Positions 1-48,874 of a stretch of 48,874 nt of DNA are shown piece after piece. Position numbers and translations under genes: made by a program. Numbering within the stretch: the first letter of the stretch is position 1; the number at the start of each line of letters is the position of its first letter. The notes under the pieces were generated by a model that was not told the DNA's origin, made no database searches, and was given only the letters and a program-made list of their open reading frames with translations. This DNA is from Candidatus Coproplasma stercoravium (GTDB taxonomy: Bacteria > Bacillota > Clostridia > Christensenellales > Borkfalkiaceae), in contig DVFR01000047.1 of assembly GCA_018713165.1 (NCBI GenBank), positions 1 to 48,874 of the forward strand. The letters run 5' to 3'.

Positions 1-80
1 ATCTTACTAAGCGGAGTTTTTTATGTCAATCTCTCTTAAATCTAAAGTTTTTTTCCACTGGCATAGCCAGTGGTTGTCTC

Positions 81-116
81 AAATAAAGCCTGCCGTAATT
101 TCGGCAGGCTTTATTT
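81..116. terminator. Bidirectional-type intrinsic terminator
   Basis: A perfect 15-bp stem starts AAATAAAGCC and closes over a 6-base loop, so it is followed by T-rich sequence on both strands. It probably ends transcription of a gene lying before the window. A smaller perfect hairpin (8-bp stem, 3-base loop) lies at 55-73. Confidence 0.7.
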
Positions 117-134
117 GTGGTTAATATAAAAAAA

Positions 135-160
135 TCCGAAAGAGAGCATATTCTTTCGGA
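135..160 (-). terminator. Terminator of the rsmG/SLOG transcript
   Basis: A 9-bp stem (TCCGAAAGA with TCTTTCGGA) is followed on the minus strand by a run of T. It lies about 90 bases past the stop codon of the minus-strand SLOG gene. Confidence 0.65.
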
Positions 161-249
161 CTTTTAAAATTTTTATCGCTATATATTACTGATTTTATGC
201 AAAAACACGCTGAAAAATTCAGTTAATTGCGGCATATATACGGGTCAAT

Positions 250-702
250 TTAAATTTCGATAACCTTCAGGCCCGTTTTTTTGGCATAGTTTACCGTATA
301 AAAAGTGCCGCCGCTGTTCTTCCTCAGATAGCAGACGAGAACGGAAGAATTATCGGCCATATATCTGTCGCGCGCAAACATGCAGTAGCGGTTGTATTTT
401 TCGGCAAAAACGCGTTTTTCGTCGCAATATCTGAGAATGTTCTCGTACCTCTCCCTGTCGGACGAAGAAAAATAATCGGCCTGCCCTTCGTAAGGTATGC
501 ACGCTACGAGCTTAACGCCGTATTTTTCTTTGAATTTTAATACCGTTTCAGCCGCGGCCAGGTCGAATCCTCGCGCCATTCCGCACAAAAAAGTATCAGT
601 GCCGCGCTTTATCAGGCTCTCCACCACCCTCTCCAAAAGGGCGCGGTCGAAGTCGGCGTCAAGTTCGCGGTGCCCCGAAAAGGAACAGGCATTATCTCTC
701 AA
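250..702 (-). CDS. SLOG-family protein (DUF1273/YpsA-like)
   Basis: 150 residues, predicted cytosolic. The N-terminal CSFSGHR motif followed by a glycine-containing strand-loop (CGMARGFDLAAAE, around residues 40-52) is typical of the SLOG Rossmann-like superfamily that includes YpsA/DUF1273. Members are thought to bind nucleotides or nucleotide-derived ligands, but the substrate here is unknown. The start is TTG, and its last two bases form part of the TGA stop of rsmG (TTGA overlap), so translation is probably coupled. A hairpin with a minus-strand T-run follows. The family call is firm at fold level; the physiological role is not known. Confidence 0.75.
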   Translation of the reverse strand: MRDNACSFSGHRELDADFDRALLERVVESLIKRGTDTFLCGMARGFDLAAAETVLKFKEKYGVKLVACIPYEGQADYFSSSDRERYENILRYCDEKRVFAEKYNRYCMFARDRYMADNSSVLVCYLRKNSGGTFYTVNYAKKTGLKVIEI

Positions 703-1376
703 AGCGGATTTTTCCTCTCTTTGCCCTGTCCGCGCGGATATTTCGCGGGAGTGGGCCTTATTTTTTTATATACGGCGAGCGTGCGCGCCCCAACGCCTTG
801 CGGCAGGTCGTAACTGTCGGTGCAGACGAGCTCCATTCCCAGAATTTTGGCCGCGTTTGCGGCCTCTTTTATTTCGTCTCCGGCCTCGCCTTTATACGCG
901 ATAAATATTCCCCCCACCTTTACAAGCGGGGCGCAGTATTCGAGCAGGGTATTCAGCCTCGCCACCGCCCTCGCGCAGCACACTCCGAACTTTTCGCGGT
1001 AAATTCCCTTTCCCGCGTCTTCTGCGCGCGCGTTCACAACCTCCACGCCCGAAAGAGCGAGCTCGCCCGCGGCGTACTTTAAAAACGCGCACTTTTTTCC
1101 GACGCTCTCAAAGAGAGTAAATTCAAGGTCGGGACGGCAGATTTTGAGCGGAAGCGAGGGGAATCCCCCGCCCGAGCCGACTTCCGCCACCGACGCGCCG
1201 CAGGGAAAGTATTTCTCTCCCGCAAGGCTGTCCCATACGTGCTTGATAAAGAACTCCTCCCTGCCCGTGATGGCGGTGAGATTTACCTTTTCGTTATAGT
1301 CTTTTACGAGCCCGTAAAACCTCTCAAGCAGCCCGTCTGCGCCCTCAGGCGGCACAAAATCATTTCTGTAATTCAA
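699..1376 (-). CDS. rsmG: 16S rRNA (guanine-527-N7)-methyltransferase RsmG
   Basis: 225 residues, normal length. It uses S-adenosylmethionine to methylate G527 of 16S rRNA. The SAM-binding loop reads AEVGSGGGFPSLPLK (about residues 64-78), preceded by the family motif FIKHVWDSL. The C-terminal 20 residues are basic and poorly conserved in type. The gene is divergent from dnaN across the origin candidate, and rsmG commonly lies near oriC in Firmicutes. It is the first gene of a two-gene minus-strand unit with the SLOG gene. Start: ATG preceded by AAGGTGAATTTTTGAATT, giving a modest Shine-Dalgarno. Confidence 0.95.
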   Translation of the reverse strand: MNYRNDFVPPEGADGLLERFYGLVKDYNEKVNLTAITGREEFFIKHVWDSLAGEKYFPCGASVAEVGSGGGFPSLPLKICRPDLEFTLFESVGKKCAFLKYAAGELALSGVEVVNARAEDAGKGIYREKFGVCCARAVARLNTLLEYCAPLVKVGGIFIAYKGEAGDEIKEAANAAKILGMELVCTDSYDLPQGVGARTLAVYKKIRPTPAKYPRGQGKERKNPL

Positions 1377-1379
1377 AAA

Positions 1380-1860
1380 TTCACCTTAAAAAGTTGATAA
1401 CATGTTTGATAACTTTATCCGTCTGTTCCAGATTATACCATTATTTTGCGGCATTTTCAACCGTTCTGAGCACTTTTTGCGGCATTTTATCAGAATTGTG
1501 AAACTGTAAATAACTTTATCAACACATGTGCAGAATTGTGGATAACGCCTTTTTCCGATGCGAAAAAATACATATTCATGCAAAATCCGCGCCCGTCCGA
1601 CATACTCCGCCGCGCTTTAATTCAACTTTTCCCCCGGTTTATCAACAGCTTTCCCACAGAGTTATCCACCCAAAATTTCACAGCGCTCATACGCGAAAAA
1701 AGCTCATTTAACTTGCTTTTTACCTCATTATTTGATATTATATTGCTGTAACAGCCGGAAGACGGCGGAGATTTGAAGAGTTATCCATAATTCCACCGCC
1801 TCTATTAATAATACTAAACCTATTTACTTTAATAAACAAGAATAAAACATAGAGAGAGGG
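1380..1860. other. Candidate replication origin (oriC)
   Basis: A 490-base non-coding gap between divergent rsmG and dnaN. DnaA-box-like 9-mers include a perfect TTATCCACA on the minus strand at 1537-1545. On the plus strand there are TTATCAACA at 1516-1524 and 1639-1647, TTATCCACC at 1662-1670, TTATCCATA at 1781-1789 and TTATCCGTC at 1415-1423. Weaker boxes on the minus strand lie at 1392-1400 and 1404-1412. An AT-rich stretch at 1700-1755 could serve as the unwinding element. Neighbouring dnaN, rpmH and rsmG support an origin call. Strand asymmetry could not be computed. Confidence 0.75.
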
Positions 1861-1865
1861 ATACA

Positions 1866-2969
1866 ATGAAAGTCGTTTGCGAAGGAATAAATCTGTCGGA
1901 GGCAGTGCTCAAAGTAGTAAAGGCCTGCGCCGTAAGGACAACCGTGCCCATTCTGGAATGCGTAAAGCTCACCGCACACAATGACGAGCTCACGCTCTCG
2001 GCCACCGACGGCGAAATTTCCATTCAGAAAACAATAAAGGCGGAAGTTTACGAGGAAGGCGAAACGTGCGTTCCCGGAAGATATTTTTCCGACTTCATCA
2101 AAAAGCTCGAGGGCGTCCAGATAACGCTCTCTGTCGAGGCGGGCAGGATGGAGATTGCCTATGCCGACTCGCAGTCGTACCTTCAGGTGCTCTCCGCGGA
2201 AGATTTTCCCAAAATAAGCACCGATATCAGTGAAAACAGCTTCAAAATGGCGGCCGCCGACCTCAAAAAGGTTATAAACGCCACTTCCTTCTGCTGCGCC
2301 ACCGACGATTCGCGCCCCAATTTAAAGGGCTGCCAGTTCGTAATTTCCGGCGGCAAGGTGTGCGTGACCGCGCTCGACGGGTTCAGGCTGGCGACAATCA
2401 CCGCGCCCGTAACTTCGGCTACCGCGGATATGGACATAATCTGCCCCGCGCGCACGCTCAACGAGATAGAAAAGATGATTCCCGCCGAGGGCGAGACCGA
2501 AATTTTCGTACAGAGGGGAATGATTCTCGTCTCCGTCGACGACACCGTGCTCACTTCCAGACTGTACGGCGGCGAGTTCATCAAAAAGGAGAACATAATT
2601 CCCAAAAACTTCTCCACCGTCGTAACCGTAGACAAGGCTGCTCTTAAAAGCAGCATCGAGAGGGCGGCGATTTTAGTCCGTTCGGATAAAAACAGCCTGA
2701 TAATCTTCGATATTTCCGCGGGACGCATCGAAATTTCGTCAAATTCCGAAATAGGCAACGTGCAGGAGCCCGTAAAGGCCGAAGTAGAGGGGCACGACGT
2801 GAGGATTGCCATGAACTCTAAGTTCATAACCGAGGCGGTCGGCGCGCTCGAAGAGGACAGGATAACACTCTCCCTCAACAGCCAGGTTCAGCCGTTTATA
2901 TGCTGCAACGCCGAAAATAAAGACGTGCTCTACTTAATTTTACCCGTAAGAACGGCAAATAACGCCTGA
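1866..2969 (+). CDS. dnaN: DNA polymerase III beta subunit (sliding clamp)
   Basis: 367 residues, the usual clamp length. Three repeated clamp folds are evident, beginning MKVVCEGINLSEAVLKVVKAC and ending in the typical C-terminal strand YLILPVRT. The ring-shaped dimer tethers the replicative polymerase to DNA. The start ATG follows a GAGAGAGGG ribosome binding site. In most Firmicutes dnaA lies directly upstream in the same direction; here only the DnaA-box region is present. A hairpin-free gap of about 30 bases then leads to the rpmH promoter. Confidence 0.97.
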   Translation: MKVVCEGINLSEAVLKVVKACAVRTTVPILECVKLTAHNDELTLSATDGEISIQKTIKAEVYEEGETCVPGRYFSDFIKKLEGVQITLSVEAGRMEIAYADSQSYLQVLSAEDFPKISTDISENSFKMAAADLKKVINATSFCCATDDSRPNLKGCQFVISGGKVCVTALDGFRLATITAPVTSATADMDIICPARTLNEIEKMIPAEGETEIFVQRGMILVSVDDTVLTSRLYGGEFIKKENIIPKNFSTVVTVDKAALKSSIERAAILVRSDKNSLIIFDISAGRIEISSNSEIGNVQEPVKAEVEGHDVRIAMNSKFITEAVGALEEDRITLSLNSQVQPFICCNAENKDVLYLILPVRTANNA

Positions 2970-2997
2970 CTTTAAGGCAAATTGCGTTCAATAACGC

Positions 2998-3027
2998 TTG
3001 ACTAAACTTAAAATTTGATTGTATAAT
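2998..3027 (+). promoter_or_regulatory. Sigma-A promoter for rpmH
   Basis: TTGACT, an 18-bp spacer, then TATAAT. The start site would fall near 3034, giving a leader that contains a 9-bp hairpin (3053-3081, ACAGCACGG with CCGTGCTGT). Confidence 0.7.
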
Positions 3028-3123
3028 TGTCAATAGCGTAAAAGACAAAAAAAACAGCACGGGTTTGCAATCCGTGCTGTATGGTAATTTAAAAAAACAA
3101 AACTAAAAAACGGAGATAAAAAA

Positions 3124-3258
3124 ATGAAACGTACTTATCAGCCCAAAAAGAGACAGAGAAGCAAAGTTCACGGCTTCAGAAAGCGCATGGCGTCGAACGC
3201 CGGCAGGAAGGTTCTGAAGAGAAGAAGAAACAAGGGCAGAAAGCATCTTTCGGCGTAA
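3124..3258 (+). CDS. rpmH: 50S ribosomal protein L34
   Basis: 44 residues, full length for the family: starts [18 protein letters not shown] and ends GRKHLSA, rich in Arg and Lys, with the invariant KRTYQP start. It binds 23S rRNA in the large subunit. A GGAG ribosome binding site lies 9 bases before ATG. The gene is very short, so automated calling can miss it. Unlike the usual arrangement it is separated from rnpA by 484 bases. Confidence 0.96.
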
Positions 3259-3742
3259 CGCCCTGTTCACGAAAAATCTTTTGCCTGCGGCAAAATCTTT
3301 TTCCGTGAGATAAAAATCTGGTCGTAACAAGGCTTAACGGCGGAAATTAATCCCGCCTTGCCTTGTTTCGGCGTTATTTCTTTAAAAATTTTATCGGGGA
3401 AACGGCTTTTCCTCTGTAAAATTTTTAATGCTCGCGCCGGCGCAGGACGAATGAGCCATTTCATAGCACAATGGACACCCATTGTGCGTGGCGAAATGAG
3501 AGGAGCAAACGCATATGTCAAAGCGTTTGCGGTGACAGAGCCGCCATACCATTACTTTAACGGCGGCGAGACGCCCTGCTTGCGCACATTATTTATTTAA
3601 GAAGTAATTCCGAATTACAGGCTCCCTTGTGTAAAGGGAGCTGGCGTGTGCAGTAAGCGCAGCGCGCGGAACACGGCTGAGGGATTGTGCCACATAAACC
3701 TCCCTTATATTTGCACGATACGGCGCTAACGGAGTGTTTTAA
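3259..3742. repeat. Repeat-filled gap between rpmH and rnpA
   Basis: No gene seen. Bases 3446-3545 hold a copy, in inverted orientation, of the long hairpin repeat also found at 9505-9590, 15108-15195 and 44148-44245; its stem here is CACAATGG/CCATTGTG. Bases 3618-3690 hold a solo copy of the DUF559-cassette right end (GGCTCCCTTGTGTAAAGGG through GAGGGATTGT). The words around 3575-3600 recur near 47365-47385. The gap interrupts a pair of genes that is normally almost contiguous. Confidence 0.75.
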
Positions 3743-4069
3743 TTGAAATACGCAAGGCTTAAAAAAAACACCGACATACAGCGGCTGTTCAAAAGAGGGA
3801 AGAGAGTGTTTTCGAATGCTCTCTCTGCCGTATATGTACCTGCCGACGGACTTAAAATGGCGGTAATCGTGTCGAAAAAGCACGGAAAAGCCGTAAAGCG
3901 GAACAGAATAAAGAGGCTCGTCCGGCAGGCGTTTTACAATACCTGCGCTCTCGTTCCGTGCGATATGGCAATAATAATAATGCCGAAAGTCGCTGCAGAA
4001 TACTCGCTCAAAGGCTTTGAAAGTTCGCTTAAAAGCTGCTACAAAAAAATGCAATGTACGCGCGCATAA
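3743..4069 (+). CDS. rnpA: Ribonuclease P protein component
   Basis: 108 residues. This basic protein partners the RNase P RNA in maturing tRNA 5' ends. The signature KRNRIKRLVRQAF (RNR motif, residues about 52-64) is intact. The start is TTG with ACGGAG 6-7 bases upstream; no ATG is available in a suitable place. It overlaps yidD by 16 bases, the usual coupling. Confidence 0.95.
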   Translation: MKYARLKKNTDIQRLFKRGKRVFSNALSAVYVPADGLKMAVIVSKKHGKAVKRNRIKRLVRQAFYNTCALVPCDMAIIIMPKVAAEYSLKGFESSLKSCYKKMQCTRA

Positions 4070-4344
4070 AGAGGATATACAAAAAATTGAGGCGCACGGT
4101 GTTCAAACCGTATATAAAGATGCTGTGCATGCGCCTTATAGTGTTTTACCAGCGCTATCTTTCGCGCGGGACGTGCATGTTCACGCCTACCTGTTCGGAA
4201 TATACCCTCCGTTCGATAAACAACAACGGCGTGATTTTGGGGATAATTCTCGGCGCGTGGAGAATTCTGCGCTGCAATCCCTTCACCAAGGGCGGGTACG
4301 ACCCCGCTTTTGAAAATTTTTTTAAGGTAAGGTGGGTGCTTTAA
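4054..4344 (+). CDS. yidD: Membrane protein insertion efficiency factor YidD
   Basis: 96 residues. The YidD core is clear: FYQRYLSRGTCMFTPTCSEYTLRSI followed by GAWRILRCNPFTKGGYDP, with conserved cysteines of the CxFxPTCSxY motif. It is thought to assist YidC-dependent insertion of membrane proteins from the cytosolic face. An N-terminal basic amphipathic stretch (residues 1-25) fits membrane association. It starts inside rnpA and precedes yidC by 21 bases. There is little Shine-Dalgarno, so coupling to rnpA is likely. Confidence 0.95.
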   Translation: MYARIKRIYKKLRRTVFKPYIKMLCMRLIVFYQRYLSRGTCMFTPTCSEYTLRSINNNGVILGIILGAWRILRCNPFTKGGYDPAFENFFKVRWVL

Positions 4345-4365
4345 CCCCGCTTTAAAATTTTAAAA

Positions 4366-5640
4366 ATGAATTTATTGGCAAATATTTCCGACGGATTCAT
4401 AAGCTTCATGGTCAAGCAGATAGAATCCATCGATTTAAACTGGATAGGCGATATAATCAAGTGGCTTATCGAAGGCGTCGGCATAACGGCGGTGGGCATA
4501 ATCATCTTCACCCTCGTTTTAAAGACGATAGTTATGCCGCTCGACGTATTCTCCAAGTTCAAAACCAAAAAGCAGTCGCTGATTATGGAGCGTATGCGCC
4601 CGCAGATGGAAAAGCTGCAAAAGCAGTACGCCAACGACAAGAACATGTATAACCAGAAGGTTATGGAGCTGTATAAAAAGAACGGCTACTCGATGCTGGG
4701 CATATGCCTGCCGACCATAGTCTCTCTCGTTATATTCATGGTAGTTTTCAGCCAGTTCTCCACCTATTCGCAGTACGCCAACCTTGAGCTGTACCGCGGA
4801 ATGGTTGACGCCTATAACGGCGTTGCGGCAAACTACGTTTACGACGATTCCGATTCGGGCAGCGACGGCTTTCTCATCGAAAGCACCGACAGCGACGGCG
4901 AAGTCGTTTACCGCGTCGATTTCGACAGGTTCGAAACTTACTACAACGCCCATATGACCGCAGAAATCGACGACAGCTACGAAGATTATATAGCCGGCTA
5001 CGACAGCGACGGCGACGGTCAGCTCACCGAGAACGATATGTTCAGGGCGGTTAAAAACTATATGGCGGGATTTGCGCGTCAGGCGGCCGCCGACTATTAC
5101 CACGCCGAAAAACAGGGCTTCATATGGGTGGGCAATATCTGGTATCCCGACTCTATGCTCAACAGGGAAGTGCCCAGTTTCGATAATTTCGTATCTTCGC
5201 TCTCGAGGGCGAGCAACCTCTCCAATTACGAGGAATCGTATAACGAAGTTACGGCCTATCTCACTGCCGAAAAAGAAGCTTACAACGGCTATTTCGTGCT
5301 CATAGTGCTCGCGATAGGCATGATGTTCCTCTCGCAGTTCGTCACAATGCGCATGCAGAAAGGAATGAACGAGCTCGGCACGGTAGACGGCAGCGGCAAG
5401 CGCACGAACAAATGGCTGCTCATTTTAATGCCCATAATCTACGGTATTTTCTCGTTCTTCTACAGTGCGGCGTTCTCCATATACATGGTTGTAAACACGA
5501 CGTACAGCTTTCTGACGACGATTATCGTAAACAAGGCGCTCGACAGAAAGTTCAAAAAACTCGAAGAGAGGCAGGAGCTCGACAGGTACCTGCATAAATC
5601 GGTCAAGACGGATAAGGGCAGAAAGGCAAAAAGAAGATAA
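4366..5640 (+). CDS. yidC: YidC/Oxa1-family membrane insertase with an EF-hand-like insert
   Basis: 424 residues, about 150 longer than common Gram-positive YidC. Membrane segments lie near residues 38-58, 110-131, 308-326 and 350-388 (the last probably two spans). An acidic insert fills residues 135-300, between the second and third segments, so outside the cell. It contains DSDGDGQLTEND at 213-224, which fits an EF-hand loop (D at 1, 3 and 5, G at 6, hydrophobic at 8, acidic at 12), plus a second D/S-rich run at 160-178. The groove arginine of typical YidC is replaced by Lys53 (VLKTIVMPL). The tail is basic (KGRKAKRR), as in ribosome-binding homologues. Function: inserts and folds membrane proteins, including ATP synthase subunits. 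Confidence 0.93.
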   Translation: MNLLANISDGFISFMVKQIESIDLNWIGDIIKWLIEGVGITAVGIIIFTLVLKTIVMPLDVFSKFKTKKQSLIMERMRPQMEKLQKQYANDKNMYNQKVMELYKKNGYSMLGICLPTIVSLVIFMVVFSQFSTYSQYANLELYRGMVDAYNGVAANYVYDDSDSGSDGFLIESTDSDGEVVYRVDFDRFETYYNAHMTAEIDDSYEDYIAGYDSDGDGQLTENDMFRAVKNYMAGFARQAAADYYHAEKQGFIWVGNIWYPDSMLNREVPSFDNFVSSLSRASNLSNYEESYNEVTAYLTAEKEAYNGYFVLIVLAIGMMFLSQFVTMRMQKGMNELGTVDGSGKRTNKWLLILMPIIYGIFSFFYSAAFSIYMVVNTTYSFLTTIIVNKALDRKFKKLEERQELDRYLHKSVKTDKGRKAKRR

Positions 5641-5663
5641 TCCGCGATAAGGAGTAGAATATA

Positions 5664-6569
5664 ATGGAAGAAAGCATGGAAAACGTATTTACCGGCAAAA
5701 CGGTGGAAGAGGCCGTTGCAGAGGGGCTTAAAGCTTTGGGCATAACCGAGGAGCAGGCAGAGATTACCGTGCTCGAAGAGGGCAAAAAGAAGCTCTTCGG
5801 TTCGATAAAGGCAAAGGTTCAGATAGTTAAAAAGGCCACCGACGGCGAGCGCGCCGCGGCGTTTATCGACGGACTTTTAAAAATACTCAAAATACCCGCT
5901 TTCAACGAAATCGTCTCCGACGACGAAAAAGTGGAGATTGAGATAAAAACGACCAACACCTCGGCGGTTATAGGCCGCAGGGGCGAAGTGCTCGACGCCA
6001 TTCAGTGTATAGCCGGCGCGGTTGCAAATATCGGCAGGGAAGAGTACAGAAGAGTTGTCGTCGACTGCGAAAAATATCGTGCCCAGCGCGAAGAAAAGCT
6101 TAAAGCGGTAGCCGTTGCAAAGGCGGCAAAGGCGGTTGAAAAGAAGAGGCGCGTGGCATTGGAGCCCATGAGCCCCTACGAGCGCCGCGTCGTTCACTCC
6201 GTTCTCGCCTCCAACGAAGAGGTAACCACCATATCCGAGGGCAAAGAGCCCATGCGCAGGGTGGTAATCATACCCAACAACGAGGTTCCTTTCGAGCGCA
6301 AGGAGAGGAATTTCAGCCGCGGCGGCAGGCAGTTCAACCGCGATAAGCGCGAAGGCGACAGAGGCGAGCGCAAATTCGGCGACAGGAAGCCCGGCGGCAG
6401 ACAGTTCAACCGCGACAAGCGCGAAGGCGACAGGCGCGAGAGGGGCGAAAGGGACAACAGAAACTCCCGTCCTCCCCGCAGTTCCGCTCCCCGCGGCAAA
6501 AAGCAGATATTTTTGGGGACGTATTTGGGAAATAGCGGCGCCTCTAATAAAGATAACAACGAGGAATAA
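5664..6569 (+). CDS. khpB: RNA-binding protein Jag/KhpB (EloR) with basic repeat tail
   Basis: 301 residues. Domain order: Jag-N (about 1-52, ending KKKLFGSIKAKVQI), KH (about 75-150, with IGRRGEVLDA at 103-112) and R3H (about 152-212, with R174-x3-H178). The tail (213-301) is rich in Arg, Gly and Asp and contains two copies of GGRQFNRDKREGDR; it is probably disordered and RNA-binding. Homologues help control cell elongation and division through RNA. Ribosome binding site AAGGAG lies 9 bases before ATG, and the gene follows yidC by 23 bases as in many Firmicutes. mnmE and mnmG, often next, are not seen. Confidence 0.92.
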   Translation: MEESMENVFTGKTVEEAVAEGLKALGITEEQAEITVLEEGKKKLFGSIKAKVQIVKKATDGERAAAFIDGLLKILKIPAFNEIVSDDEKVEIEIKTTNTSAVIGRRGEVLDAIQCIAGAVANIGREEYRRVVVDCEKYRAQREEKLKAVAVAKAAKAVEKKRRVALEPMSPYERRVVHSVLASNEEVTTISEGKEPMRRVVIIPNNEVPFERKERNFSRGGRQFNRDKREGDRGERKFGDRKPGGRQFNRDKREGDRRERGERDNRNSRPPRSSAPRGKKQIFLGTYLGNSGASNKDNNEE

Positions 6570-6590
6570 GCTCCGTTAAACTTTGCATAA

Positions 6591-6720
6591 GCTTCGTATA
6601 ACTTTGTCGCGTTTGCGGGTTCGTTCAGTCACTTACCTCTAAGTAAGCTCCTTCACGACTTCCGCACGCTTCTCGTTCTACTCGCTTCTTCAAAGTTATG
6701 GTGGCGTGTATAATGCGGCA
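6591..6720. repeat. Post-stop dispersed repeat, copy 1
   Basis: Starts about 20 bases after the jag stop. Shares the core CAGTCACTTAC-CTCTA-AGTAAG (small hairpin), CTTCACGACTTCCGCACGCT and a CTCGCTTCTTCAAAGTTATG end with copies after the genes ending at 14071, 22726 and 47020. A tail-only copy (GCTCGCTTCTTTAAAGTTAT to the same GTATAATGCGGCAG end) lies at 7353-7394. Confidence 0.65.
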
Positions 6721-6742
6721 GAAAAATGCTCGCGCGCCGACT

Positions 6743-7275
6743 TGCCTCCCTTGTGTAAAGGGATATATCTTCATCGAGCCCCCCTTGTGTAAAGGGGGTA
6801 TACCCTCACGAGCCCCCCTTGTGTAAAGGGGGGAATTAAAGGGGGGATTGTGCCCCATTAATAATCATGGATAGAAAACACAACAAGTCGCTCGTAAAAT
6901 ATGCCTCTAAGCTCCGCAAGGAGATGACAAAGGAAGAAAGGCATTTGTGGTATGATTTCCTACGTTGCTATCCTGTAAAGTTTCTCCGTCAAAAGATATT
7001 GGGTAAATTTATCGTCGATTTTTACTGTGCAGATGCCGGTCTGGTAATTGAACTTGACGGTTCACAACATTATACAGACTGCATTGAACAGTATGACGAG
7101 GAGCGGACAAAGTATCTTAACGGGTACGGAATAACTGTTGTAAGAATATCAAATTTAGATATAATTAATAATTTTGAGGGTGTTTGCGTTTACATAGACA
7201 GTTTAGTAAATGATTTACGCAAGTAACAATCCCTCAGACGGCTTCGCCGCCAGCTCCCTTTACACAAGGGAGCCT
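6743..7275. mobile_element. DUF559 cassette 1 (repeat end - nuclease gene - repeat end)
   Basis: Left end: three hairpins in tandem built on CCCCTTGTGTAAAGGGG, the last followed by GGGGGGATTGT. The nuclease gene comes next. Right end: CAATCCCTCAG begins on the base after the stop codon, followed by a small hairpin and GCTCCCTTTACACAAGGGAGC. The two ends are inverted versions of each other. Another left-type hairpin lies at 7291-7330. That the unit moves as a whole is inference, based on a second copy at 20601-21137. Confidence 0.65.
6867..7226 (+). CDS. DUF559 (PD-(D/E)XK-like) endonuclease-domain protein
   Basis: 119 residues, full length. Typical DUF559 features: LRKEMTKEERHLWYDFLR, then FLRQKILGKFIVDFYCADAGLVIELDGSQH. 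The D of VDF and the E-x-D of IELDG fit the metal-binding residues of a Vsr/PD-(D/E)XK-type nuclease core. The C-terminal half (YDEERTKYLNGYGITVVRISNLDI) is also standard. No good ribosome binding site is seen. The reading frame is intact and the stop abuts the right repeat end exactly, so gene and repeat seem to have travelled together. Cellular role unknown; a mobility or repair nuclease is inference. Confidence 0.85.
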   Translation: MDRKHNKSLVKYASKLRKEMTKEERHLWYDFLRCYPVKFLRQKILGKFIVDFYCADAGLVIELDGSQHYTDCIEQYDEERTKYLNGYGITVVRISNLDIINNFEGVCVYIDSLVNDLRK

Positions 7276-7290
7276 GTGACGCGGATTAAA

Positions 7291-7330
7291 GCCCCCCTTG
7301 TGTAAAGGGGGGAATTAAAGGGGGGATTGT
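7291..7330. repeat. Solo left-end hairpin of the DUF559 cassette family
   Basis: GCCCCCCTTGTGTAAAGGGG followed by GGAATTAAAGGGGGGATTGT, identical in type to the hairpin just before the nuclease gene. The same form recurs at 47391-47430 in the ATP synthase operon. Confidence 0.75.
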
Positions 7331-7424
7331 GCAAAGCGAAGAGGGGAATTTTGCTCGCTTCTTTAAAGTTATGGCGGCGTGTATAATGCGGCAGAAAATA
7401 TTTATATGCGACAGACAATCTCTT

Positions 7425-7524
7425 TGTCATTTCGAGCGAAGTCGAGAAATCTCGGAGCGCAGCGACTGACAAAGAGAGAGATTTCTCCCCTCCATTTACT
7501 TTGTTCATTTCGGTCGAAATGACA
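7425..7524. repeat. 100-bp inverted-repeat element (TGTCATTTCGA family)
   Basis: Ends TGTCATTTCGAGCGAAGTCG and, inverted, CGGTCGAAATGACA, with inner arms GAGAAATCTC/GAGATTTCTC. No coding capacity. Half copies (TCGGTCGAAATGAC, GCGCGAAATGACA) occur near 15387 and 44403. Similar elements are, from recall, common in many bacterial genomes and may be MITE-like. Confidence 0.65.
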
Positions 7525-7584
7525 GGGTATGGGTATAACCAAAAAAACAATCAACTTAATTTTCACCGCCGCAACAGCGGCGTG

Positions 7585-7632
7585 ATTCGGAAGGTTTTCG
7601 GCTCAACACTTCCATATAAAAAAACCGAAGGA
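7585..7632 (+). promoter_or_regulatory. preQ1-I riboswitch aptamer
   Basis: Stem P1 is GGAAG (7589-7593) with CTTCC (7609-7613). The loop contains TTCGG (7597-7601), which can pair with CCGAA (7625-7629) in the downstream tail ATATAAAAAAACCGAAGGAG, giving the H-type pseudoknot typical of preQ1 class I. The conserved A-rich tail and the loop CTCAACA fit. It lies upstream of queT, a preQ1/queuosine-precursor transporter, which is a known class target. Confidence 0.85.
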
Positions 7633-7653
7633 GAATACTGACTAAGTATTGTT

Positions 7654-7683
7654 CGGGACGGTTCTGTGCCGTCCCGATTTTTT
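7654..7683 (+). terminator. Riboswitch expression-platform terminator
   Basis: Stem CGGGACGG/CCGTCCCG with a 7-base loop, followed by ATTTTTTTG. It lies between aptamer and gene, so preQ1 probably controls queT by transcription attenuation. The short segment GAATACTGACTAAGTATTG between aptamer and terminator can form a competing hairpin. Confidence 0.8.
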
Positions 7684-7763
7684 GTTGTTCGGGGCATATG
7701 TGCGCCCCTTTTGTACATTTTTACCTGAACAGAAAAATACTGCGCCGTAGTCAGCAAAAAAAG

Positions 7764-8408
7764 ATGAAAAATTTACTCAAAAGCATTGCGAACGACTTTT
7801 CGCATTGGGACTCCAAGATGATTTGCCGCGCAGGCGTCATCGCAGCGCTGTATGCCGTTATAACGTGGCTCTTCGGCCTCGGCGGCGGGCTTGCCTACGG
7901 GCCGTTTCAGATAAGGCCGACCGAAGCATTTACCATTCTGCCACTCTTCTTTCCCGAAAGCGTGCCCGCGCTCTATATCGGCTGCATACTCGCAAACTTC
8001 TTCTCGTCGTACGGTGTACACGATATCTTTCTCGGAAGTCTGGCCACGCTGTTCGCCGCGTTCTTCACATATATCTGCGGCGTGGTGTTCAAAAACCACG
8101 TTCTCAAAGTGGGTATCGGCGGCATATTCCCCATCGTTTTAAATGCGTTTATAGTTCCCGCCGTTTGGATACTTGCAGGCTCAACCGACGTCGTTTACTG
8201 GGTTTCTGTCGGCTCGATGGCGCTCACCGAGGCTGTATGGGTGTACGCGCTCGGCATACCTCTCTATATCGCCGTGTTAAAGCTGCGCGAAAGGGGAGTA
8301 AAGGTGTTCACCTCTCCCGTACATGTCCGCGCCGCAGCGGCAAACTCTTCTGCCGCAGGTTCTGTGCATGAGAGCAAGCCCGACGAAGATATCAACAAAA
8401 ACAATTGA
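7764..8408 (+). CDS. queT: Queuosine-precursor transporter QueT
   Basis: 214 residues with five to six hydrophobic segments. The substrate-specific (S) component of an ECF transporter for preQ1/queuosine precursors; it would work with EcfA/A'/T encoded elsewhere. The motif AGVIAALYAVITWLF followed by GPFQIRPTEAFTILP is typical of the QueT family. The C-terminal 35 residues are hydrophilic and Ser/Ala-rich, beyond the usual end. I chose the ATG at 7764 because family similarity begins near it; an in-frame ATG at 7698 lies right after the terminator and would add 22 unlike residues. Controlled by the preQ1 riboswitch upstream. Confidence 0.88.
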   Translation: MKNLLKSIANDFSHWDSKMICRAGVIAALYAVITWLFGLGGGLAYGPFQIRPTEAFTILPLFFPESVPALYIGCILANFFSSYGVHDIFLGSLATLFAAFFTYICGVVFKNHVLKVGIGGIFPIVLNAFIVPAVWILAGSTDVVYWVSVGSMALTEAVWVYALGIPLYIAVLKLRERGVKVFTSPVHVRAAAANSSAAGSVHESKPDEDINKNN

Positions 8409-8414
8409 CATAAT

Positions 8415-8442
8415 TGTGGATAAAATGTGGATAAGTTGATAA
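8415..8442 (-). other. DnaA-box cluster outside oriC
   Basis: On the minus strand: two perfect TTATCCACA boxes (8415-8423 and 8426-8434) 11 bp apart, and a third TTATCAACT (8434-8442) sharing one base with the second. The cluster starts 7 bases after the queT stop and directly precedes a terminator. It may titrate DnaA or act as a secondary DnaA-binding site. Confidence 0.65.
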
Positions 8443-8485
8443 AATTGCCCGCCGCGCAGTTAAAAATCTGCGCGGTGGGCAATTT
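8442..8485 (+). terminator. queT terminator
   Basis: Long near-perfect hairpin AAATTGCCCGCCGCGCAG with CTGCGCGGTGGGCAATTT (one G-T pair), flanked by AT-rich DNA. It could act in both directions. Confidence 0.7.
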
Positions 8486-8532
8486 AAATTTATAAATAAC
8501 GCCGAATTATTCACAATTTTTTAATTTCAGTA

Positions 8533-8560
8533 TTGAATAACTGCAGTTTTAATGTATAAT
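8533..8560 (+). promoter_or_regulatory. Promoter for the small membrane protein
   Basis: TTGAAT, 16-bp spacer, TATAAT, 31 bases before the ATG at 8592. Confidence 0.6.
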
Positions 8561-8591
8561 ATTTATACAGTAAAATTTAAGGGAGGAATTT

Positions 8592-8855
8592 ATGAAGGCT
8601 ATAAAATTTATGCTCCTTGGGCTCGGACTCATATTCACGGCGCTCTTTTGCATAATTGCCGCGCGCGAATATGCCGTCGGGCTGGTGTTCGGGCTGATAT
8701 TTCTGATAGGCGGACTCGCCCTTATGGTGCTCGGCTTTTTGGGCGACTGGAGCGAAATAAAGGAACTCGGCAAGGCAAAATCTCAACAGAGCGGCGATAC
8801 AAAAGTTGAGGAAAATAAAGCCGAAAATTCTGAAAACGGCGAAAGAACGGAATAA
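8592..8855 (+). CDS. Small two-span membrane protein, unknown function
   Basis: 87 residues. Two hydrophobic helices (about 4-24 and 28-50) are separated by a short AREYAV turn and followed by an acidic, Lys/Glu/Asn-rich tail that is probably cytosolic. GGGAGGAATTT gives a strong ribosome binding site before ATG, and a promoter lies just upstream, so expression as a single gene is likely. I do not recognise a named family. Confidence 0.7.
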   Translation: MKAIKFMLLGLGLIFTALFCIIAAREYAVGLVFGLIFLIGGLALMVLGFLGDWSEIKELGKAKSQQSGDTKVEENKAENSENGERTE

Positions 8856-8911
8856 TTTTTTTGCAATAGTTGGGGCATATCCCCGTTCCGATTTATTAAA
8901 AATTTAAATAA

Positions 8912-9130
8912 ATGTATAATACAAATGTGGATTTGATTAAGCAAAGGCTTAAATACGAGATAGATAATTGCGGGCTTACTAAGGCAGAGATAGCAAAGCG
9001 TGTAGGGGTATCGTCTGAAATGATAACGCAGTACGTAACTACCAAAAAACTGCCGAAGTTAGATACCTTTGCAAGATTATGCAAAGCTATAGATGTTTCT
9101 GCCAACTATATTCTCGGACTTGAAGATTAA
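8912..9130 (+). CDS. XRE-family helix-turn-helix protein
   Basis: 72 residues, almost entirely a Cro/C1-type DNA-binding domain: GLTKAEIAKRVGVSSEMITQYVTTKKLPKLDTFARLCKAIDVSANYILGL, with the recognition helix around VSSEMITQYV. It is a stand-alone regulator; the target is unknown. No ribosome binding site precedes ATG. A TATAAT overlaps codons 2-3, so the true start may be the in-frame GTG at 8927, which would make the mRNA leaderless. A strong hairpin terminator lies 40 bases downstream. Confidence 0.75.
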   Translation: MYNTNVDLIKQRLKYEIDNCGLTKAEIAKRVGVSSEMITQYVTTKKLPKLDTFARLCKAIDVSANYILGLED

Positions 9131-9170
9131 GCAGTTTCAACTGTGCGGCAAATTGCATGGCACATAAAAA

Positions 9171-9206
9171 CGGCGCGCGCGGAAAATTCCGCGCGCGCCG
9201 TCTTTT
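9171..9206 (+). terminator. Terminator after the XRE gene
   Basis: 14-bp GC-rich stem CGGCGCGCGCGGAA/TTCCGCGCGCGCCG followed by TCTTTTG. Confidence 0.8.
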
Positions 9207-9293
9207 GTATAAAGACCCTTTCGTACTGTCCTGTGGGGGCAGAAATGGGATAATGCCGATGAGTAAAAAAGATTGTATGAGCAATCAGCGGGC

Positions 9294-9610
9294 AAGCTCC
9301 CTTTGTGTAAAGAGGGACGCCTTACCTCGAGCCCCCCTTGTGTAAAGGGGGGAAGTAAAGGGGGGATTGTAAGAGTTATGGTTGTCTGCGGCGCATTCAG
9401 AAATATGGGCAGGCTTTGGTAACGACAAACAATCCCTCAGTCTGAACCTTTCGGTTCAGCCGTCTTGCGTGGCGCAAGGAGTGCAAGCCGCCACGCGGCG
9501 GTCACCGCAAACGCGTTTACATATGCGTTTGCTCATCTCGCATCGGCACGCACAACGGGTGTGTGTTGTACTATGAACTGCCTCGCTCGTCCCTTTGCGC
9601 AAAGGAGCCT
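9294..9610. repeat. Gene-less cassette 4 of the DUF559 repeat family
   Basis: Left end: two CCCTTGTGTAAAGGG hairpins and GGGGGGATTGT (9294-9370). A 59-base middle with no gene follows. The extended right end (9430-9610) starts CAATCCCTCAG, carries the long hairpin repeat (GGTCACCGC ... ATATGCGTTTGCTCATCTC) and ends CCCTTTGCGCAAAGGAGCCT. Middle and flanks match cassette 5 at 14946-15212. No other feature is seen in the gap 9207-9668. Confidence 0.65.
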
Positions 9611-9668
9611 GTAATGCGGTAAAAAAGCGCAAGGTTGGAAGCAAGGAATAAGCGCAGCGCTTCCGTTA

Positions 9669-10406
9669 TCACTTTGTTATCTTCGCGTCACTCTGCACGG
9701 GAAAAGTTTTTCCCTTCTTGCCTTTCTTTTTCAGGTCGTCCGGCGAGCAGCCGAGGATATCGGGTATAAAGTCGAGCGTCATGTCCCCGCCGTCTGTCAG
9801 CACGATTACGGCTACAATCGCCGCCACGGCAAATACCGAGTAGGAGGAGAGCGCAAGCGCGCGTATCAGTCCGTGCACCCCGCCCGCGCCCGAGATTATG
9901 GCGAATATGAACGACGCCGTCATAAGCATATAGTAGCCGAAAGTCGAAACGAACGTTGTCGTCGTGAATATCACAACGAGTATGTAAGCGACGGCGGATA
10001 TCCCCAGCCAGATAAAAAAGAACGGGGTAATGTGCCGCGAAATAAAGGGAATGAGGCAGAGCAGGAAGAATATCCACAGGTATGCAATGCAAGCAAGGCA
10101 TACGAAAAACATTGTCAAAAAGCTGTTTTCCAGCCCGCGGAGCTCGTACCAACCGCGTATGCAAAGCCCCAGCGCGACCGAATTTGCGGCAAAACAGGCG
10201 ATATTTACGGCGCTGCGCCCCTTTACGGCAAACGCCAAAACGCCGCTTGCCACGAGCGCCGCGACGCCCACACCGACGTACACCCAGCCGAGATATTCGT
10301 AGTCGCTCTCCACAAAGCCGAAGAGGTAGGCTATAAGCGAGGCGACGAGCAAAAACACCAGCGCCGCTGCAGAGACGAGCAGTACTTTTTTAAGTTTATT
10401 GTTCAT
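9669..10406 (-). CDS. Polytopic membrane protein, unknown function
   Basis: 245 residues with about seven hydrophobic helices (near 8-28, 39-60, 68-85, 96-118, 128-148, 155-175, 182-200) and a Lys-rich cytosolic tail (KKKGKKGK). No catalytic or transport motif is recognised. AGAGAG precedes the ATG. It stands alone on the minus strand, downstream of pckG, with the pckG terminator between them. A membrane-protein call is safe; nothing more can be said. Confidence 0.7.
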   Translation of the reverse strand: MNNKLKKVLLVSAAALVFLLVASLIAYLFGFVESDYEYLGWVYVGVGVAALVASGVLAFAVKGRSAVNIACFAANSVALGLCIRGWYELRGLENSFLTMFFVCLACIAYLWIFFLLCLIPFISRHITPFFFIWLGISAVAYILVVIFTTTTFVSTFGYYMLMTASFIFAIISGAGGVHGLIRALALSSYSVFAVAAIVAVIVLTDGGDMTLDFIPDILGCSPDDLKKKGKKGKTFPVQSDAKITK

Positions 10407-10535
10407 TTTCTCTCTTTTTGCACGGATAATGCGCCGTCTGTGTGTACAAATGACGCTGTGCGGCTCTTTTATATTACGGCGTGTTTTTTAAAAATTATAT
10501 CGCGTATCGTCAATATTTGTCAAGTTGTAAAAATT

Positions 10536-10577
10536 AAAGCCGCCGCAACTGCCAAATTGCAGCCACGGCGGCTTTTT
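10536..10577 (-). terminator. pckG terminator
   Basis: AAAGCCGCC/GGCGGCTTT outer stem with an inner CTGCCAAATTGCAG hairpin. Transcribed from the minus strand it follows the pckG stop by about 50 bases and ends in a T-rich stretch. Confidence 0.65.
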
Positions 10578-10629
10578 ACCATACAGGTCAATGCCTTAAA
10601 TATATGCCTGATTTTATTTCCGCTTTAAA

Positions 10630-12633
10630 TTAAACGGGGTTTTTGCGGGGACGGCCCCTGCCGCGCTTAACCTGGGGAACATCGGGCTGCTTCTTTTTAT
10701 TGGTCGAACCGGGCTTTCTGCCGCGCTTCTTGCCGGTGTATGCGGGCTTAGCCTCGCCCTCCGCTGCGGGAGTTACGGCAGGCTCTGCGGCTGCGGGCGC
10801 GTTTGCCTTAGCCTCGGCATATGCCTCTGCGCAGTTTGCCTTTAAGGTGTTCAGGCAATCCCAGAGTTCCTTGGGTATCCTGCTGCCGATAGAACCCGTA
10901 TAGTACCCTTCGAGCTCTTCAGCCTCATAGCCCCAGCGTGCCTCGTCTACCTCGAGTATGCCCTTCAAATCTTCGATGCCGAACTTGTGTCCGGGCGCAA
11001 TCTCGTAGTCGAGTTCGGAGATATCGATGTCTTCGGCGTTGGGAACGTAGCCGATTGCCGTCTCTTTTGCGCCAACGGAATCTTCGCAGCGCTTCAAAAT
11101 CCATTCGAGCACGCGCATGTTGTCGCCGAAGCCCGGCCAGATGAAGTTGCCGTCTTTATCCTGGCGGAACCAGTTTACGTTGAAAATCTTGGGCGGGTTC
11201 TTAACAATCTTGCCCATGTCGACCCAGTGCTGCCAGTAGTCGCCCATGTGGTAGCCTGCAAAGGGCTTCATGGCCATGGGGTCGTGCCTTAAAACGCCCG
11301 TCGCGCCCGTTGCGGCAGCCGTCGTCTCGGACGACATGGCGGAGCCTACAAACACGCCGTGGTTCCAGTCTCTCGACTGATATACGAGGGGAGTGGTGGT
11401 CGCCCTTCTGCCGCCGAAGATTATCGCGGAGAGGGGCACGCCCTTCGCGCTCTCGAATTCGGGCGAAATGCAGGGGCAGTTCTTTGCGGGCGCGGTGAAT
11501 CTGCTGTTGGGGTGCGCCGCGCAGGTAGATTTATTCTTCTTGTCGTATTTTGCAGGGTCCCAGGGTTTGCCCGTCCAGTCAATCACGTGCTCGGGCAACT
11601 CCTTGGTAAGTCCCTCCCACCAAACGGTCATGTCGTCGGTGTTGAGCGAAACGTTGGTGAAGATGGTGCCGCGCTTCGTCGTGGCGAGTGCGTTGGGGTT
11701 GGAGTGGTCGTTGGTGCCGGGAGCCACGCCGAAGAAGCCGTTTTCGGGGTTAACCGCCCACAGCCTTCCGTCTTCGCCAACGCGTATCCACGCGATATCG
11801 TCGCCCACGCACTCAACTTTATAGCCTTTGTCGAGGTAGTGTTTGGGCGGAATGAGCATTGCAAGGTTGGTTTTGCCGCATGCCGAGGGGAATGCCGCCG
11901 CAACGTATTTCTTTTCGCCGTCGGGGTAGGTTACGCCCAGGATAAGCATGTGCTCTGCCATCCAGCCCTCGTTTTTGCCGAGGTAGGAGGCAATGCGCAG
12001 AGCGAAGCACTTCTTGCCGAGAAGAACGTTGCCGCCGTACGCCGAGTTTACCGAGATTATCGAATTTTCCTCGGGGAAGTGGAGAATGTATCTGTTCTCC
12101 GCCTCAACGTTGCACTTTGCGTGGAAACCTTTGATAAAGTCGCCGCGGGGGCCGATTGCGTCGAGCACCTTTTTGCCCACGCGGGTCATTATGCTCATGT
12201 TCAAAACTACGTATATGGAGTCGGTAACCTCTATGCCGTAGCGGGCGAAGGGGGAGCCGACAACGCCCATGGAATAGGGTATAACGTACATCGTCCTGCC
12301 GCGCATGGAGCCGCGCGCGATTTCGTTGGCAAGTTCGTGCGCCTGCCTGGGGTCCATCCAGTAGTTGTTGGGGCCCGCGTCGTCGCGGTTGGTAGTGCAG
12401 ATAAAGGTTCTGTCCTCAACGCGCGCAACGTCGTTCACCTTGGTGCGGTGAAGGTAGCAGTCGGGCAGAAGGCTGTCGTTGAGCTTGATGAGCTCGCCGG
12501 AATATACAGCCTCTCTTCTGAGTTCGTCAATCTGCTTCTGGCTTCCGTCGACCCAGACGATGTAGTCGGGCTGCGCAAGGTCTGCGCTCTCTTCGACGAA
12601 AGAGAGAATCTTCTTATTTTTCGTAAGTGCCAT
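10630..12633 (-). CDS. pckG: Phosphoenolpyruvate carboxykinase (GTP) with AT-hook-like tail
   Basis: 667 residues; the family is usually about 600. It interconverts oxaloacetate and phosphoenolpyruvate using GTP/GDP, in gluconeogenesis or fermentative carbon flow. GTP-class motifs: FPSACGKTN (248-256, P-loop with catalytic Cys), ECVGDDIAWIRVGEDG, and NPENGFFGVAPGT. Beyond about residue 605 comes an Ala/Glu/Pro-rich linker, then two AT-hook-like motifs: KKRGRKPG (635-642) and KRGRGRPRK (656-664). The latter matches the classic HMGA hook core. The tail is in frame with good codons and no stop, so this is not a readthrough artefact. Promoter at 12752-12780. ATG follows AAGGAGTTTTAAAT. Confidence 0.95.
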   Translation of the reverse strand: MALTKNKKILSFVEESADLAQPDYIVWVDGSQKQIDELRREAVYSGELIKLNDSLLPDCYLHRTKVNDVARVEDRTFICTTNRDDAGPNNYWMDPRQAHELANEIARGSMRGRTMYVIPYSMGVVGSPFARYGIEVTDSIYVVLNMSIMTRVGKKVLDAIGPRGDFIKGFHAKCNVEAENRYILHFPEENSIISVNSAYGGNVLLGKKCFALRIASYLGKNEGWMAEHMLILGVTYPDGEKKYVAAAFPSACGKTNLAMLIPPKHYLDKGYKVECVGDDIAWIRVGEDGRLWAVNPENGFFGVAPGTNDHSNPNALATTKRGTIFTNVSLNTDDMTVWWEGLTKELPEHVIDWTGKPWDPAKYDKKNKSTCAAHPNSRFTAPAKNCPCISPEFESAKGVPLSAIIFGGRRATTTPLVYQSRDWNHGVFVGSAMSSETTAAATGATGVLRHDPMAMKPFAGYHMGDYWQHWVDMGKIVKNPPKIFNVNWFRQDKDGNFIWPGFGDNMRVLEWILKRCEDSVGAKETAIGYVPNAEDIDISELDYEIAPGHKFGIEDLKGILEVDEARWGYEAEELEGYYTGSIGSRIPKELWDCLNTLKANCAEAYAEAKANAPAAAEPAVTPAAEGEAKPAYTGKKRGRKPGSTNKKKQPDVPQVKRGRGRPRKNPV

Positions 12634-12751
12634 ATTTAAAACTCCTTATAAAGTTCAAATTTGCAAATTATCGGGCTGCCGCAAAAAATTGCGGCGGCAA
12701 TATTTTCGCACGCGGCAAAATGCGGCGCGGACGAAATTTTTGTTCACTCTA

Positions 12752-12780
12752 ATTATACCCGAAAAATTCTTTCAATGCAA
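12752..12780 (-). promoter_or_regulatory. Promoter for pckG
   Basis: On the minus strand: TTGCAT (12780-12775), 17-bp spacer, TATAAT (12757-12752). The start site would lie about 110 bases before the ATG, leaving a leader with an imperfect GC-rich inverted repeat (12672-12728). The rest of the gap to 12979 holds one copy of the GCGGCATAT palindrome (12852-12869) and nothing else recognised. Confidence 0.6.
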
Positions 12781-12979
12781 TTATTTTGCGTATAAAAAAT
12801 CTGATTAAGCCGCCATATTTGCATAAATTAAATAAAAAAACCTCGTTTGTTGCGGCATATGTACGCGCCAAATTGCGGCAAAATATAATAAAAAATTACA
12901 AAATAAACACTATGTGTACACTGTATATTATATTATGTACAGATAAAAAAATATGCAGATTAAGCGCGTTGGAGGAATT

Positions 12980-14071
12980 ATGGCGGGGTATACAAAAAAT
13001 ATAGCCGTAATTAAGGGAATAAAAAGCGGATTTTCGTCCGACGGCGGTGCGCTTTCGGGACTTATAAAAGTCGAAAAATACGGCTCATTTTTCCGCGCGG
13101 AAGCGTCGCTCATAAATTTCGCGCCGCTTGTATCGGGCAGGTACGTCGTCGCCGTGAGCGACGGCGCCCACACCGTTTCGTTCGATGGAGAGAGCTTCGA
13201 GTGCGAGAGCGAAATAGAAACGGCGTACGGTTTTGCCGCGCTCGTGTGCTACGTCGGCGCGGAGGTGAGCCCGATTGCCATGGCGGTATGCGGCGATTAC
13301 GGCTGGGCTACCGCAGTGTGCGCGCGCTACATAGAGGACGGCGAAAAAATAAAAAATATGCCCGAGGCGGGCGCCGCCTACGAGGACGAGGCGATAGCGG
13401 AGGATAACTATTTTGAATACGGCTCCGATAATGAGGGGGAAGGCGCTGTACGCGCGGGTGAAGAACAAAAAGACGGGCGCGGCGGGCGCAAAGATGAAGA
13501 TGCTCGCGGCGCTTGCAAAGAGCGTGAGGGAGCAGAAAAACAGGGTGAAGGGGAGTTGAATTTCTCTCCTGCACAACAAAACGCCGCGGAATATGCTAAA
13601 ACCAACGGCAATAGCCGTTCCGATAAATGTAAAGAAGGCGGCGGTGAAAGTGCAGGAGGAAACGGCGGCAACGGCGGAAATGACGGCAACGGCGGCGGAA
13701 ACAGAGGCGGTGACGGGGCGGAGCCCATACCGCTTGCTACCGACCTTAAATTTTACGAGCGCGTGCGCGGCGAGGTCGAAAAACTTCTTTCGGGTCACAA
13801 GAGCGAAGAGGCGCTCGAAAGGGCGGTCGAAAATTCGCGCTGGGTAAAAATTTCGTACGGCGGCAAGCGGTTTTACGTGTTCGGCGTGATATACGAAAAT
13901 TCTTCGCCCGCATATATCTGCTACGGAGTGCCCGCAATGGGTTCGGCGTGCCCTTCCAGTCTTTCGGGCATGGCGGGCTTTATTCCCGTTGCCGAGGCGG
14001 GCAACGACGGGTATTGGGTTATGTATCAGGATGCGCGCACGGGAGCGTCGATAAAACTTAACTCCGTATAA
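12980..14071 (+). CDS. Two-domain protein with low-complexity linker, unknown function
   Basis: 363 residues from the ATG at 12980, which has TTGGAGGAATT just upstream; an ATG 27 bases earlier lacks a site. The N-terminal part (about 1-125) reads like a compact beta-rich domain (VSGRYVVAVSDGAHTVSFDGE). Residues about 125-255 are acidic and then Gly/Asn-rich (GGNGGNGGNDGNGGG). The C-terminal domain (about 260-363) contains WVKISYGGKRFYVFGVIYENSSP and CYGVPA. No signal peptide or membrane span. I do not recognise a named family. The linker has skewed composition, so its exact length may vary between strains. Confidence 0.75.
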   Translation: MAGYTKNIAVIKGIKSGFSSDGGALSGLIKVEKYGSFFRAEASLINFAPLVSGRYVVAVSDGAHTVSFDGESFECESEIETAYGFAALVCYVGAEVSPIAMAVCGDYGWATAVCARYIEDGEKIKNMPEAGAAYEDEAIAEDNYFEYGSDNEGEGAVRAGEEQKDGRGGRKDEDARGACKEREGAEKQGEGELNFSPAQQNAAEYAKTNGNSRSDKCKEGGGESAGGNGGNGGNDGNGGGNRGGDGAEPIPLATDLKFYERVRGEVEKLLSGHKSEEALERAVENSRWVKISYGGKRFYVFGVIYENSSPAYICYGVPAMGSACPSSLSGMAGFIPVAEAGNDGYWVMYQDARTGASIKLNSV

Positions 14072-14077
14072 ATGCCG

Positions 14078-14245
14078 CTTTCCCTTGTATATGCGTCGCA
14101 TTACATTGTCGCTGTTGCGGGTGTGCTCAGTCATTTACGCTTCAGTAAACTCCTTCGCACCTTCCGCCAGTTCCGCATACTGCTCGCATCTCCAAGGGTT
14201 ATCTGAGCGGAGCAAGGTTTACTGCTCGCTTCTATAAAGTTATTA
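14078..14245. repeat. Post-stop dispersed repeat, copy 2
   Basis: Begins just after the stop codon at 14071 with CCCTTGTATATGCGTCGCAT, then CAGTCATTTACGCTTCAGTAA (hairpin), CTCCTTCGCACCTTCCGC and CATCTCCAAGGGTTATCTG. It ends with CTCGCTTCTATAAAGTTAT, as in copy 1. Confidence 0.65.
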
Positions 14246-14298
14246 ATTGCGTTTTACGATTATAACATTGTGTGGAGTAACAAATATACGCCCTCTCG

Positions 14299-14488
14299 TC
14301 CCCCTTTGTGTAAAGGGGAGAACCTCATGCCGTGCCCCCCTTGTGTAAAGGGAGCCATTTACCTCACGCCGCGCCCCCCTTGTGTAAAGGGGGGATTGCA
14401 GGCGGCGGTGCCGCCATAGTAATACAATCCCTCAGTCATACTCTCGCTTGAGCTTTCGTATGCCAGCTCCCTTTACACAAGGGAGCCT
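14299..14488. repeat. Gene-less cassette 3 of the DUF559 repeat family
   Basis: Three CCCTTGTGTAAAGGG hairpins in tandem (14299-14399) ending GGGGGGATTG, a 25-base middle that is itself a hairpin (GGCGGCGGTGCCGCC), then the right end CAATCCCTCAG ... GCTCCCTTTACACAAGGGAGC (14425-14488). It has the same plan as the nuclease cassettes but no room for a gene. Confidence 0.7.
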
Positions 14489-14567
14489 AAAAAGCTAAAT
14501 CAAGTCCCTTGCGCAAAGGGGCTTGTGTTAAACAAGTAAAAATTAAAAAAATGCGCATATTGTGTGT

Positions 14568-14777
14568 ATGAGATTTTCAGCCACAATCTGCCTTTTAAAC
14601 CTCGTTATTTTGGGCATATGCGGGGGTGTTTATGCCTTTACGGGCTTCAACCTGCTGTATTTTTTATGCTTTAGCAATATAACGGCAATGCGCGCCGTGC
14701 TCGGACTGTGCTTTGTTTCGGCGCTGTTCTCCTTTTACGCCCTGCTCGCGTTCAAGCCTTTCAGGGGGCTTAAATAG
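14568..14777 (+). CDS. Small membrane protein, possibly DUF378/YuzA-like
   Basis: 69 residues with two hydrophobic helices (about 5-28 and 42-62) and a short basic end FKPFRGLK. The pattern of a Gly-rich first helix, a FTGFNLLYFL strand and an R-A-V-L-G-L-C second helix resembles the DUF378 (YuzA) family, but the usual NW motif is missing, so this is tentative. I chose the second ATG (14568). The ribosome binding site is poor. Confidence 0.5.
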   Translation: MRFSATICLLNLVILGICGGVYAFTGFNLLYFLCFSNITAMRAVLGLCFVSALFSFYALLAFKPFRGLK

Positions 14778-14945
14778 GGGCACGGTTAAATAGTTAATAA
14801 GCGGAATAAAGTCGCCTGCTGTCTGCCACTTTGCGGCAAGATTCTTCTGCCGAGGGGCTCCCGTTTGCGGGAAACAACAGATGGGAGGTGGCACGCGAAG
14901 CGTGACGGAAGGGTAGAAAAAGGTTGTATGAGCAATCAGCGGACA

Positions 14946-15212
14946 AGCCCCCTTTGTGTAAAGGGGGGAAGTAAAGGGGGGATTGCAAGAGTTAGGGAGT
15001 TGTGGTGCGTTCATGATTATAGGCTGTCTTTGGCAACGACGAACAATCCCTCAGTCTGCTACGCAGCCATGTCTCGCCGCCATTAAGGAAAACATGGCGG
15101 CTCGGTCACCGCTCGGGCAGGGGATATGCCCTCGCTCATCTCACATTGCCCAAACAGCGGGTGTCCGCTGTTTGAAGAATTGCAATGTTCGACCCTTTAC
15201 ACAAGGGAGCCT
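14946..15212. repeat. Gene-less cassette 5 of the DUF559 repeat family
   Basis: Left hairpin with GGGGGGATTGC (14946-14985), a 58-base middle (AAGAGTTAGGG ... GGCAACGACGAA) alignable with cassette 4, and an extended right end (15044-15212) with stem CAAACAGCGG/CCGCTGTTTG. It is preceded by TTGTATGAGCAATCAGCGG, also shared with cassette 4. The rest of the gap to 15520 holds GGCATAT palindromes at 15280-15295 and 15372-15385 and a terminator. Confidence 0.65.
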
Positions 15213-15454
15213 GCAATGCTGATACCGTAATTTAAAATAATCAGTTTACCGTGAAACATCCAAAATCCGGCAAAATTGCGCGGCATATATGCCCGGTTCA
15301 ACGCAATTCGGCACGGGGCGCATAAATTTATATTGCCTGCCGCTGTAACGCCCGTTTAAGATTTCTCCGCGCGGGCATATGCCCTCGGTCGAAATGACAA
15401 AAATGGCGTGCATGTTTAAAACAAAATAGCAGCAAGGTTTTTAAACGATATAAA

Positions 15455-15493
15455 CGCGGCGCGGGCAAAATTGCCCGCGCCGCGGCTTTTTAC
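15455..15493 (+). terminator. Strong intrinsic terminator
   Basis: 14-bp stem CGCGGCGCGGGCAA/TTGCCCGCGCCGCG, then GCTTTTT on the plus strand. It may also stop the minus-strand gene that ends at 15521. Confidence 0.7.
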
Positions 15494-15520
15494 CGATTAT
15501 AAATATCGTCCGTTTACCTT

Positions 15521-15781
15521 TTATCTTAAAATATTTTCCAAAACGAGCTTGTCGAACTTTACAGGTTCGGCGAAGTCGCGGGGGATAAACGTCACGCGGT
15601 TGAACTTCGCGTAGTTGAAGATATGCGTTTTTAAGAGTATGGGCGTTGCGACGTCCAGCTCCTCGCAGATATCCGCGAGGTATTTAAAAAAGTCGCTCCA
15701 CTCAAATTTTGCCTCGCTCTCGTACGTCACCTGCCGCACTATCTTGTGCTCTTTTTCTATCCTGCCCCAGATTCTGAACAT
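15521..15781 (-). CDS. Conserved small clostridial protein, unknown function
   Basis: 86 residues from an ATG with ACGGAGATAAAA upstream. It starts MFRIWGRIEKEHKIVRQVTYE and ends EPVKFDKLVLENILR. From recall, proteins with the same MFRIWGKI start are widespread in Clostridia, unnamed. Mixed alpha/beta, no signal peptide, no membrane span. The phrase ICEELDVATPILLKTHI lies in the middle. It stands alone between repeats and the sigma-factor gene, both on the minus strand. Confidence 0.75.
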   Translation of the reverse strand: MFRIWGRIEKEHKIVRQVTYESEAKFEWSDFFKYLADICEELDVATPILLKTHIFNYAKFNRVTFIPRDFAEPVKFDKLVLENILR

Positions 15782-15982
15782 TTTTATCTCCGTAAATTTG
15801 GTGAAAAAATTATACAATAAAAAACAGCGTTTGTAAACGGTATTGCCGCCCGAAAAATTATTTTATAATATGTCGGTTAACCAACTGCGGCGGGATTTTT
15901 CCGCTGCGGTCAGAATGACGGCGGCGGGCAGTACAAAGCGGCGGACTGATTGCCCGCCGCTTTGCGCTTTATACATTTTAAT

Positions 15983-17248
15983 TTAAAGGATATAGTCGGT
16001 AATGCAGTCGTACCAATGCACATAGGTTTTGCCGTTTACCGTTATACGTTCGTTTTCGGGCAGGCGTTCGCTCCATAGTTTGTCTCCTCCGCCGAACACG
16101 CCGCCCTTTCTGTCAAAGCCCCAGTCGTCGCGGTTGAACCTGCGCCAAAGTATTGTTTTGCCGTTCTTGTCGAGGTATTGCTCGCTCACAACGCCGTTGT
16201 TATAGGTTGAAACGTCCATTACGCACACCGTGTCGCAACTCTTCCCGCCGATGGTCACGCGGTATGTGCCCACTATGTCCAGAAGGAAGTTTTTTTCTTT
16301 GCAGGTGACGGCCGTTCCGTTGCGCACGATATCGCCTTTGTGCTTCGGATAAATGTAATTTCCGCAGTTGTCTTCGCCGAAGCCCCAGTTGTTCAAAAAC
16401 TCGTCGCCGTCCAAAAATGTGTAAATTTTACGCACGCCGTTCTGCATAAACGAAGTGGCGAGATAGCGGCTGTGCTCTCCGGTAAGCTGTGCAACGAATG
16501 TGCGCTCTTCCGTCGTGCCCCCGTCTTCGATACAGGTCTGGCGCGCTTCAATCTCCACGCCGTCTATGCCGTGAACGCTGGCCCTGCCCGTCACTTTCAT
16601 TTCGCATATGTCCGTGAGTTTGCGGGAGGGGAAGTCGTACATTCCCCACGCAATACTTTCGCCTTCGCGGGGGACGATGAACCAGCCCATAAGTTCTTCC
16701 CATTTCACGGCAAAGGGCGGCTTGTCGGTTTTTTCAATTTTATAGTCTGGTAAAATATCGGGTAACTTTTTCATTTTGTTTTCTCCTTTTTGCCGGTATT
16801 CGATGCTGAAATCGCGCTTGGCCGCATGCAGCCTGCTCTTTACGGTACCGAGCGGCACGCCGAGCGCCTTTGAAATTTCCGATTGCGGCATGTCCTGCCA
16901 GAAATACATGTGCAGAATGTTGCGCTCGTTTTCGGCGAGAGAGTTTACCGTTTCCCTCACGAAAAAGGCTTCGGTAATTCCAAAGCGGCTGTCGGCAAGT
17001 TCGGCCTCGTTGCACGGTTCCCATTTCTGTTTTCCGCGGCGGAAACGGCTGCGGCATATATTGCGTGCAATTGCAATTATCCAGGGCTTGAAGCTTTGGG
17101 TATTTTTAAGACTTTTAAAGTTTTTAAAGGCCGAAAAATACACGTCCTGCAAAATATCGTCTGATTCGTCCGGCGGCACTCTGAATTTTATAAACCGCTC
17201 CACGGCAGCGCGATGTTTGCGCAAAAGCTCTTCAAAACTTTCTGCCAT
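15983..17248 (-). CDS. ECF sigma factor fused to a large C-terminal domain
   Basis: 421 residues. Residues 1-152 are an ECF sigma factor: region 2 (about 8-72, DDILQDVYFSAFKNFKSL and FKPWIIAIARNICRSRFRR) and region 4 (about 100-150, SLAENERNILHMYFWQDMPQ and GTVKSRLHAAKRD). Residues 159-421 form a soluble, Trp- and Gly-rich, apparently beta-rich domain I do not recognise (MKKLPDILPDYKIEKTDKPPF onward). There is no stop between the parts. A strong internal site AAGGAG lies 8 bases before Met159 (16774), so the second part may also be made alone. The natural reading is a sigma/partner pair joined in one frame, the second part possibly sensory. Confidence 0.85.
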   Translation of the reverse strand: MAESFEELLRKHRAAVERFIKFRVPPDESDDILQDVYFSAFKNFKSLKNTQSFKPWIIAIARNICRSRFRRGKQKWEPCNEAELADSRFGITEAFFVRETVNSLAENERNILHMYFWQDMPQSEISKALGVPLGTVKSRLHAAKRDFSIEYRQKGENKMKKLPDILPDYKIEKTDKPPFAVKWEELMGWFIVPREGESIAWGMYDFPSRKLTDICEMKVTGRASVHGIDGVEIEARQTCIEDGGTTEERTFVAQLTGEHSRYLATSFMQNGVRKIYTFLDGDEFLNNWGFGEDNCGNYIYPKHKGDIVRNGTAVTCKEKNFLLDIVGTYRVTIGGKSCDTVCVMDVSTYNNGVVSEQYLDKNGKTILWRRFNRDDWGFDRKGGVFGGGDKLWSERLPENERITVNGKTYVHWYDCITDYIL

Positions 17249-17389
17249 TTTTACCTCCGCAAAATTTTTGAACGCGTTCTGAATTAAAAGACGCGTTAAA
17301 ATTCAAAAAGGTTCAAAAAAATTATAACATTTTTGGCGCCGCCGCGCAATTCGTGCCGGCCGTAAGCCGATTTTGAGTAAATTAAATAA

Positions 17390-17418
17390 TTGACAAAACA
17401 TTTCCAAAGTTTTAATAT
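17390..17418 (+). promoter_or_regulatory. Promoter for the Lrp-aminotransferase operon
   Basis: TTGACA, 17-bp spacer, TAATAT, about 90 bases before the Lrp-family start codon. Confidence 0.65.
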
Positions 17419-17507
17419 ATTACTAATATATTAATGCGCGCACGCGTGCGCGCCCTGCCGCGCTATGCCGTTTTATCGCGCTGCCGCGCGGCGCAAGGAG
17501 CAATGAT

Positions 17508-17996
17508 ATGGAAAAGATTAAAAAGGACATAATCTCTCTGCTTTCGGAAGATTCGCGTCTCTCGCCCGCAAGCCTCGCCGCCATGCTCGGCATCTCCGAG
17601 GCGGAGGCTAAAAAAGCCGTCTCCGAACTCGAAGCGGACGGCGTGATAGTAAAATATACCGCAATCGTCAACGAGGACTTGGCCGAGGACGAAAAGGTGG
17701 AGGCGCTCATCGAAGTAAAGGTAACGCCCCAGCGCGGTCACGGCTTCGACTCTATCGCCGCCGAGATTGCCGCGCACCCCGAGGTTAAAAACCTGTACCT
17801 CATGAGCGGCGCCTACGACCTTGCGGTGATTGTGGAGAGCAGTTCCTTAAAGAGCGTTTCGCGCTTCGTATCCGAGTGCATTTCCACGTACGACAGCGTA
17901 ATTTCCACCGCCACCCATTTCATACTCAAAAAATACAAGGTAGAGGGCGCGCTCATGGAAGACGAGGAGGGCGGCAGGCTGAGCGTCCAGCCGTAA
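17508..17996 (+). CDS. Lrp/AsnC-family transcription regulator
   Basis: 162 residues. An N-terminal winged helix-turn-helix (about 1-55, LSPASLAAMLGISEAEAKKAVSEL) is followed by an AsnC ligand-binding/oligomerisation domain (about 65-140, with YLMSGAYDLAVIVESSSL). These proteins sense amino acids or related effectors. It sits 9 bases before an aminotransferase and very likely regulates it, possibly together with itself. AAGGAG lies 8 bases before ATG. The effector is unknown. Confidence 0.92.
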   Translation: MEKIKKDIISLLSEDSRLSPASLAAMLGISEAEAKKAVSELEADGVIVKYTAIVNEDLAEDEKVEALIEVKVTPQRGHGFDSIAAEIAAHPEVKNLYLMSGAYDLAVIVESSSLKSVSRFVSECISTYDSVISTATHFILKKYKVEGALMEDEEGGRLSVQP

Positions 17997-18005
17997 AGCG
18001 CTGAT

Positions 18006-19172
18006 ATGAGAGATTTTGTAAACAGGCGCGCCGCCGAGCTGAAGCCGAGCGGCATACGCAAATTTTTCGACATAGTGTCGGAGATGAAGGGCGCCATTTC
18101 CCTCGGCGTGGGCGAGCCCGACTTCATCACGCCGTGGAACATACGCGACGCCGCCGTGCGCTCGATAAAGCGCGGCCTCACTCAATACACGGGCAACCGC
18201 GGACTTCCCGAACTGCGCGAAAATATATGCAGGTACTTAAAGGAGCGGTTCGGCGTAACCTATTCTCCCGAACACACCATAGTCACCGTCGGCGCGAGCG
18301 AGGCGATTGACCTCGTTCTCCGCGCCGTGTGCGACCCGGGCGACGAGATTCTCGTGCCCTCGCCCTGCTACGTATCGTATGCGCCCCTCGTGTTTATGGC
18401 GGGCGGCGTTCCCGTGCCTTTGAACTGCGTGGCGGACAACGAGTTTATTGTCACGCCAGAGCTCATTGCGGGCGCATGCACGCCGAAAACAAAGGCGATA
18501 ATTCTGGCCTACCCCAACAACCCCACGGGCGCCATTATGACAAAGGAGCAGCTCGAGGCAATCGTGCCCGAGATTGTAAAGCGCGACCTTCTGGTCATAT
18601 CCGACGAAATCTACGCCGAGCTCACCTACACGGGCAGGCACTGCTCGATAGCTTCGCTCGGGGATATGGCGGGGCGAACGGTGCTTATAAACGGATTTTC
18701 GAAGGCGTTTGCGATGACGGGCTGGCGCATAGGCTTCGTGTGCTCCCCCGCGGCGATTGACGACGCGATATTCAAAATTCACCAATACACGATAATGTGC
18801 GCTCCCCGCATGAGCCAGCACGCCGCAAACGCGGCGCTTGCCGAGGGCTTTTCCGACGGCTTTGCCACGGTCGAGGAGATGCGCGAGGAGTATAAAAAGC
18901 GCGGCGGGTTTATGGTAAACGCCTTCAACTCGCTGGGCCTCAGGTGTTTCCCGCCAAAGGGTGCGTTCTACGTGTTCCCCTCCGTCGCCTCAACGGGGCT
19001 GGACGGAGAGGCGTTCGCAAACAGGTTGCTTGCCGAAAAGAAGGTTGCCGTAGTCCCCGGCGACGCCTTCGGCGAGGCGGGTAAGATGCACGTGCGCTGT
19101 TCGTACGCGACCTCCATGGCGCAGCTTGCCGAGGCGATAGAGCGCATATCCGACTTTATAAAAACGCTTTAA
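18006..19172 (+). CDS. Pyridoxal-phosphate aminotransferase, class I/II
   Basis: 388 residues, cytosolic. Fold-type I motifs are in order: GEPDF, YTGNRGLPELR, YPNNPTGAIM (Asn172), SDEIYAELTY (Asp200, Tyr203), and NGFSKAFAMTGWRIGF with the cofactor lysine Lys233; a C-terminal arginine region VRCSYA follows. It belongs to the aspartate/alanine aminotransferase superfamily (PatA/AlaT-like), but the amino-acid substrate cannot be read from sequence. Co-transcribed with the Lrp regulator; Lrp-aminotransferase pairs of this kind are common in Clostridia. Confidence 0.92.
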   Translation: MRDFVNRRAAELKPSGIRKFFDIVSEMKGAISLGVGEPDFITPWNIRDAAVRSIKRGLTQYTGNRGLPELRENICRYLKERFGVTYSPEHTIVTVGASEAIDLVLRAVCDPGDEILVPSPCYVSYAPLVFMAGGVPVPLNCVADNEFIVTPELIAGACTPKTKAIILAYPNNPTGAIMTKEQLEAIVPEIVKRDLLVISDEIYAELTYTGRHCSIASLGDMAGRTVLINGFSKAFAMTGWRIGFVCSPAAIDDAIFKIHQYTIMCAPRMSQHAANAALAEGFSDGFATVEEMREEYKKRGGFMVNAFNSLGLRCFPPKGAFYVFPSVASTGLDGEAFANRLLAEKKVAVVPGDAFGEAGKMHVRCSYATSMAQLAEAIERISDFIKTL

Positions 19173-19216
19173 AATAAATTTTATAAAAAGTTGAGCTGTT
19201 AATCAAGCGGTTAAGC

Positions 19217-19255
19217 GCCGCCGCGCGGCACAGGAGTGCCGCGCGGCGGCTTATA
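19217..19255 (+). terminator. Terminator of the aminotransferase operon
   Basis: 15-bp stem GCCGCCGCGCGGCAC/GTGCCGCGCGGCGGC with loop AGGA, followed by a weak T-tract. Confidence 0.65.
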
Positions 19256-19317
19256 TGCGTATAAATCCGGGAGCAAAACGGGCAAACCTTAAAAGATTTT
19301 TCGTTTATCAGTTTTAT

Positions 19318-19346
19318 TTGACAAATTCAAAGCTAAACTATATAAT
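19318..19346 (+). promoter_or_regulatory. Perfect consensus promoter with a hairpin right after it
   Basis: TTGACA, exactly 17 bp, TATAAT. The expected start near 19353 is only about 10 bases before a hairpin GTGATTCC (19362-19369)/GGAATCAC (19384-19391) followed by TTTTG, which looks like an intrinsic terminator. The next gene, greA, begins almost 700 bases downstream. Confidence 0.7.
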
Positions 19347-19440
19347 ATAGTAGTGTTAAACGTGATTCCCGTAATTTCAGCGCGGAATCACTTTTGTATT
19401 ATATGCCGCAACTCACGCAACGCGCGGGCGTTGCGGACAA

Positions 19441-19800
19441 TAAATATTAAAAAATAAATTAATGTCGCAAGCAAGGTTCCCTTGCGCAGCTCGTCGGAAC
19501 GCGTATGCCCTTGCGTGCAGGCAAACATAGTTTGCTGCCACGCTGTTGGCTACAGTTCCTCCTCTTCGCCGAAAAGCTTTCTTTTCGGCGAGAAATTATG
19601 AGTGTAATCATATATTATTTTTAAAATAAATAATGACGAAACGCGGTAGCACGAATTTAGTTCGGGCGACGAGGCTTGAATTTCTCCAAACAGTGAAAAC
19701 TCACTGTTTGGCAAGCCGAGATGAGTGAGCGCAAAAATTAAGGCGCGAACGGTGACCGAAAACGGTGTTATACATTGCACCGTTTGAGAAAGCCGCGTTA
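19441..19800. repeat. Mosaic of hairpin repeats upstream of greA
   Basis: No gene seen. 19441-19480 starts like the greA leader (TAAATTAATGTCGCAA then GCAAGGTTCCCTTGC). 19557-19595 (CCTCCTCTTCGCC ... GGCGAG) is shared with 47161-47207. 19680-19800 is a diverged, inverted copy of the long hairpin repeat with stem CCAAACAGTGA/TCACTGTTTGG. Confidence 0.55.
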
Positions 19801-19848
19801 CGACAATATAAATTCACGGCAAAGATTTTTGCGAAGCAAATTTTTAAA

Positions 19849-20036
19849 AATAAATTAATGTCGCAAGGCGGATTTTCCGCCGCAGCAGGACTCAATTTGC
19901 GCATACTTGCGCCTTAGCGGTGTGAATTGCCGCGATTATATAATTGAGGGCGCTGTAAATCGCGGCAAGAGCGGCAGAGCCGCTAAATTCACGAAAATTT
20001 TACTGTGCGCAAGCGGTAAAATTTTGTGAGGGAGGT
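19849..20036 (+). promoter_or_regulatory. Structured leader upstream of greA
   Basis: Four stems in order: GGCGG/CCGCC (19867-19881), TTGCCGCGATT/AATCGCGGCAA (19927-19968), GCGGC/GCCGC (19971-19983), AAAATTTTAC/GTAAAATTTT (19994-20025), then the Shine-Dalgarno GAGGGAGGT. The same layout and linkers precede atpG at 44541-44730 with different but still paired stems. A cis-regulatory RNA is possible; so is a repeat element that landed at both genes. Confidence 0.6.
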
Positions 20037-20044
20037 ATTTTTTT

Positions 20045-20518
20045 ATGGCAGACCAGTATTTTGAAATGACTCAAAAGAACTACGAGGATTTAAAAAAGGA
20101 ACTCGACTACCTCGTAAAGGAAAAACGCCCCGAGATTATCGAGCGCATTGCCGAGGCGAGGAGCCACGGCGACCTTTCGGAGAACGCCGAATACGACGCG
20201 GCGAGGGAGGAGCAGCGCTCCAACGAGGGCAAGATTGCCGAACTCGAGTATCAGATTAAAAATGCGGTTATTATCGCAGAGGTTACCGATAATACCTACG
20301 TCCATCTCGACAGCAAAGTCACCGTCGAGGACGAGGAATTCGGCGACAAGGAAACTTACACGATAACCAGCGTCACCGACGTAGACGTAATGGAAAACCG
20401 CATTTCGAGCGAGTCGCCCGTAGGCGCCGCGCTCATGCGTCACAAGGCGGGCGACGTCGTTACGGTAAGCTGCCCCGACGGGTCGTCGTATAAGTTAAAA
20501 ATCATCGCCATTGCGTAA
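20045..20518 (+). CDS. greA: Transcription elongation factor GreA
   Basis: 157 residues, standard length. An N-terminal coiled coil (about 1-75, MTQKNYEDLKKELDYLVKEKRPEIIERIAEARSHGDLSENAEYDAAREEQ) carries the acidic tip residues Asp and Glu in HGDLSENAEYD, and the C-terminal FKBP-like domain is intact (ESPVGAALMRHKAGDVV). It rescues backtracked RNA polymerase by stimulating transcript cleavage. GGGAGG lies 9 bases before ATG. greA-lysS is a usual pair; a decayed DUF559 cassette now lies between them. Confidence 0.97.
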   Translation: MADQYFEMTQKNYEDLKKELDYLVKEKRPEIIERIAEARSHGDLSENAEYDAAREEQRSNEGKIAELEYQIKNAVIIAEVTDNTYVHLDSKVTVEDEEFGDKETYTITSVTDVDVMENRISSESPVGAALMRHKAGDVVTVSCPDGSSYKLKIIAIA

Positions 20519-20535
20519 GGCGAAGTTGTTTGGAT

Positions 20536-20585
20536 AACAGTCCTTCAGCCGACATCGTCGCCGGTTCCCTTTGCACGGGTAAGCT
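20536..20585. repeat. Degenerate right-end repeat after greA
   Basis: ACAGTCCTTCAGCCGACATC and GGTTCCCTTTGCACGGGTAA match the cassette right end (CAATCCCTCAGCCGACTTCG, GCTCCCTTTACACAAGGGAG) with several changes; older than the adjoining cassette. Confidence 0.55.
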
Positions 20586-20600
20586 GTAAAAACGCGGTCA

Positions 20601-21137
20601 AGCCATATTGTGTAAATGGGGACATCAGTCCCACTAAGCCCCCCTTGTGTAAAGGGGGACATCAGTCCCGCTAAGCCCCCCTTGTGTAAAGGGGGGAAGT
20701 AAAGGGGGGATTGTATTTCTCGGCAGTATGCAAACAATGGATAGAATTCACAATAAATCACTTGTAAAATATGCCTCGGCTTTGCGTAGAGAGATGACTA
20801 AGGAAGAGAGGCATTTATGGTACGATTTTTTGCGTAATTATCCCCAAAAATTTATTCGCCAAAAAATAATCGGAAAATATATCGTTGATTTTTATTGCGC
20901 ACGGGCTAAATTAGTAATAGAACCGGACGGTTCGCAACATTATTCAGAGAACAATATGATAATGAGCGCACGGAATATCTGAACGGTTATGGCATAAAAG
21001 TTGTGCGGATATCCAATTTGGAAATAAATGCTAATTTCCGTGGCGTTTGCGAGTATATTGATAATTTGGTCGAGAAGTTGTTGGGATAACAATCCCTCAG
21101 CCGACTTCGTCGCCAGCTCCCTTTACACAAGGGAGCC
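20601..21137. mobile_element. DUF559 cassette 2 (frameshifted gene) between greA and lysS
   Basis: Left end: three tandem hairpin units, the last ending GGGGGGATTGT; the two outer ones share the spacer GACATCAGTCCC. Nuclease pseudogene inside. The right end starts CAATCCCTCAG on the base after the gene's original stop, exactly as in cassette 1, and finishes GCTCCCTTTACACAAGGGAGC. It splits the greA-lysS pair. Confidence 0.65.
20737..21089 (+). pseudogene. DUF559 nuclease-domain gene, frameshifted
   Basis: Reads MDRIHNKSLVKYASALRREM like the intact copy at 6867 through DGSQHYSEN. A one-base loss near 20953 then shifts the frame, and translation stops at about residue 80. In the other frame the rest is preserved (YDNERTEYLNGYGIKVVRIS, ending in TAA against the repeat end). 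Also, the usual ELDG is EPDG here, so the metal-binding neighbourhood was already altered. Two copies in the window are clearly diverged at DNA level, so this is not a recent duplication. Confidence 0.8.
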
Positions 21138-21211
21138 TTGAGAACGCGGAGAAGTCCGCCCGCAACCCGTCACTTTCATACGGTTCAAATGAGAACAGAT
21201 TGAGGATATTA

Positions 21212-22726
21212 ATGGAAGAAAATAACATTCAGCTCACAGAACAAGAGGAAGAAGAACGCCTCGCCGAACAGGCGAAAATAAGAAGGGAAAAGCTCGCAAA
21301 GCTCGTTTCCGAAGGCAAAAACCCCTACGAAAAGGTAAAATACGACTGCACAGCAAACTCCTCGTCGATAAAGGAGAACTTCGACTCCCTCGAGGGCAAG
21401 GAGGTTTCAATCGCGGGCAGACTTATGAGCCGCCGCATTATGGGCAAGGCTTCCTTTTCGCATATCTCCGACCGCGACGGGCTCATCCAGATTTACGTAA
21501 AGCGCGACGACGTCGGCGAAGAGGACTATATGTCCTATAAAAAGGACTACGATATCGGCGATATAGTCGGCATAAAGGGTTTCGTGTTCAAAACGCAGAC
21601 GGGCGAGATATCCGTGCACTGCACGCATATAGAGATGCTCTCCAAGTCTCTCCGTCCCCTGCCCGAAAAGCAGCACGGTCTTACCAACGTCGACCTCAAA
21701 TACCGCCAGCGCGACCTCGATTTGATTGTAAATCCCGAAGTGCGCTCAACCTTTATAAAGCGTTCGCAGATTATCCGCGAGATAAGAAGCTACCTCGATA
21801 ATCTCGGCTATCTCGAAGTGGACACGCCCATACTCACCACGCTGGAAATCGGCGCGGCGGCGCGCCCCTTCAGAACGCACCATAACGCCCTCGATATCGA
21901 CATGTACCTCAGAATAGAGACCGAACTCTATTTGAAGAGGCTGATTGTCGGCGGGCTCGAGCGCGTGTACGAGGTCGGCCGTATCTTCCGCAACGAGGGC
22001 ATGGACGCATTCCACAACCCCGAGTTCACTACTGTGGAAATGTATCAGGCCTACACCGACTACAAGGGCATGATGGACCTGATTGAGGATATGTACCGCA
22101 CCATAACCCAAAACGTGTGCGGCACGGCCAAAATAACCTATCAGGGCACCGAGATAGATATGGGCGCACCCTGGGCGCGCCATACCATGAAGGAGGCGGT
22201 GAAGAAATACTGCGGAGCCGACTACGACGAATGGGCGGACGATGCCGCCGCGCGCGAAGTCGCAAAGAAGCTCGGCGTGGAGGTTGAAGAGGGCGACGGC
22301 GCCACGAAGGGGCAAGTTCTGATTGCGCTCTTCGAGGCGTTCGTGGAGGACAAGCTCGTTCAGCCCACGATAATCTACGACTATCCCGTCGAAAATTCGC
22401 CGCTTGCAAAGCGCAAGCCGTCCGACCCTGCCTTTACCGAGAGGTTTGAATACTTCATATGCGGGCACGAATTCGGCAACGCTTTCTCCGAGCTCAACGA
22501 CCCGATAGACCAGAAGGAGAGGTTCGTAAAGCAGGTAAAGGAGAAGAGGGCGCAGGAGCCCGATTGCCGTGCGCAGGTCGACGAGGACTTCATCACCGCG
22601 CTCGAATACGGACTTCCCCCCACGGGCGGCCTCGGCATGGGCGTCGACAGGCTCGTAATGCTCTTAACCGACAGCGCGACGATTAGGGATGTTATACTGT
22701 TCCCTACCATGAAACCGAAAAAGTAA
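21212..22726 (+). CDS. lysS: Lysyl-tRNA synthetase, class II
   Basis: 504 residues. N-terminal OB-fold anticodon-binding domain (about 60-170, with VSIAGRLMSRRIMGKASFSHI) and class II catalytic core: motif 2 FRNEGMDAFHNPEFTTVEMYQAY and motif 3 GLPPTGGLGMGVDRLVMLL. Charges tRNA-Lys. I chose the ATG at 21212 (TTGAGGA just upstream) over a TTG 12 bases earlier. Upstream sequence is only about 70 bases before the repeat cassette, so any older promoter or leader has been separated from it. A terminator follows at 22983. Confidence 0.96.
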   Translation: MEENNIQLTEQEEEERLAEQAKIRREKLAKLVSEGKNPYEKVKYDCTANSSSIKENFDSLEGKEVSIAGRLMSRRIMGKASFSHISDRDGLIQIYVKRDDVGEEDYMSYKKDYDIGDIVGIKGFVFKTQTGEISVHCTHIEMLSKSLRPLPEKQHGLTNVDLKYRQRDLDLIVNPEVRSTFIKRSQIIREIRSYLDNLGYLEVDTPILTTLEIGAAARPFRTHHNALDIDMYLRIETELYLKRLIVGGLERVYEVGRIFRNEGMDAFHNPEFTTVEMYQAYTDYKGMMDLIEDMYRTITQNVCGTAKITYQGTEIDMGAPWARHTMKEAVKKYCGADYDEWADDAAAREVAKKLGVEVEEGDGATKGQVLIALFEAFVEDKLVQPTIIYDYPVENSPLAKRKPSDPAFTERFEYFICGHEFGNAFSELNDPIDQKERFVKQVKEKRAQEPDCRAQVDEDFITALEYGLPPTGGLGMGVDRLVMLLTDSATIRDVILFPTMKPKK

Positions 22727-22734
22727 CAATATTC

Positions 22735-22915
22735 TGATTTAACCGCTTGCCTGCATATATACTTCGCGATACGGTGTCGCGCTTACGGTTCTGTTCGGTC
22801 ATTTACGTCTATGTAAACTCCCTCACAGCTTCCGCACGCTCCTTGTCTCCCTCGTATCTATGCAGTCATTATGGAGAGGTGGGATTTTGTTTCTCCAAGG
22901 GTTATCTGTGCGTGT
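22735..22915. repeat. Post-stop dispersed repeat, copy 3
   Basis: Follows the lysS stop: AACCGCTTGCCTGCATATATACTT style start, GCGATACGGTGTCGC, CGGTCATTTACGTCTATGTAA hairpin, CTCCCTCACAGCTTCCGCAC, and TTTCTCCAAGGGTTATCTGT. The start and end match the copy after atpD most closely. The rest of the gap to 23108 holds the terminator and a GCGGCACATATGCCGC palindrome (23054-23069). Confidence 0.65.
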
Positions 22916-22982
22916 GTGTTTGCGCTCCGCATGAGCGCGACTCAGCCAATAATATAGGCGCCGCAAGCTGAATATGAATTTT

Positions 22983-23014
22983 ACGGGCGGGCGGCAATGT
23001 CCGTCCGTTTTTTT
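22983..23014 (+). terminator. lysS terminator
   Basis: ACGGGCGG/CCGTCCGT stem (one G-T pair) followed by TTTTTTT. Confidence 0.7.
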
Positions 23015-23108
23015 ATAAAATATATCGGCGGCATAGCCGCAAAAAACAATCGGGCGGCACATATGCCGCAACTAACGGCGGAACTTTAAAATTCCGCGAG
23101 GAAATTCT

Positions 23109-24452
23109 ATGAGCGAATACCGCATTTACGACAGTATTAAAAAAGGCAAAAAACACGTAAGTTTTCACACGCCCGGGCATAAGGGCGGCGGCGCGCTGGC
23201 CGCGTTTTGCCCCGCCTGCCGGGGCGACGTGACCGAGCTTTCGTTCACCGACGATTTGGGCAGCCCTTCCGGCGCGATTGCCGCGGCGCAGTCCGACGTG
23301 GCCATGATTGCGGGCGCAAAGCGCGCGTACTTCACCACCGACGGTTCCACGAGCGGCGTTTTTGCCATGCTCTGGGCGCTTAAAGGCAGGGGCGGCAAAA
23401 TAATCGTGCCGCGCAACAGCCACAAGAGCGTGTGGAACGCGTGCAGGCTGCTCGGGTTCGAGCCCGTGATTGTGCAGGGTGAGGAGAACGAGGGCGTTTT
23501 AACCCCGCCCGATCCCGCGCAGATTGTATCTCTCCTTGCCGCCGACGAGGACATATGCGGCATGATAGCCGTATCGCCCGACTACTACGGCAATATCGCC
23601 CCGCTCGAAAAGTATGCCGAAATTCTGCACGCCTACCGCAGGGTTCTGGCGGTAGACGGCGCTCACGGCGCGCACCTTGCCTTCGGCGAGGACAAAAAAC
23701 TGTACGCGGGCGCGCACGCCGATATGTGGGTGGACGGGGCGCACAAGTCGCTCCCCACGCTCACGCAGGGCGCGGCGGTATTTTTAAACGACCTCTCGCT
23801 CGAAGAGGGGCTTATAGAGGGGCTTTCGGTGTTCCGCACCACGTCGCCCTCCTTCCCCGTGATGGCTTCAGTGGAGTTCGGCTACAAATACACCGCGGCG
23901 CATATCGCGCAGATTGCGCGCGTAAAGGGGCTTGCGCTCTCGTTCAAGGCAAAGTTTCCCGACCTCACGTTTTACCCCTCCGGCGACTGGAGCAAGCTCT
24001 GTCTCGACTGCGCTCCGCTCACGATAGATTCGCGCAAACTCGGCGAGAGGCTGGAAAAGAGCGGCATATATGCCGAATTTGCCGACGGCAGATACCTCGT
24101 GTTCTATCTCTCGCCCTCAACTGCGGCCGCACATTTCAAAAAACTTGCGTCGGCGCTCGTGCGCGCGCTCAAAGTAAAAAAACTGCGCGGAACGTATGTT
24201 GCCCGCAAAAAAATGCCCGTGCCCGCGCGCACGTACAGCTTTTTATATGCGCTCGGCCAGCCTTCGGAATACGTTCCCGTCGGCGAGAGCGCGGGCAGAA
24301 TGAGCGCCTGCAACGCGGGACTCATGCCGCCCTGCGTGCCCCTCGTCGCCGCGGGCGAGATGATAAGCGAGGCAGAGGCAAGGGCGCTCAAAAACGCCGC
24401 GCACACGTTCGGGCTGAGCGACGGCAGGATAAAAGTGGTGAAAAAGGGATGA
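23109..24452 (+). CDS. Orn/Lys/Arg decarboxylase-family PLP enzyme (YaaO-like)
   Basis: 447 residues. Family motifs: HTPGHKGG (20-27), TDGSTSGVFAML, PRNSHKS, AVDGAHGAHLAF (Asp183, His186) and WVDGAHKSLPTLTQGA with cofactor lysine Lys213. It matches the short (about 450-480 residue) decarboxylase form found beside tmk in Bacillus (yaaO). Likely a lysine or arginine decarboxylase in polyamine synthesis; the substrate is not decided by sequence. The stop overlaps the tmk start (ATGA). Confidence 0.88.
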   Translation: MSEYRIYDSIKKGKKHVSFHTPGHKGGGALAAFCPACRGDVTELSFTDDLGSPSGAIAAAQSDVAMIAGAKRAYFTTDGSTSGVFAMLWALKGRGGKIIVPRNSHKSVWNACRLLGFEPVIVQGEENEGVLTPPDPAQIVSLLAADEDICGMIAVSPDYYGNIAPLEKYAEILHAYRRVLAVDGAHGAHLAFGEDKKLYAGAHADMWVDGAHKSLPTLTQGAAVFLNDLSLEEGLIEGLSVFRTTSPSFPVMASVEFGYKYTAAHIAQIARVKGLALSFKAKFPDLTFYPSGDWSKLCLDCAPLTIDSRKLGERLEKSGIYAEFADGRYLVFYLSPSTAAAHFKKLASALVRALKVKKLRGTYVARKKMPVPARTYSFLYALGQPSEYVPVGESAGRMSACNAGLMPPCVPLVAAGEMISEAEARALKNAAHTFGLSDGRIKVVKKG

Positions 24453-25072
24453 AAGGCTCGTTTATAACTTTCGAAGGTTGCGAGGGCTCCGGCAAGTCCA
24501 CGCAGATGAGGCTGCTCTCCGAGCGGCTCAAAAAAGAGGGTATTTCCCACATAGTCACGCGCGAGCCGGGCGGCAGCGACATCGCCGAACAGATACGCGC
24601 GATAATTTTGAACGGAAAAAACACGGCGATGTGCGACGAGTGCGAGGCCCTGCTGTACGCCGCCGCGCGCGCGCAGCATTTGAACGAAAAGGTGCGCCCC
24701 GCGCTCGATGAGGGGCTTTTGGTGCTCTGCGACAGGTTTGTCGATTCCTCGCTCGCCTACCAGGGCTACGCGAGGGGGCTCGGAATGGACTTCGTAAGTT
24801 CGATAAACTCCTTCGCGCTCGAAAATTACATGCCCGATTTAACGCTCTTTTTAAACATTTCGCCGAAGGCCGCGTTCGAGCGCAAGCACGGCGCCGACGA
24901 GGGCGACAGAATGGAGCAGCTCGGCCTCGGCTTTCACGAAAAGGTGTACGAAGGCTATTTAAAACTCGCCGACATGTATCCCGGAAGGATAGTAAAGGTG
25001 GAGTGCGGCGGCAGCAAATACGACACCGCCGACAGAATTTATTCGGTATTAAAATCGCACAAAATTATCTGA
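24449..25072 (+). CDS. tmk: Thymidylate kinase
   Basis: 207 residues. P-loop GCEGSGKS (10-17), TREPGGSDIAEQIR, CDRFVDSSLAYQGYARGLG and a typical C-terminal helix. Phosphorylates dTMP to dTDP for DNA synthesis. ATG overlaps the stop of the decarboxylase gene, so the two are translationally coupled. The same protein frame is open far upstream, but residues before the MKGSFITFEG start have no kinase similarity. Confidence 0.96.
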   Translation: MKGSFITFEGCEGSGKSTQMRLLSERLKKEGISHIVTREPGGSDIAEQIRAIILNGKNTAMCDECEALLYAAARAQHLNEKVRPALDEGLLVLCDRFVDSSLAYQGYARGLGMDFVSSINSFALENYMPDLTLFLNISPKAAFERKHGADEGDRMEQLGLGFHEKVYEGYLKLADMYPGRIVKVECGGSKYDTADRIYSVLKSHKII

Positions 25073-25149
25073 TTGCCCCCGTAATATGGCGCAATCAACG
25101 CATATAAACGCCGCTTTGCGGCGAATATTGAAAAAATGGAGGAGGGCTT

Positions 25150-26088
25150 ATGCGCCAGCTTTTGCAGGAAAGTCAGGCATACAAAATCTTCTGCCGCGAG
25201 GCAGAGGCGGGCAGGCTTGCGCACGCCTACATGCTCTCCTTCGAAGATACGGCGTACCTGCGCGACGCGCTCAAAATTTTCGCCCTGCGCTTTTTCGGCG
25301 TGACGGAAAACGATGCGCTCGGCGGGCGAATCATGCGCGAGAGCTTCCCCGACTGCAGAATTTTTCCCGAACAGGGCAAAAAATTTAACGTGGAGGCGGC
25401 GGCCGCGCTCATCGAGGACAGCGCGATGAAGCCCTCGGAGGGCGAAAAAAAGCTCTATCTTATCAGCTCGTTCGAGGAGTGTTCGGCGGTGGTGCAGAAC
25501 AAACTTTTAAAGGTGATAGAAGAGCCGCCCGCGGGCGTTTCGTTCATCCTCGGCGCGGCAAGCCTTTCGCCCGTGCTCTCAACCATACTTTCGCGCGTGC
25601 GCCTTCTGGAGATTCCGCCATTCACCTCGGACGGCATATACGCCGCGCTGGAGCGCAAAAATCCCGGCGGCGCGCTCAACAGGCAGGCGGCGGAGAGCTG
25701 CGGCGGCGTTTTAAGCGCTGCCGAGGCGCTTGCGGGCGGACAGTTTTCGGAGATTCATTCCGCCGCGCTCGACATTCTCTCCTCAAGGGGCGAGGGCGAC
25801 GCGGGCATAATCTCGCTTAAGTACGGCGATATGAAATATAAGAGGGAAATTCTCTCCGAGGTGCAGCGGCTCTGCCTTGCGGCTGTGCGCGCGCCGTCGG
25901 GGAACGCGGACGGGGAAAGCCGCGCCCTCCTCTCGCGCTGGAGCGTGCCCGCCCTGCTTGCGGGCGCCGAAATTTTCGGCGGGGCCGTGCGCGATTTAAA
26001 ATTCAACGCATACTTTCCGGCGCTTTTATACAGCGCCATGCTTTCGATGACGGAGGAAGACAATAAATGGCAAAAATTATCGGAGTAA
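25150..26088 (+). CDS. holB: DNA polymerase III delta-prime subunit
   Basis: 312 residues, the usual size. Clamp-loader AAA+ fold: AHAYMLSFEDTAYLRDALKIF at the start, then EGEKKLYLISSFEECSAVVQNKLLKVIEEPPAGVSFILGAASLSPVLSTILSR, the family hallmark (sensor region with ILSR). No Walker A is expected in delta-prime. It loads the beta clamp encoded by dnaN. Ribosome binding site GGAGGAG lies 5-6 bases before ATG. It overlaps ricT by 22 bases. Confidence 0.92.
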   Translation: MRQLLQESQAYKIFCREAEAGRLAHAYMLSFEDTAYLRDALKIFALRFFGVTENDALGGRIMRESFPDCRIFPEQGKKFNVEAAAALIEDSAMKPSEGEKKLYLISSFEECSAVVQNKLLKVIEEPPAGVSFILGAASLSPVLSTILSRVRLLEIPPFTSDGIYAALERKNPGGALNRQAAESCGGVLSAAEALAGGQFSEIHSAALDILSSRGEGDAGIISLKYGDMKYKREILSEVQRLCLAAVRAPSGNADGESRALLSRWSVPALLAGAEIFGGAVRDLKFNAYFPALLYSAMLSMTEEDNKWQKLSE

Positions 26089-26942
26089 AATTCAAGGACT
26101 GCGGCAAACTCTATTACTTTGACCCGGGCGACAAGCTCTTTGAAAAGGATACGGGGGTAATAGTCGAAACGGCGCGCGGCGTCGAATACGCCACCGTGTG
26201 CGTGCCCGTGCGCGAAGTGCCCGAAGAGGAGCTGGTGGCGCCCTTAAAGCCCGTGCTCCGCGCCGCAACCGAAAAGGATGCGGAGACCATAAAGCGCAAC
26301 GAAGAGAGGCGCGCGCCCGCAATGAAGACGGCGGCGGAAAAGATTGCCGCCCGCGGGCTGGATATGAAGCTCGTCGACTGCGAATTCACGTTCGACGGCA
26401 GCAAGGTGATTTTCTACTTCACCGCCGACGGCAGGGTGGACTTTCGCGAGCTGGTAAAAGACCTCTCGTCGGTGTTCAGAATAAGGATAGAATTGCGCCA
26501 GATAGGCGTGCGCGACGAAACGAAGATGCTCGGCGGGCTCGGCCCGTGCGGCAGGGAATGCTGCTGTTCGAGCTGCATGCCCGACTTTAAAAAGGTTTCC
26601 ATAAAGATGGCGAAAAACCAGGGGCTGTCGCTCAACCCGAGCAAAATTTCGGGGCTGTGCGGAAGGCTTATGTGTTGCCTTGCTTACGAAAACGACTACT
26701 ACGCCGAGGCGTATAAAAAGATGCCCAAAGTCGGCAGCGAGGTGGGTACGCCCGACGGAGAGGGCAACGTCGTAAACGTGAACATGCTCAAAATGGAAGT
26801 AAAGGTGCGCATAGAAAAGGGCGACGGCGCGGCGTATAAAGATTTTAAGCTCGACGAGCTCAAGTTCAAACGCCGCGGGCAGGACAAGGGCAGGGAGCCC
26901 GACGAACCAATCGACGAAGAGATTAAAAAGCTTTTGGACTGA
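26067..26942 (+). CDS. ricT: RicT (YaaT), PSP1-domain iron-sulfur complex subunit
   Basis: 291 residues. The PSP1 domain is clear: GVEYATVCVPVREVPEEEL, FYFTADGRVDFRELVKDLSSVFRIRIELRQIGVRDETKMLGGLG. The cysteine set CGRECCCSSC and GLCGRLMCCL would bind the clusters of the Ric complex (with RicA/RicF). In Bacillus this complex helps RNase Y mature mRNAs and affects sporulation and competence. It follows holB with overlapping frames, as in Bacillus. The C-terminus is acidic. Confidence 0.93.
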   Translation: MAKIIGVKFKDCGKLYYFDPGDKLFEKDTGVIVETARGVEYATVCVPVREVPEEELVAPLKPVLRAATEKDAETIKRNEERRAPAMKTAAEKIAARGLDMKLVDCEFTFDGSKVIFYFTADGRVDFRELVKDLSSVFRIRIELRQIGVRDETKMLGGLGPCGRECCCSSCMPDFKKVSIKMAKNQGLSLNPSKISGLCGRLMCCLAYENDYYAEAYKKMPKVGSEVGTPDGEGNVVNVNMLKMEVKVRIEKGDGAAYKDFKLDELKFKRRGQDKGREPDEPIDEEIKKLLD

Positions 26943-26985
26943 GCGCCGCCATTATCGGATAAATATTTTATATTGAGTTAAAGTC

Positions 26986-27024
26986 GGGCGCCCGCGCAAA
27001 AATTTTTGCGCGGGCGCCCTTATA
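26986..27024 (+). terminator. Terminator after ricT
   Basis: 17-bp perfect stem GGGCGCCCGCGCAAAAA/TTTTTGCGCGGGCGCCC with no unpaired loop bases as written; TTATATTTT follows. The rest of the gap to 27335 holds a GGGGCAATATGCGGCGGG palindrome-like copy (27053) and the ferredoxin promoter. Confidence 0.75.
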
Positions 27025-27264
27025 TTTTAAACGGAAAAACCTTTTGCGCGGCGGGGCAATATGCGGCGGGAGGTAAATGGCCGCACCGGCGGCGGGCGCG
27101 GCAGACAGTCGAGGGCGGGCTGAAAATTAACCTTGATTTATTTTTGTACAAAAATAAGAAATCCCCTGTTTTTTATAGGAATTTTAAAGCCTCATTTTTT
27201 ACCGTTTAACCAAAATTTTACATAAAAATTACGCCGTTTCGGGCAAAAATTTCGCGCTTTCCCC

Positions 27265-27293
27265 TTTACTTTACAATAATCGTGTGTTATAAT
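27265..27293 (+). promoter_or_regulatory. Ferredoxin promoter
   Basis: TTTACT, 17-bp spacer, TATAAT, 42 bases before the ATG. Confidence 0.65.
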
Positions 27294-27335
27294 ACATTTA
27301 CTGAAAGCGTATTATTTAACATGGAGGTACGATAC

Positions 27336-27509
27336 ATGGCACACGTTATTTCTGACGAATGCGTAATGTGCGGTGCTTGCGCGGCTGTTTGCCCCGTTAC
27401 CGCAATTTCCGAGGGCGATTCCAAATACGTCGTTGACCCCGACGTTTGCATCGACTGCGGCGCTTGCGAAGACGGCTGCCCTACCGGCGCTATCACTCCC
27501 GCAGAATAA
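27336..27509 (+). CDS. 2[4Fe-4S] ferredoxin
   Basis: 57 residues, clostridial type. Two classical clusters: CVMCGACAAVCP and CIDCGACEDGCP. Small soluble electron carrier. ATG at 27336 has ATGGAGGTACGATAC upstream; longer in-frame starts lack similarity and cross the promoter. It has its own promoter and terminator, so it is expressed alone although it sits between ricT and trmNF, where Bacillus has yabA. Confidence 0.96.
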   Translation: MAHVISDECVMCGACAAVCPVTAISEGDSKYVVDPDVCIDCGACEDGCPTGAITPAE

Positions 27510-27524
27510 TCTTTAAAAGAGCTG

Positions 27525-27562
27525 AAAGGGGAAGGCGGTTTTTCCGTCTTCCCCTTTTTCCT
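27525..27562 (+). terminator. Ferredoxin terminator
   Basis: 14-bp stem AAAGGGGAAGGCGG/CCGTCTTCCCCTTT (one mismatch or G-T pair) then TTTTCC. Confidence 0.8.
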
Positions 27563-27669
27563 TGCACGGATATTCTCAGGGCGGCGTTTTATTAAACGCG
27601 GCGTGCCGCCTTAAATTAAATGTTATTTTTTCACGCCGCGCGTCGGAATAAACTGTAAGCTCTTTTGCG

Positions 27670-27698
27670 TTGCCAAAAGGCGGCGTTTAATGTATAAT
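27670..27698 (+). promoter_or_regulatory. Promoter overlapping the trmNF start
   Basis: TTGCCA, 17-bp spacer, TATAAT. Transcription would begin near 27705, which is the first base of the chosen ATG, so the mRNA may be leaderless. Confidence 0.55.
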
Positions 27699-27704
27699 GT
27701 AGCC

Positions 27705-28379
27705 ATGGAAATTGCTCTCAAAGAGGGAGAGGTGCTCGAAGAGCTCTTCCAAGATAAAAAAATAATACAAAACGTAAACCTCTATCGTTTCACGTCCGAC
27801 AGCGTTCTTCTGTCGAAGTTCGTAAAGGGCAAAAAGGGGGACGTCGTCGCTGATTTCTGCGCGGGCAGCGGAATAGTAGGGCTGCACTTTTTGTGCCTTA
27901 ATCCGCACATATCATCCGTCGTTTTATACGAAATGCAGCCTGCTCTCTCCGACATGAGCGCCCGCACGATAGCCTTCGACGGGTTTGAAAAGGCGCGCGC
28001 CGTCTGCGCGCGCGTTCAGGATATAGGCAGGGAGTGCGACGGAAAATTCTCGCTGATACTCTGCAATCCGCCCTACGAGCGCGGCGGGTTCGAAAATATT
28101 TCTTACGAAAAGGCAATCTGCCGCAAGGAGATAACGATAACCTTGTCCGAGATTTTGTCGGTCGCCGCGCGCACGCTCAAATTCGGCGGGCGCATTGCCA
28201 TAATCAACCGTGCCGACAGGGTTGCCGAGCTGATATACGGGCTCAAATCGCGCAATCTCGAACCGAAGCGCATACAGTTCGTCTGCGGCGCGGGCGCCGC
28301 GCGACCCTACCTTGTGATGGTTGAGGCGTGCAAGGGCGGCAAAGAGGGCGTGGAAGTTTTGCCCGTATGTGAGAATTAA
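27705..28379 (+). CDS. tRNA1(Val) adenine-37-N6 methyltransferase-like (YabB/TrmN6)
   Basis: 224 residues. The SAM-binding loop DFCAGSGIVGLHFL and the N6-adenine methyltransferase motif NPPY (ILCNPPYERGG) are intact, and YRFTSDSVLLSKFV is typical of this family. It modifies A37 of a tRNA. It sits before rsmI, as in Bacillus (yabB-yazA-rsmI), here without yazA. An in-frame ATG 15 bases upstream falls within the -10 element, so I used the second ATG. No Shine-Dalgarno is seen. Confidence 0.9.
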   Translation: MEIALKEGEVLEELFQDKKIIQNVNLYRFTSDSVLLSKFVKGKKGDVVADFCAGSGIVGLHFLCLNPHISSVVLYEMQPALSDMSARTIAFDGFEKARAVCARVQDIGRECDGKFSLILCNPPYERGGFENISYEKAICRKEITITLSEILSVAARTLKFGGRIAIINRADRVAELIYGLKSRNLEPKRIQFVCGAGAARPYLVMVEACKGGKEGVEVLPVCEN

Positions 28380-28440
28380 AATACGATTTCAACCCGAATT
28401 ACCCCCGTACTATGCCGCAAATACTGCGTATTTGCGGCAA

Positions 28441-28505
28441 GTGATAAGTGATAATTGTGCCTTGCGGCACAAGTTATGATTTGTGCTGCCGCACAAAGTT
28501 ATGGT
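28441..28505. repeat. GTTATG-spaced hairpin string before rsmI
   Basis: GATAAGTGATAA, hairpin TTGTGCC/GGCACAA, spacer GTTATGA, hairpin TTTGTGC/GCACAAA, then GTTATGG. Same plan at 33969-34005, 34069-34105 and 47443-47515, and partly at 41288-41315, each time shortly upstream of a gene and with different stems. Confidence 0.55.
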
Positions 28506-28551
28506 TTATATCGTTGCCATTCCGTGCGAAAAATTCGTGAAGGAGGTGTCT

Positions 28552-29355
28552 GTGGTTTATTTTGTGGCAACCCCAATCGGGAATCTGAAAGATATATCTC
28601 TGCGCGCGCTCGAGGTTCTGCGCTCCGCCGACGTGATATTCTGCGAGGATACGCGCCATTCGCTTAGACTTTTGAACGCGTACGAGATAAAAAAACCGCT
28701 TGTCGCGTGCCATAAATTCAACGAGCGCGCCGCCGCGGAAAAAATAATTTCCGCCGCAGGAGAGAATAAAGAGGTCGCCATAATCTCCGACGCGGGCATG
28801 CCCGTCATCTCCGACCCCGGCGGGCAGGTGTGCGCGCAGCTCAAGGAGGCGGGCGTGCCGTATACCGTCGTCCCCGGCGCAAACGCGGCTCTTTCGGCGC
28901 TCGTTCTCTCGGCAATGCCATCCGAAAGGTTCGCCTTTCTGGGCTTTCTCCCCGATAAACAGGGCGAGCGCAGGCGCCTTCTGGAGAGTTATAAAGACCT
29001 CGGTTTAACGCTCATTTTCCACGCCGCGCCGCAGGACGTCGACAGGTATATAGCCGATATGCTTGCAGTTTTCGGCGACCGCCCCGCCTGCGCCGTGCGC
29101 GAGATAACAAAGCTCCACGAGGAGGCCGTGCATTTTAATTTAAAAGACGGGCTCGAAGGCGAAAAGAGGGGCGAGTATGTGCTGGTTATCGGCGGCGCGG
29201 AGGAGAAAGAAAACGCGCTCTGCGCGCTATCGGAAACCGAACACATAAAGTATTATCTCGAAAGAGGCCTGGATAAAAAAGAGGCGATAAAACGCGCCGC
29301 CAAAGACAGGGGCGTGACGAAGAGCGAGCTCTATAAATTCGGCCTCGAACTGTAA
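28552..29355 (+). CDS. rsmI: 16S rRNA 2'-O-ribose C1402 methyltransferase RsmI
   Basis: 267 residues from a GTG with AGGAGG 5 bases upstream. Family motifs: YFVATPIGNLKDISLRALEVL, CEDTRHSLRLL, VAIISDAGMPVISDPG, and VPGANAALSALVLSAMP. It methylates C1402 of 16S rRNA. An ATG 51 bases earlier is in frame, and its translation MVYIVAIPCEK looks like a decayed copy of the protein's own start (VVYFVATPIGN), suggesting a small 5' duplication. The C-terminal segment is shorter than in some homologues but complete. Confidence 0.94.
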   Translation: MVYFVATPIGNLKDISLRALEVLRSADVIFCEDTRHSLRLLNAYEIKKPLVACHKFNERAAAEKIISAAGENKEVAIISDAGMPVISDPGGQVCAQLKEAGVPYTVVPGANAALSALVLSAMPSERFAFLGFLPDKQGERRRLLESYKDLGLTLIFHAAPQDVDRYIADMLAVFGDRPACAVREITKLHEEAVHFNLKDGLEGEKRGEYVLVIGGAEEKENALCALSETEHIKYYLERGLDKKEAIKRAAKDRGVTKSELYKFGLEL

Positions 29356-29480
29356 AAAATCAGATTAAAAATTTAATTTATTTTAATTTTAAATTAATAA
29401 AAAATTAATTTTTTTGCATTAAAAATTAATTGGTTGCGGCATATATCCGCGCCGGTTTAAATTAATTTAAGGTATACAAT

Positions 29481-30482
29481 ATGAAAAACAATAAAAACGA
29501 CGAAAAGATGACGATATACGAGTATGAAGAGCGTTACGTAAAGCGCCGCAACGAACGCGGCGCGCGCGTTTTGATATGGGTTATAGCGGGCGTGATAGGC
29601 GTGTTCCTTGCCTGGTGCCTGCTTTCGATAACGCTGCAACTGTGGAACATAAACGTGTACGCGGGCTATGCCGCCGCGGCAGTTTCGGTAATTTTATACG
29701 TGCTTTTATTTATTGTCCCGCTCGTAAAAATTTTCAGGCTCAACTACTTCAAAACCAACGTAAACGCCGCGCACGCCGCGGCTGCAAAGCGGCACAACAG
29801 GCGCGTCCGCCGCGATATCGCCGCAAAGATGGTCGACTTCGGCACGAAGGTCGAGAGCGCGGGCTGGTACGACGACGCCGTTCTCGCCGAGCTCGCCGCA
29901 AACCTTGCGCAGAACGACGACGAGGGCATCAAGCGCTCGCTCACCGCGCTCTATTCGGGCAGGGTTAAAAAGACCGCGCGCGACTACATATTCCGCTACG
30001 CCTTAAAATCTGCCGCATATTCGGCAATTTCCCAGAGTTCGCGCACCGACGCGGCGCTCGTCGCCGTAGTCAATCTGCAACTTATCAAGGATATCGTCTT
30101 TTTATACGGCTTCCGCCCGTCCGATACTCAGCTTTTAAAAATTTTCGCCGCGGTAGTGCGCAACTCGCTCGTCTCATACGGACTTGGTTCTTTAAAGCTC
30201 GGCAACGGGATTGTAAAAACGATGGGCGACGCCGCCAAGGGCATACCCTTCCTCGGTTCGGCCATTTCCGCCCTTGTCGACAGTTCCGTCCAGGGCCTCA
30301 CCAACGGCACGCTGACGGCGGTGATAGGTTTCCAGACCATAAGGTATCTGAACAAGGAATATAAGTTACAGAATATTTTGGACGGCGTTGAAGTTTCGGA
30401 GAGCGAAGAGGAGCTCAAAGAGACGTGCGAAGAGATTGAAACGGAGCTTAAAAAGCGTCCCCGCGCCCGTGCCGCAGGCTGA
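29481..30482 (+). CDS. DUF697 (YcjF-like) membrane protein
   Basis: 333 residues. Basic N-terminus, two transmembrane helices (about 31-53 and 61-83), then a long soluble part ending in the DUF697 segment (about 170-290: AALVAVVNLQLIKDIVFLYGFRP ... SLVSYGLGSLKLGNGIV ... FLGSAISALVDSSVQGLTNGTLTAVIG), which is amphipathic and rich in small residues. The tail is acidic then Arg-rich. DUF697 proteins often occur with small GTPases; none is nearby. Function unknown. Confidence 0.8.
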   Translation: MKNNKNDEKMTIYEYEERYVKRRNERGARVLIWVIAGVIGVFLAWCLLSITLQLWNINVYAGYAAAAVSVILYVLLFIVPLVKIFRLNYFKTNVNAAHAAAAKRHNRRVRRDIAAKMVDFGTKVESAGWYDDAVLAELAANLAQNDDEGIKRSLTALYSGRVKKTARDYIFRYALKSAAYSAISQSSRTDAALVAVVNLQLIKDIVFLYGFRPSDTQLLKIFAAVVRNSLVSYGLGSLKLGNGIVKTMGDAAKGIPFLGSAISALVDSSVQGLTNGTLTAVIGFQTIRYLNKEYKLQNILDGVEVSESEEELKETCEEIETELKKRPRARAAG

Positions 30483-30543
30483 GCCGCAGCCCGAAAAAGG
30501 GGAGTAAATTTTACTGAAATTTTTTAATTGGATGGCATATATC

Positions 30544-30945
30544 ATGGAAATAACGTACGGAGAGAGTAAAAATTACAATGGAGACGAGCTGAAGGAGCTG
30601 TTTTCGTCGGTGGGGTGGTCGTCGGCCGAATATCCCGAAGAGCTTGTGCGCGCAATGCGCGGGTACGACGCCGTGTTTTACGCGCGCGAGGGCGAAAAGC
30701 TCGTCGGGCTCGCCTGCGCGATGGACGACGGGGCGATGACGGCGTACGTACACTATCTGCTCGTATTGCCCTCATATCAGGGGCACGGCATAGGCCTGCG
30801 CCTTACGGAGATGCTCAAAGAGCGGTATAAAAACTTTTTAAAAATCGCGCTCATTGCCTCGGCGGGGAAGGAGGGCTTCTATTCGAAGTGCGGCTTTGCC
30901 GCGGCGGAGGGCACGCCCATGTATTTCACTGAAATGAAGGACTGA
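30544..30945 (+). CDS. GNAT-family N-acetyltransferase
   Basis: 133 residues. GNAT core with acetyl-CoA binding motif VHYLLVLPSYQGHGIGLRLTEMLKERY (Q-x-x-G-x-G/I) and the C-terminal FYSKCGFAAAEGTPMYF. The substrate cannot be inferred. I used the ATG at 30544 (family proteins begin MEI.YGES); another ATG lies 12 bases upstream. Both have weak ribosome binding sites. A strong terminator follows. Confidence 0.88.
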   Translation: MEITYGESKNYNGDELKELFSSVGWSSAEYPEELVRAMRGYDAVFYAREGEKLVGLACAMDDGAMTAYVHYLLVLPSYQGHGIGLRLTEMLKERYKNFLKIALIASAGKEGFYSKCGFAAAEGTPMYFTEMKD

Positions 30946-30980
30946 GCGGCGCATAAATCGTATCGGCCCATAAAATTGAA

Positions 30981-31025
30981 GGGGCTGTGCGCGGGAAAAA
31001 TTCCCGCGCACAGCCCCTTTTTTAA
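30981..31025 (+). terminator. Terminator after the GNAT gene
   Basis: 17-bp perfect stem GGGGCTGTGCGCGGGAA/TTCCCGCGCACAGCCCC, loop AAA, then TTTTTTT. Confidence 0.85.
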
Positions 31026-31045
31026 AAAATTTTACAATTTAATTT

Positions 31046-31660
31046 TTGCTCCGCAAATTCAATAATTGTATTTTCTATTATACAAACCTTGGTTCTTCTG
31101 TTAGCGACGGCGACCGTGAGTTTAAAAATTGTAAATTTATAGGGACTGCTGCAAGCAATTTTGCTATCCAAGCGGCAAAAAATTTGACAGTCGAAAACTG
31201 TGAGTTTACAAACTGTGCCAGAGGAATTAACCTAATTAATACTGCCTGTGATGAACGACCTGCAGACAGAGTTATTGTAATTAAAAATAACGTTTTCAAC
31301 GGTATCACAGATGAAAAAGCAATAATACAGATTGCATATGGAAAATGTAGTTCCAAACATAGCACTCATGCTAATCAAACTGAGGCTGAAAAAATTCAGA
31401 GTGAAACACAACTGACCATAGAGGGAAATACTTTTAACGGTCTTGGTGAAGGTTTGGGTATAGTCCGCGTACATGACAGTATTGGCACATTGCAGGAACT
31501 AACTCAAGAAGTTGTAACTGAATTTGTAAATAATGTAACCTTTAAAAACAACAAGGTCAACTCGTCTATATCGCGCAACCAATATGTGATTGATGACGAC
31601 GGTAAATTTACTGAACAGGGCAAAAATCTTGTATCGCAACTTCTTGAAAAATTCAATTAA
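31046..31660 (+). pseudogene. Fragment of a right-handed beta-helix protein
   Basis: Open frame of 204 residues with the spaced repeats of parallel beta-helix/pectate-lyase-like folds: FKNCKFIGTAA, LTVENCEFTNCARGINLI, VIVIKNNVFNGI, LTIEGNTFNGLGEGLGIV, VTFKNNKVNSSI. The only upstream start is a TTG about 20 bases after the preceding terminator, without a ribosome binding site, signal peptide or promoter. It is probably the 3' part of a longer surface or phage-type protein. Composition is visibly more AT-rich than its neighbours. Its own terminator follows. It might be a real short protein, but I think not. Confidence 0.6.
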
Positions 31661-31670
31661 AAATATTGCA

Positions 31671-31702
31671 GGCACCCGCACGAAATGTGCGGGTGCCTTT
31701 TA
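31671..31702 (+). terminator. Terminator after the beta-helix fragment
   Basis: 11-bp stem GGCACCCGCAC/GTGCGGGTGCC and TTTT. Confidence 0.8.
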
Positions 31703-31774
31703 AGAACTAAGTAAAATCTTGATTTATATATTTATTTTTTAAATCAAATTCACAGGCATATATGCCAAAAATAA

Positions 31775-32446
31775 TTACTCTTTCCAGGTGAAATTTTCTT
31801 TGCCTGCAAACAGCTCGAAGTGATATTTTGCTATGCCTAAATCAACCTTTGCATAAAAGCCCACTCCGGGCACGGCTTCAACGACATTGTTTTCGTGCAG
31901 AATAAATTTAAACTTCTGCTGGTTGACGGCGGTGGGGGCAAGCAGCGCGCCTTTAACGCCTTCGGTGAACCACAGCGGCGCGTTTTCGGGCGCCTCGCAC
32001 ACCGTGTCCGCGCCCTTGCTCTTGTGCGGCGTGCCCTGCGTTTTGCCGTAGCCTACGGACACCACCAGCGCGAGTTTTTCGCCCCTTTCCGTTTTGTATG
32101 CGCCCGACACCTTTTTATAGGTCAGCGCAACCCAGCAGGTGTTCAGCCCGAGCGTCTGTGCGAACAGCACAAGCTCTTCACCGTAGTAACCGCACTTCTC
32201 CTGCAGATTGTCGCGCGCCCTGCCCACGAGCGCGAAATAGTTTTTAACGTTTTCGAACTTGCCGTAGTGCGCAAGGAAGCAGTCGAACGCCTCGGGCTCG
32301 TCGGCGACGAGCTGAAAGTTGAGTCCGCTGCGCGCGTTTATGTCGGCAATTTTTTCCTCAAGCGCGGACTTTACGTCCTTCGGAATGGGTTTGTCTTCGT
32401 AAGCGCGCACGGAGTGGCGCGCGTATGCGGCTTCCTGAAGTGTCAT
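31775..32446 (-). CDS. Nitroreductase-family flavoprotein
   Basis: 223 residues. FMN-binding nitroreductase fold: AAYARHSVRAYEDKPIPKD at the N-terminus (RHSVR phosphate-binding motif), GYYGEELVLFAQTLGLNTCWVALTYKK in the middle, and ALLAPTAVNQQKFKF near the C-terminus. It resembles the putative TM1586-type nitroreductases of Clostridia. Reduces nitro groups, quinones or flavins with NAD(P)H; the substrate is unknown. AAGGAGC precedes ATG. It lies downstream of mnmA on the same strand, 170 bases away. Confidence 0.9.
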   Translation of the reverse strand: MTLQEAAYARHSVRAYEDKPIPKDVKSALEEKIADINARSGLNFQLVADEPEAFDCFLAHYGKFENVKNYFALVGRARDNLQEKCGYYGEELVLFAQTLGLNTCWVALTYKKVSGAYKTERGEKLALVVSVGYGKTQGTPHKSKGADTVCEAPENAPLWFTEGVKGALLAPTAVNQQKFKFILHENNVVEAVPGVGFYAKVDLGIAKYHFELFAGKENFTWKE

Positions 32447-32502
32447 AACAAGCTCCTTATGGTTTTAATTTTTTAAGCTTTCTGCTCTGTTGTTTTTCAT
32501 GT

Positions 32503-32534
32503 CGCCGCCGCGCGCTTTTCTTCGCGCGGCGGCG
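32503..32534. terminator. Hairpin between mnmA and the nitroreductase gene
   Basis: 12-bp stem CGCCGCCGCGCG/CGCGCGGCGGCG, without a clear T-run, so termination is uncertain. Confidence 0.45.
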
Positions 32535-32614
32535 CTTAAATATCTTAATTTAAATATTTTATTTTAATTGCCGCGGCAATATGCCGCAACGAACGGCGTT
32601 TTAATAGCGGTATT

Positions 32615-33811
<1,197 letters not shown>

Positions 33812-33839
33812 TTATCAATTATAACACAAATAAAAGTGA

Positions 33840-33869
33840 TTGCAAATCGTAGCGGGGGTGTGGTATAAT
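33840..33869 (+). promoter_or_regulatory. Promoter upstream of the DUF4250 gene
   Basis: TTGCAA, 18-bp spacer, TGG-TATAAT (extended -10). The leader would include the 100-bp tandem repeat. Confidence 0.6.
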
Positions 33870-33917
33870 ATTTTTACGCGCCGGTGCTGCATACTTTGGC
33901 GGCGCGGCGTGCTTTTC

Positions 33918-34149
33918 GGGCTTTGCGTTGCGGCTTGCGCCGCAGGGAGATGAGAGCGCCTGCGCGCGTGATAAGTTATAAATTGCCCTTGCGGGCAACG
34001 TTATGGGCAAAGCCATGGGGCTTTGCGTTGCGGCTTGCGCCGCAGGGAGATGAGAGCGCCTGCGCGCGTGATAAGTTATAAATTGCCCTTGCGGGCGACG
34101 TTATGGGCAAAGCCATAGGGCTTTGCGTTGCGGCTTGCGCCGCAGGGAG
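33918..34149. repeat. 100-bp tandem repeat, 2.3 copies
   Basis: Units begin GGGCTTTGCGTTGCGG at 33918, 34018 and 34118; the first two are nearly identical (differences at one or two bases), and the third is cut short at the ribosome binding site of the next gene. Each full unit contains the GATAAGTTATAA-hairpin-CGTTATG module with stem TTGCCC/GGGCAA. Apart from a promoter at 33840 nothing else is seen in the gap from 33695. Confidence 0.85.
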
Positions 34150-34158
34150 GAAACAGGT

Positions 34159-34335
34159 TTGGATATGCCGAATGACGCGGCAATGCTCTTGTCGCTCGTG
34201 AATATGAAGCTGAGGGACGGTTCGCCCTCGCCCGAGGAGCTGTGCGAGGAGTGCGGCTGGGATTGCGCCGAGCTCTACAGGCGCCTCGCCTCAATCGGCT
34301 GCATTTACGACGAGGAGAAGAACAGATTTTATTGA
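34159..34335 (+). CDS. DUF4250 domain protein
   Basis: 58 residues, complete for the family: MPNDAAMLLSLVNMKLRDGSPSPEELCEECGWDCAELYRRLASIGCIYDEEKNRFY matches the DUF4250 pattern (P-x-D-x-x-M-L-L-S, N-x-K-L-R-D, Y-x-x-E-x-N-x-F). A helical, probably helix-turn-helix-like small protein of unknown function, common in Clostridia. I chose TTG at 34159 (GGGAGG 8 bases upstream); ATG at 34165 is 14 bases from it. The ribosome binding site is formed by the last repeat unit. Confidence 0.85.
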   Translation: MDMPNDAAMLLSLVNMKLRDGSPSPEELCEECGWDCAELYRRLASIGCIYDEEKNRFY

Positions 34336-34436
34336 GATTTCTTTTCGCGTTCTGTTTCTGCTTTTATTTTGTTGCGGCGCGCTATTCGCGTGCCGTCCGT
34401 TAAAAATTCCGCGTCAGATTGTGCGGAAAACAATAT

Positions 34437-34513
34437 CTACCTGTGGTGCAGCTGGATAACACGTCAGACTCCGACTCTGGAGACCCGCGGTTCGAATCCG
34501 CGCAGGTAGACCA
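34437..34513 (+). tRNA. tRNA-Arg (anticodon CCG)
   Basis: 77 bases with encoded CCA. Acceptor stem CTACCTG/CAGGTAG, D-arm around GTGC-AGCTGGATAA-CAC, anticodon stem TCAGA/TCTGG with loop CTCCGAC (anticodon CCG, decodes CGG), T-arm CGCGG-TTCGAAT-CCGCG. All stems pair, with one G-T. Confidence 0.95.
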
Positions 34514-34557
34514 AAAAGCCGAGGGGAGGGGCAAGCAGCCTCTCCCCTCGGCTTTTT
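34514..34557 (+). terminator. tRNA-Arg terminator
   Basis: AAAAAGCCGAGGGGAG with CTCCCCTCGGCTTTTT, starting right after the CCA end. Confidence 0.85.
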
Positions 34558-35061
34558 GAATCTGTTTGCGCAGTCGCTCAAAGCGCCTCGTTCGGGCTGT
34601 GCCGCGCAAGCGGCAAGCCCTGCCAGGGGCCCCTTCAGGGGTATGGCAGTATCCGCCGTAAAGCACGGCCGGCAAAGAGGGGCAGGCAGCCCCTCGCCTC
34701 GGCTTTTTGAATCTGTTTGCGCAGTCGCTCGAAACGCCTCGTTCGGGCTGTGCCGCTCAAGCGGCAAGCCCTGCCAGGGGCCCCTTCAGGGGTATGGCAG
34801 TATCCGCCGCAAACGTAGGGGCAGACTTTTGTCTGCCCCCTCGGCTTTTTAAATCTGTTTGTGCAGTCGCTCAAAGCGCCTCGTTCGGGCTGTGCCGCTC
34901 AAGCGGCAAGCCCTGCCAGGGGCCCCTTCAGGGGTATGGCAGTATCCGCCGTAAATGTAGGGGCAGACTTTTGTCTGCCCCCTCGGCTTTTTGAATCTGT
35001 TTGCGCAGTCGCTCGAAGCGCCTCGTTCGGGCTGTGCCGCGCAAGCGGCAAGCCCTGCCGG
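34547..35061. repeat. Tandem array of 142-151-bp hairpin units after tRNA-Arg
   Basis: About 3.5 copies. Units start at CTCGGCTTTTT at 34547, 34698, 34840 and 34982. Each holds AATCTGTTTG-GCAGTCGCTC, a GCCGC-CAA-GCGGC hairpin, GCCAGGGGCCCC-TTCAGGGG, and ends in a terminator-like hairpin before the next CTCGGCTTTTT. The end hairpin is GGGGCAGAC/GTCTGCCCC in units 2 and 3 but a different paired sequence in unit 1. The minus strand stays open over several units but shows no protein family. The remaining gap to 35353 holds a TTGACA box (35121), a GCATATATGC palindrome (35287-35296) and nothing else. Confidence 0.8.
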
Positions 35062-35353
35062 CAAGCCGTATTTGTTGTATTTTTAATATTTTTCTTATCT
35101 GCAATTTTTTAAAATGCTCATTGACAAAATATATATAAGGGTGTACCATAATTATGGACGGAAACATGCGCCAACGGCTGCAAAAATGCAAAACGCCATA
35201 CAAAAAATCTGTTTCCCCGCTGAAATTTTTGTTTCGTGTTCTGCCGCTAAGGCGCAGAAAATTACTGCTCATTTTGTGATTGACCCGCATATATGCCCCA
35301 ATTAACGGCAAAAAATGCGCGGATAAATAATTAAAAATTCCTTTTGGGAGGTT

Positions 35354-36883
35354 ATGATGATAAAATACGACGCGGTCGTCATAGGCGCCGGCAACGGCGG
35401 ACTTGTAGCCGCAATCAGACTTCTGCAGGGCGGAGCCAAAGTTCTGCTCGTGGAAAAGCATAATATACCCGGCGGCTTTGCAACGAGTTTCCGCCGCGGC
35501 AGGTTCGAGTTCGAGGCTTCGCTGCACGAACTCAACGACTTCGGCACCGCCGACAATGCGGGCGACGTGCGCACCCTCTTCGACGAGCTCGGCGTCACCG
35601 ACAAGATTGACTGGATAGAGATTCCCGAGGCTTACAGGGTAATCTCCCGTTCGGAGGGCTACGACGCGACCATGCCGTTCGGCATAGAGGCGTTCATCAA
35701 AAAGATGGAAAAGTACTGCCCCGGTTCGGAGCCCTCGGTGAGAAAGTTCTTTCAGCTCGCCGACGATATCCGCACCGCGCAGGCGTACACCAACTCGGTA
35801 AACGGCAATACCGACTCCAAACTCATGGTAAAAAAATACGGCAACTTCGTGCGCACGGGCTCGTACTCTGTGAACGAGGTGCTCGCCGCGCTCAAAATGC
35901 CGCAGAAGGCGGCGGATATCCTCAATGCATACTGGTGCTATCTCGGCGCGCACTGCGACGATTTGAGCTTTATCCACTACGCCTCCATGGTTATCCGCTA
36001 CATCTCCCGCGGGGCGAGCATGCCCAAGGCGCGCTCGCACGAGATTTCGCTCGCGCTCGCCGAGAGGATATACGAACTCGGCGGCGACATACTCTACAAC
36101 ACCGAGGCGGTGAAGATACTCACCGACGAAAAGGACGGCGGCGTTGCGGGCGTCGTTCTCTCCGACGGCACCCACATACAGACGAGGCACGTCATAGCCA
36201 ATTGCGCGCCGCACGTCGTGTTCGGCCAGATGATGGACAAGGTGCCCGAATCTGAGATAAGGGCGACCAACGCGCGCAAGTTTGCCGGCAGGGGCTTCAC
36301 GCTCTTCCTCGGGCTCAACAAGTCCGCCGACGAACTCGGCATACAAAACCACAACTATTTCCTGTACGACACCATGAACACCGCCGCGCAGTACGAGGCG
36401 ATGAAGACGATAGAGGGCAACAGCGTGCAGGCGACGGTATGCCTCAACCGCGCATACCCCGAGTGCTCGCCCGAGGGCACGAGCATGCTCTATTTCACCA
36501 CGCTGTATATGACCGACTGCTGGGCGAAGGTTTCCCCGCGCGACTACTACAAGGTTAAAAACGGGGTTGCCGACAGAATGATAAGGCGTTTCGAGGAGGA
36601 CACGGGCGCGAAGATTCGCGACAGCATAGAGGAGATTTCAATCGCCGCGCCCATGACGTACGCGCGCTACTGCGGGCACCCGCAGGGCGTTATATACGGC
36701 TACGAGTCGCAGTACTGGGACGGGCTCACGCCCCGCCTCATGATGATGGGGGAGGACCACAAAGTGCGCGGGCTGCGCTTTGCGGGCGGCTATTCCATGC
36801 GCCTTTCGGGCTATTCCAGCGCATATTTCTCGGGCGACATAACCGGCCGCCAGACGGTCGGCGACATAAAGAGGGAGGGCTGA
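35354..36883 (+). CDS. FAD-dependent oxidoreductase, phytoene-desaturase-like
   Basis: 509 residues. N-terminal FAD dinucleotide motif VIGAGNGGLVAAIRLLQGG (about 9-27) with VEKHNIPGGFATSFRRG, as in the phytoene dehydrogenase/CrtI superfamily, and a C-terminal FAD-contacting stretch around GLRFAGGYSMRLSGYSSAYFSG. No carotenoid genes are present, so pigment synthesis is not implied. The partner 4 bases downstream encodes an NAD(P)H-type flavin/2Fe-2S reductase, so this may be the oxidase/reductase half of a two-protein redox system. Two start codons (ATGATG) follow GGGAGG. Confidence 0.85.
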   Translation: MMIKYDAVVIGAGNGGLVAAIRLLQGGAKVLLVEKHNIPGGFATSFRRGRFEFEASLHELNDFGTADNAGDVRTLFDELGVTDKIDWIEIPEAYRVISRSEGYDATMPFGIEAFIKKMEKYCPGSEPSVRKFFQLADDIRTAQAYTNSVNGNTDSKLMVKKYGNFVRTGSYSVNEVLAALKMPQKAADILNAYWCYLGAHCDDLSFIHYASMVIRYISRGASMPKARSHEISLALAERIYELGGDILYNTEAVKILTDEKDGGVAGVVLSDGTHIQTRHVIANCAPHVVFGQMMDKVPESEIRATNARKFAGRGFTLFLGLNKSADELGIQNHNYFLYDTMNTAAQYEAMKTIEGNSVQATVCLNRAYPECSPEGTSMLYFTTLYMTDCWAKVSPRDYYKVKNGVADRMIRRFEEDTGAKIRDSIEEISIAAPMTYARYCGHPQGVIYGYESQYWDGLTPRLMMMGEDHKVRGLRFAGGYSMRLSGYSSAYFSGDITGRQTVGDIKREG

Positions 36884-36887
36884 AACC

Positions 36888-38033
36888 ATGGCATATAAAT
36901 TCAGAAAACAGATTTTCGGTTTTATGGACCTTTTAAGGTTCAAAAAGATGGTGCCCGCGCGCAGGCAGAAGCTTGCCGAGGGCTCTGATAAGCCGCTGCC
37001 CAAGTCGTACGCCGTAAACCGCACGGCAAAAATTCTCCACCCCGGCAAACAGACGGCCGTCCTCGTCGAAATTATCGAGGAAACTGCCGATACCAAGACC
37101 TTCGTGTTCTCCGCCGAGCGCCCCTTCTACTTCCGCGCTGGGCAGTATATAACCGTCGGGTGCAGGATAGGCGCAAGCTTCGCATCCCGCCCGTACGCAA
37201 TTTCTTCCTCTCCCGAAGCCGCCCTCGGCGGCAGGTTCTCGGTAACTATTAAAAAATGCGGCTTTTTCAGCGGATATATGTGCGACAGCGCAGCCGTCGG
37301 CGATTCGTTCACCGTGGGCGAGCCGTCGGGCGAATTCTGCCGCGAGCCGTTGAAGGACGCGCCCCACATCGTCGCCGTTGCGGGCGGTAGCGGCATAACG
37401 CCCTTCTACAGCATGGCTCAGTCGCTCAAAGACGGCACGGAGGAGGGAACGCTCACCATACTTTACGGCGCCAACCGCGAGAGCGAAATTATCTTCAAAG
37501 ACGCGCTCGACAACCTCTCGTGCGACAAAGTAAAGGTCGTGTACGTCCTCAGCGAAGAGGATAAGGAGGGCTACGAGCACGGCTTCATCAGCGCGGACAT
37601 AATAAAAAAGTATGCGCAGGGCGACTTTACCCTCATGATATGCGGCCCGCAGGCGCTCTATAAATACGCCGATACCGAATATAAAAAGCTCGGGCTGGAG
37701 GCCCGCAGGATAAAAAAGGAGGCGCAGTGCGTCGGCACGCGCGACGCCGCCCCCGCAAAATACAAGCTCACCGTGCATATCGGCTTCGAAAAGTTCGTCG
37801 TCGAAGCCGACTCGCGCGAGACCCTGCTCGTCGCCATGGAGCGCGCGGGGCTGGAAGTTCCCGCAAAGTGCCGCGCGGGCGGCTGCGGCTTCTGCCACAG
37901 CAGGCTCATCTCAGGCAAGTTCAGCATAGCCGGCGCCGACAAGCGCCGCCTTGCCGATAAAAAATTCGGCTACATTCACCCTTGCTGCACCTATCCCGAT
38001 TCGGATATGGAGATTGACGTTCCGAGGGGATAA
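36888..38033 (+). CDS. Flavin reductase with C-terminal 2Fe-2S ferredoxin domain
   Basis: 381 residues. Order: N-terminal basic helix (1-45), FAD-binding barrel (about 48-150, RPYAISSSP at 101-109), NAD(P)-binding domain (about 158-275, AVAGGSGITPF at 164-173 and ICGPQALY), plant-type ferredoxin (about 290-381; Cys328, Cys333, Cys336, and Cys366 or Cys367). This is the class I oxygenase-reductase/CDP-6-deoxy-reductase layout. The N-terminal helix may dock on the partner flavoprotein encoded just upstream. It would pass electrons from NAD(P)H through FAD and the cluster. Substrate unknown; terminator follows. Confidence 0.88.
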   Translation: MAYKFRKQIFGFMDLLRFKKMVPARRQKLAEGSDKPLPKSYAVNRTAKILHPGKQTAVLVEIIEETADTKTFVFSAERPFYFRAGQYITVGCRIGASFASRPYAISSSPEAALGGRFSVTIKKCGFFSGYMCDSAAVGDSFTVGEPSGEFCREPLKDAPHIVAVAGGSGITPFYSMAQSLKDGTEEGTLTILYGANRESEIIFKDALDNLSCDKVKVVYVLSEEDKEGYEHGFISADIIKKYAQGDFTLMICGPQALYKYADTEYKKLGLEARRIKKEAQCVGTRDAAPAKYKLTVHIGFEKFVVEADSRETLLVAMERAGLEVPAKCRAGGCGFCHSRLISGKFSIAGADKRRLADKKFGYIHPCCTYPDSDMEIDVPRG

Positions 38034-38065
38034 AATTAATTTTTATTAAATTTTAATTGAATTTA

Positions 38066-38104
38066 ATTTTTTGCCGCCGCGAATTTCCGCGGCGGCAATT
38101 TTAA
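38066..38104 (+). terminator. Terminator after the flavin reductase
   Basis: TTGCCGCCGCG/CGCGGCGGCAA with AT flanks extending the stem (AATTTT side), in a T-rich setting. Confidence 0.7.
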
Positions 38105-38279
38105 AATTTTTACGCGCATTTCTGCGCAAGGAACGGTCGGGCGTCAACTGCATTTCTGCACCCGTGCCGCCTTATGCTCTCAATATTTGCGGCATATTGT
38201 GCGGTCTACCGCGGGTAGAGCGCAAATTTTATGCAGCGTGAACGATAGTGTCGTGCAATTTATAAAGGCGTGTGATATA

Positions 38280-38556
38280 CTGTAAGGGATTAATACGAAT
38301 CCGATTTAAAGCGTGGATATCACGGCACTATCTGCGTTAAAGCCCTTGCCAATACGTCGTTGTATTGCCTGCGGGCTTTGCCTTGATTTTGCCGCAATCT
38401 GCCCGCTTTAAATTGCTTTGCACCTTTAAATAGCGCATTTTGCGGTGAATTGGCGCGATGACGAAGCAGCAATACTCTTGCGGTATTGCAATGAGGAAGA
38501 ACGCCAAGGCATGCAAAAGGCGCATTTAAAGGCGGGTTCGTTTTATTCCCTTACAG
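38280..38556. mobile_element. 277-bp MITE-like element with TA duplication
   Basis: Terminal inverted repeats: CTGTAAGGGATTAATACGAA at the left and, inverted, CTGTAAGGGAATAAAACGAA at the right (2 differences in 20), with weaker pairing inside. TA flanks both ends (38278-38279 and 38557-38558). No gene fits. The ends and the TA suggest an IS630/Tc1-mariner-like transposase in trans (inference). Between 38105 and 38277 only a GCGGCATATTGTGCGG copy (38189) is noted. Confidence 0.75.
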
Positions 38557-38643
38557 TAGAATGAAATAAAAGGAGGGCGCGGCGTGTCCGCGCGGCGCAA
38601 AAATAATAAATAATAAATCGGATTTTTTGCGCGATATTTTTTT

Positions 38644-39135
38644 ATGAAACTCAGCGAAAAACTCGTATCTCTCCGCAGGGCGAGCGGAATGACGCAGGAT
38701 GAGCTTGCGGCAAAACTCTTCGTCACCCGCACCGCCGTTTCAAAGTGGGAGAACGACAAGGGATATCCGGGGATTGACAGCCTAAAACTTTTGTCGCAGG
38801 TGTACAATATCAGCCTCGACGAGCTCATCTCCGACGACGACGTGGTTGCGGCGCAAAAGGCAAAAAAGAGGCGTTCGCGCATATACTATTGGTGCGCCGT
38901 CGCCTGCCTCGTGCTCGCCGTCGCCTTTACGCTCGCGGCGCATTTTTCGCATATCCCGTGGTTTATAATTCCGGGCGGCGCGTCCGTTCTCGGCTACGTC
39001 GCGTTCGCGTTTGCCACAAAACCCGTGCTCAGCGGAATGTCGCACGCCGACTTTGTCCGCTATATCGCCAGCCGCGCGGTAGTGCTTTTAATAGTGGTGG
39101 GCGTGCTCATATCGACAGCCATCCAGACCTTCTGA
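38644..39135 (+). CDS. Membrane-anchored XRE-family regulator
   Basis: 163 residues. N-terminal helix-turn-helix (about 4-58, MTQDELAAKLFVTRTAVSKWENDKGYPGIDSLKLLSQVYNISLDELI), a Lys/Arg hinge (AQKAKKRRSR), then three hydrophobic helices (about 80-98, 102-120, 140-160). This is a frequent Clostridia layout; the membrane part may sense envelope stress, but the target is unknown. It is the first gene after the MITE-like element, which may have supplied or cut its promoter. Strong terminator downstream. The ribosome binding site is poor. Confidence 0.85.
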   Translation: MKLSEKLVSLRRASGMTQDELAAKLFVTRTAVSKWENDKGYPGIDSLKLLSQVYNISLDELISDDDVVAAQKAKKRRSRIYYWCAVACLVLAVAFTLAAHFSHIPWFIIPGGASVLGYVAFAFATKPVLSGMSHADFVRYIASRAVVLLIVVGVLISTAIQTF

Positions 39136-39181
39136 TAGCGCAAAATTTTAAGAATAACTTATAGAACTGCAATTTTGTAGT

Positions 39182-39219
39182 GCCCCGCCGCGCGAAAACA
39201 TAGCGCGGCGGGGCTTTTT
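39182..39219 (+). terminator. Terminator after the membrane-anchored regulator
   Basis: 12-bp stem GCCCCGCCGCGC/GCGCGGCGGGGC followed by TTTTTA. Confidence 0.85.
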
Positions 39220-39322
39220 ACAATGTATTTTTGTGCGGCGGCGGGGGCAATAATTATAAAAAAGTATAAGCAAAGGGTATACGGGTATAAGAAATAATTA
39301 AGTTTCTGCGCCGTTCTATCGT

Positions 39323-39351
39323 TTGACAGAGTGCAAACTTTGGCGTAAAAT
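39323..39351 (+). promoter_or_regulatory. Probable promoter of the ATP synthase operon
   Basis: TTGACA, 17-bp spacer, TAAAAT, giving a leader of about 370 bases before atpB. The leader contains a CGGGCATATGTCCCG palindrome (39436-39450) and a repeated word CGCCCTGCGGTAAA (39565 and 39630) that flanks a possible stem. No gene is seen between 39136 and 39729. Confidence 0.55.
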
Positions 39352-39729
39352 AGCCGTGAATTGACAGGTGGGAAAATGTTCTGCGCCACACCTTCCGGCG
39401 CGGAGAAAAAGAGCAACGTTTCCGGCGCATTGCGGCGGGCATATGTCCCGTTCGGCGGCGGGAATTATGCCGTATTGCGGGCGTCGTTTTTCTGCCATCA
39501 GCGAAAAGCGCCTTATGCGGCGCTTTAAAGTTGTGTAATTAGTTGCGCCCGCAACTAATTTTACCCGCCCTGCGGTAAAGCGCAGCGGGCAAAAGCTGCG
39601 CGATATGCGCGTGCGGGGGGGCATCGTCCGCCCTGCGGTAAAATATAAGCGGCGGTAAAATATATTTTGGCGGATATATTTATATAAATAAGGTTTAAAA
39701 AGCCGCCTGTGGCGGCACAGTGGGGTTCT

Positions 39730-40590
39730 ATGAAAACCGTTAAAAAACCTGTAAATAAAAAATACATAATAATTGCGGCGGTGGTGCTGGTACTTGTGGC
39801 AGTGCTTGTCGCCGCATTCCTCGTCGGCTCGCAGCCGCGGTCGGGTTCAGTCTCCGACGAGCTGACCGACGCCGTGCTCCACGAGGAGAAAAAGGTAAAC
39901 CTGTTCGGCTGGGAGGTCAATCCCGCGGTCATTTCGGCGTTCATCGTAACGGCAATTCTGCTGATATTCGCCGTATGCGTGCGCGTGTTCGCCCTGCCCC
40001 GCTTTAAAGAGGTGCCCGGCAAATTCCAGCTCGTCATTGAAAAGCTCGTAGATTTCTTCGACAATATGGCGCGCACCAACAGTCCCCATTCCAACGGCTT
40101 TCTGGGCTGCTACATCTTCAGCGCGGGCTGCTATATCTGCATAGGCACTCTCTTCGAGCTTTTAGGCATTCAGGTGATGGCGACGAACGGCTATCCCGTA
40201 ACGCTCCCCGCCCCGCTCTCCGATATCAACGCGGCGATTGCCATGGGCTTTATGAGCTACCTCGTAATTCTCGTCGGCGGCATAGTAAAGAGCGGCGCGC
40301 GCGGCCTTGGGCTGGCGCTCAAAGAGTTCTCGCTCCCCATCTCCATGAGCTTCCGCTTATTCGGCGCGCTTCTTTCGGGACTGCTCGTCACCGAGCTCGT
40401 CTACTACACGATTTCGCTCAGCATAGTGCTCCCCGTAGTCGTGGGCGTGCTCTTCACCCTTCTGCACGCGCTCATTCAGACGTATGTCCTCGTCGTCCTC
40501 ACCGCAACATACTTCGGCGAGGTTACCGAGCCTAGGGCGCATAGCACGGCAAAGAAGAAGAGGGGCAAAAGGGCGCTCAAGGCGGCGTAA
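39730..40590 (+). CDS. atpB: ATP synthase Fo subunit a
   Basis: 286 residues. The proton-channel helix with the essential arginine is present (PISMSFRLFGALLSGLLV), and LHALIQTYVLVVLTATYFGE closes the domain. An extra N-terminal transmembrane helix (about 10-32, IIIAAVVLVLVAVLVAAFLVG) with a soluble linker precedes the usual start (VNLFGWEVNPAVISAFIVTA), and the tail is basic. ATG at 39730 has GTGGGG upstream; an earlier GTG lacks a site. First gene of the atp operon. Confidence 0.93.
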   Translation: MKTVKKPVNKKYIIIAAVVLVLVAVLVAAFLVGSQPRSGSVSDELTDAVLHEEKKVNLFGWEVNPAVISAFIVTAILLIFAVCVRVFALPRFKEVPGKFQLVIEKLVDFFDNMARTNSPHSNGFLGCYIFSAGCYICIGTLFELLGIQVMATNGYPVTLPAPLSDINAAIAMGFMSYLVILVGGIVKSGARGLGLALKEFSLPISMSFRLFGALLSGLLVTELVYYTISLSIVLPVVVGVLFTLLHALIQTYVLVVLTATYFGEVTEPRAHSTAKKKRGKRALKAA

Positions 40591-40673
40591 AATATCTGCA
40601 TAAAATAATTAAAAAAATATTTGTAAAAATATTTTATAAATTAAAAAACGCGCGGCAATATGCCGCGTTCAGC

Positions 40674-40711
40674 GCAAAAAATCTAGTGCAAAAAATCTAG
40701 TGCAAAAAATC
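40674..40711 (+). repeat. 14-bp direct repeat in the atpE leader
   Basis: GCAAAAAATCTAGT occurs twice and a partial third copy follows. It lies just after a CGCGGCAATATGCCGCG palindrome (40651-40667), between atpB and atpE. Confidence 0.7.
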
Positions 40712-40774
40712 TGCCGCAGAGCGGCTTTTAAATAAATAAAAAACAATTTCCGCTTTTATAATGGAGGAATTATT

Positions 40775-41248
40775 ATGAAAACTGCAAAGAACGTCATCTC
40801 GATAATAGTCGCCGCAATCGTGGCGCTGTTCGCGTGCGCGGCCATAACCGCCGCCGTTCAGGCAATCGTCGGCACGCCCGTGTCGCAGGAAGTAACGATT
40901 TCGGCGTCTGCCGAAGAGGTTGGGGCAGACGAAGAGGACGGGGCCGCTCTCCTTGCCGATGATGCCACTCCTGCCGACGGTACCCAGAGCGATACGACCC
41001 CCGCTGCCGATACCGAGGCTAACGCGACGAGCGGCAAGGCGATTGCCGCTGGTGTTGCGATAGGACTTGCCGCACTCGGCGGCGCGATAGGCATGGGTCT
41101 TGCCATTGCAAAGGCGTCGGAGGGCATCGCCCGCCAGCCCGAAGCTTCGGGCAATATCCGCTCGACGATGATGCTCGGCCTCGTGTTCATAGAGACCGTC
41201 GTAATTTACGCGCTCATAGTTTCGGTACTGCTCATATTCGTGCTTTAA
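40775..41248 (+). CDS. atpE: ATP synthase Fo subunit c with N-terminal extension
   Basis: 157 residues against the usual 70-90. Residues 88-157 form the normal c hairpin: helix 1 with GLAALGGAIGMGLAIAKASEG, loop ARQPEA, helix 2 with the ion-binding carboxylate Glu140 in LVFIETVVIYALIV. Aligned to Na+-binding c subunits, the Gln of helix 1 is Met107 and the Ser after Glu is Thr141, so proton coupling is more likely. Residues 1-87 add a signal-like hydrophobic helix (8-32) and an acidic Ala/Thr/Asp linker. Whether the extension is cleaved is unknown. Strong ribosome binding site GGAGG. Confidence 0.93.
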   Translation: MKTAKNVISIIVAAIVALFACAAITAAVQAIVGTPVSQEVTISASAEEVGADEEDGAALLADDATPADGTQSDTTPAADTEANATSGKAIAAGVAIGLAALGGAIGMGLAIAKASEGIARQPEASGNIRSTMMLGLVFIETVVIYALIVSVLLIFVL

Positions 41249-41287
41249 CGGCGCGGCGTTTTTTACGGGTTACATAATTTGTCAAAG

Positions 41288-41315
41288 TTAAAGTGCGGGC
41301 TTGCCCGCAACGTTT
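41288..41315. repeat. Hairpin module before atpF
   Basis: AAGTTAAAG, stem TGCGGGC/GCCCGCA, AACGTTT: a partial form of the GTTATG-type hairpin module, about 30 bases before the atpF start. Confidence 0.45.
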
Positions 41316-41342
41316 CCCGAAAGCATAAAGCGAGGTAATTTT

Positions 41343-42056
41343 ATGCCTTTGAATATCGACTGGCAGCAAATATTGCTGCACGTTTTCAACTTTATAATAC
41401 TCGCCGCCGGCCTTACGTTTATTTTATTCAAGCCCGTGCGCAAGTTCATGCGCGAGCGCGAGGAGAAGTATAAAAAGACGGCCGAAGAGCACGCGCAGAA
41501 GAAGGCTGAGATAGAGGCGATGGAACAGGAGCGCAAGGCAAAACTTGCAGGGCTCGACGCCGAGCTCGAATCTCACCGCAAAGAAGTCATAGAAAAAGCC
41601 GAACAGCGCGGCAAAAAGATAGTCGCCGACGCCGAGAGTGAGGCCCGGGACATTCTCGCCGCAGGCAGAAAGCGTTCCGAGGAGGAGCGCGCCGCATACC
41701 TTGCGGGCGCGGGCGGCGAAATTGCCGACATGGTCGTAAAATCTGCCGAAAAACTGCTCGTCGTGGGCAGCTCTCCCGAGAGCGACAGGGCGCTGTACGA
41801 CAGCTATTTAAAGACTGCCGACAAGGACATAACGGTGAGCGGCATATCAAGAGAGTCGAAATCCACCCTTGCCGAGAGGCTCGCGCGCATGTCTTCCCGC
41901 AAGGACGGCGGGGATATAAGCGAAGGCGACGACGTCGCCGAGGTTGTGGGCGAGGCTGCGCTCGCGGCAATGGAGCGCGGCAGGACTGCCGAGAGCGACG
42001 GCGCGGTTTACGACGAATTTTTGAAGAGCGTGAACGGGGGCGGCGATGGAAAGTAA
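41343..42056 (+). CDS. atpF: ATP synthase Fo subunit b with duplicated C-terminal segment
   Basis: 237 residues; b is usually about 160. One N-terminal membrane helix (about 10-29), then a long charged coiled coil (30-125). The normal C-terminal segment EIADMVVKSAEKLL ... SPESDRALYDSYLK (126-159) is followed by a second, gap-free alignable copy, DVAEVVGEAALAAM ... TAESDGAVYDEFLK (197-230), offset 71 residues, with 12 identities in 34. This part of b normally contacts the delta subunit. It overlaps the atpA start by 11 bases. GAGG lies before the ATG. Confidence 0.92.
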   Translation: MPLNIDWQQILLHVFNFIILAAGLTFILFKPVRKFMREREEKYKKTAEEHAQKKAEIEAMEQERKAKLAGLDAELESHRKEVIEKAEQRGKKIVADAESEARDILAAGRKRSEEERAAYLAGAGGEIADMVVKSAEKLLVVGSSPESDRALYDSYLKTADKDITVSGISRESKSTLAERLARMSSRKDGGDISEGDDVAEVVGEAALAAMERGRTAESDGAVYDEFLKSVNGGGDGK

Positions 42057-44073
42057 AAAGAAAGCAGGCGTTGCAAAGCTCTTTTGCATAACCCCTCCCG
42101 GCGCTGAGCAGAGGGAGGGCATAGCCGACTTCCTCGAAAAGAAGTACGGCACGCGCCCCGAAATAGAGATAATAACCGATTCCTCGCTCGTCGGCGGGTT
42201 CCGCCTGGAGTTCGGCGGGGATATATACGACTGGTCGACGAAAGGCCGCGTGGAGAAGCTCAAAGAGAGCATAAAGAGCGCGGCGGCGGTGCCCTCGGGC
42301 GAAGTCAGGCGCGCCGAAGCTCTGCCCGACGTTTCGGCAAAGCTCTTCTGCGTAACTCCCCCCACGGCGGAACAGAGGCGCGGCATAGCCGACTTCCTCG
42401 AAAGGACGTACGGCACCCGCCCCGAAGTCGAGATAATCATCGATAAGTCCGTTGTCGGCGGCTTCCGCTTGGAGTTCGGCGACAACGTTTTCGACTGGTC
42501 GGCGCAGGGCAGGATAAACAGGCTCAAAGAGGACATAAAGTCCTCCGCGGGCGTAACCACGCTTTTGAGGGAGTCGGTCGAAAGCCTCAAAAGCGCGATA
42601 GAGGGCTGGGCAATGCCCCTCGCCGCGCACGAGGCGGGCAAAGTGCTCTCCGTCGGCGACGGAATAGCGCGCGTAGACGGGCTCGACCTCGTCGAATACG
42701 GCGAGATTGTCGCCTTCGAATGCGGCATAAAGGGCATGGTTCAGGAGCTCGGCGAGGACGGCGCGGGCGTAATTCTCTTCGGCAGCGACAGGGAGGTCGA
42801 AGAGGGCAGCGCTGTGTACCGTACGGGCAAAACTGCGGGCGTGCCCGCAGGCGACGGGCTCATAGGCAGGGTGGTCGACGCGCTCGGTTCCCCCATAGAC
42901 GGAGGCGGGGAGATTGCCGCCGACGCCTACATGCCCATCGAAAATCCCGCGCCCGGCATAGTCGACCGCCAGCCGGTAAACAAACCGCTCGAAACGGGCA
43001 TACTTGCAATCGACTCAATGTTCCCCATAGGCAGGGGACAGCGCGAGCTTATAATAGGCGACAGGCAGACGGGCAAGACCACCATCGCCACCGATACCAT
43101 ACTCAACCAGAAGGGCAAGGACGTAATCTGCATATACGTCGCCATAGGGCAGAAGGCAAGCTCGGTTGCGCGCCTTGCGGAGATGCTCCGAAAGCGCGGC
43201 GCGATGGACTACACCATAATCGTGTGCTCCTTTGCAAGCGACGGCGCTTCGTTGCAATATATCGCGCCCTATTCGGGCTGCGCCATGGCCGAGTATTTCA
43301 TGAACAAGGGCAAGGACGTACTTATCATTTACGACGATTTGTCGAAGCACGCAGTCGCATACCGCGCACTGTCGCTCCTTCTCGGCAGGTCGCCCGGGCG
43401 CGAGGCCTATCCCGGCGACGTATTCTATCTTCACTCCCGCCTTCTGGAGCGCGCCGCGCACCTCTCCGATGAGCGCGGCGGCGGTTCGATAACCGCGCTT
43501 CCCATAGTCGAAACGCAGGCGGGCGACATATCGGCATATATCCCTACTAATATAATTTCCATAACCGACGGTCAGATTTTCCTTGCGGGCGACCTGTTCT
43601 TCTCCGGTCAGCGCCCCGCGGTAAACGTCGGAATCTCCGTATCCCGCGTCGGCGGCGACGCGCAGACCAAGGCGATGAAGTCCACGGCGGGGCCTCTGCG
43701 CCTCGACCTCGCGCAGTACAGGGAGATGGAGGTGTTCATGCAGTTCTCCTCCGACCTCGACGAGGCTACGAAGAAGATGCTGTTCTACGGCAAGAGCCTT
43801 ATGATGCTTTTAAGGCAGCCGCAGGCGCACCCTCTGCAAATGTACCGGCAGGTGCTTCTGCTTGCGGCGGCGCTCGGCGGCGGAATGACCGCCGTCCGTC
43901 CCGACGATATTCCCGATTTCAAGGAAAAACTGCTCGCCTATTTCGACGAATCCGAACAGGAGCTCTGCGACGAAGTCAAAAAGGGCGAAAAGCTCTCGGG
44001 CGAATTAAAGACGAAGATTGTGGAATCCGCCAAAGCGTTTGCCGAAAAGTACGCCGCAAAATACGGCGCGTAA
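42046..44073 (+). CDS. atpA: ATP synthase F1 alpha subunit fused to two delta (OSCP) C-terminal domains
   Basis: 675 residues; alpha is usually about 500. Residues 171-675 form a complete alpha: VLSVGDGIARVDGLD, P-loop GDRQTGKT (338-345), arginine finger in ISVSRVGGDAQTKAMK. Residues 10-82 and 98-170 are two copies (52 of 73 positions identical, offset 88) of the delta/OSCP C-terminal fold. Each has KLFC(I/V)TPP, EQR.GIADFLE, then D-S-(L/V)-VGGFRLEFG and DWS..GR. That second half matches the VDKSVMAGV..RAGD...DGSVRGRLERL pattern of delta. The delta N-terminal domain is not present. The start ATG lies inside atpF. No independent atpH occurs in the operon. Confidence 0.93.
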   Translation: MESKKKAGVAKLFCITPPGAEQREGIADFLEKKYGTRPEIEIITDSSLVGGFRLEFGGDIYDWSTKGRVEKLKESIKSAAAVPSGEVRRAEALPDVSAKLFCVTPPTAEQRRGIADFLERTYGTRPEVEIIIDKSVVGGFRLEFGDNVFDWSAQGRINRLKEDIKSSAGVTTLLRESVESLKSAIEGWAMPLAAHEAGKVLSVGDGIARVDGLDLVEYGEIVAFECGIKGMVQELGEDGAGVILFGSDREVEEGSAVYRTGKTAGVPAGDGLIGRVVDALGSPIDGGGEIAADAYMPIENPAPGIVDRQPVNKPLETGILAIDSMFPIGRGQRELIIGDRQTGKTTIATDTILNQKGKDVICIYVAIGQKASSVARLAEMLRKRGAMDYTIIVCSFASDGASLQYIAPYSGCAMAEYFMNKGKDVLIIYDDLSKHAVAYRALSLLLGRSPGREAYPGDVFYLHSRLLERAAHLSDERGGGSITALPIVETQAGDISAYIPTNIISITDGQIFLAGDLFFSGQRPAVNVGISVSRVGGDAQTKAMKSTAGPLRLDLAQYREMEVFMQFSSDLDEATKKMLFYGKSLMMLLRQPQAHPLQMYRQVLLLAAALGGGMTAVRPDDIPDFKEKLLAYFDESEQELCDEVKKGEKLSGELKTKIVESAKAFAEKYAAKYGA

Positions 44074-44078
44074 CGCGG

Positions 44079-44260
44079 CAATCCCTCCGTCACGGCTGCA
44101 TTTTATTTCGCCGTGCCATTCTCATAGGGCGTAAGGACAGCGCCCTATTCGGTCACCGCAAACGCGGGGACATATGCGTTTGCTCATCTCACATTGCCCA
44201 AACAGCGGGTGTCCGCTGTTTGGAGAACTGCAATGTTCGACCCTCTGCACAAGGGAGCCT
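44079..44260. repeat. Extended right-end repeat inside the atp operon
   Basis: Starts CAATCCCTCCG six bases after the atpA stop. It carries GGTCACCGCAAACGCG, ATATGCGTTTGCTCATCTC and stem CAAACAGCGG/CCGCTGTTTG, and ends CTGCACAAGGGAGCCT: nearly the same 3' half as the one in cassette 5. More repeat fragments, including a degraded TGTCATTTCGA half at 44403 and CCTCCCTTTAGGCAAGGGAGG at 44491, fill the gap up to 44540. Confidence 0.65.
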
Positions 44261-44540
44261 TTAATGCGGAATAGATTTCTCCGTTTCGCCTTCGGCTTAG
44301 TTTGCGGTTTCCCAAAGGGAGCCCTCCGCAAAGTGTCGTCGGCTTCGCCTCATCTGCCGTTTCCCAAATGGGAGTCCCTCGGCAGAGCGCGCTTCGCCTC
44401 CTCGCGCGAAATGACAATATTTTTTTAAAATGAATCGCGTGCGCAAGCAGGGTTTCTCGCAGCAAAGTTTAGCGCAAATCCCCCCGTCACGCCTCCCTTT
44501 AGGCAAGGGAGGCAAGTCGATTTGAGCGAACTTATAAAAT

Positions 44541-44730
44541 AATTTAAGTCGCAAGGCGGCTATGCCGCCGCAGCAGGCCCCAATTTGCGCATACCTGCGC
44601 CTGAGCAGGGTGAATTTGCGCAATTATGTGCTTCGTGGGCCCTTTAGATTGCGCAAAGAGGGGCTGGCCCCTTAAAGTCACGGAAATTGTCGCGCGCGGC
44701 CCGCGCGAGAATTTCGTGAACAAGGTAATT
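44541..44730 (+). promoter_or_regulatory. Structured leader upstream of atpG
   Basis: Same order of stems and linkers as before greA: AAGTCGCAA, GGCGG/CCGCC (44555-44569), GCAGCAGG...CAATTTGCGCATAC, GTGAATT, TTGCGCAAT/ATTGCGCAA (44616-44656), GGGGC/GCCCC (44660-44671), linker TCACG, GAAATT/AATTTC (44683-44715). Three of the four stems differ in sequence from greA's yet still pair. No independent promoter seen. Confidence 0.6.
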
Positions 44731-44736
44731 TTTTCT

Positions 44737-47020
<2,284 letters not shown>

Positions 47021-47024
47021 AATT

Positions 47025-47352
47025 CTAATTTAACCGCTTTCCCTTGTATAAACTTCGCAATACGGTGTTGCACTGCGGCAACTTTCAGTCACTTACTCGT
47101 CGGCGCAAGGCAAATTTTACAACAAACCAAATAAATTTGTTTTGTTGCCTGAATGCCTGCGCCTCCTCTTCGCCAAAAATCTTTTTTCAAAATCTTTTTG
47201 GCGAGTTGCTGTGGTAGAGGAAAAGTTCTCCCTCAAGTTTTCCTCGCGCGCAACTTGCCCCCTTTACCGCTTCAGCTGTAAGGGGGGATGCCCGAATAAA
47301 GTGAGGGCAGGGGGGATTCTGCTCGTTTCTCCAAGGGTTATCTGTGCGTGGT
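47025..47352. repeat. Post-stop dispersed repeat, copy 4, with insert
   Basis: Right after atpD: AACCGCTTTCCCTTGTATAA, GCAATACGGTGTTGC, CAGTCACTTACTCG, then other hairpin modules (CCTCCTCTTCGCC...GGCGAG at 47161-47207 and a hairpin-like CCGCTTCAGCTGTAAGGGGGG), and finally TTTCTCCAAGGGTTATCTGT. The copy seems to have been split by insertion of other repeats. Confidence 0.55.
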
Positions 47353-47390
47353 GGAATGGGAAACCCTGCTTGCGCACATCTTCACTTCAA

Positions 47391-47430
47391 GCCACCCTTG
47401 TGTAAAGGGGGGAATTAAAGGGGGGATTGT
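47391..47430. repeat. Solo DUF559-family left-end hairpin between atpD and atpC
   Basis: GCCACCCTTGTGTAAAGGGG then GGAATTAAAGGGGGGATTGT, only one base different in type from the copy at 7291. Confidence 0.7.
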
Positions 47431-47442
47431 AAAAAAAAGTGG

Positions 47443-47515
47443 CGAGTTGCGCTTTGCGCAACGTTATGAGTGATGAGCCGCCTTTGGCGGCGTGATAAGT
47501 TGCGGCGTATCGCCG
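47443..47515. repeat. GTTATG-spaced hairpin string before atpC
   Basis: GAG, stem TTGCGC/GCGCAA, CGTTATGAGTGATGA, stem GCCGCC/GGCGGC, GTGATAAGTT, stem GCGGCG/CGCCGC. Same plan as before rsmI and in the 100-bp tandem repeat, with other stems. Confidence 0.55.
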
Positions 47516-47574
47516 CATACCCCACACATATGCTGCAATCAATGCAAAAGCCTTGCAAAAAAGGAAGGTAAAAA

Positions 47575-48000
47575 ATGAACACATTTAAAGTGCACCTTTT
47601 AAGTTCCAACCGTACCTTTTACGAGGGCGAGTGCGAGAGCCTCGTCATTCCCGCCGTAGACGGGCAGTACGGCGTAATGGCGGGGCACAGCAACACCATA
47701 ACGGCGCTCGTCCCCGGCAAACTCACCTTCCGCGTTCCCGGCAAGGAGGAGCAGGAGGCGGCGGTATCTTCGGGGATAATGAAGATTGAGGACAACGACG
47801 TTCTCGTGCTTGCCGATTCCATTCTCCGTCCCGACGAGATTGACGAAGAGCGCGCCGAGCGCGAAGCCGCCGACGCAAGGGAGGCAATGCTGCAAAAGCT
47901 TGGCCGCCAGGAGTACCTCTCGGTGCAGGCACAGCTTGCAAGGGCCATCAATAAACTCAAAATACGCCGCTCGTATCTCCGCGGCGGCAGAAGACGCTGA
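47575..48000 (+). CDS. atpC: ATP synthase F1 epsilon subunit
   Basis: 141 residues. N-terminal beta-sandwich (about 1-85, VHLLSSNRTFYEGECESLVIPAVDGQYGVMAGHSNTITAL) and C-terminal helix pair (about 90-141, ERAEREAADAREAM...QAQLARAINKLKIRR). Connects gamma to the c-ring and can inhibit hydrolysis. Ribosome binding site AAGGAAGG. Last gene of the operon, separated from atpD by 554 bases of repeats; terminator follows. Confidence 0.95.
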   Translation: MNTFKVHLLSSNRTFYEGECESLVIPAVDGQYGVMAGHSNTITALVPGKLTFRVPGKEEQEAAVSSGIMKIEDNDVLVLADSILRPDEIDEERAEREAADAREAMLQKLGRQEYLSVQAQLARAINKLKIRRSYLRGGRRR

Positions 48001-48069
48001 GCAATTTTGCTTTGCGGCTGCATAATGCCCCGTATTTAAGCTTGTAAATAGTACATATTTCAGATAAAA

Positions 48070-48114
48070 GGCGCCGTGGCGCGGAACTAAATTCCGCACC
48101 ACGGCGCCTTTTAT
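48070..48114 (+). terminator. Terminator of the ATP synthase operon
   Basis: 17-bp stem GGCGCCGTGGCGCGGAA/TTCCGCACCACGGCGCC (one mismatch) followed by TTTTATTTT. A GGCATATGTGGCGG copy follows at 48119. Confidence 0.85.
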
Positions 48115-48188
48115 TTTCGGCATATGTGGCGGCAATGTATAAAGATTCAGAACTTATTATTCAGTTTTACATATATTACAACTTTTTT

Positions 48189-48234
48189 ACAACAATATGT
48201 TGTTTTGTTTACAAGTGCGTTGTATACTTATAAT
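48189..48234 (+). promoter_or_regulatory. Promoter with palindromic operator-like site
   Basis: Palindrome ACAACA-ATA-TGTTGT (48189-48203) just before a -35-like TTTACA (48208-48213) and TATAAT (48229-48234), spacer only 15 bp. A repressor or activator site is inferred. Confidence 0.5.
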
Positions 48235-48261
48235 CAAGAATATATTTATGGGGAGAGTATT

Positions 48262-48408
48262 ATGAATGTTGTCGCAACAGCTGATGACTATGATGGAAGC
48301 AAGAGTGCGTATCTTAAAATTGCATTAAAAGTCGAAACTTATTTAATAAAAGTTGAAATACGCTCTTCGCGTTTATCTGAAGGGAGGTTTTATGTGGAGC
48401 GATTATAA
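48262..48408 (+). CDS. Small protein of 48 residues, unknown function
   Basis: Sequence starts MNVVATADDYDGSKSAYLKI. GGGGAGAGTATT before ATG is a good ribosome binding site. It ends inside the next gene (17-base overlap) and lies behind a regulated-looking promoter, so it is likely translated and coupled. Soluble, no known motif. AT-rich DNA, unlike most of the window. Confidence 0.55.
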   Translation: MNVVATADDYDGSKSAYLKIALKVETYLIKVEIRSSRLSEGRFYVERL

Positions 48409-48817
48409 AACACCTGACGAAGGCGGCAGGTTTTTTGTGAGAATAGGTGCCATCGTTTGTGTAGTTGCCTGTATAATGCCTATCATAAATACTTACTCCT
48501 ATTTGGAGTCGCTCGAACATAGGATAACTTTTATATTCGCTGTTGTATTGCTGACTCTAATTTCAGGTGAATTTATTTGCTCCATTTTTCTAAAGTTAAA
48601 AAGGTTTTGGGTGACGGAGCTGATTACCTTTGTAGTCATTTTAATTTTATCGGGAGCATTAATTTGTTTATACGCCTATTATACTTTTACTTTTGAGCTT
48701 AGCGAACGGTTTGAGTTTTTTGTTGTTTTAACTATTGTAATCATGCTTGCCGGAAATATTTTTCATATAGTCGGGTTTATAAGGCTGATAGCTTCAACAG
48801 ATTTCGACAAGCACTGA
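48392..48817 (+). CDS. Four-span membrane protein, unknown function
   Basis: 141 residues from the ATG at 48392, preceded by GAAGGGAGGTTTT. Hydrophobic helices near 17-35, 44-63, 73-95 and 105-130; short soluble ends (MWSDYKTPDEGGRF, STDFDKH). No family recognised. With the 48-residue protein it forms a two-gene AT-rich unit, possibly acquired by transfer. Confidence 0.65.
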   Translation: MWSDYKTPDEGGRFFVRIGAIVCVVACIMPIINTYSYLESLEHRITFIFAVVLLTLISGEFICSIFLKLKRFWVTELITFVVILILSGALICLYAYYTFTFELSERFEFFVVLTIVIMLAGNIFHIVGFIRLIASTDFDKH

Positions 48818-48849
48818 CTAAGTTGTATTTATTGTCTTTAAAGCATATG

Positions 48850-48874
48850 GGCGCGCGGGCAATTTTGCCCGCGC
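48850..48874. terminator. Probable terminator cut by the window end
   Basis: GCGCGGGCAA with TTGCCCGCGC over a short TT loop; the T-run, if present, lies outside the window. Confidence 0.5.

Follow-up and report, generated by a model that had tools for sequence, protein, structure and literature searches.

Tandem delta C-terminal domains on the alpha subunit and a duplicated b-subunit tail in an F-type ATP synthase of Candidatus Coproplasma stercoravium

Introduction

In ordinary F-type ATP synthases, the N-terminal domain of the delta subunit (delta-N) lies on the threefold axis of alpha3beta3 and its C-terminal domain (delta-C) grips the peripheral stalk subunit b. As a rule, an F-type enzyme is taken to have a single peripheral stalk and a single a subunit. 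In mycobacteria, delta is fused to b; this b-delta protein keeps delta-N and is present once per enzyme.

The one-stalk rule has recently been broken on purpose by Ueno et al. (2025, PMC12229609), who removed delta-N and fused delta-C to alpha in the Bacillus PS3 FoF1. According to the main-text sections of that paper, on which we draw throughout, delta-N limits the ordinary enzyme to one stalk, and the engineered deltaDeltaN-alpha enzyme carries up to three b2-a stalks and reaches an H+/ATP ratio of 5.8 as compared to 3.0. Cryo-EM revealed 0, 1, 2 or 3 stalks in 15, 51, 26 and 8% of its particles, respectively, counts which are below those from gels and which the authors attribute to loss on the grid. 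The same sections name natural delta-C-alpha fusions (Acidaminococcus fermentans; UniProt G4Q3K6 and A0A1I2C5T3) and suggest that nature may likewise break the rule. A further related system is the N-type ATPase, which is described, in the portion of PMC5706428 consulted, as having a longer b subunit and no delta gene.

Here, we analysed an atp operon of Candidatus Coproplasma stercoravium (the source), located in a window of 48,874 nucleotides, which is the whole stretch of DNA under study (contig DVFR01000047.1). A sequence-only reading of this window had noted an alpha subunit with two delta-C domains and had regarded the arrangement as unknown. For the fusion itself this does not stand: a single delta-C-alpha fusion is already published (Ueno et al. 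2025) and is common in the order, leaving the doubling as the unusual part. New are the tandem delta-C dock and a duplicated b tail. Tandem delta-C domains on alpha with matching b tails were not found in the open-access papers covered by our literature searches, among which PMC12229609 alone was seen to bear directly on delta-alpha fusion, and the main-text sections of Ueno et al. (2025, PMC12229609) describe no doubled b tail.

Results

An F1Fo operon without a delta gene

As in canonical bacterial F1Fo operons, the genes for a, c, b, alpha, gamma, beta and epsilon follow each other in the usual order (a-c-b-alpha-gamma-beta-epsilon), so that alpha, beta, gamma, epsilon, a, b and c of the F1Fo ATP synthase set are all encoded. 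All features described below lie on the forward strand (+). The a subunit (atpB, 39709..40590; PF00119, E 9e-20) is followed by the c subunit (atpE, 40775..41248), in which PF00137 matches residues 90-153 (E 1.1e-17) behind an extra N-terminal stretch of about 80 residues. The b subunit (41343..42056; PF00430, E 9.2e-11) is 237 aa long when translated from the start that its kin conserve, or 251 aa from an alternative start at 41301, and its end at 42056 overlaps the start of alpha. Downstream of alpha lie gamma (44737..45642; PF00231, E 3e-83), whose frame is open from 44626, beta (45635..47020; TIGR01039, E 2.4e-238) and epsilon (47575..48000; TIGR01216, E 5.8e-27).

Pfam searches detected no delta gene in this operon. 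We also looked genome-wide for an atpH elsewhere, using the OSCP family (PF00213) on the 1.70 Mb assembly (49 contigs, 94% complete). Apart from two stretches within alpha, no third match appeared at E<=10, which rules out a separate delta gene elsewhere within that search. A delta with both an N- and a C-domain was not found in this 94% complete genome: profile positions 98-171 alone were matched, twice, both times within alpha, and delta-N was not found by the OSCP search of the 49 contigs. The sequence-only reading had described both the lack of a delta gene in the operon and the missing delta-N, and the Pfam analysis of the operon and the genome search bear out these observations. Moreover, the genome encodes a single atpA and RnfC, with no match to a V/A-type E subunit. 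As context, such a combination would fit a cell with an Rnf ion pump and a single rotary enzyme.

Two delta C-domains precede a complete alpha subunit

The alpha ORF (42046-44073) encodes a deltaC1-deltaC2-alpha fusion of 675 aa. Its first delta C-domain, deltaC1 (42070..42285, residues ~9-80), was delimited by PF00213 and an AF2 model; it is joined by a linker (42286..42333, residues ~81-96; defined by AF2 pLDDT and dN/dS) to the second, deltaC2 (42334..42549, residues ~97-168; PF00213), which adjoins the N-terminal helix of alpha. As had been claimed, a complete F1 alpha part follows the repeats (42568..44055, residues 175-670; TIGR00962, E 2.7e-219, over the cut-off). Recomputation reproduced the reported identity of 52/73 between residues 10-82 and 98-170, and 10,000 shuffles yielded a maximum of 16, ruling out a chance repeat; at the DNA level the repeats are identical at 166/219 positions. 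An assembly artefact is likewise ruled out, since the double delta-C occurs in twenty other loci (L060-L079), giving 21 distinct alphas of this kind from many isolates.

The interpretation of the repeats as tandem delta C-domains, for which a profile or structure comparison with OSCP/delta had been proposed, held at the level of the Pfam profile, the closest PDB chain and Foldseek. PF00213 matches the 675-aa alpha with E 1.6e-22 in two stretches, the best covering profile positions 98-171 of 172. In the genome search, deltaC1 (42052-42270, E 6.9e-10) and deltaC2 (42316-42534, E 2.9e-11) both matched positions 98-171 above the cut-off, i.e. the delta C-domain part of the OSCP profile only. A delta-C HMM built here matched deltaC1 at 1e-25 and deltaC2 at 2e-25, with both sequences in its seed. 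Among PDB chains, the best sequence-profile match was 9jc1_I (E 2.7e-8), the engineered deltaDeltaN-alpha, spanning delta-C into the N-terminal part of alpha (profile positions 98-185).

For alpha residues 1-190, an AF2 model from 21 aligned sequences reached a mean pLDDT of 75.6 and a pTM of 0.37. It gives both repeats the fold of the delta C-domain, as two modules sharing the element order strand, helix, three strands, helix (for deltaC1: E9-14 H20-34 E39-44 E52-56 E59-62 H65-79). The pLDDT is mostly 84-90 within each module and lower in the last helix of each delta-C, residues 80-92 of the linker are disordered (pLDDT <50), and the pTM values of the AF2 models are low (0.37 and 0.35). In a Foldseek search of the PDB, the top 41 places were all taken by chains of ATP synthase entries. 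The top match, the Bacillus PS3 delta 6n2y_I (E 1.8e-4), spans more than one module with an rmsd of 14.2 A over 98 columns; matches that cover 64-78 columns superpose at 1.6-4 A, including the E. coli delta 6oqr_W at 1.8 A over 68 columns.

The tail of the b subunit is duplicated

Profile comparisons indicate that the putative delta-binding C-terminus of b is duplicated, a feature absent from the sequence-only reading. Tail 1 (41706..41822, residues 122-160 of 237) aligns in register with the C-terminus of normal b subunits, and the extra copy, tail 2 (41925..42035, residues 195-231 of 237), was identified by hhalign and a tail HMM. The source b was aligned with its kin (A3, 23 sequences including the source), and hhalign matched the two tails to each other with E 1.4e-9 and to normal b tails with E 2e-5 (tail 1) and 1.5e-5 (tail 2). 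Four coiled-coil control segments, of which one overlaps tail 1 by two columns, scored 0.045-0.48. A linker segment that overlaps tail 1 by nine columns scored 3.4e-4 against it and 0.42 against normal tails. The tail HMM was built from these and normal tails, and its matches to tail 1 (2e-20) and tail 2 (6e-19), both in the seed, are therefore by construction. For tail 2, a helix pair (196-213, 216-231) is predicted at low confidence (pLDDT ~46-66). Moreover, b is 228-242 aa long in the double-deltaC clade and 142-188 aa where one tail or none is present, except for the b-deltaC of L129.

Distribution of single and double delta C-domains

A scan of genome contigs yielded 30 loci, including five named Candidatus Coproplasma species; at the locus of Candidatus Coproplasma avistercoris (L063), alpha and b are the same as in G033, a genome of the source's GTDB genus. 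The same fusion, which the sequence-only reading had proposed to seek in related genomes, was thus recovered in twenty further double-deltaC loci. In a tree of 87 alphas, the 21 double-deltaC alphas (source locus and L060-L079) lie in one clade, to which three alphas with one delta-C (L080, L081 and L082) also belong. Within the source's GTDB genus, atpA was found in 17/61 sampled genomes, always on frames of 606-686 aa (15 at 653 aa or more, two at 606-607 aa), and the remaining 44/61 had no match at E<=1e-60. OSCP matches above the cut-off occurred in 13 genomes of the genus, the source included; all were within frames of 607-686 aa, and none of these 13 genomes had one outside the fused frame.

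In a sample of the GTDB order, 145/297 genomes had an OSCP match at E<=0.001, and 144 of the 145 were placed by hand according to frame length, with a subset of loci inspected closely and some frames containing a stop. Among the matches listed, 83 are on an alpha-length frame, 35 on separate delta-C-only frames of 71-136 aa, 24 on a full-length delta and four on other frames; G071 and G311 are counted in both the fused and the full-length class. In a check for doubling outside the genus, two OSCP matches on an alpha-length frame were seen, among the matches listed in the order, only in G000, G028 and G291, and G173 has two on a separate 136-aa frame. The separate frame of G292 may be a broken one, as the other listed members of its genus are fused. 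In other variants, alpha carries delta-N together with delta-C (L084, L088 and L089; OSCP position 23-25 to 171-172) or is preceded in the same chain by a b-like region and one delta-C (L095, L096 and L097). The b-like region of L096 is matched by PF00430 (E 3.8e-8), followed by OSCP and then alpha, and would imply three anchors per F1 in that enzyme; those of L095 and L097 were judged by eye, with no Pfam b match at E<=0.01. In the tree of 87 alphas, which was built by a quick method and whose root lies on a long branch to the outgroup, alphas with fused and with separate delta-C are mixed. The separate state requires five changes or more, and fusion, fission or gene transfer therefore happened repeatedly. 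In a phylum sample, 330/398 genomes had an OSCP match, and the best matches listed look full-length.

Pairing of delta C-domains and b tails

The tail HMM, at an i-E threshold of <=0.05 (reached by two hits in 980 shuffled b sequences, with none at 1e-3), detected two b tails in 26, one in 50 and none in 10 of 86 distinct operons. All double-deltaC alphas with an examined b have two b tails (20/20, the b of L077 being left out), as compared to 6/66 among the remaining distinct operons. These six combine one delta-C with two b tails; three are from the same clade (L080, L081 and L082), so that two tails occur in 23/23 examined operons of the clade, and three are from other lineages (L083, L114 and L122). 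For L122, a normal-tail HMM with no L122 sequence in its seed likewise detected both tails (4e-11 and 2e-14). Conversely, in L090 two delta-C domains, the first truncated, form a separate gene alongside a b with a single tail, and no double delta-C on alpha lacked doubled b tails among the 86 distinct operons. A strict coupling of delta-C number to b-tail number is ruled out by seven exceptions among 86. Furthermore, all double-deltaC alphas fall in one clade and therefore count as one event for statistics, which does not amount to an independent correlation.

Conservation and selection

Single delta-C domains from outside the clade (60 sequences) share 14 conserved positions. Both copies retain 12 of these at 86-100%; of the other two, one is missing from both copies and the second is weaker in each. 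Median dN/dS values were obtained from 17 chosen close pairs, 10-17 of which were scored per region. On the alpha protein they are 0.149 for deltaC1 and 0.159 for deltaC2 (17 pairs), 0.498 for the linker (10 pairs) and 0.096 for alpha; on b they are 0.098 for the coiled coil, 0.102 for tail 1, 0.104 for tail 2 and 0.43 for the tail linker. The median dS is 0.66-1.44, and these values are therefore rough. They indicate purifying selection on each delta-C copy and each b tail, and much less of it on the linkers. Copies 1 and 2 are 60% alike within a genome and 54% between genomes, and are closer within the genome in 20/21 cases; they therefore seem to exchange sequence.

Comparison with known stator arrangements

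The source enzyme resembles the engineered deltaDeltaN-alpha type in lacking delta-N and in having delta-C fused to the N-terminus of alpha. It differs from that type, which has a single delta-C per alpha according to the main-text sections of Ueno et al. (2025), in that its alpha has two. Unlike the canonical F1Fo enzyme, no delta was found for it, and its genes code for six delta C-domains and no delta-N per alpha3beta3. Both the source and the mycobacterial b-delta (PDB 7jg5_d), whose delta part matches in sequence and fold, have delta fused to a stator subunit; in the source, however, the delta C-domains are on alpha and not on b.

With the N-type ATPase, as portrayed in the consulted portion of PMC5706428, the source shares an operon without a delta gene and a delta-C-like domain on another subunit: positions 189-245 of TIGR03321 match the alpha repeats (E 1.8e-7). 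In the N-type ATPase this domain is on b, whereas the source delta-C domains sit on alpha. On the source b, OSCP had no match among the seven Pfam families listed, and TIGR03321 matched best at its positions 2-137 of 246 (among the best 25 of 33 families), the b C-terminus carrying the second tail instead of a delta-like domain. Identity with the N-type ATPase is ruled out by alpha, which scores 601.3 bits against alt_F1F0 TIGR03324, below the cut-off of 750.5. One locus in our set, L129, is an N-type ATPase operon by layout (b-deltaC), and its gene order differs from that of the source operon.

Discussion

Our comparison suggests that the delta subunit has been dismantled in this F-type ATP synthase: its N-domain appears to be gone, and its C-domain is built into every alpha, in two tandem copies at the N-terminus, together with a b subunit that has a second copy of its putative delta-binding tail. 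In the arrangement we propose, b tail 1 would be bound by deltaC2, which adjoins alpha, in the way found in the engineered enzyme, and b tail 2 by deltaC1, so that the stalk is gripped at two points. Such a two-point grip could compensate for the hold lost with delta-N. The proposed docking module is present on all three alphas, and up to three b2-a stalks could therefore assemble; several stalks would in turn give a higher ion/ATP ratio at low proton-motive force. We infer the two-point docking and the several stalks from sequence and by analogy to the engineered enzyme, and give the reading as a whole a probability of about 0.5. It agrees with the earlier suggestion that a different construction of the peripheral stalk is required, which appears reasonable. 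A bolder version, which we put forward tentatively and below even odds, is a natural multi-stalk enzyme in which two-domain docks and a two-tailed b2 would keep two to three stalks stable and allow ATP synthesis at a proton-motive force below that needed by ordinary enzymes.

The main rival, which we consider rather unlikely, retains one stalk: delta-C domains of two to three neighbouring alphas would grip a single b2, with its tails spanning the alphas, and this firmer attachment would replace delta-N. Long and variable linkers and the single a gene of the operon are consistent with such an enzyme, as are the six operons with two b tails and one delta-C per alpha, which it leads one to expect. 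However, the engineered enzyme, also with one delta-C per alpha, assembled two and three stalks according to the main-text sections of Ueno et al. (2025, PMC12229609), and the L096 alpha chain with its own b-like region, from another lineage, is hard to fit with a single stalk. Replacement of delta-N has also to be considered in a different form, in which deltaC1 would bind no b and would bridge the alphas on top of F1, for example via the delta-C domains of neighbours. The alpha ring may need a cap, delta-N was not found, and deltaC1 is modelled on a flexible tether. Yet deltaC1 keeps the conserved positions of deltaC2, b has a matching second tail, and both the single-deltaC kin and the engineered enzyme do without such a cap, and we therefore regard this bridging role as improbable.

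The second copies could also be near-neutral by-products of recombination between repeats that add nothing. Such an origin would agree with the apparent exchange of sequence between copies 1 and 2 of one genome and with the 3/24 clade operons that have one delta-C, all of which lie among the doubles on the tree (supports 89-94, no star). Against it, dN/dS is 0.10-0.16 in the delta-C copies and b tails as compared to 0.43-0.50 in the linkers, and two delta-C domains have been kept in 21/24 operons of the clade and two b tails wherever examined. This makes a by-product the least probable of the explanations considered here.

The order as a whole represents a natural design series, ranging from a full delta and delta-C alone to one or two delta-C on alpha, delta-N with delta-C on alpha, and b-deltaC-alpha chains. 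Within this series, the enzyme with both dock and b tail doubled is a direct candidate on which a stable multi-stalk or multi-grip arrangement can be tested. If the multi-stalk reading is true, evolution would have countered, by doubling the dock, the weak hold on stalks that the engineered enzyme shows with a single dock. Moreover, if the number of stalks varies in nature, calculating H+/ATP ratios solely from the size of the c-ring would give incorrect values in these bacteria.

Variation in the fusion of delta domains to alpha

Our comparison of atp loci revealed that a doubled b tail, i.e. a second copy of the C-terminal delta-binding region, can occur without a doubled delta C-domain (delta-C). 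In the three loci L122 (genome G145), L083 and L114, b carries two tails, yet alpha carries a single delta-C; in the latter two, the coiled coil of b, read by eye, seems to be partly repeated as well. Two delta C-domains, the first of them truncated, are found on a separate 136-aa frame in locus L090 (G173). Moreover, in L084, L088 and L089, alpha is fused to both the delta N-domain (delta-N) and delta-C, with an OSCP match running from position 23-25 through the end, and by coding these loci would provide three delta-N per enzyme.

A further arrangement was detected in family f11, which belongs to the same GTDB order as the window. Here, the alpha frame spans 746–791 aa and encodes a single chain in which a b-like region and one delta-C are joined to alpha (L095 in G239, L096 in G330 and L097 in G311); the b-like region of L096 matches PF00430 (E 3.8e-8), and those of L095 and L097 were recognized by eye. 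Each alpha of this type would carry a membrane anchor. A separate b frame adjoins the chain in L095 and L096, and G311 also encodes a full-length delta elsewhere.

Other features of the atp operon and its distribution

Inspection by eye showed that the c subunit of the window (40775–41248, + strand) has an N-terminal extension, signal-peptide-like and then acidic, ahead of the usual hairpin. Among the c subunits viewed from clade I (26 of 40 rows), 20 show this extension, namely that of the window and 19 others; it is absent, by eye, from L084–L089, and outside clade I the c subunits among the rows listed mostly have no leader or a short one. Judging from ion-site motifs, the window's c appears to be proton-type. 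The gap between alpha and gamma (44080–44620) is a mosaic of dispersed repeats; searching the genome with it yields 56 matches (E≤0.001), self included, and five of the other matches lie inside the window (at 9499, 14846, 15102, 19676 and 19847).

Within the GTDB genus of the window, an atpA match at E≤1e-60 was not found in 44 of 61 sampled genomes, nor in 29 of the 40 forming the best-quality subset. The F-type ATPase may thus be missing from much of the genus.
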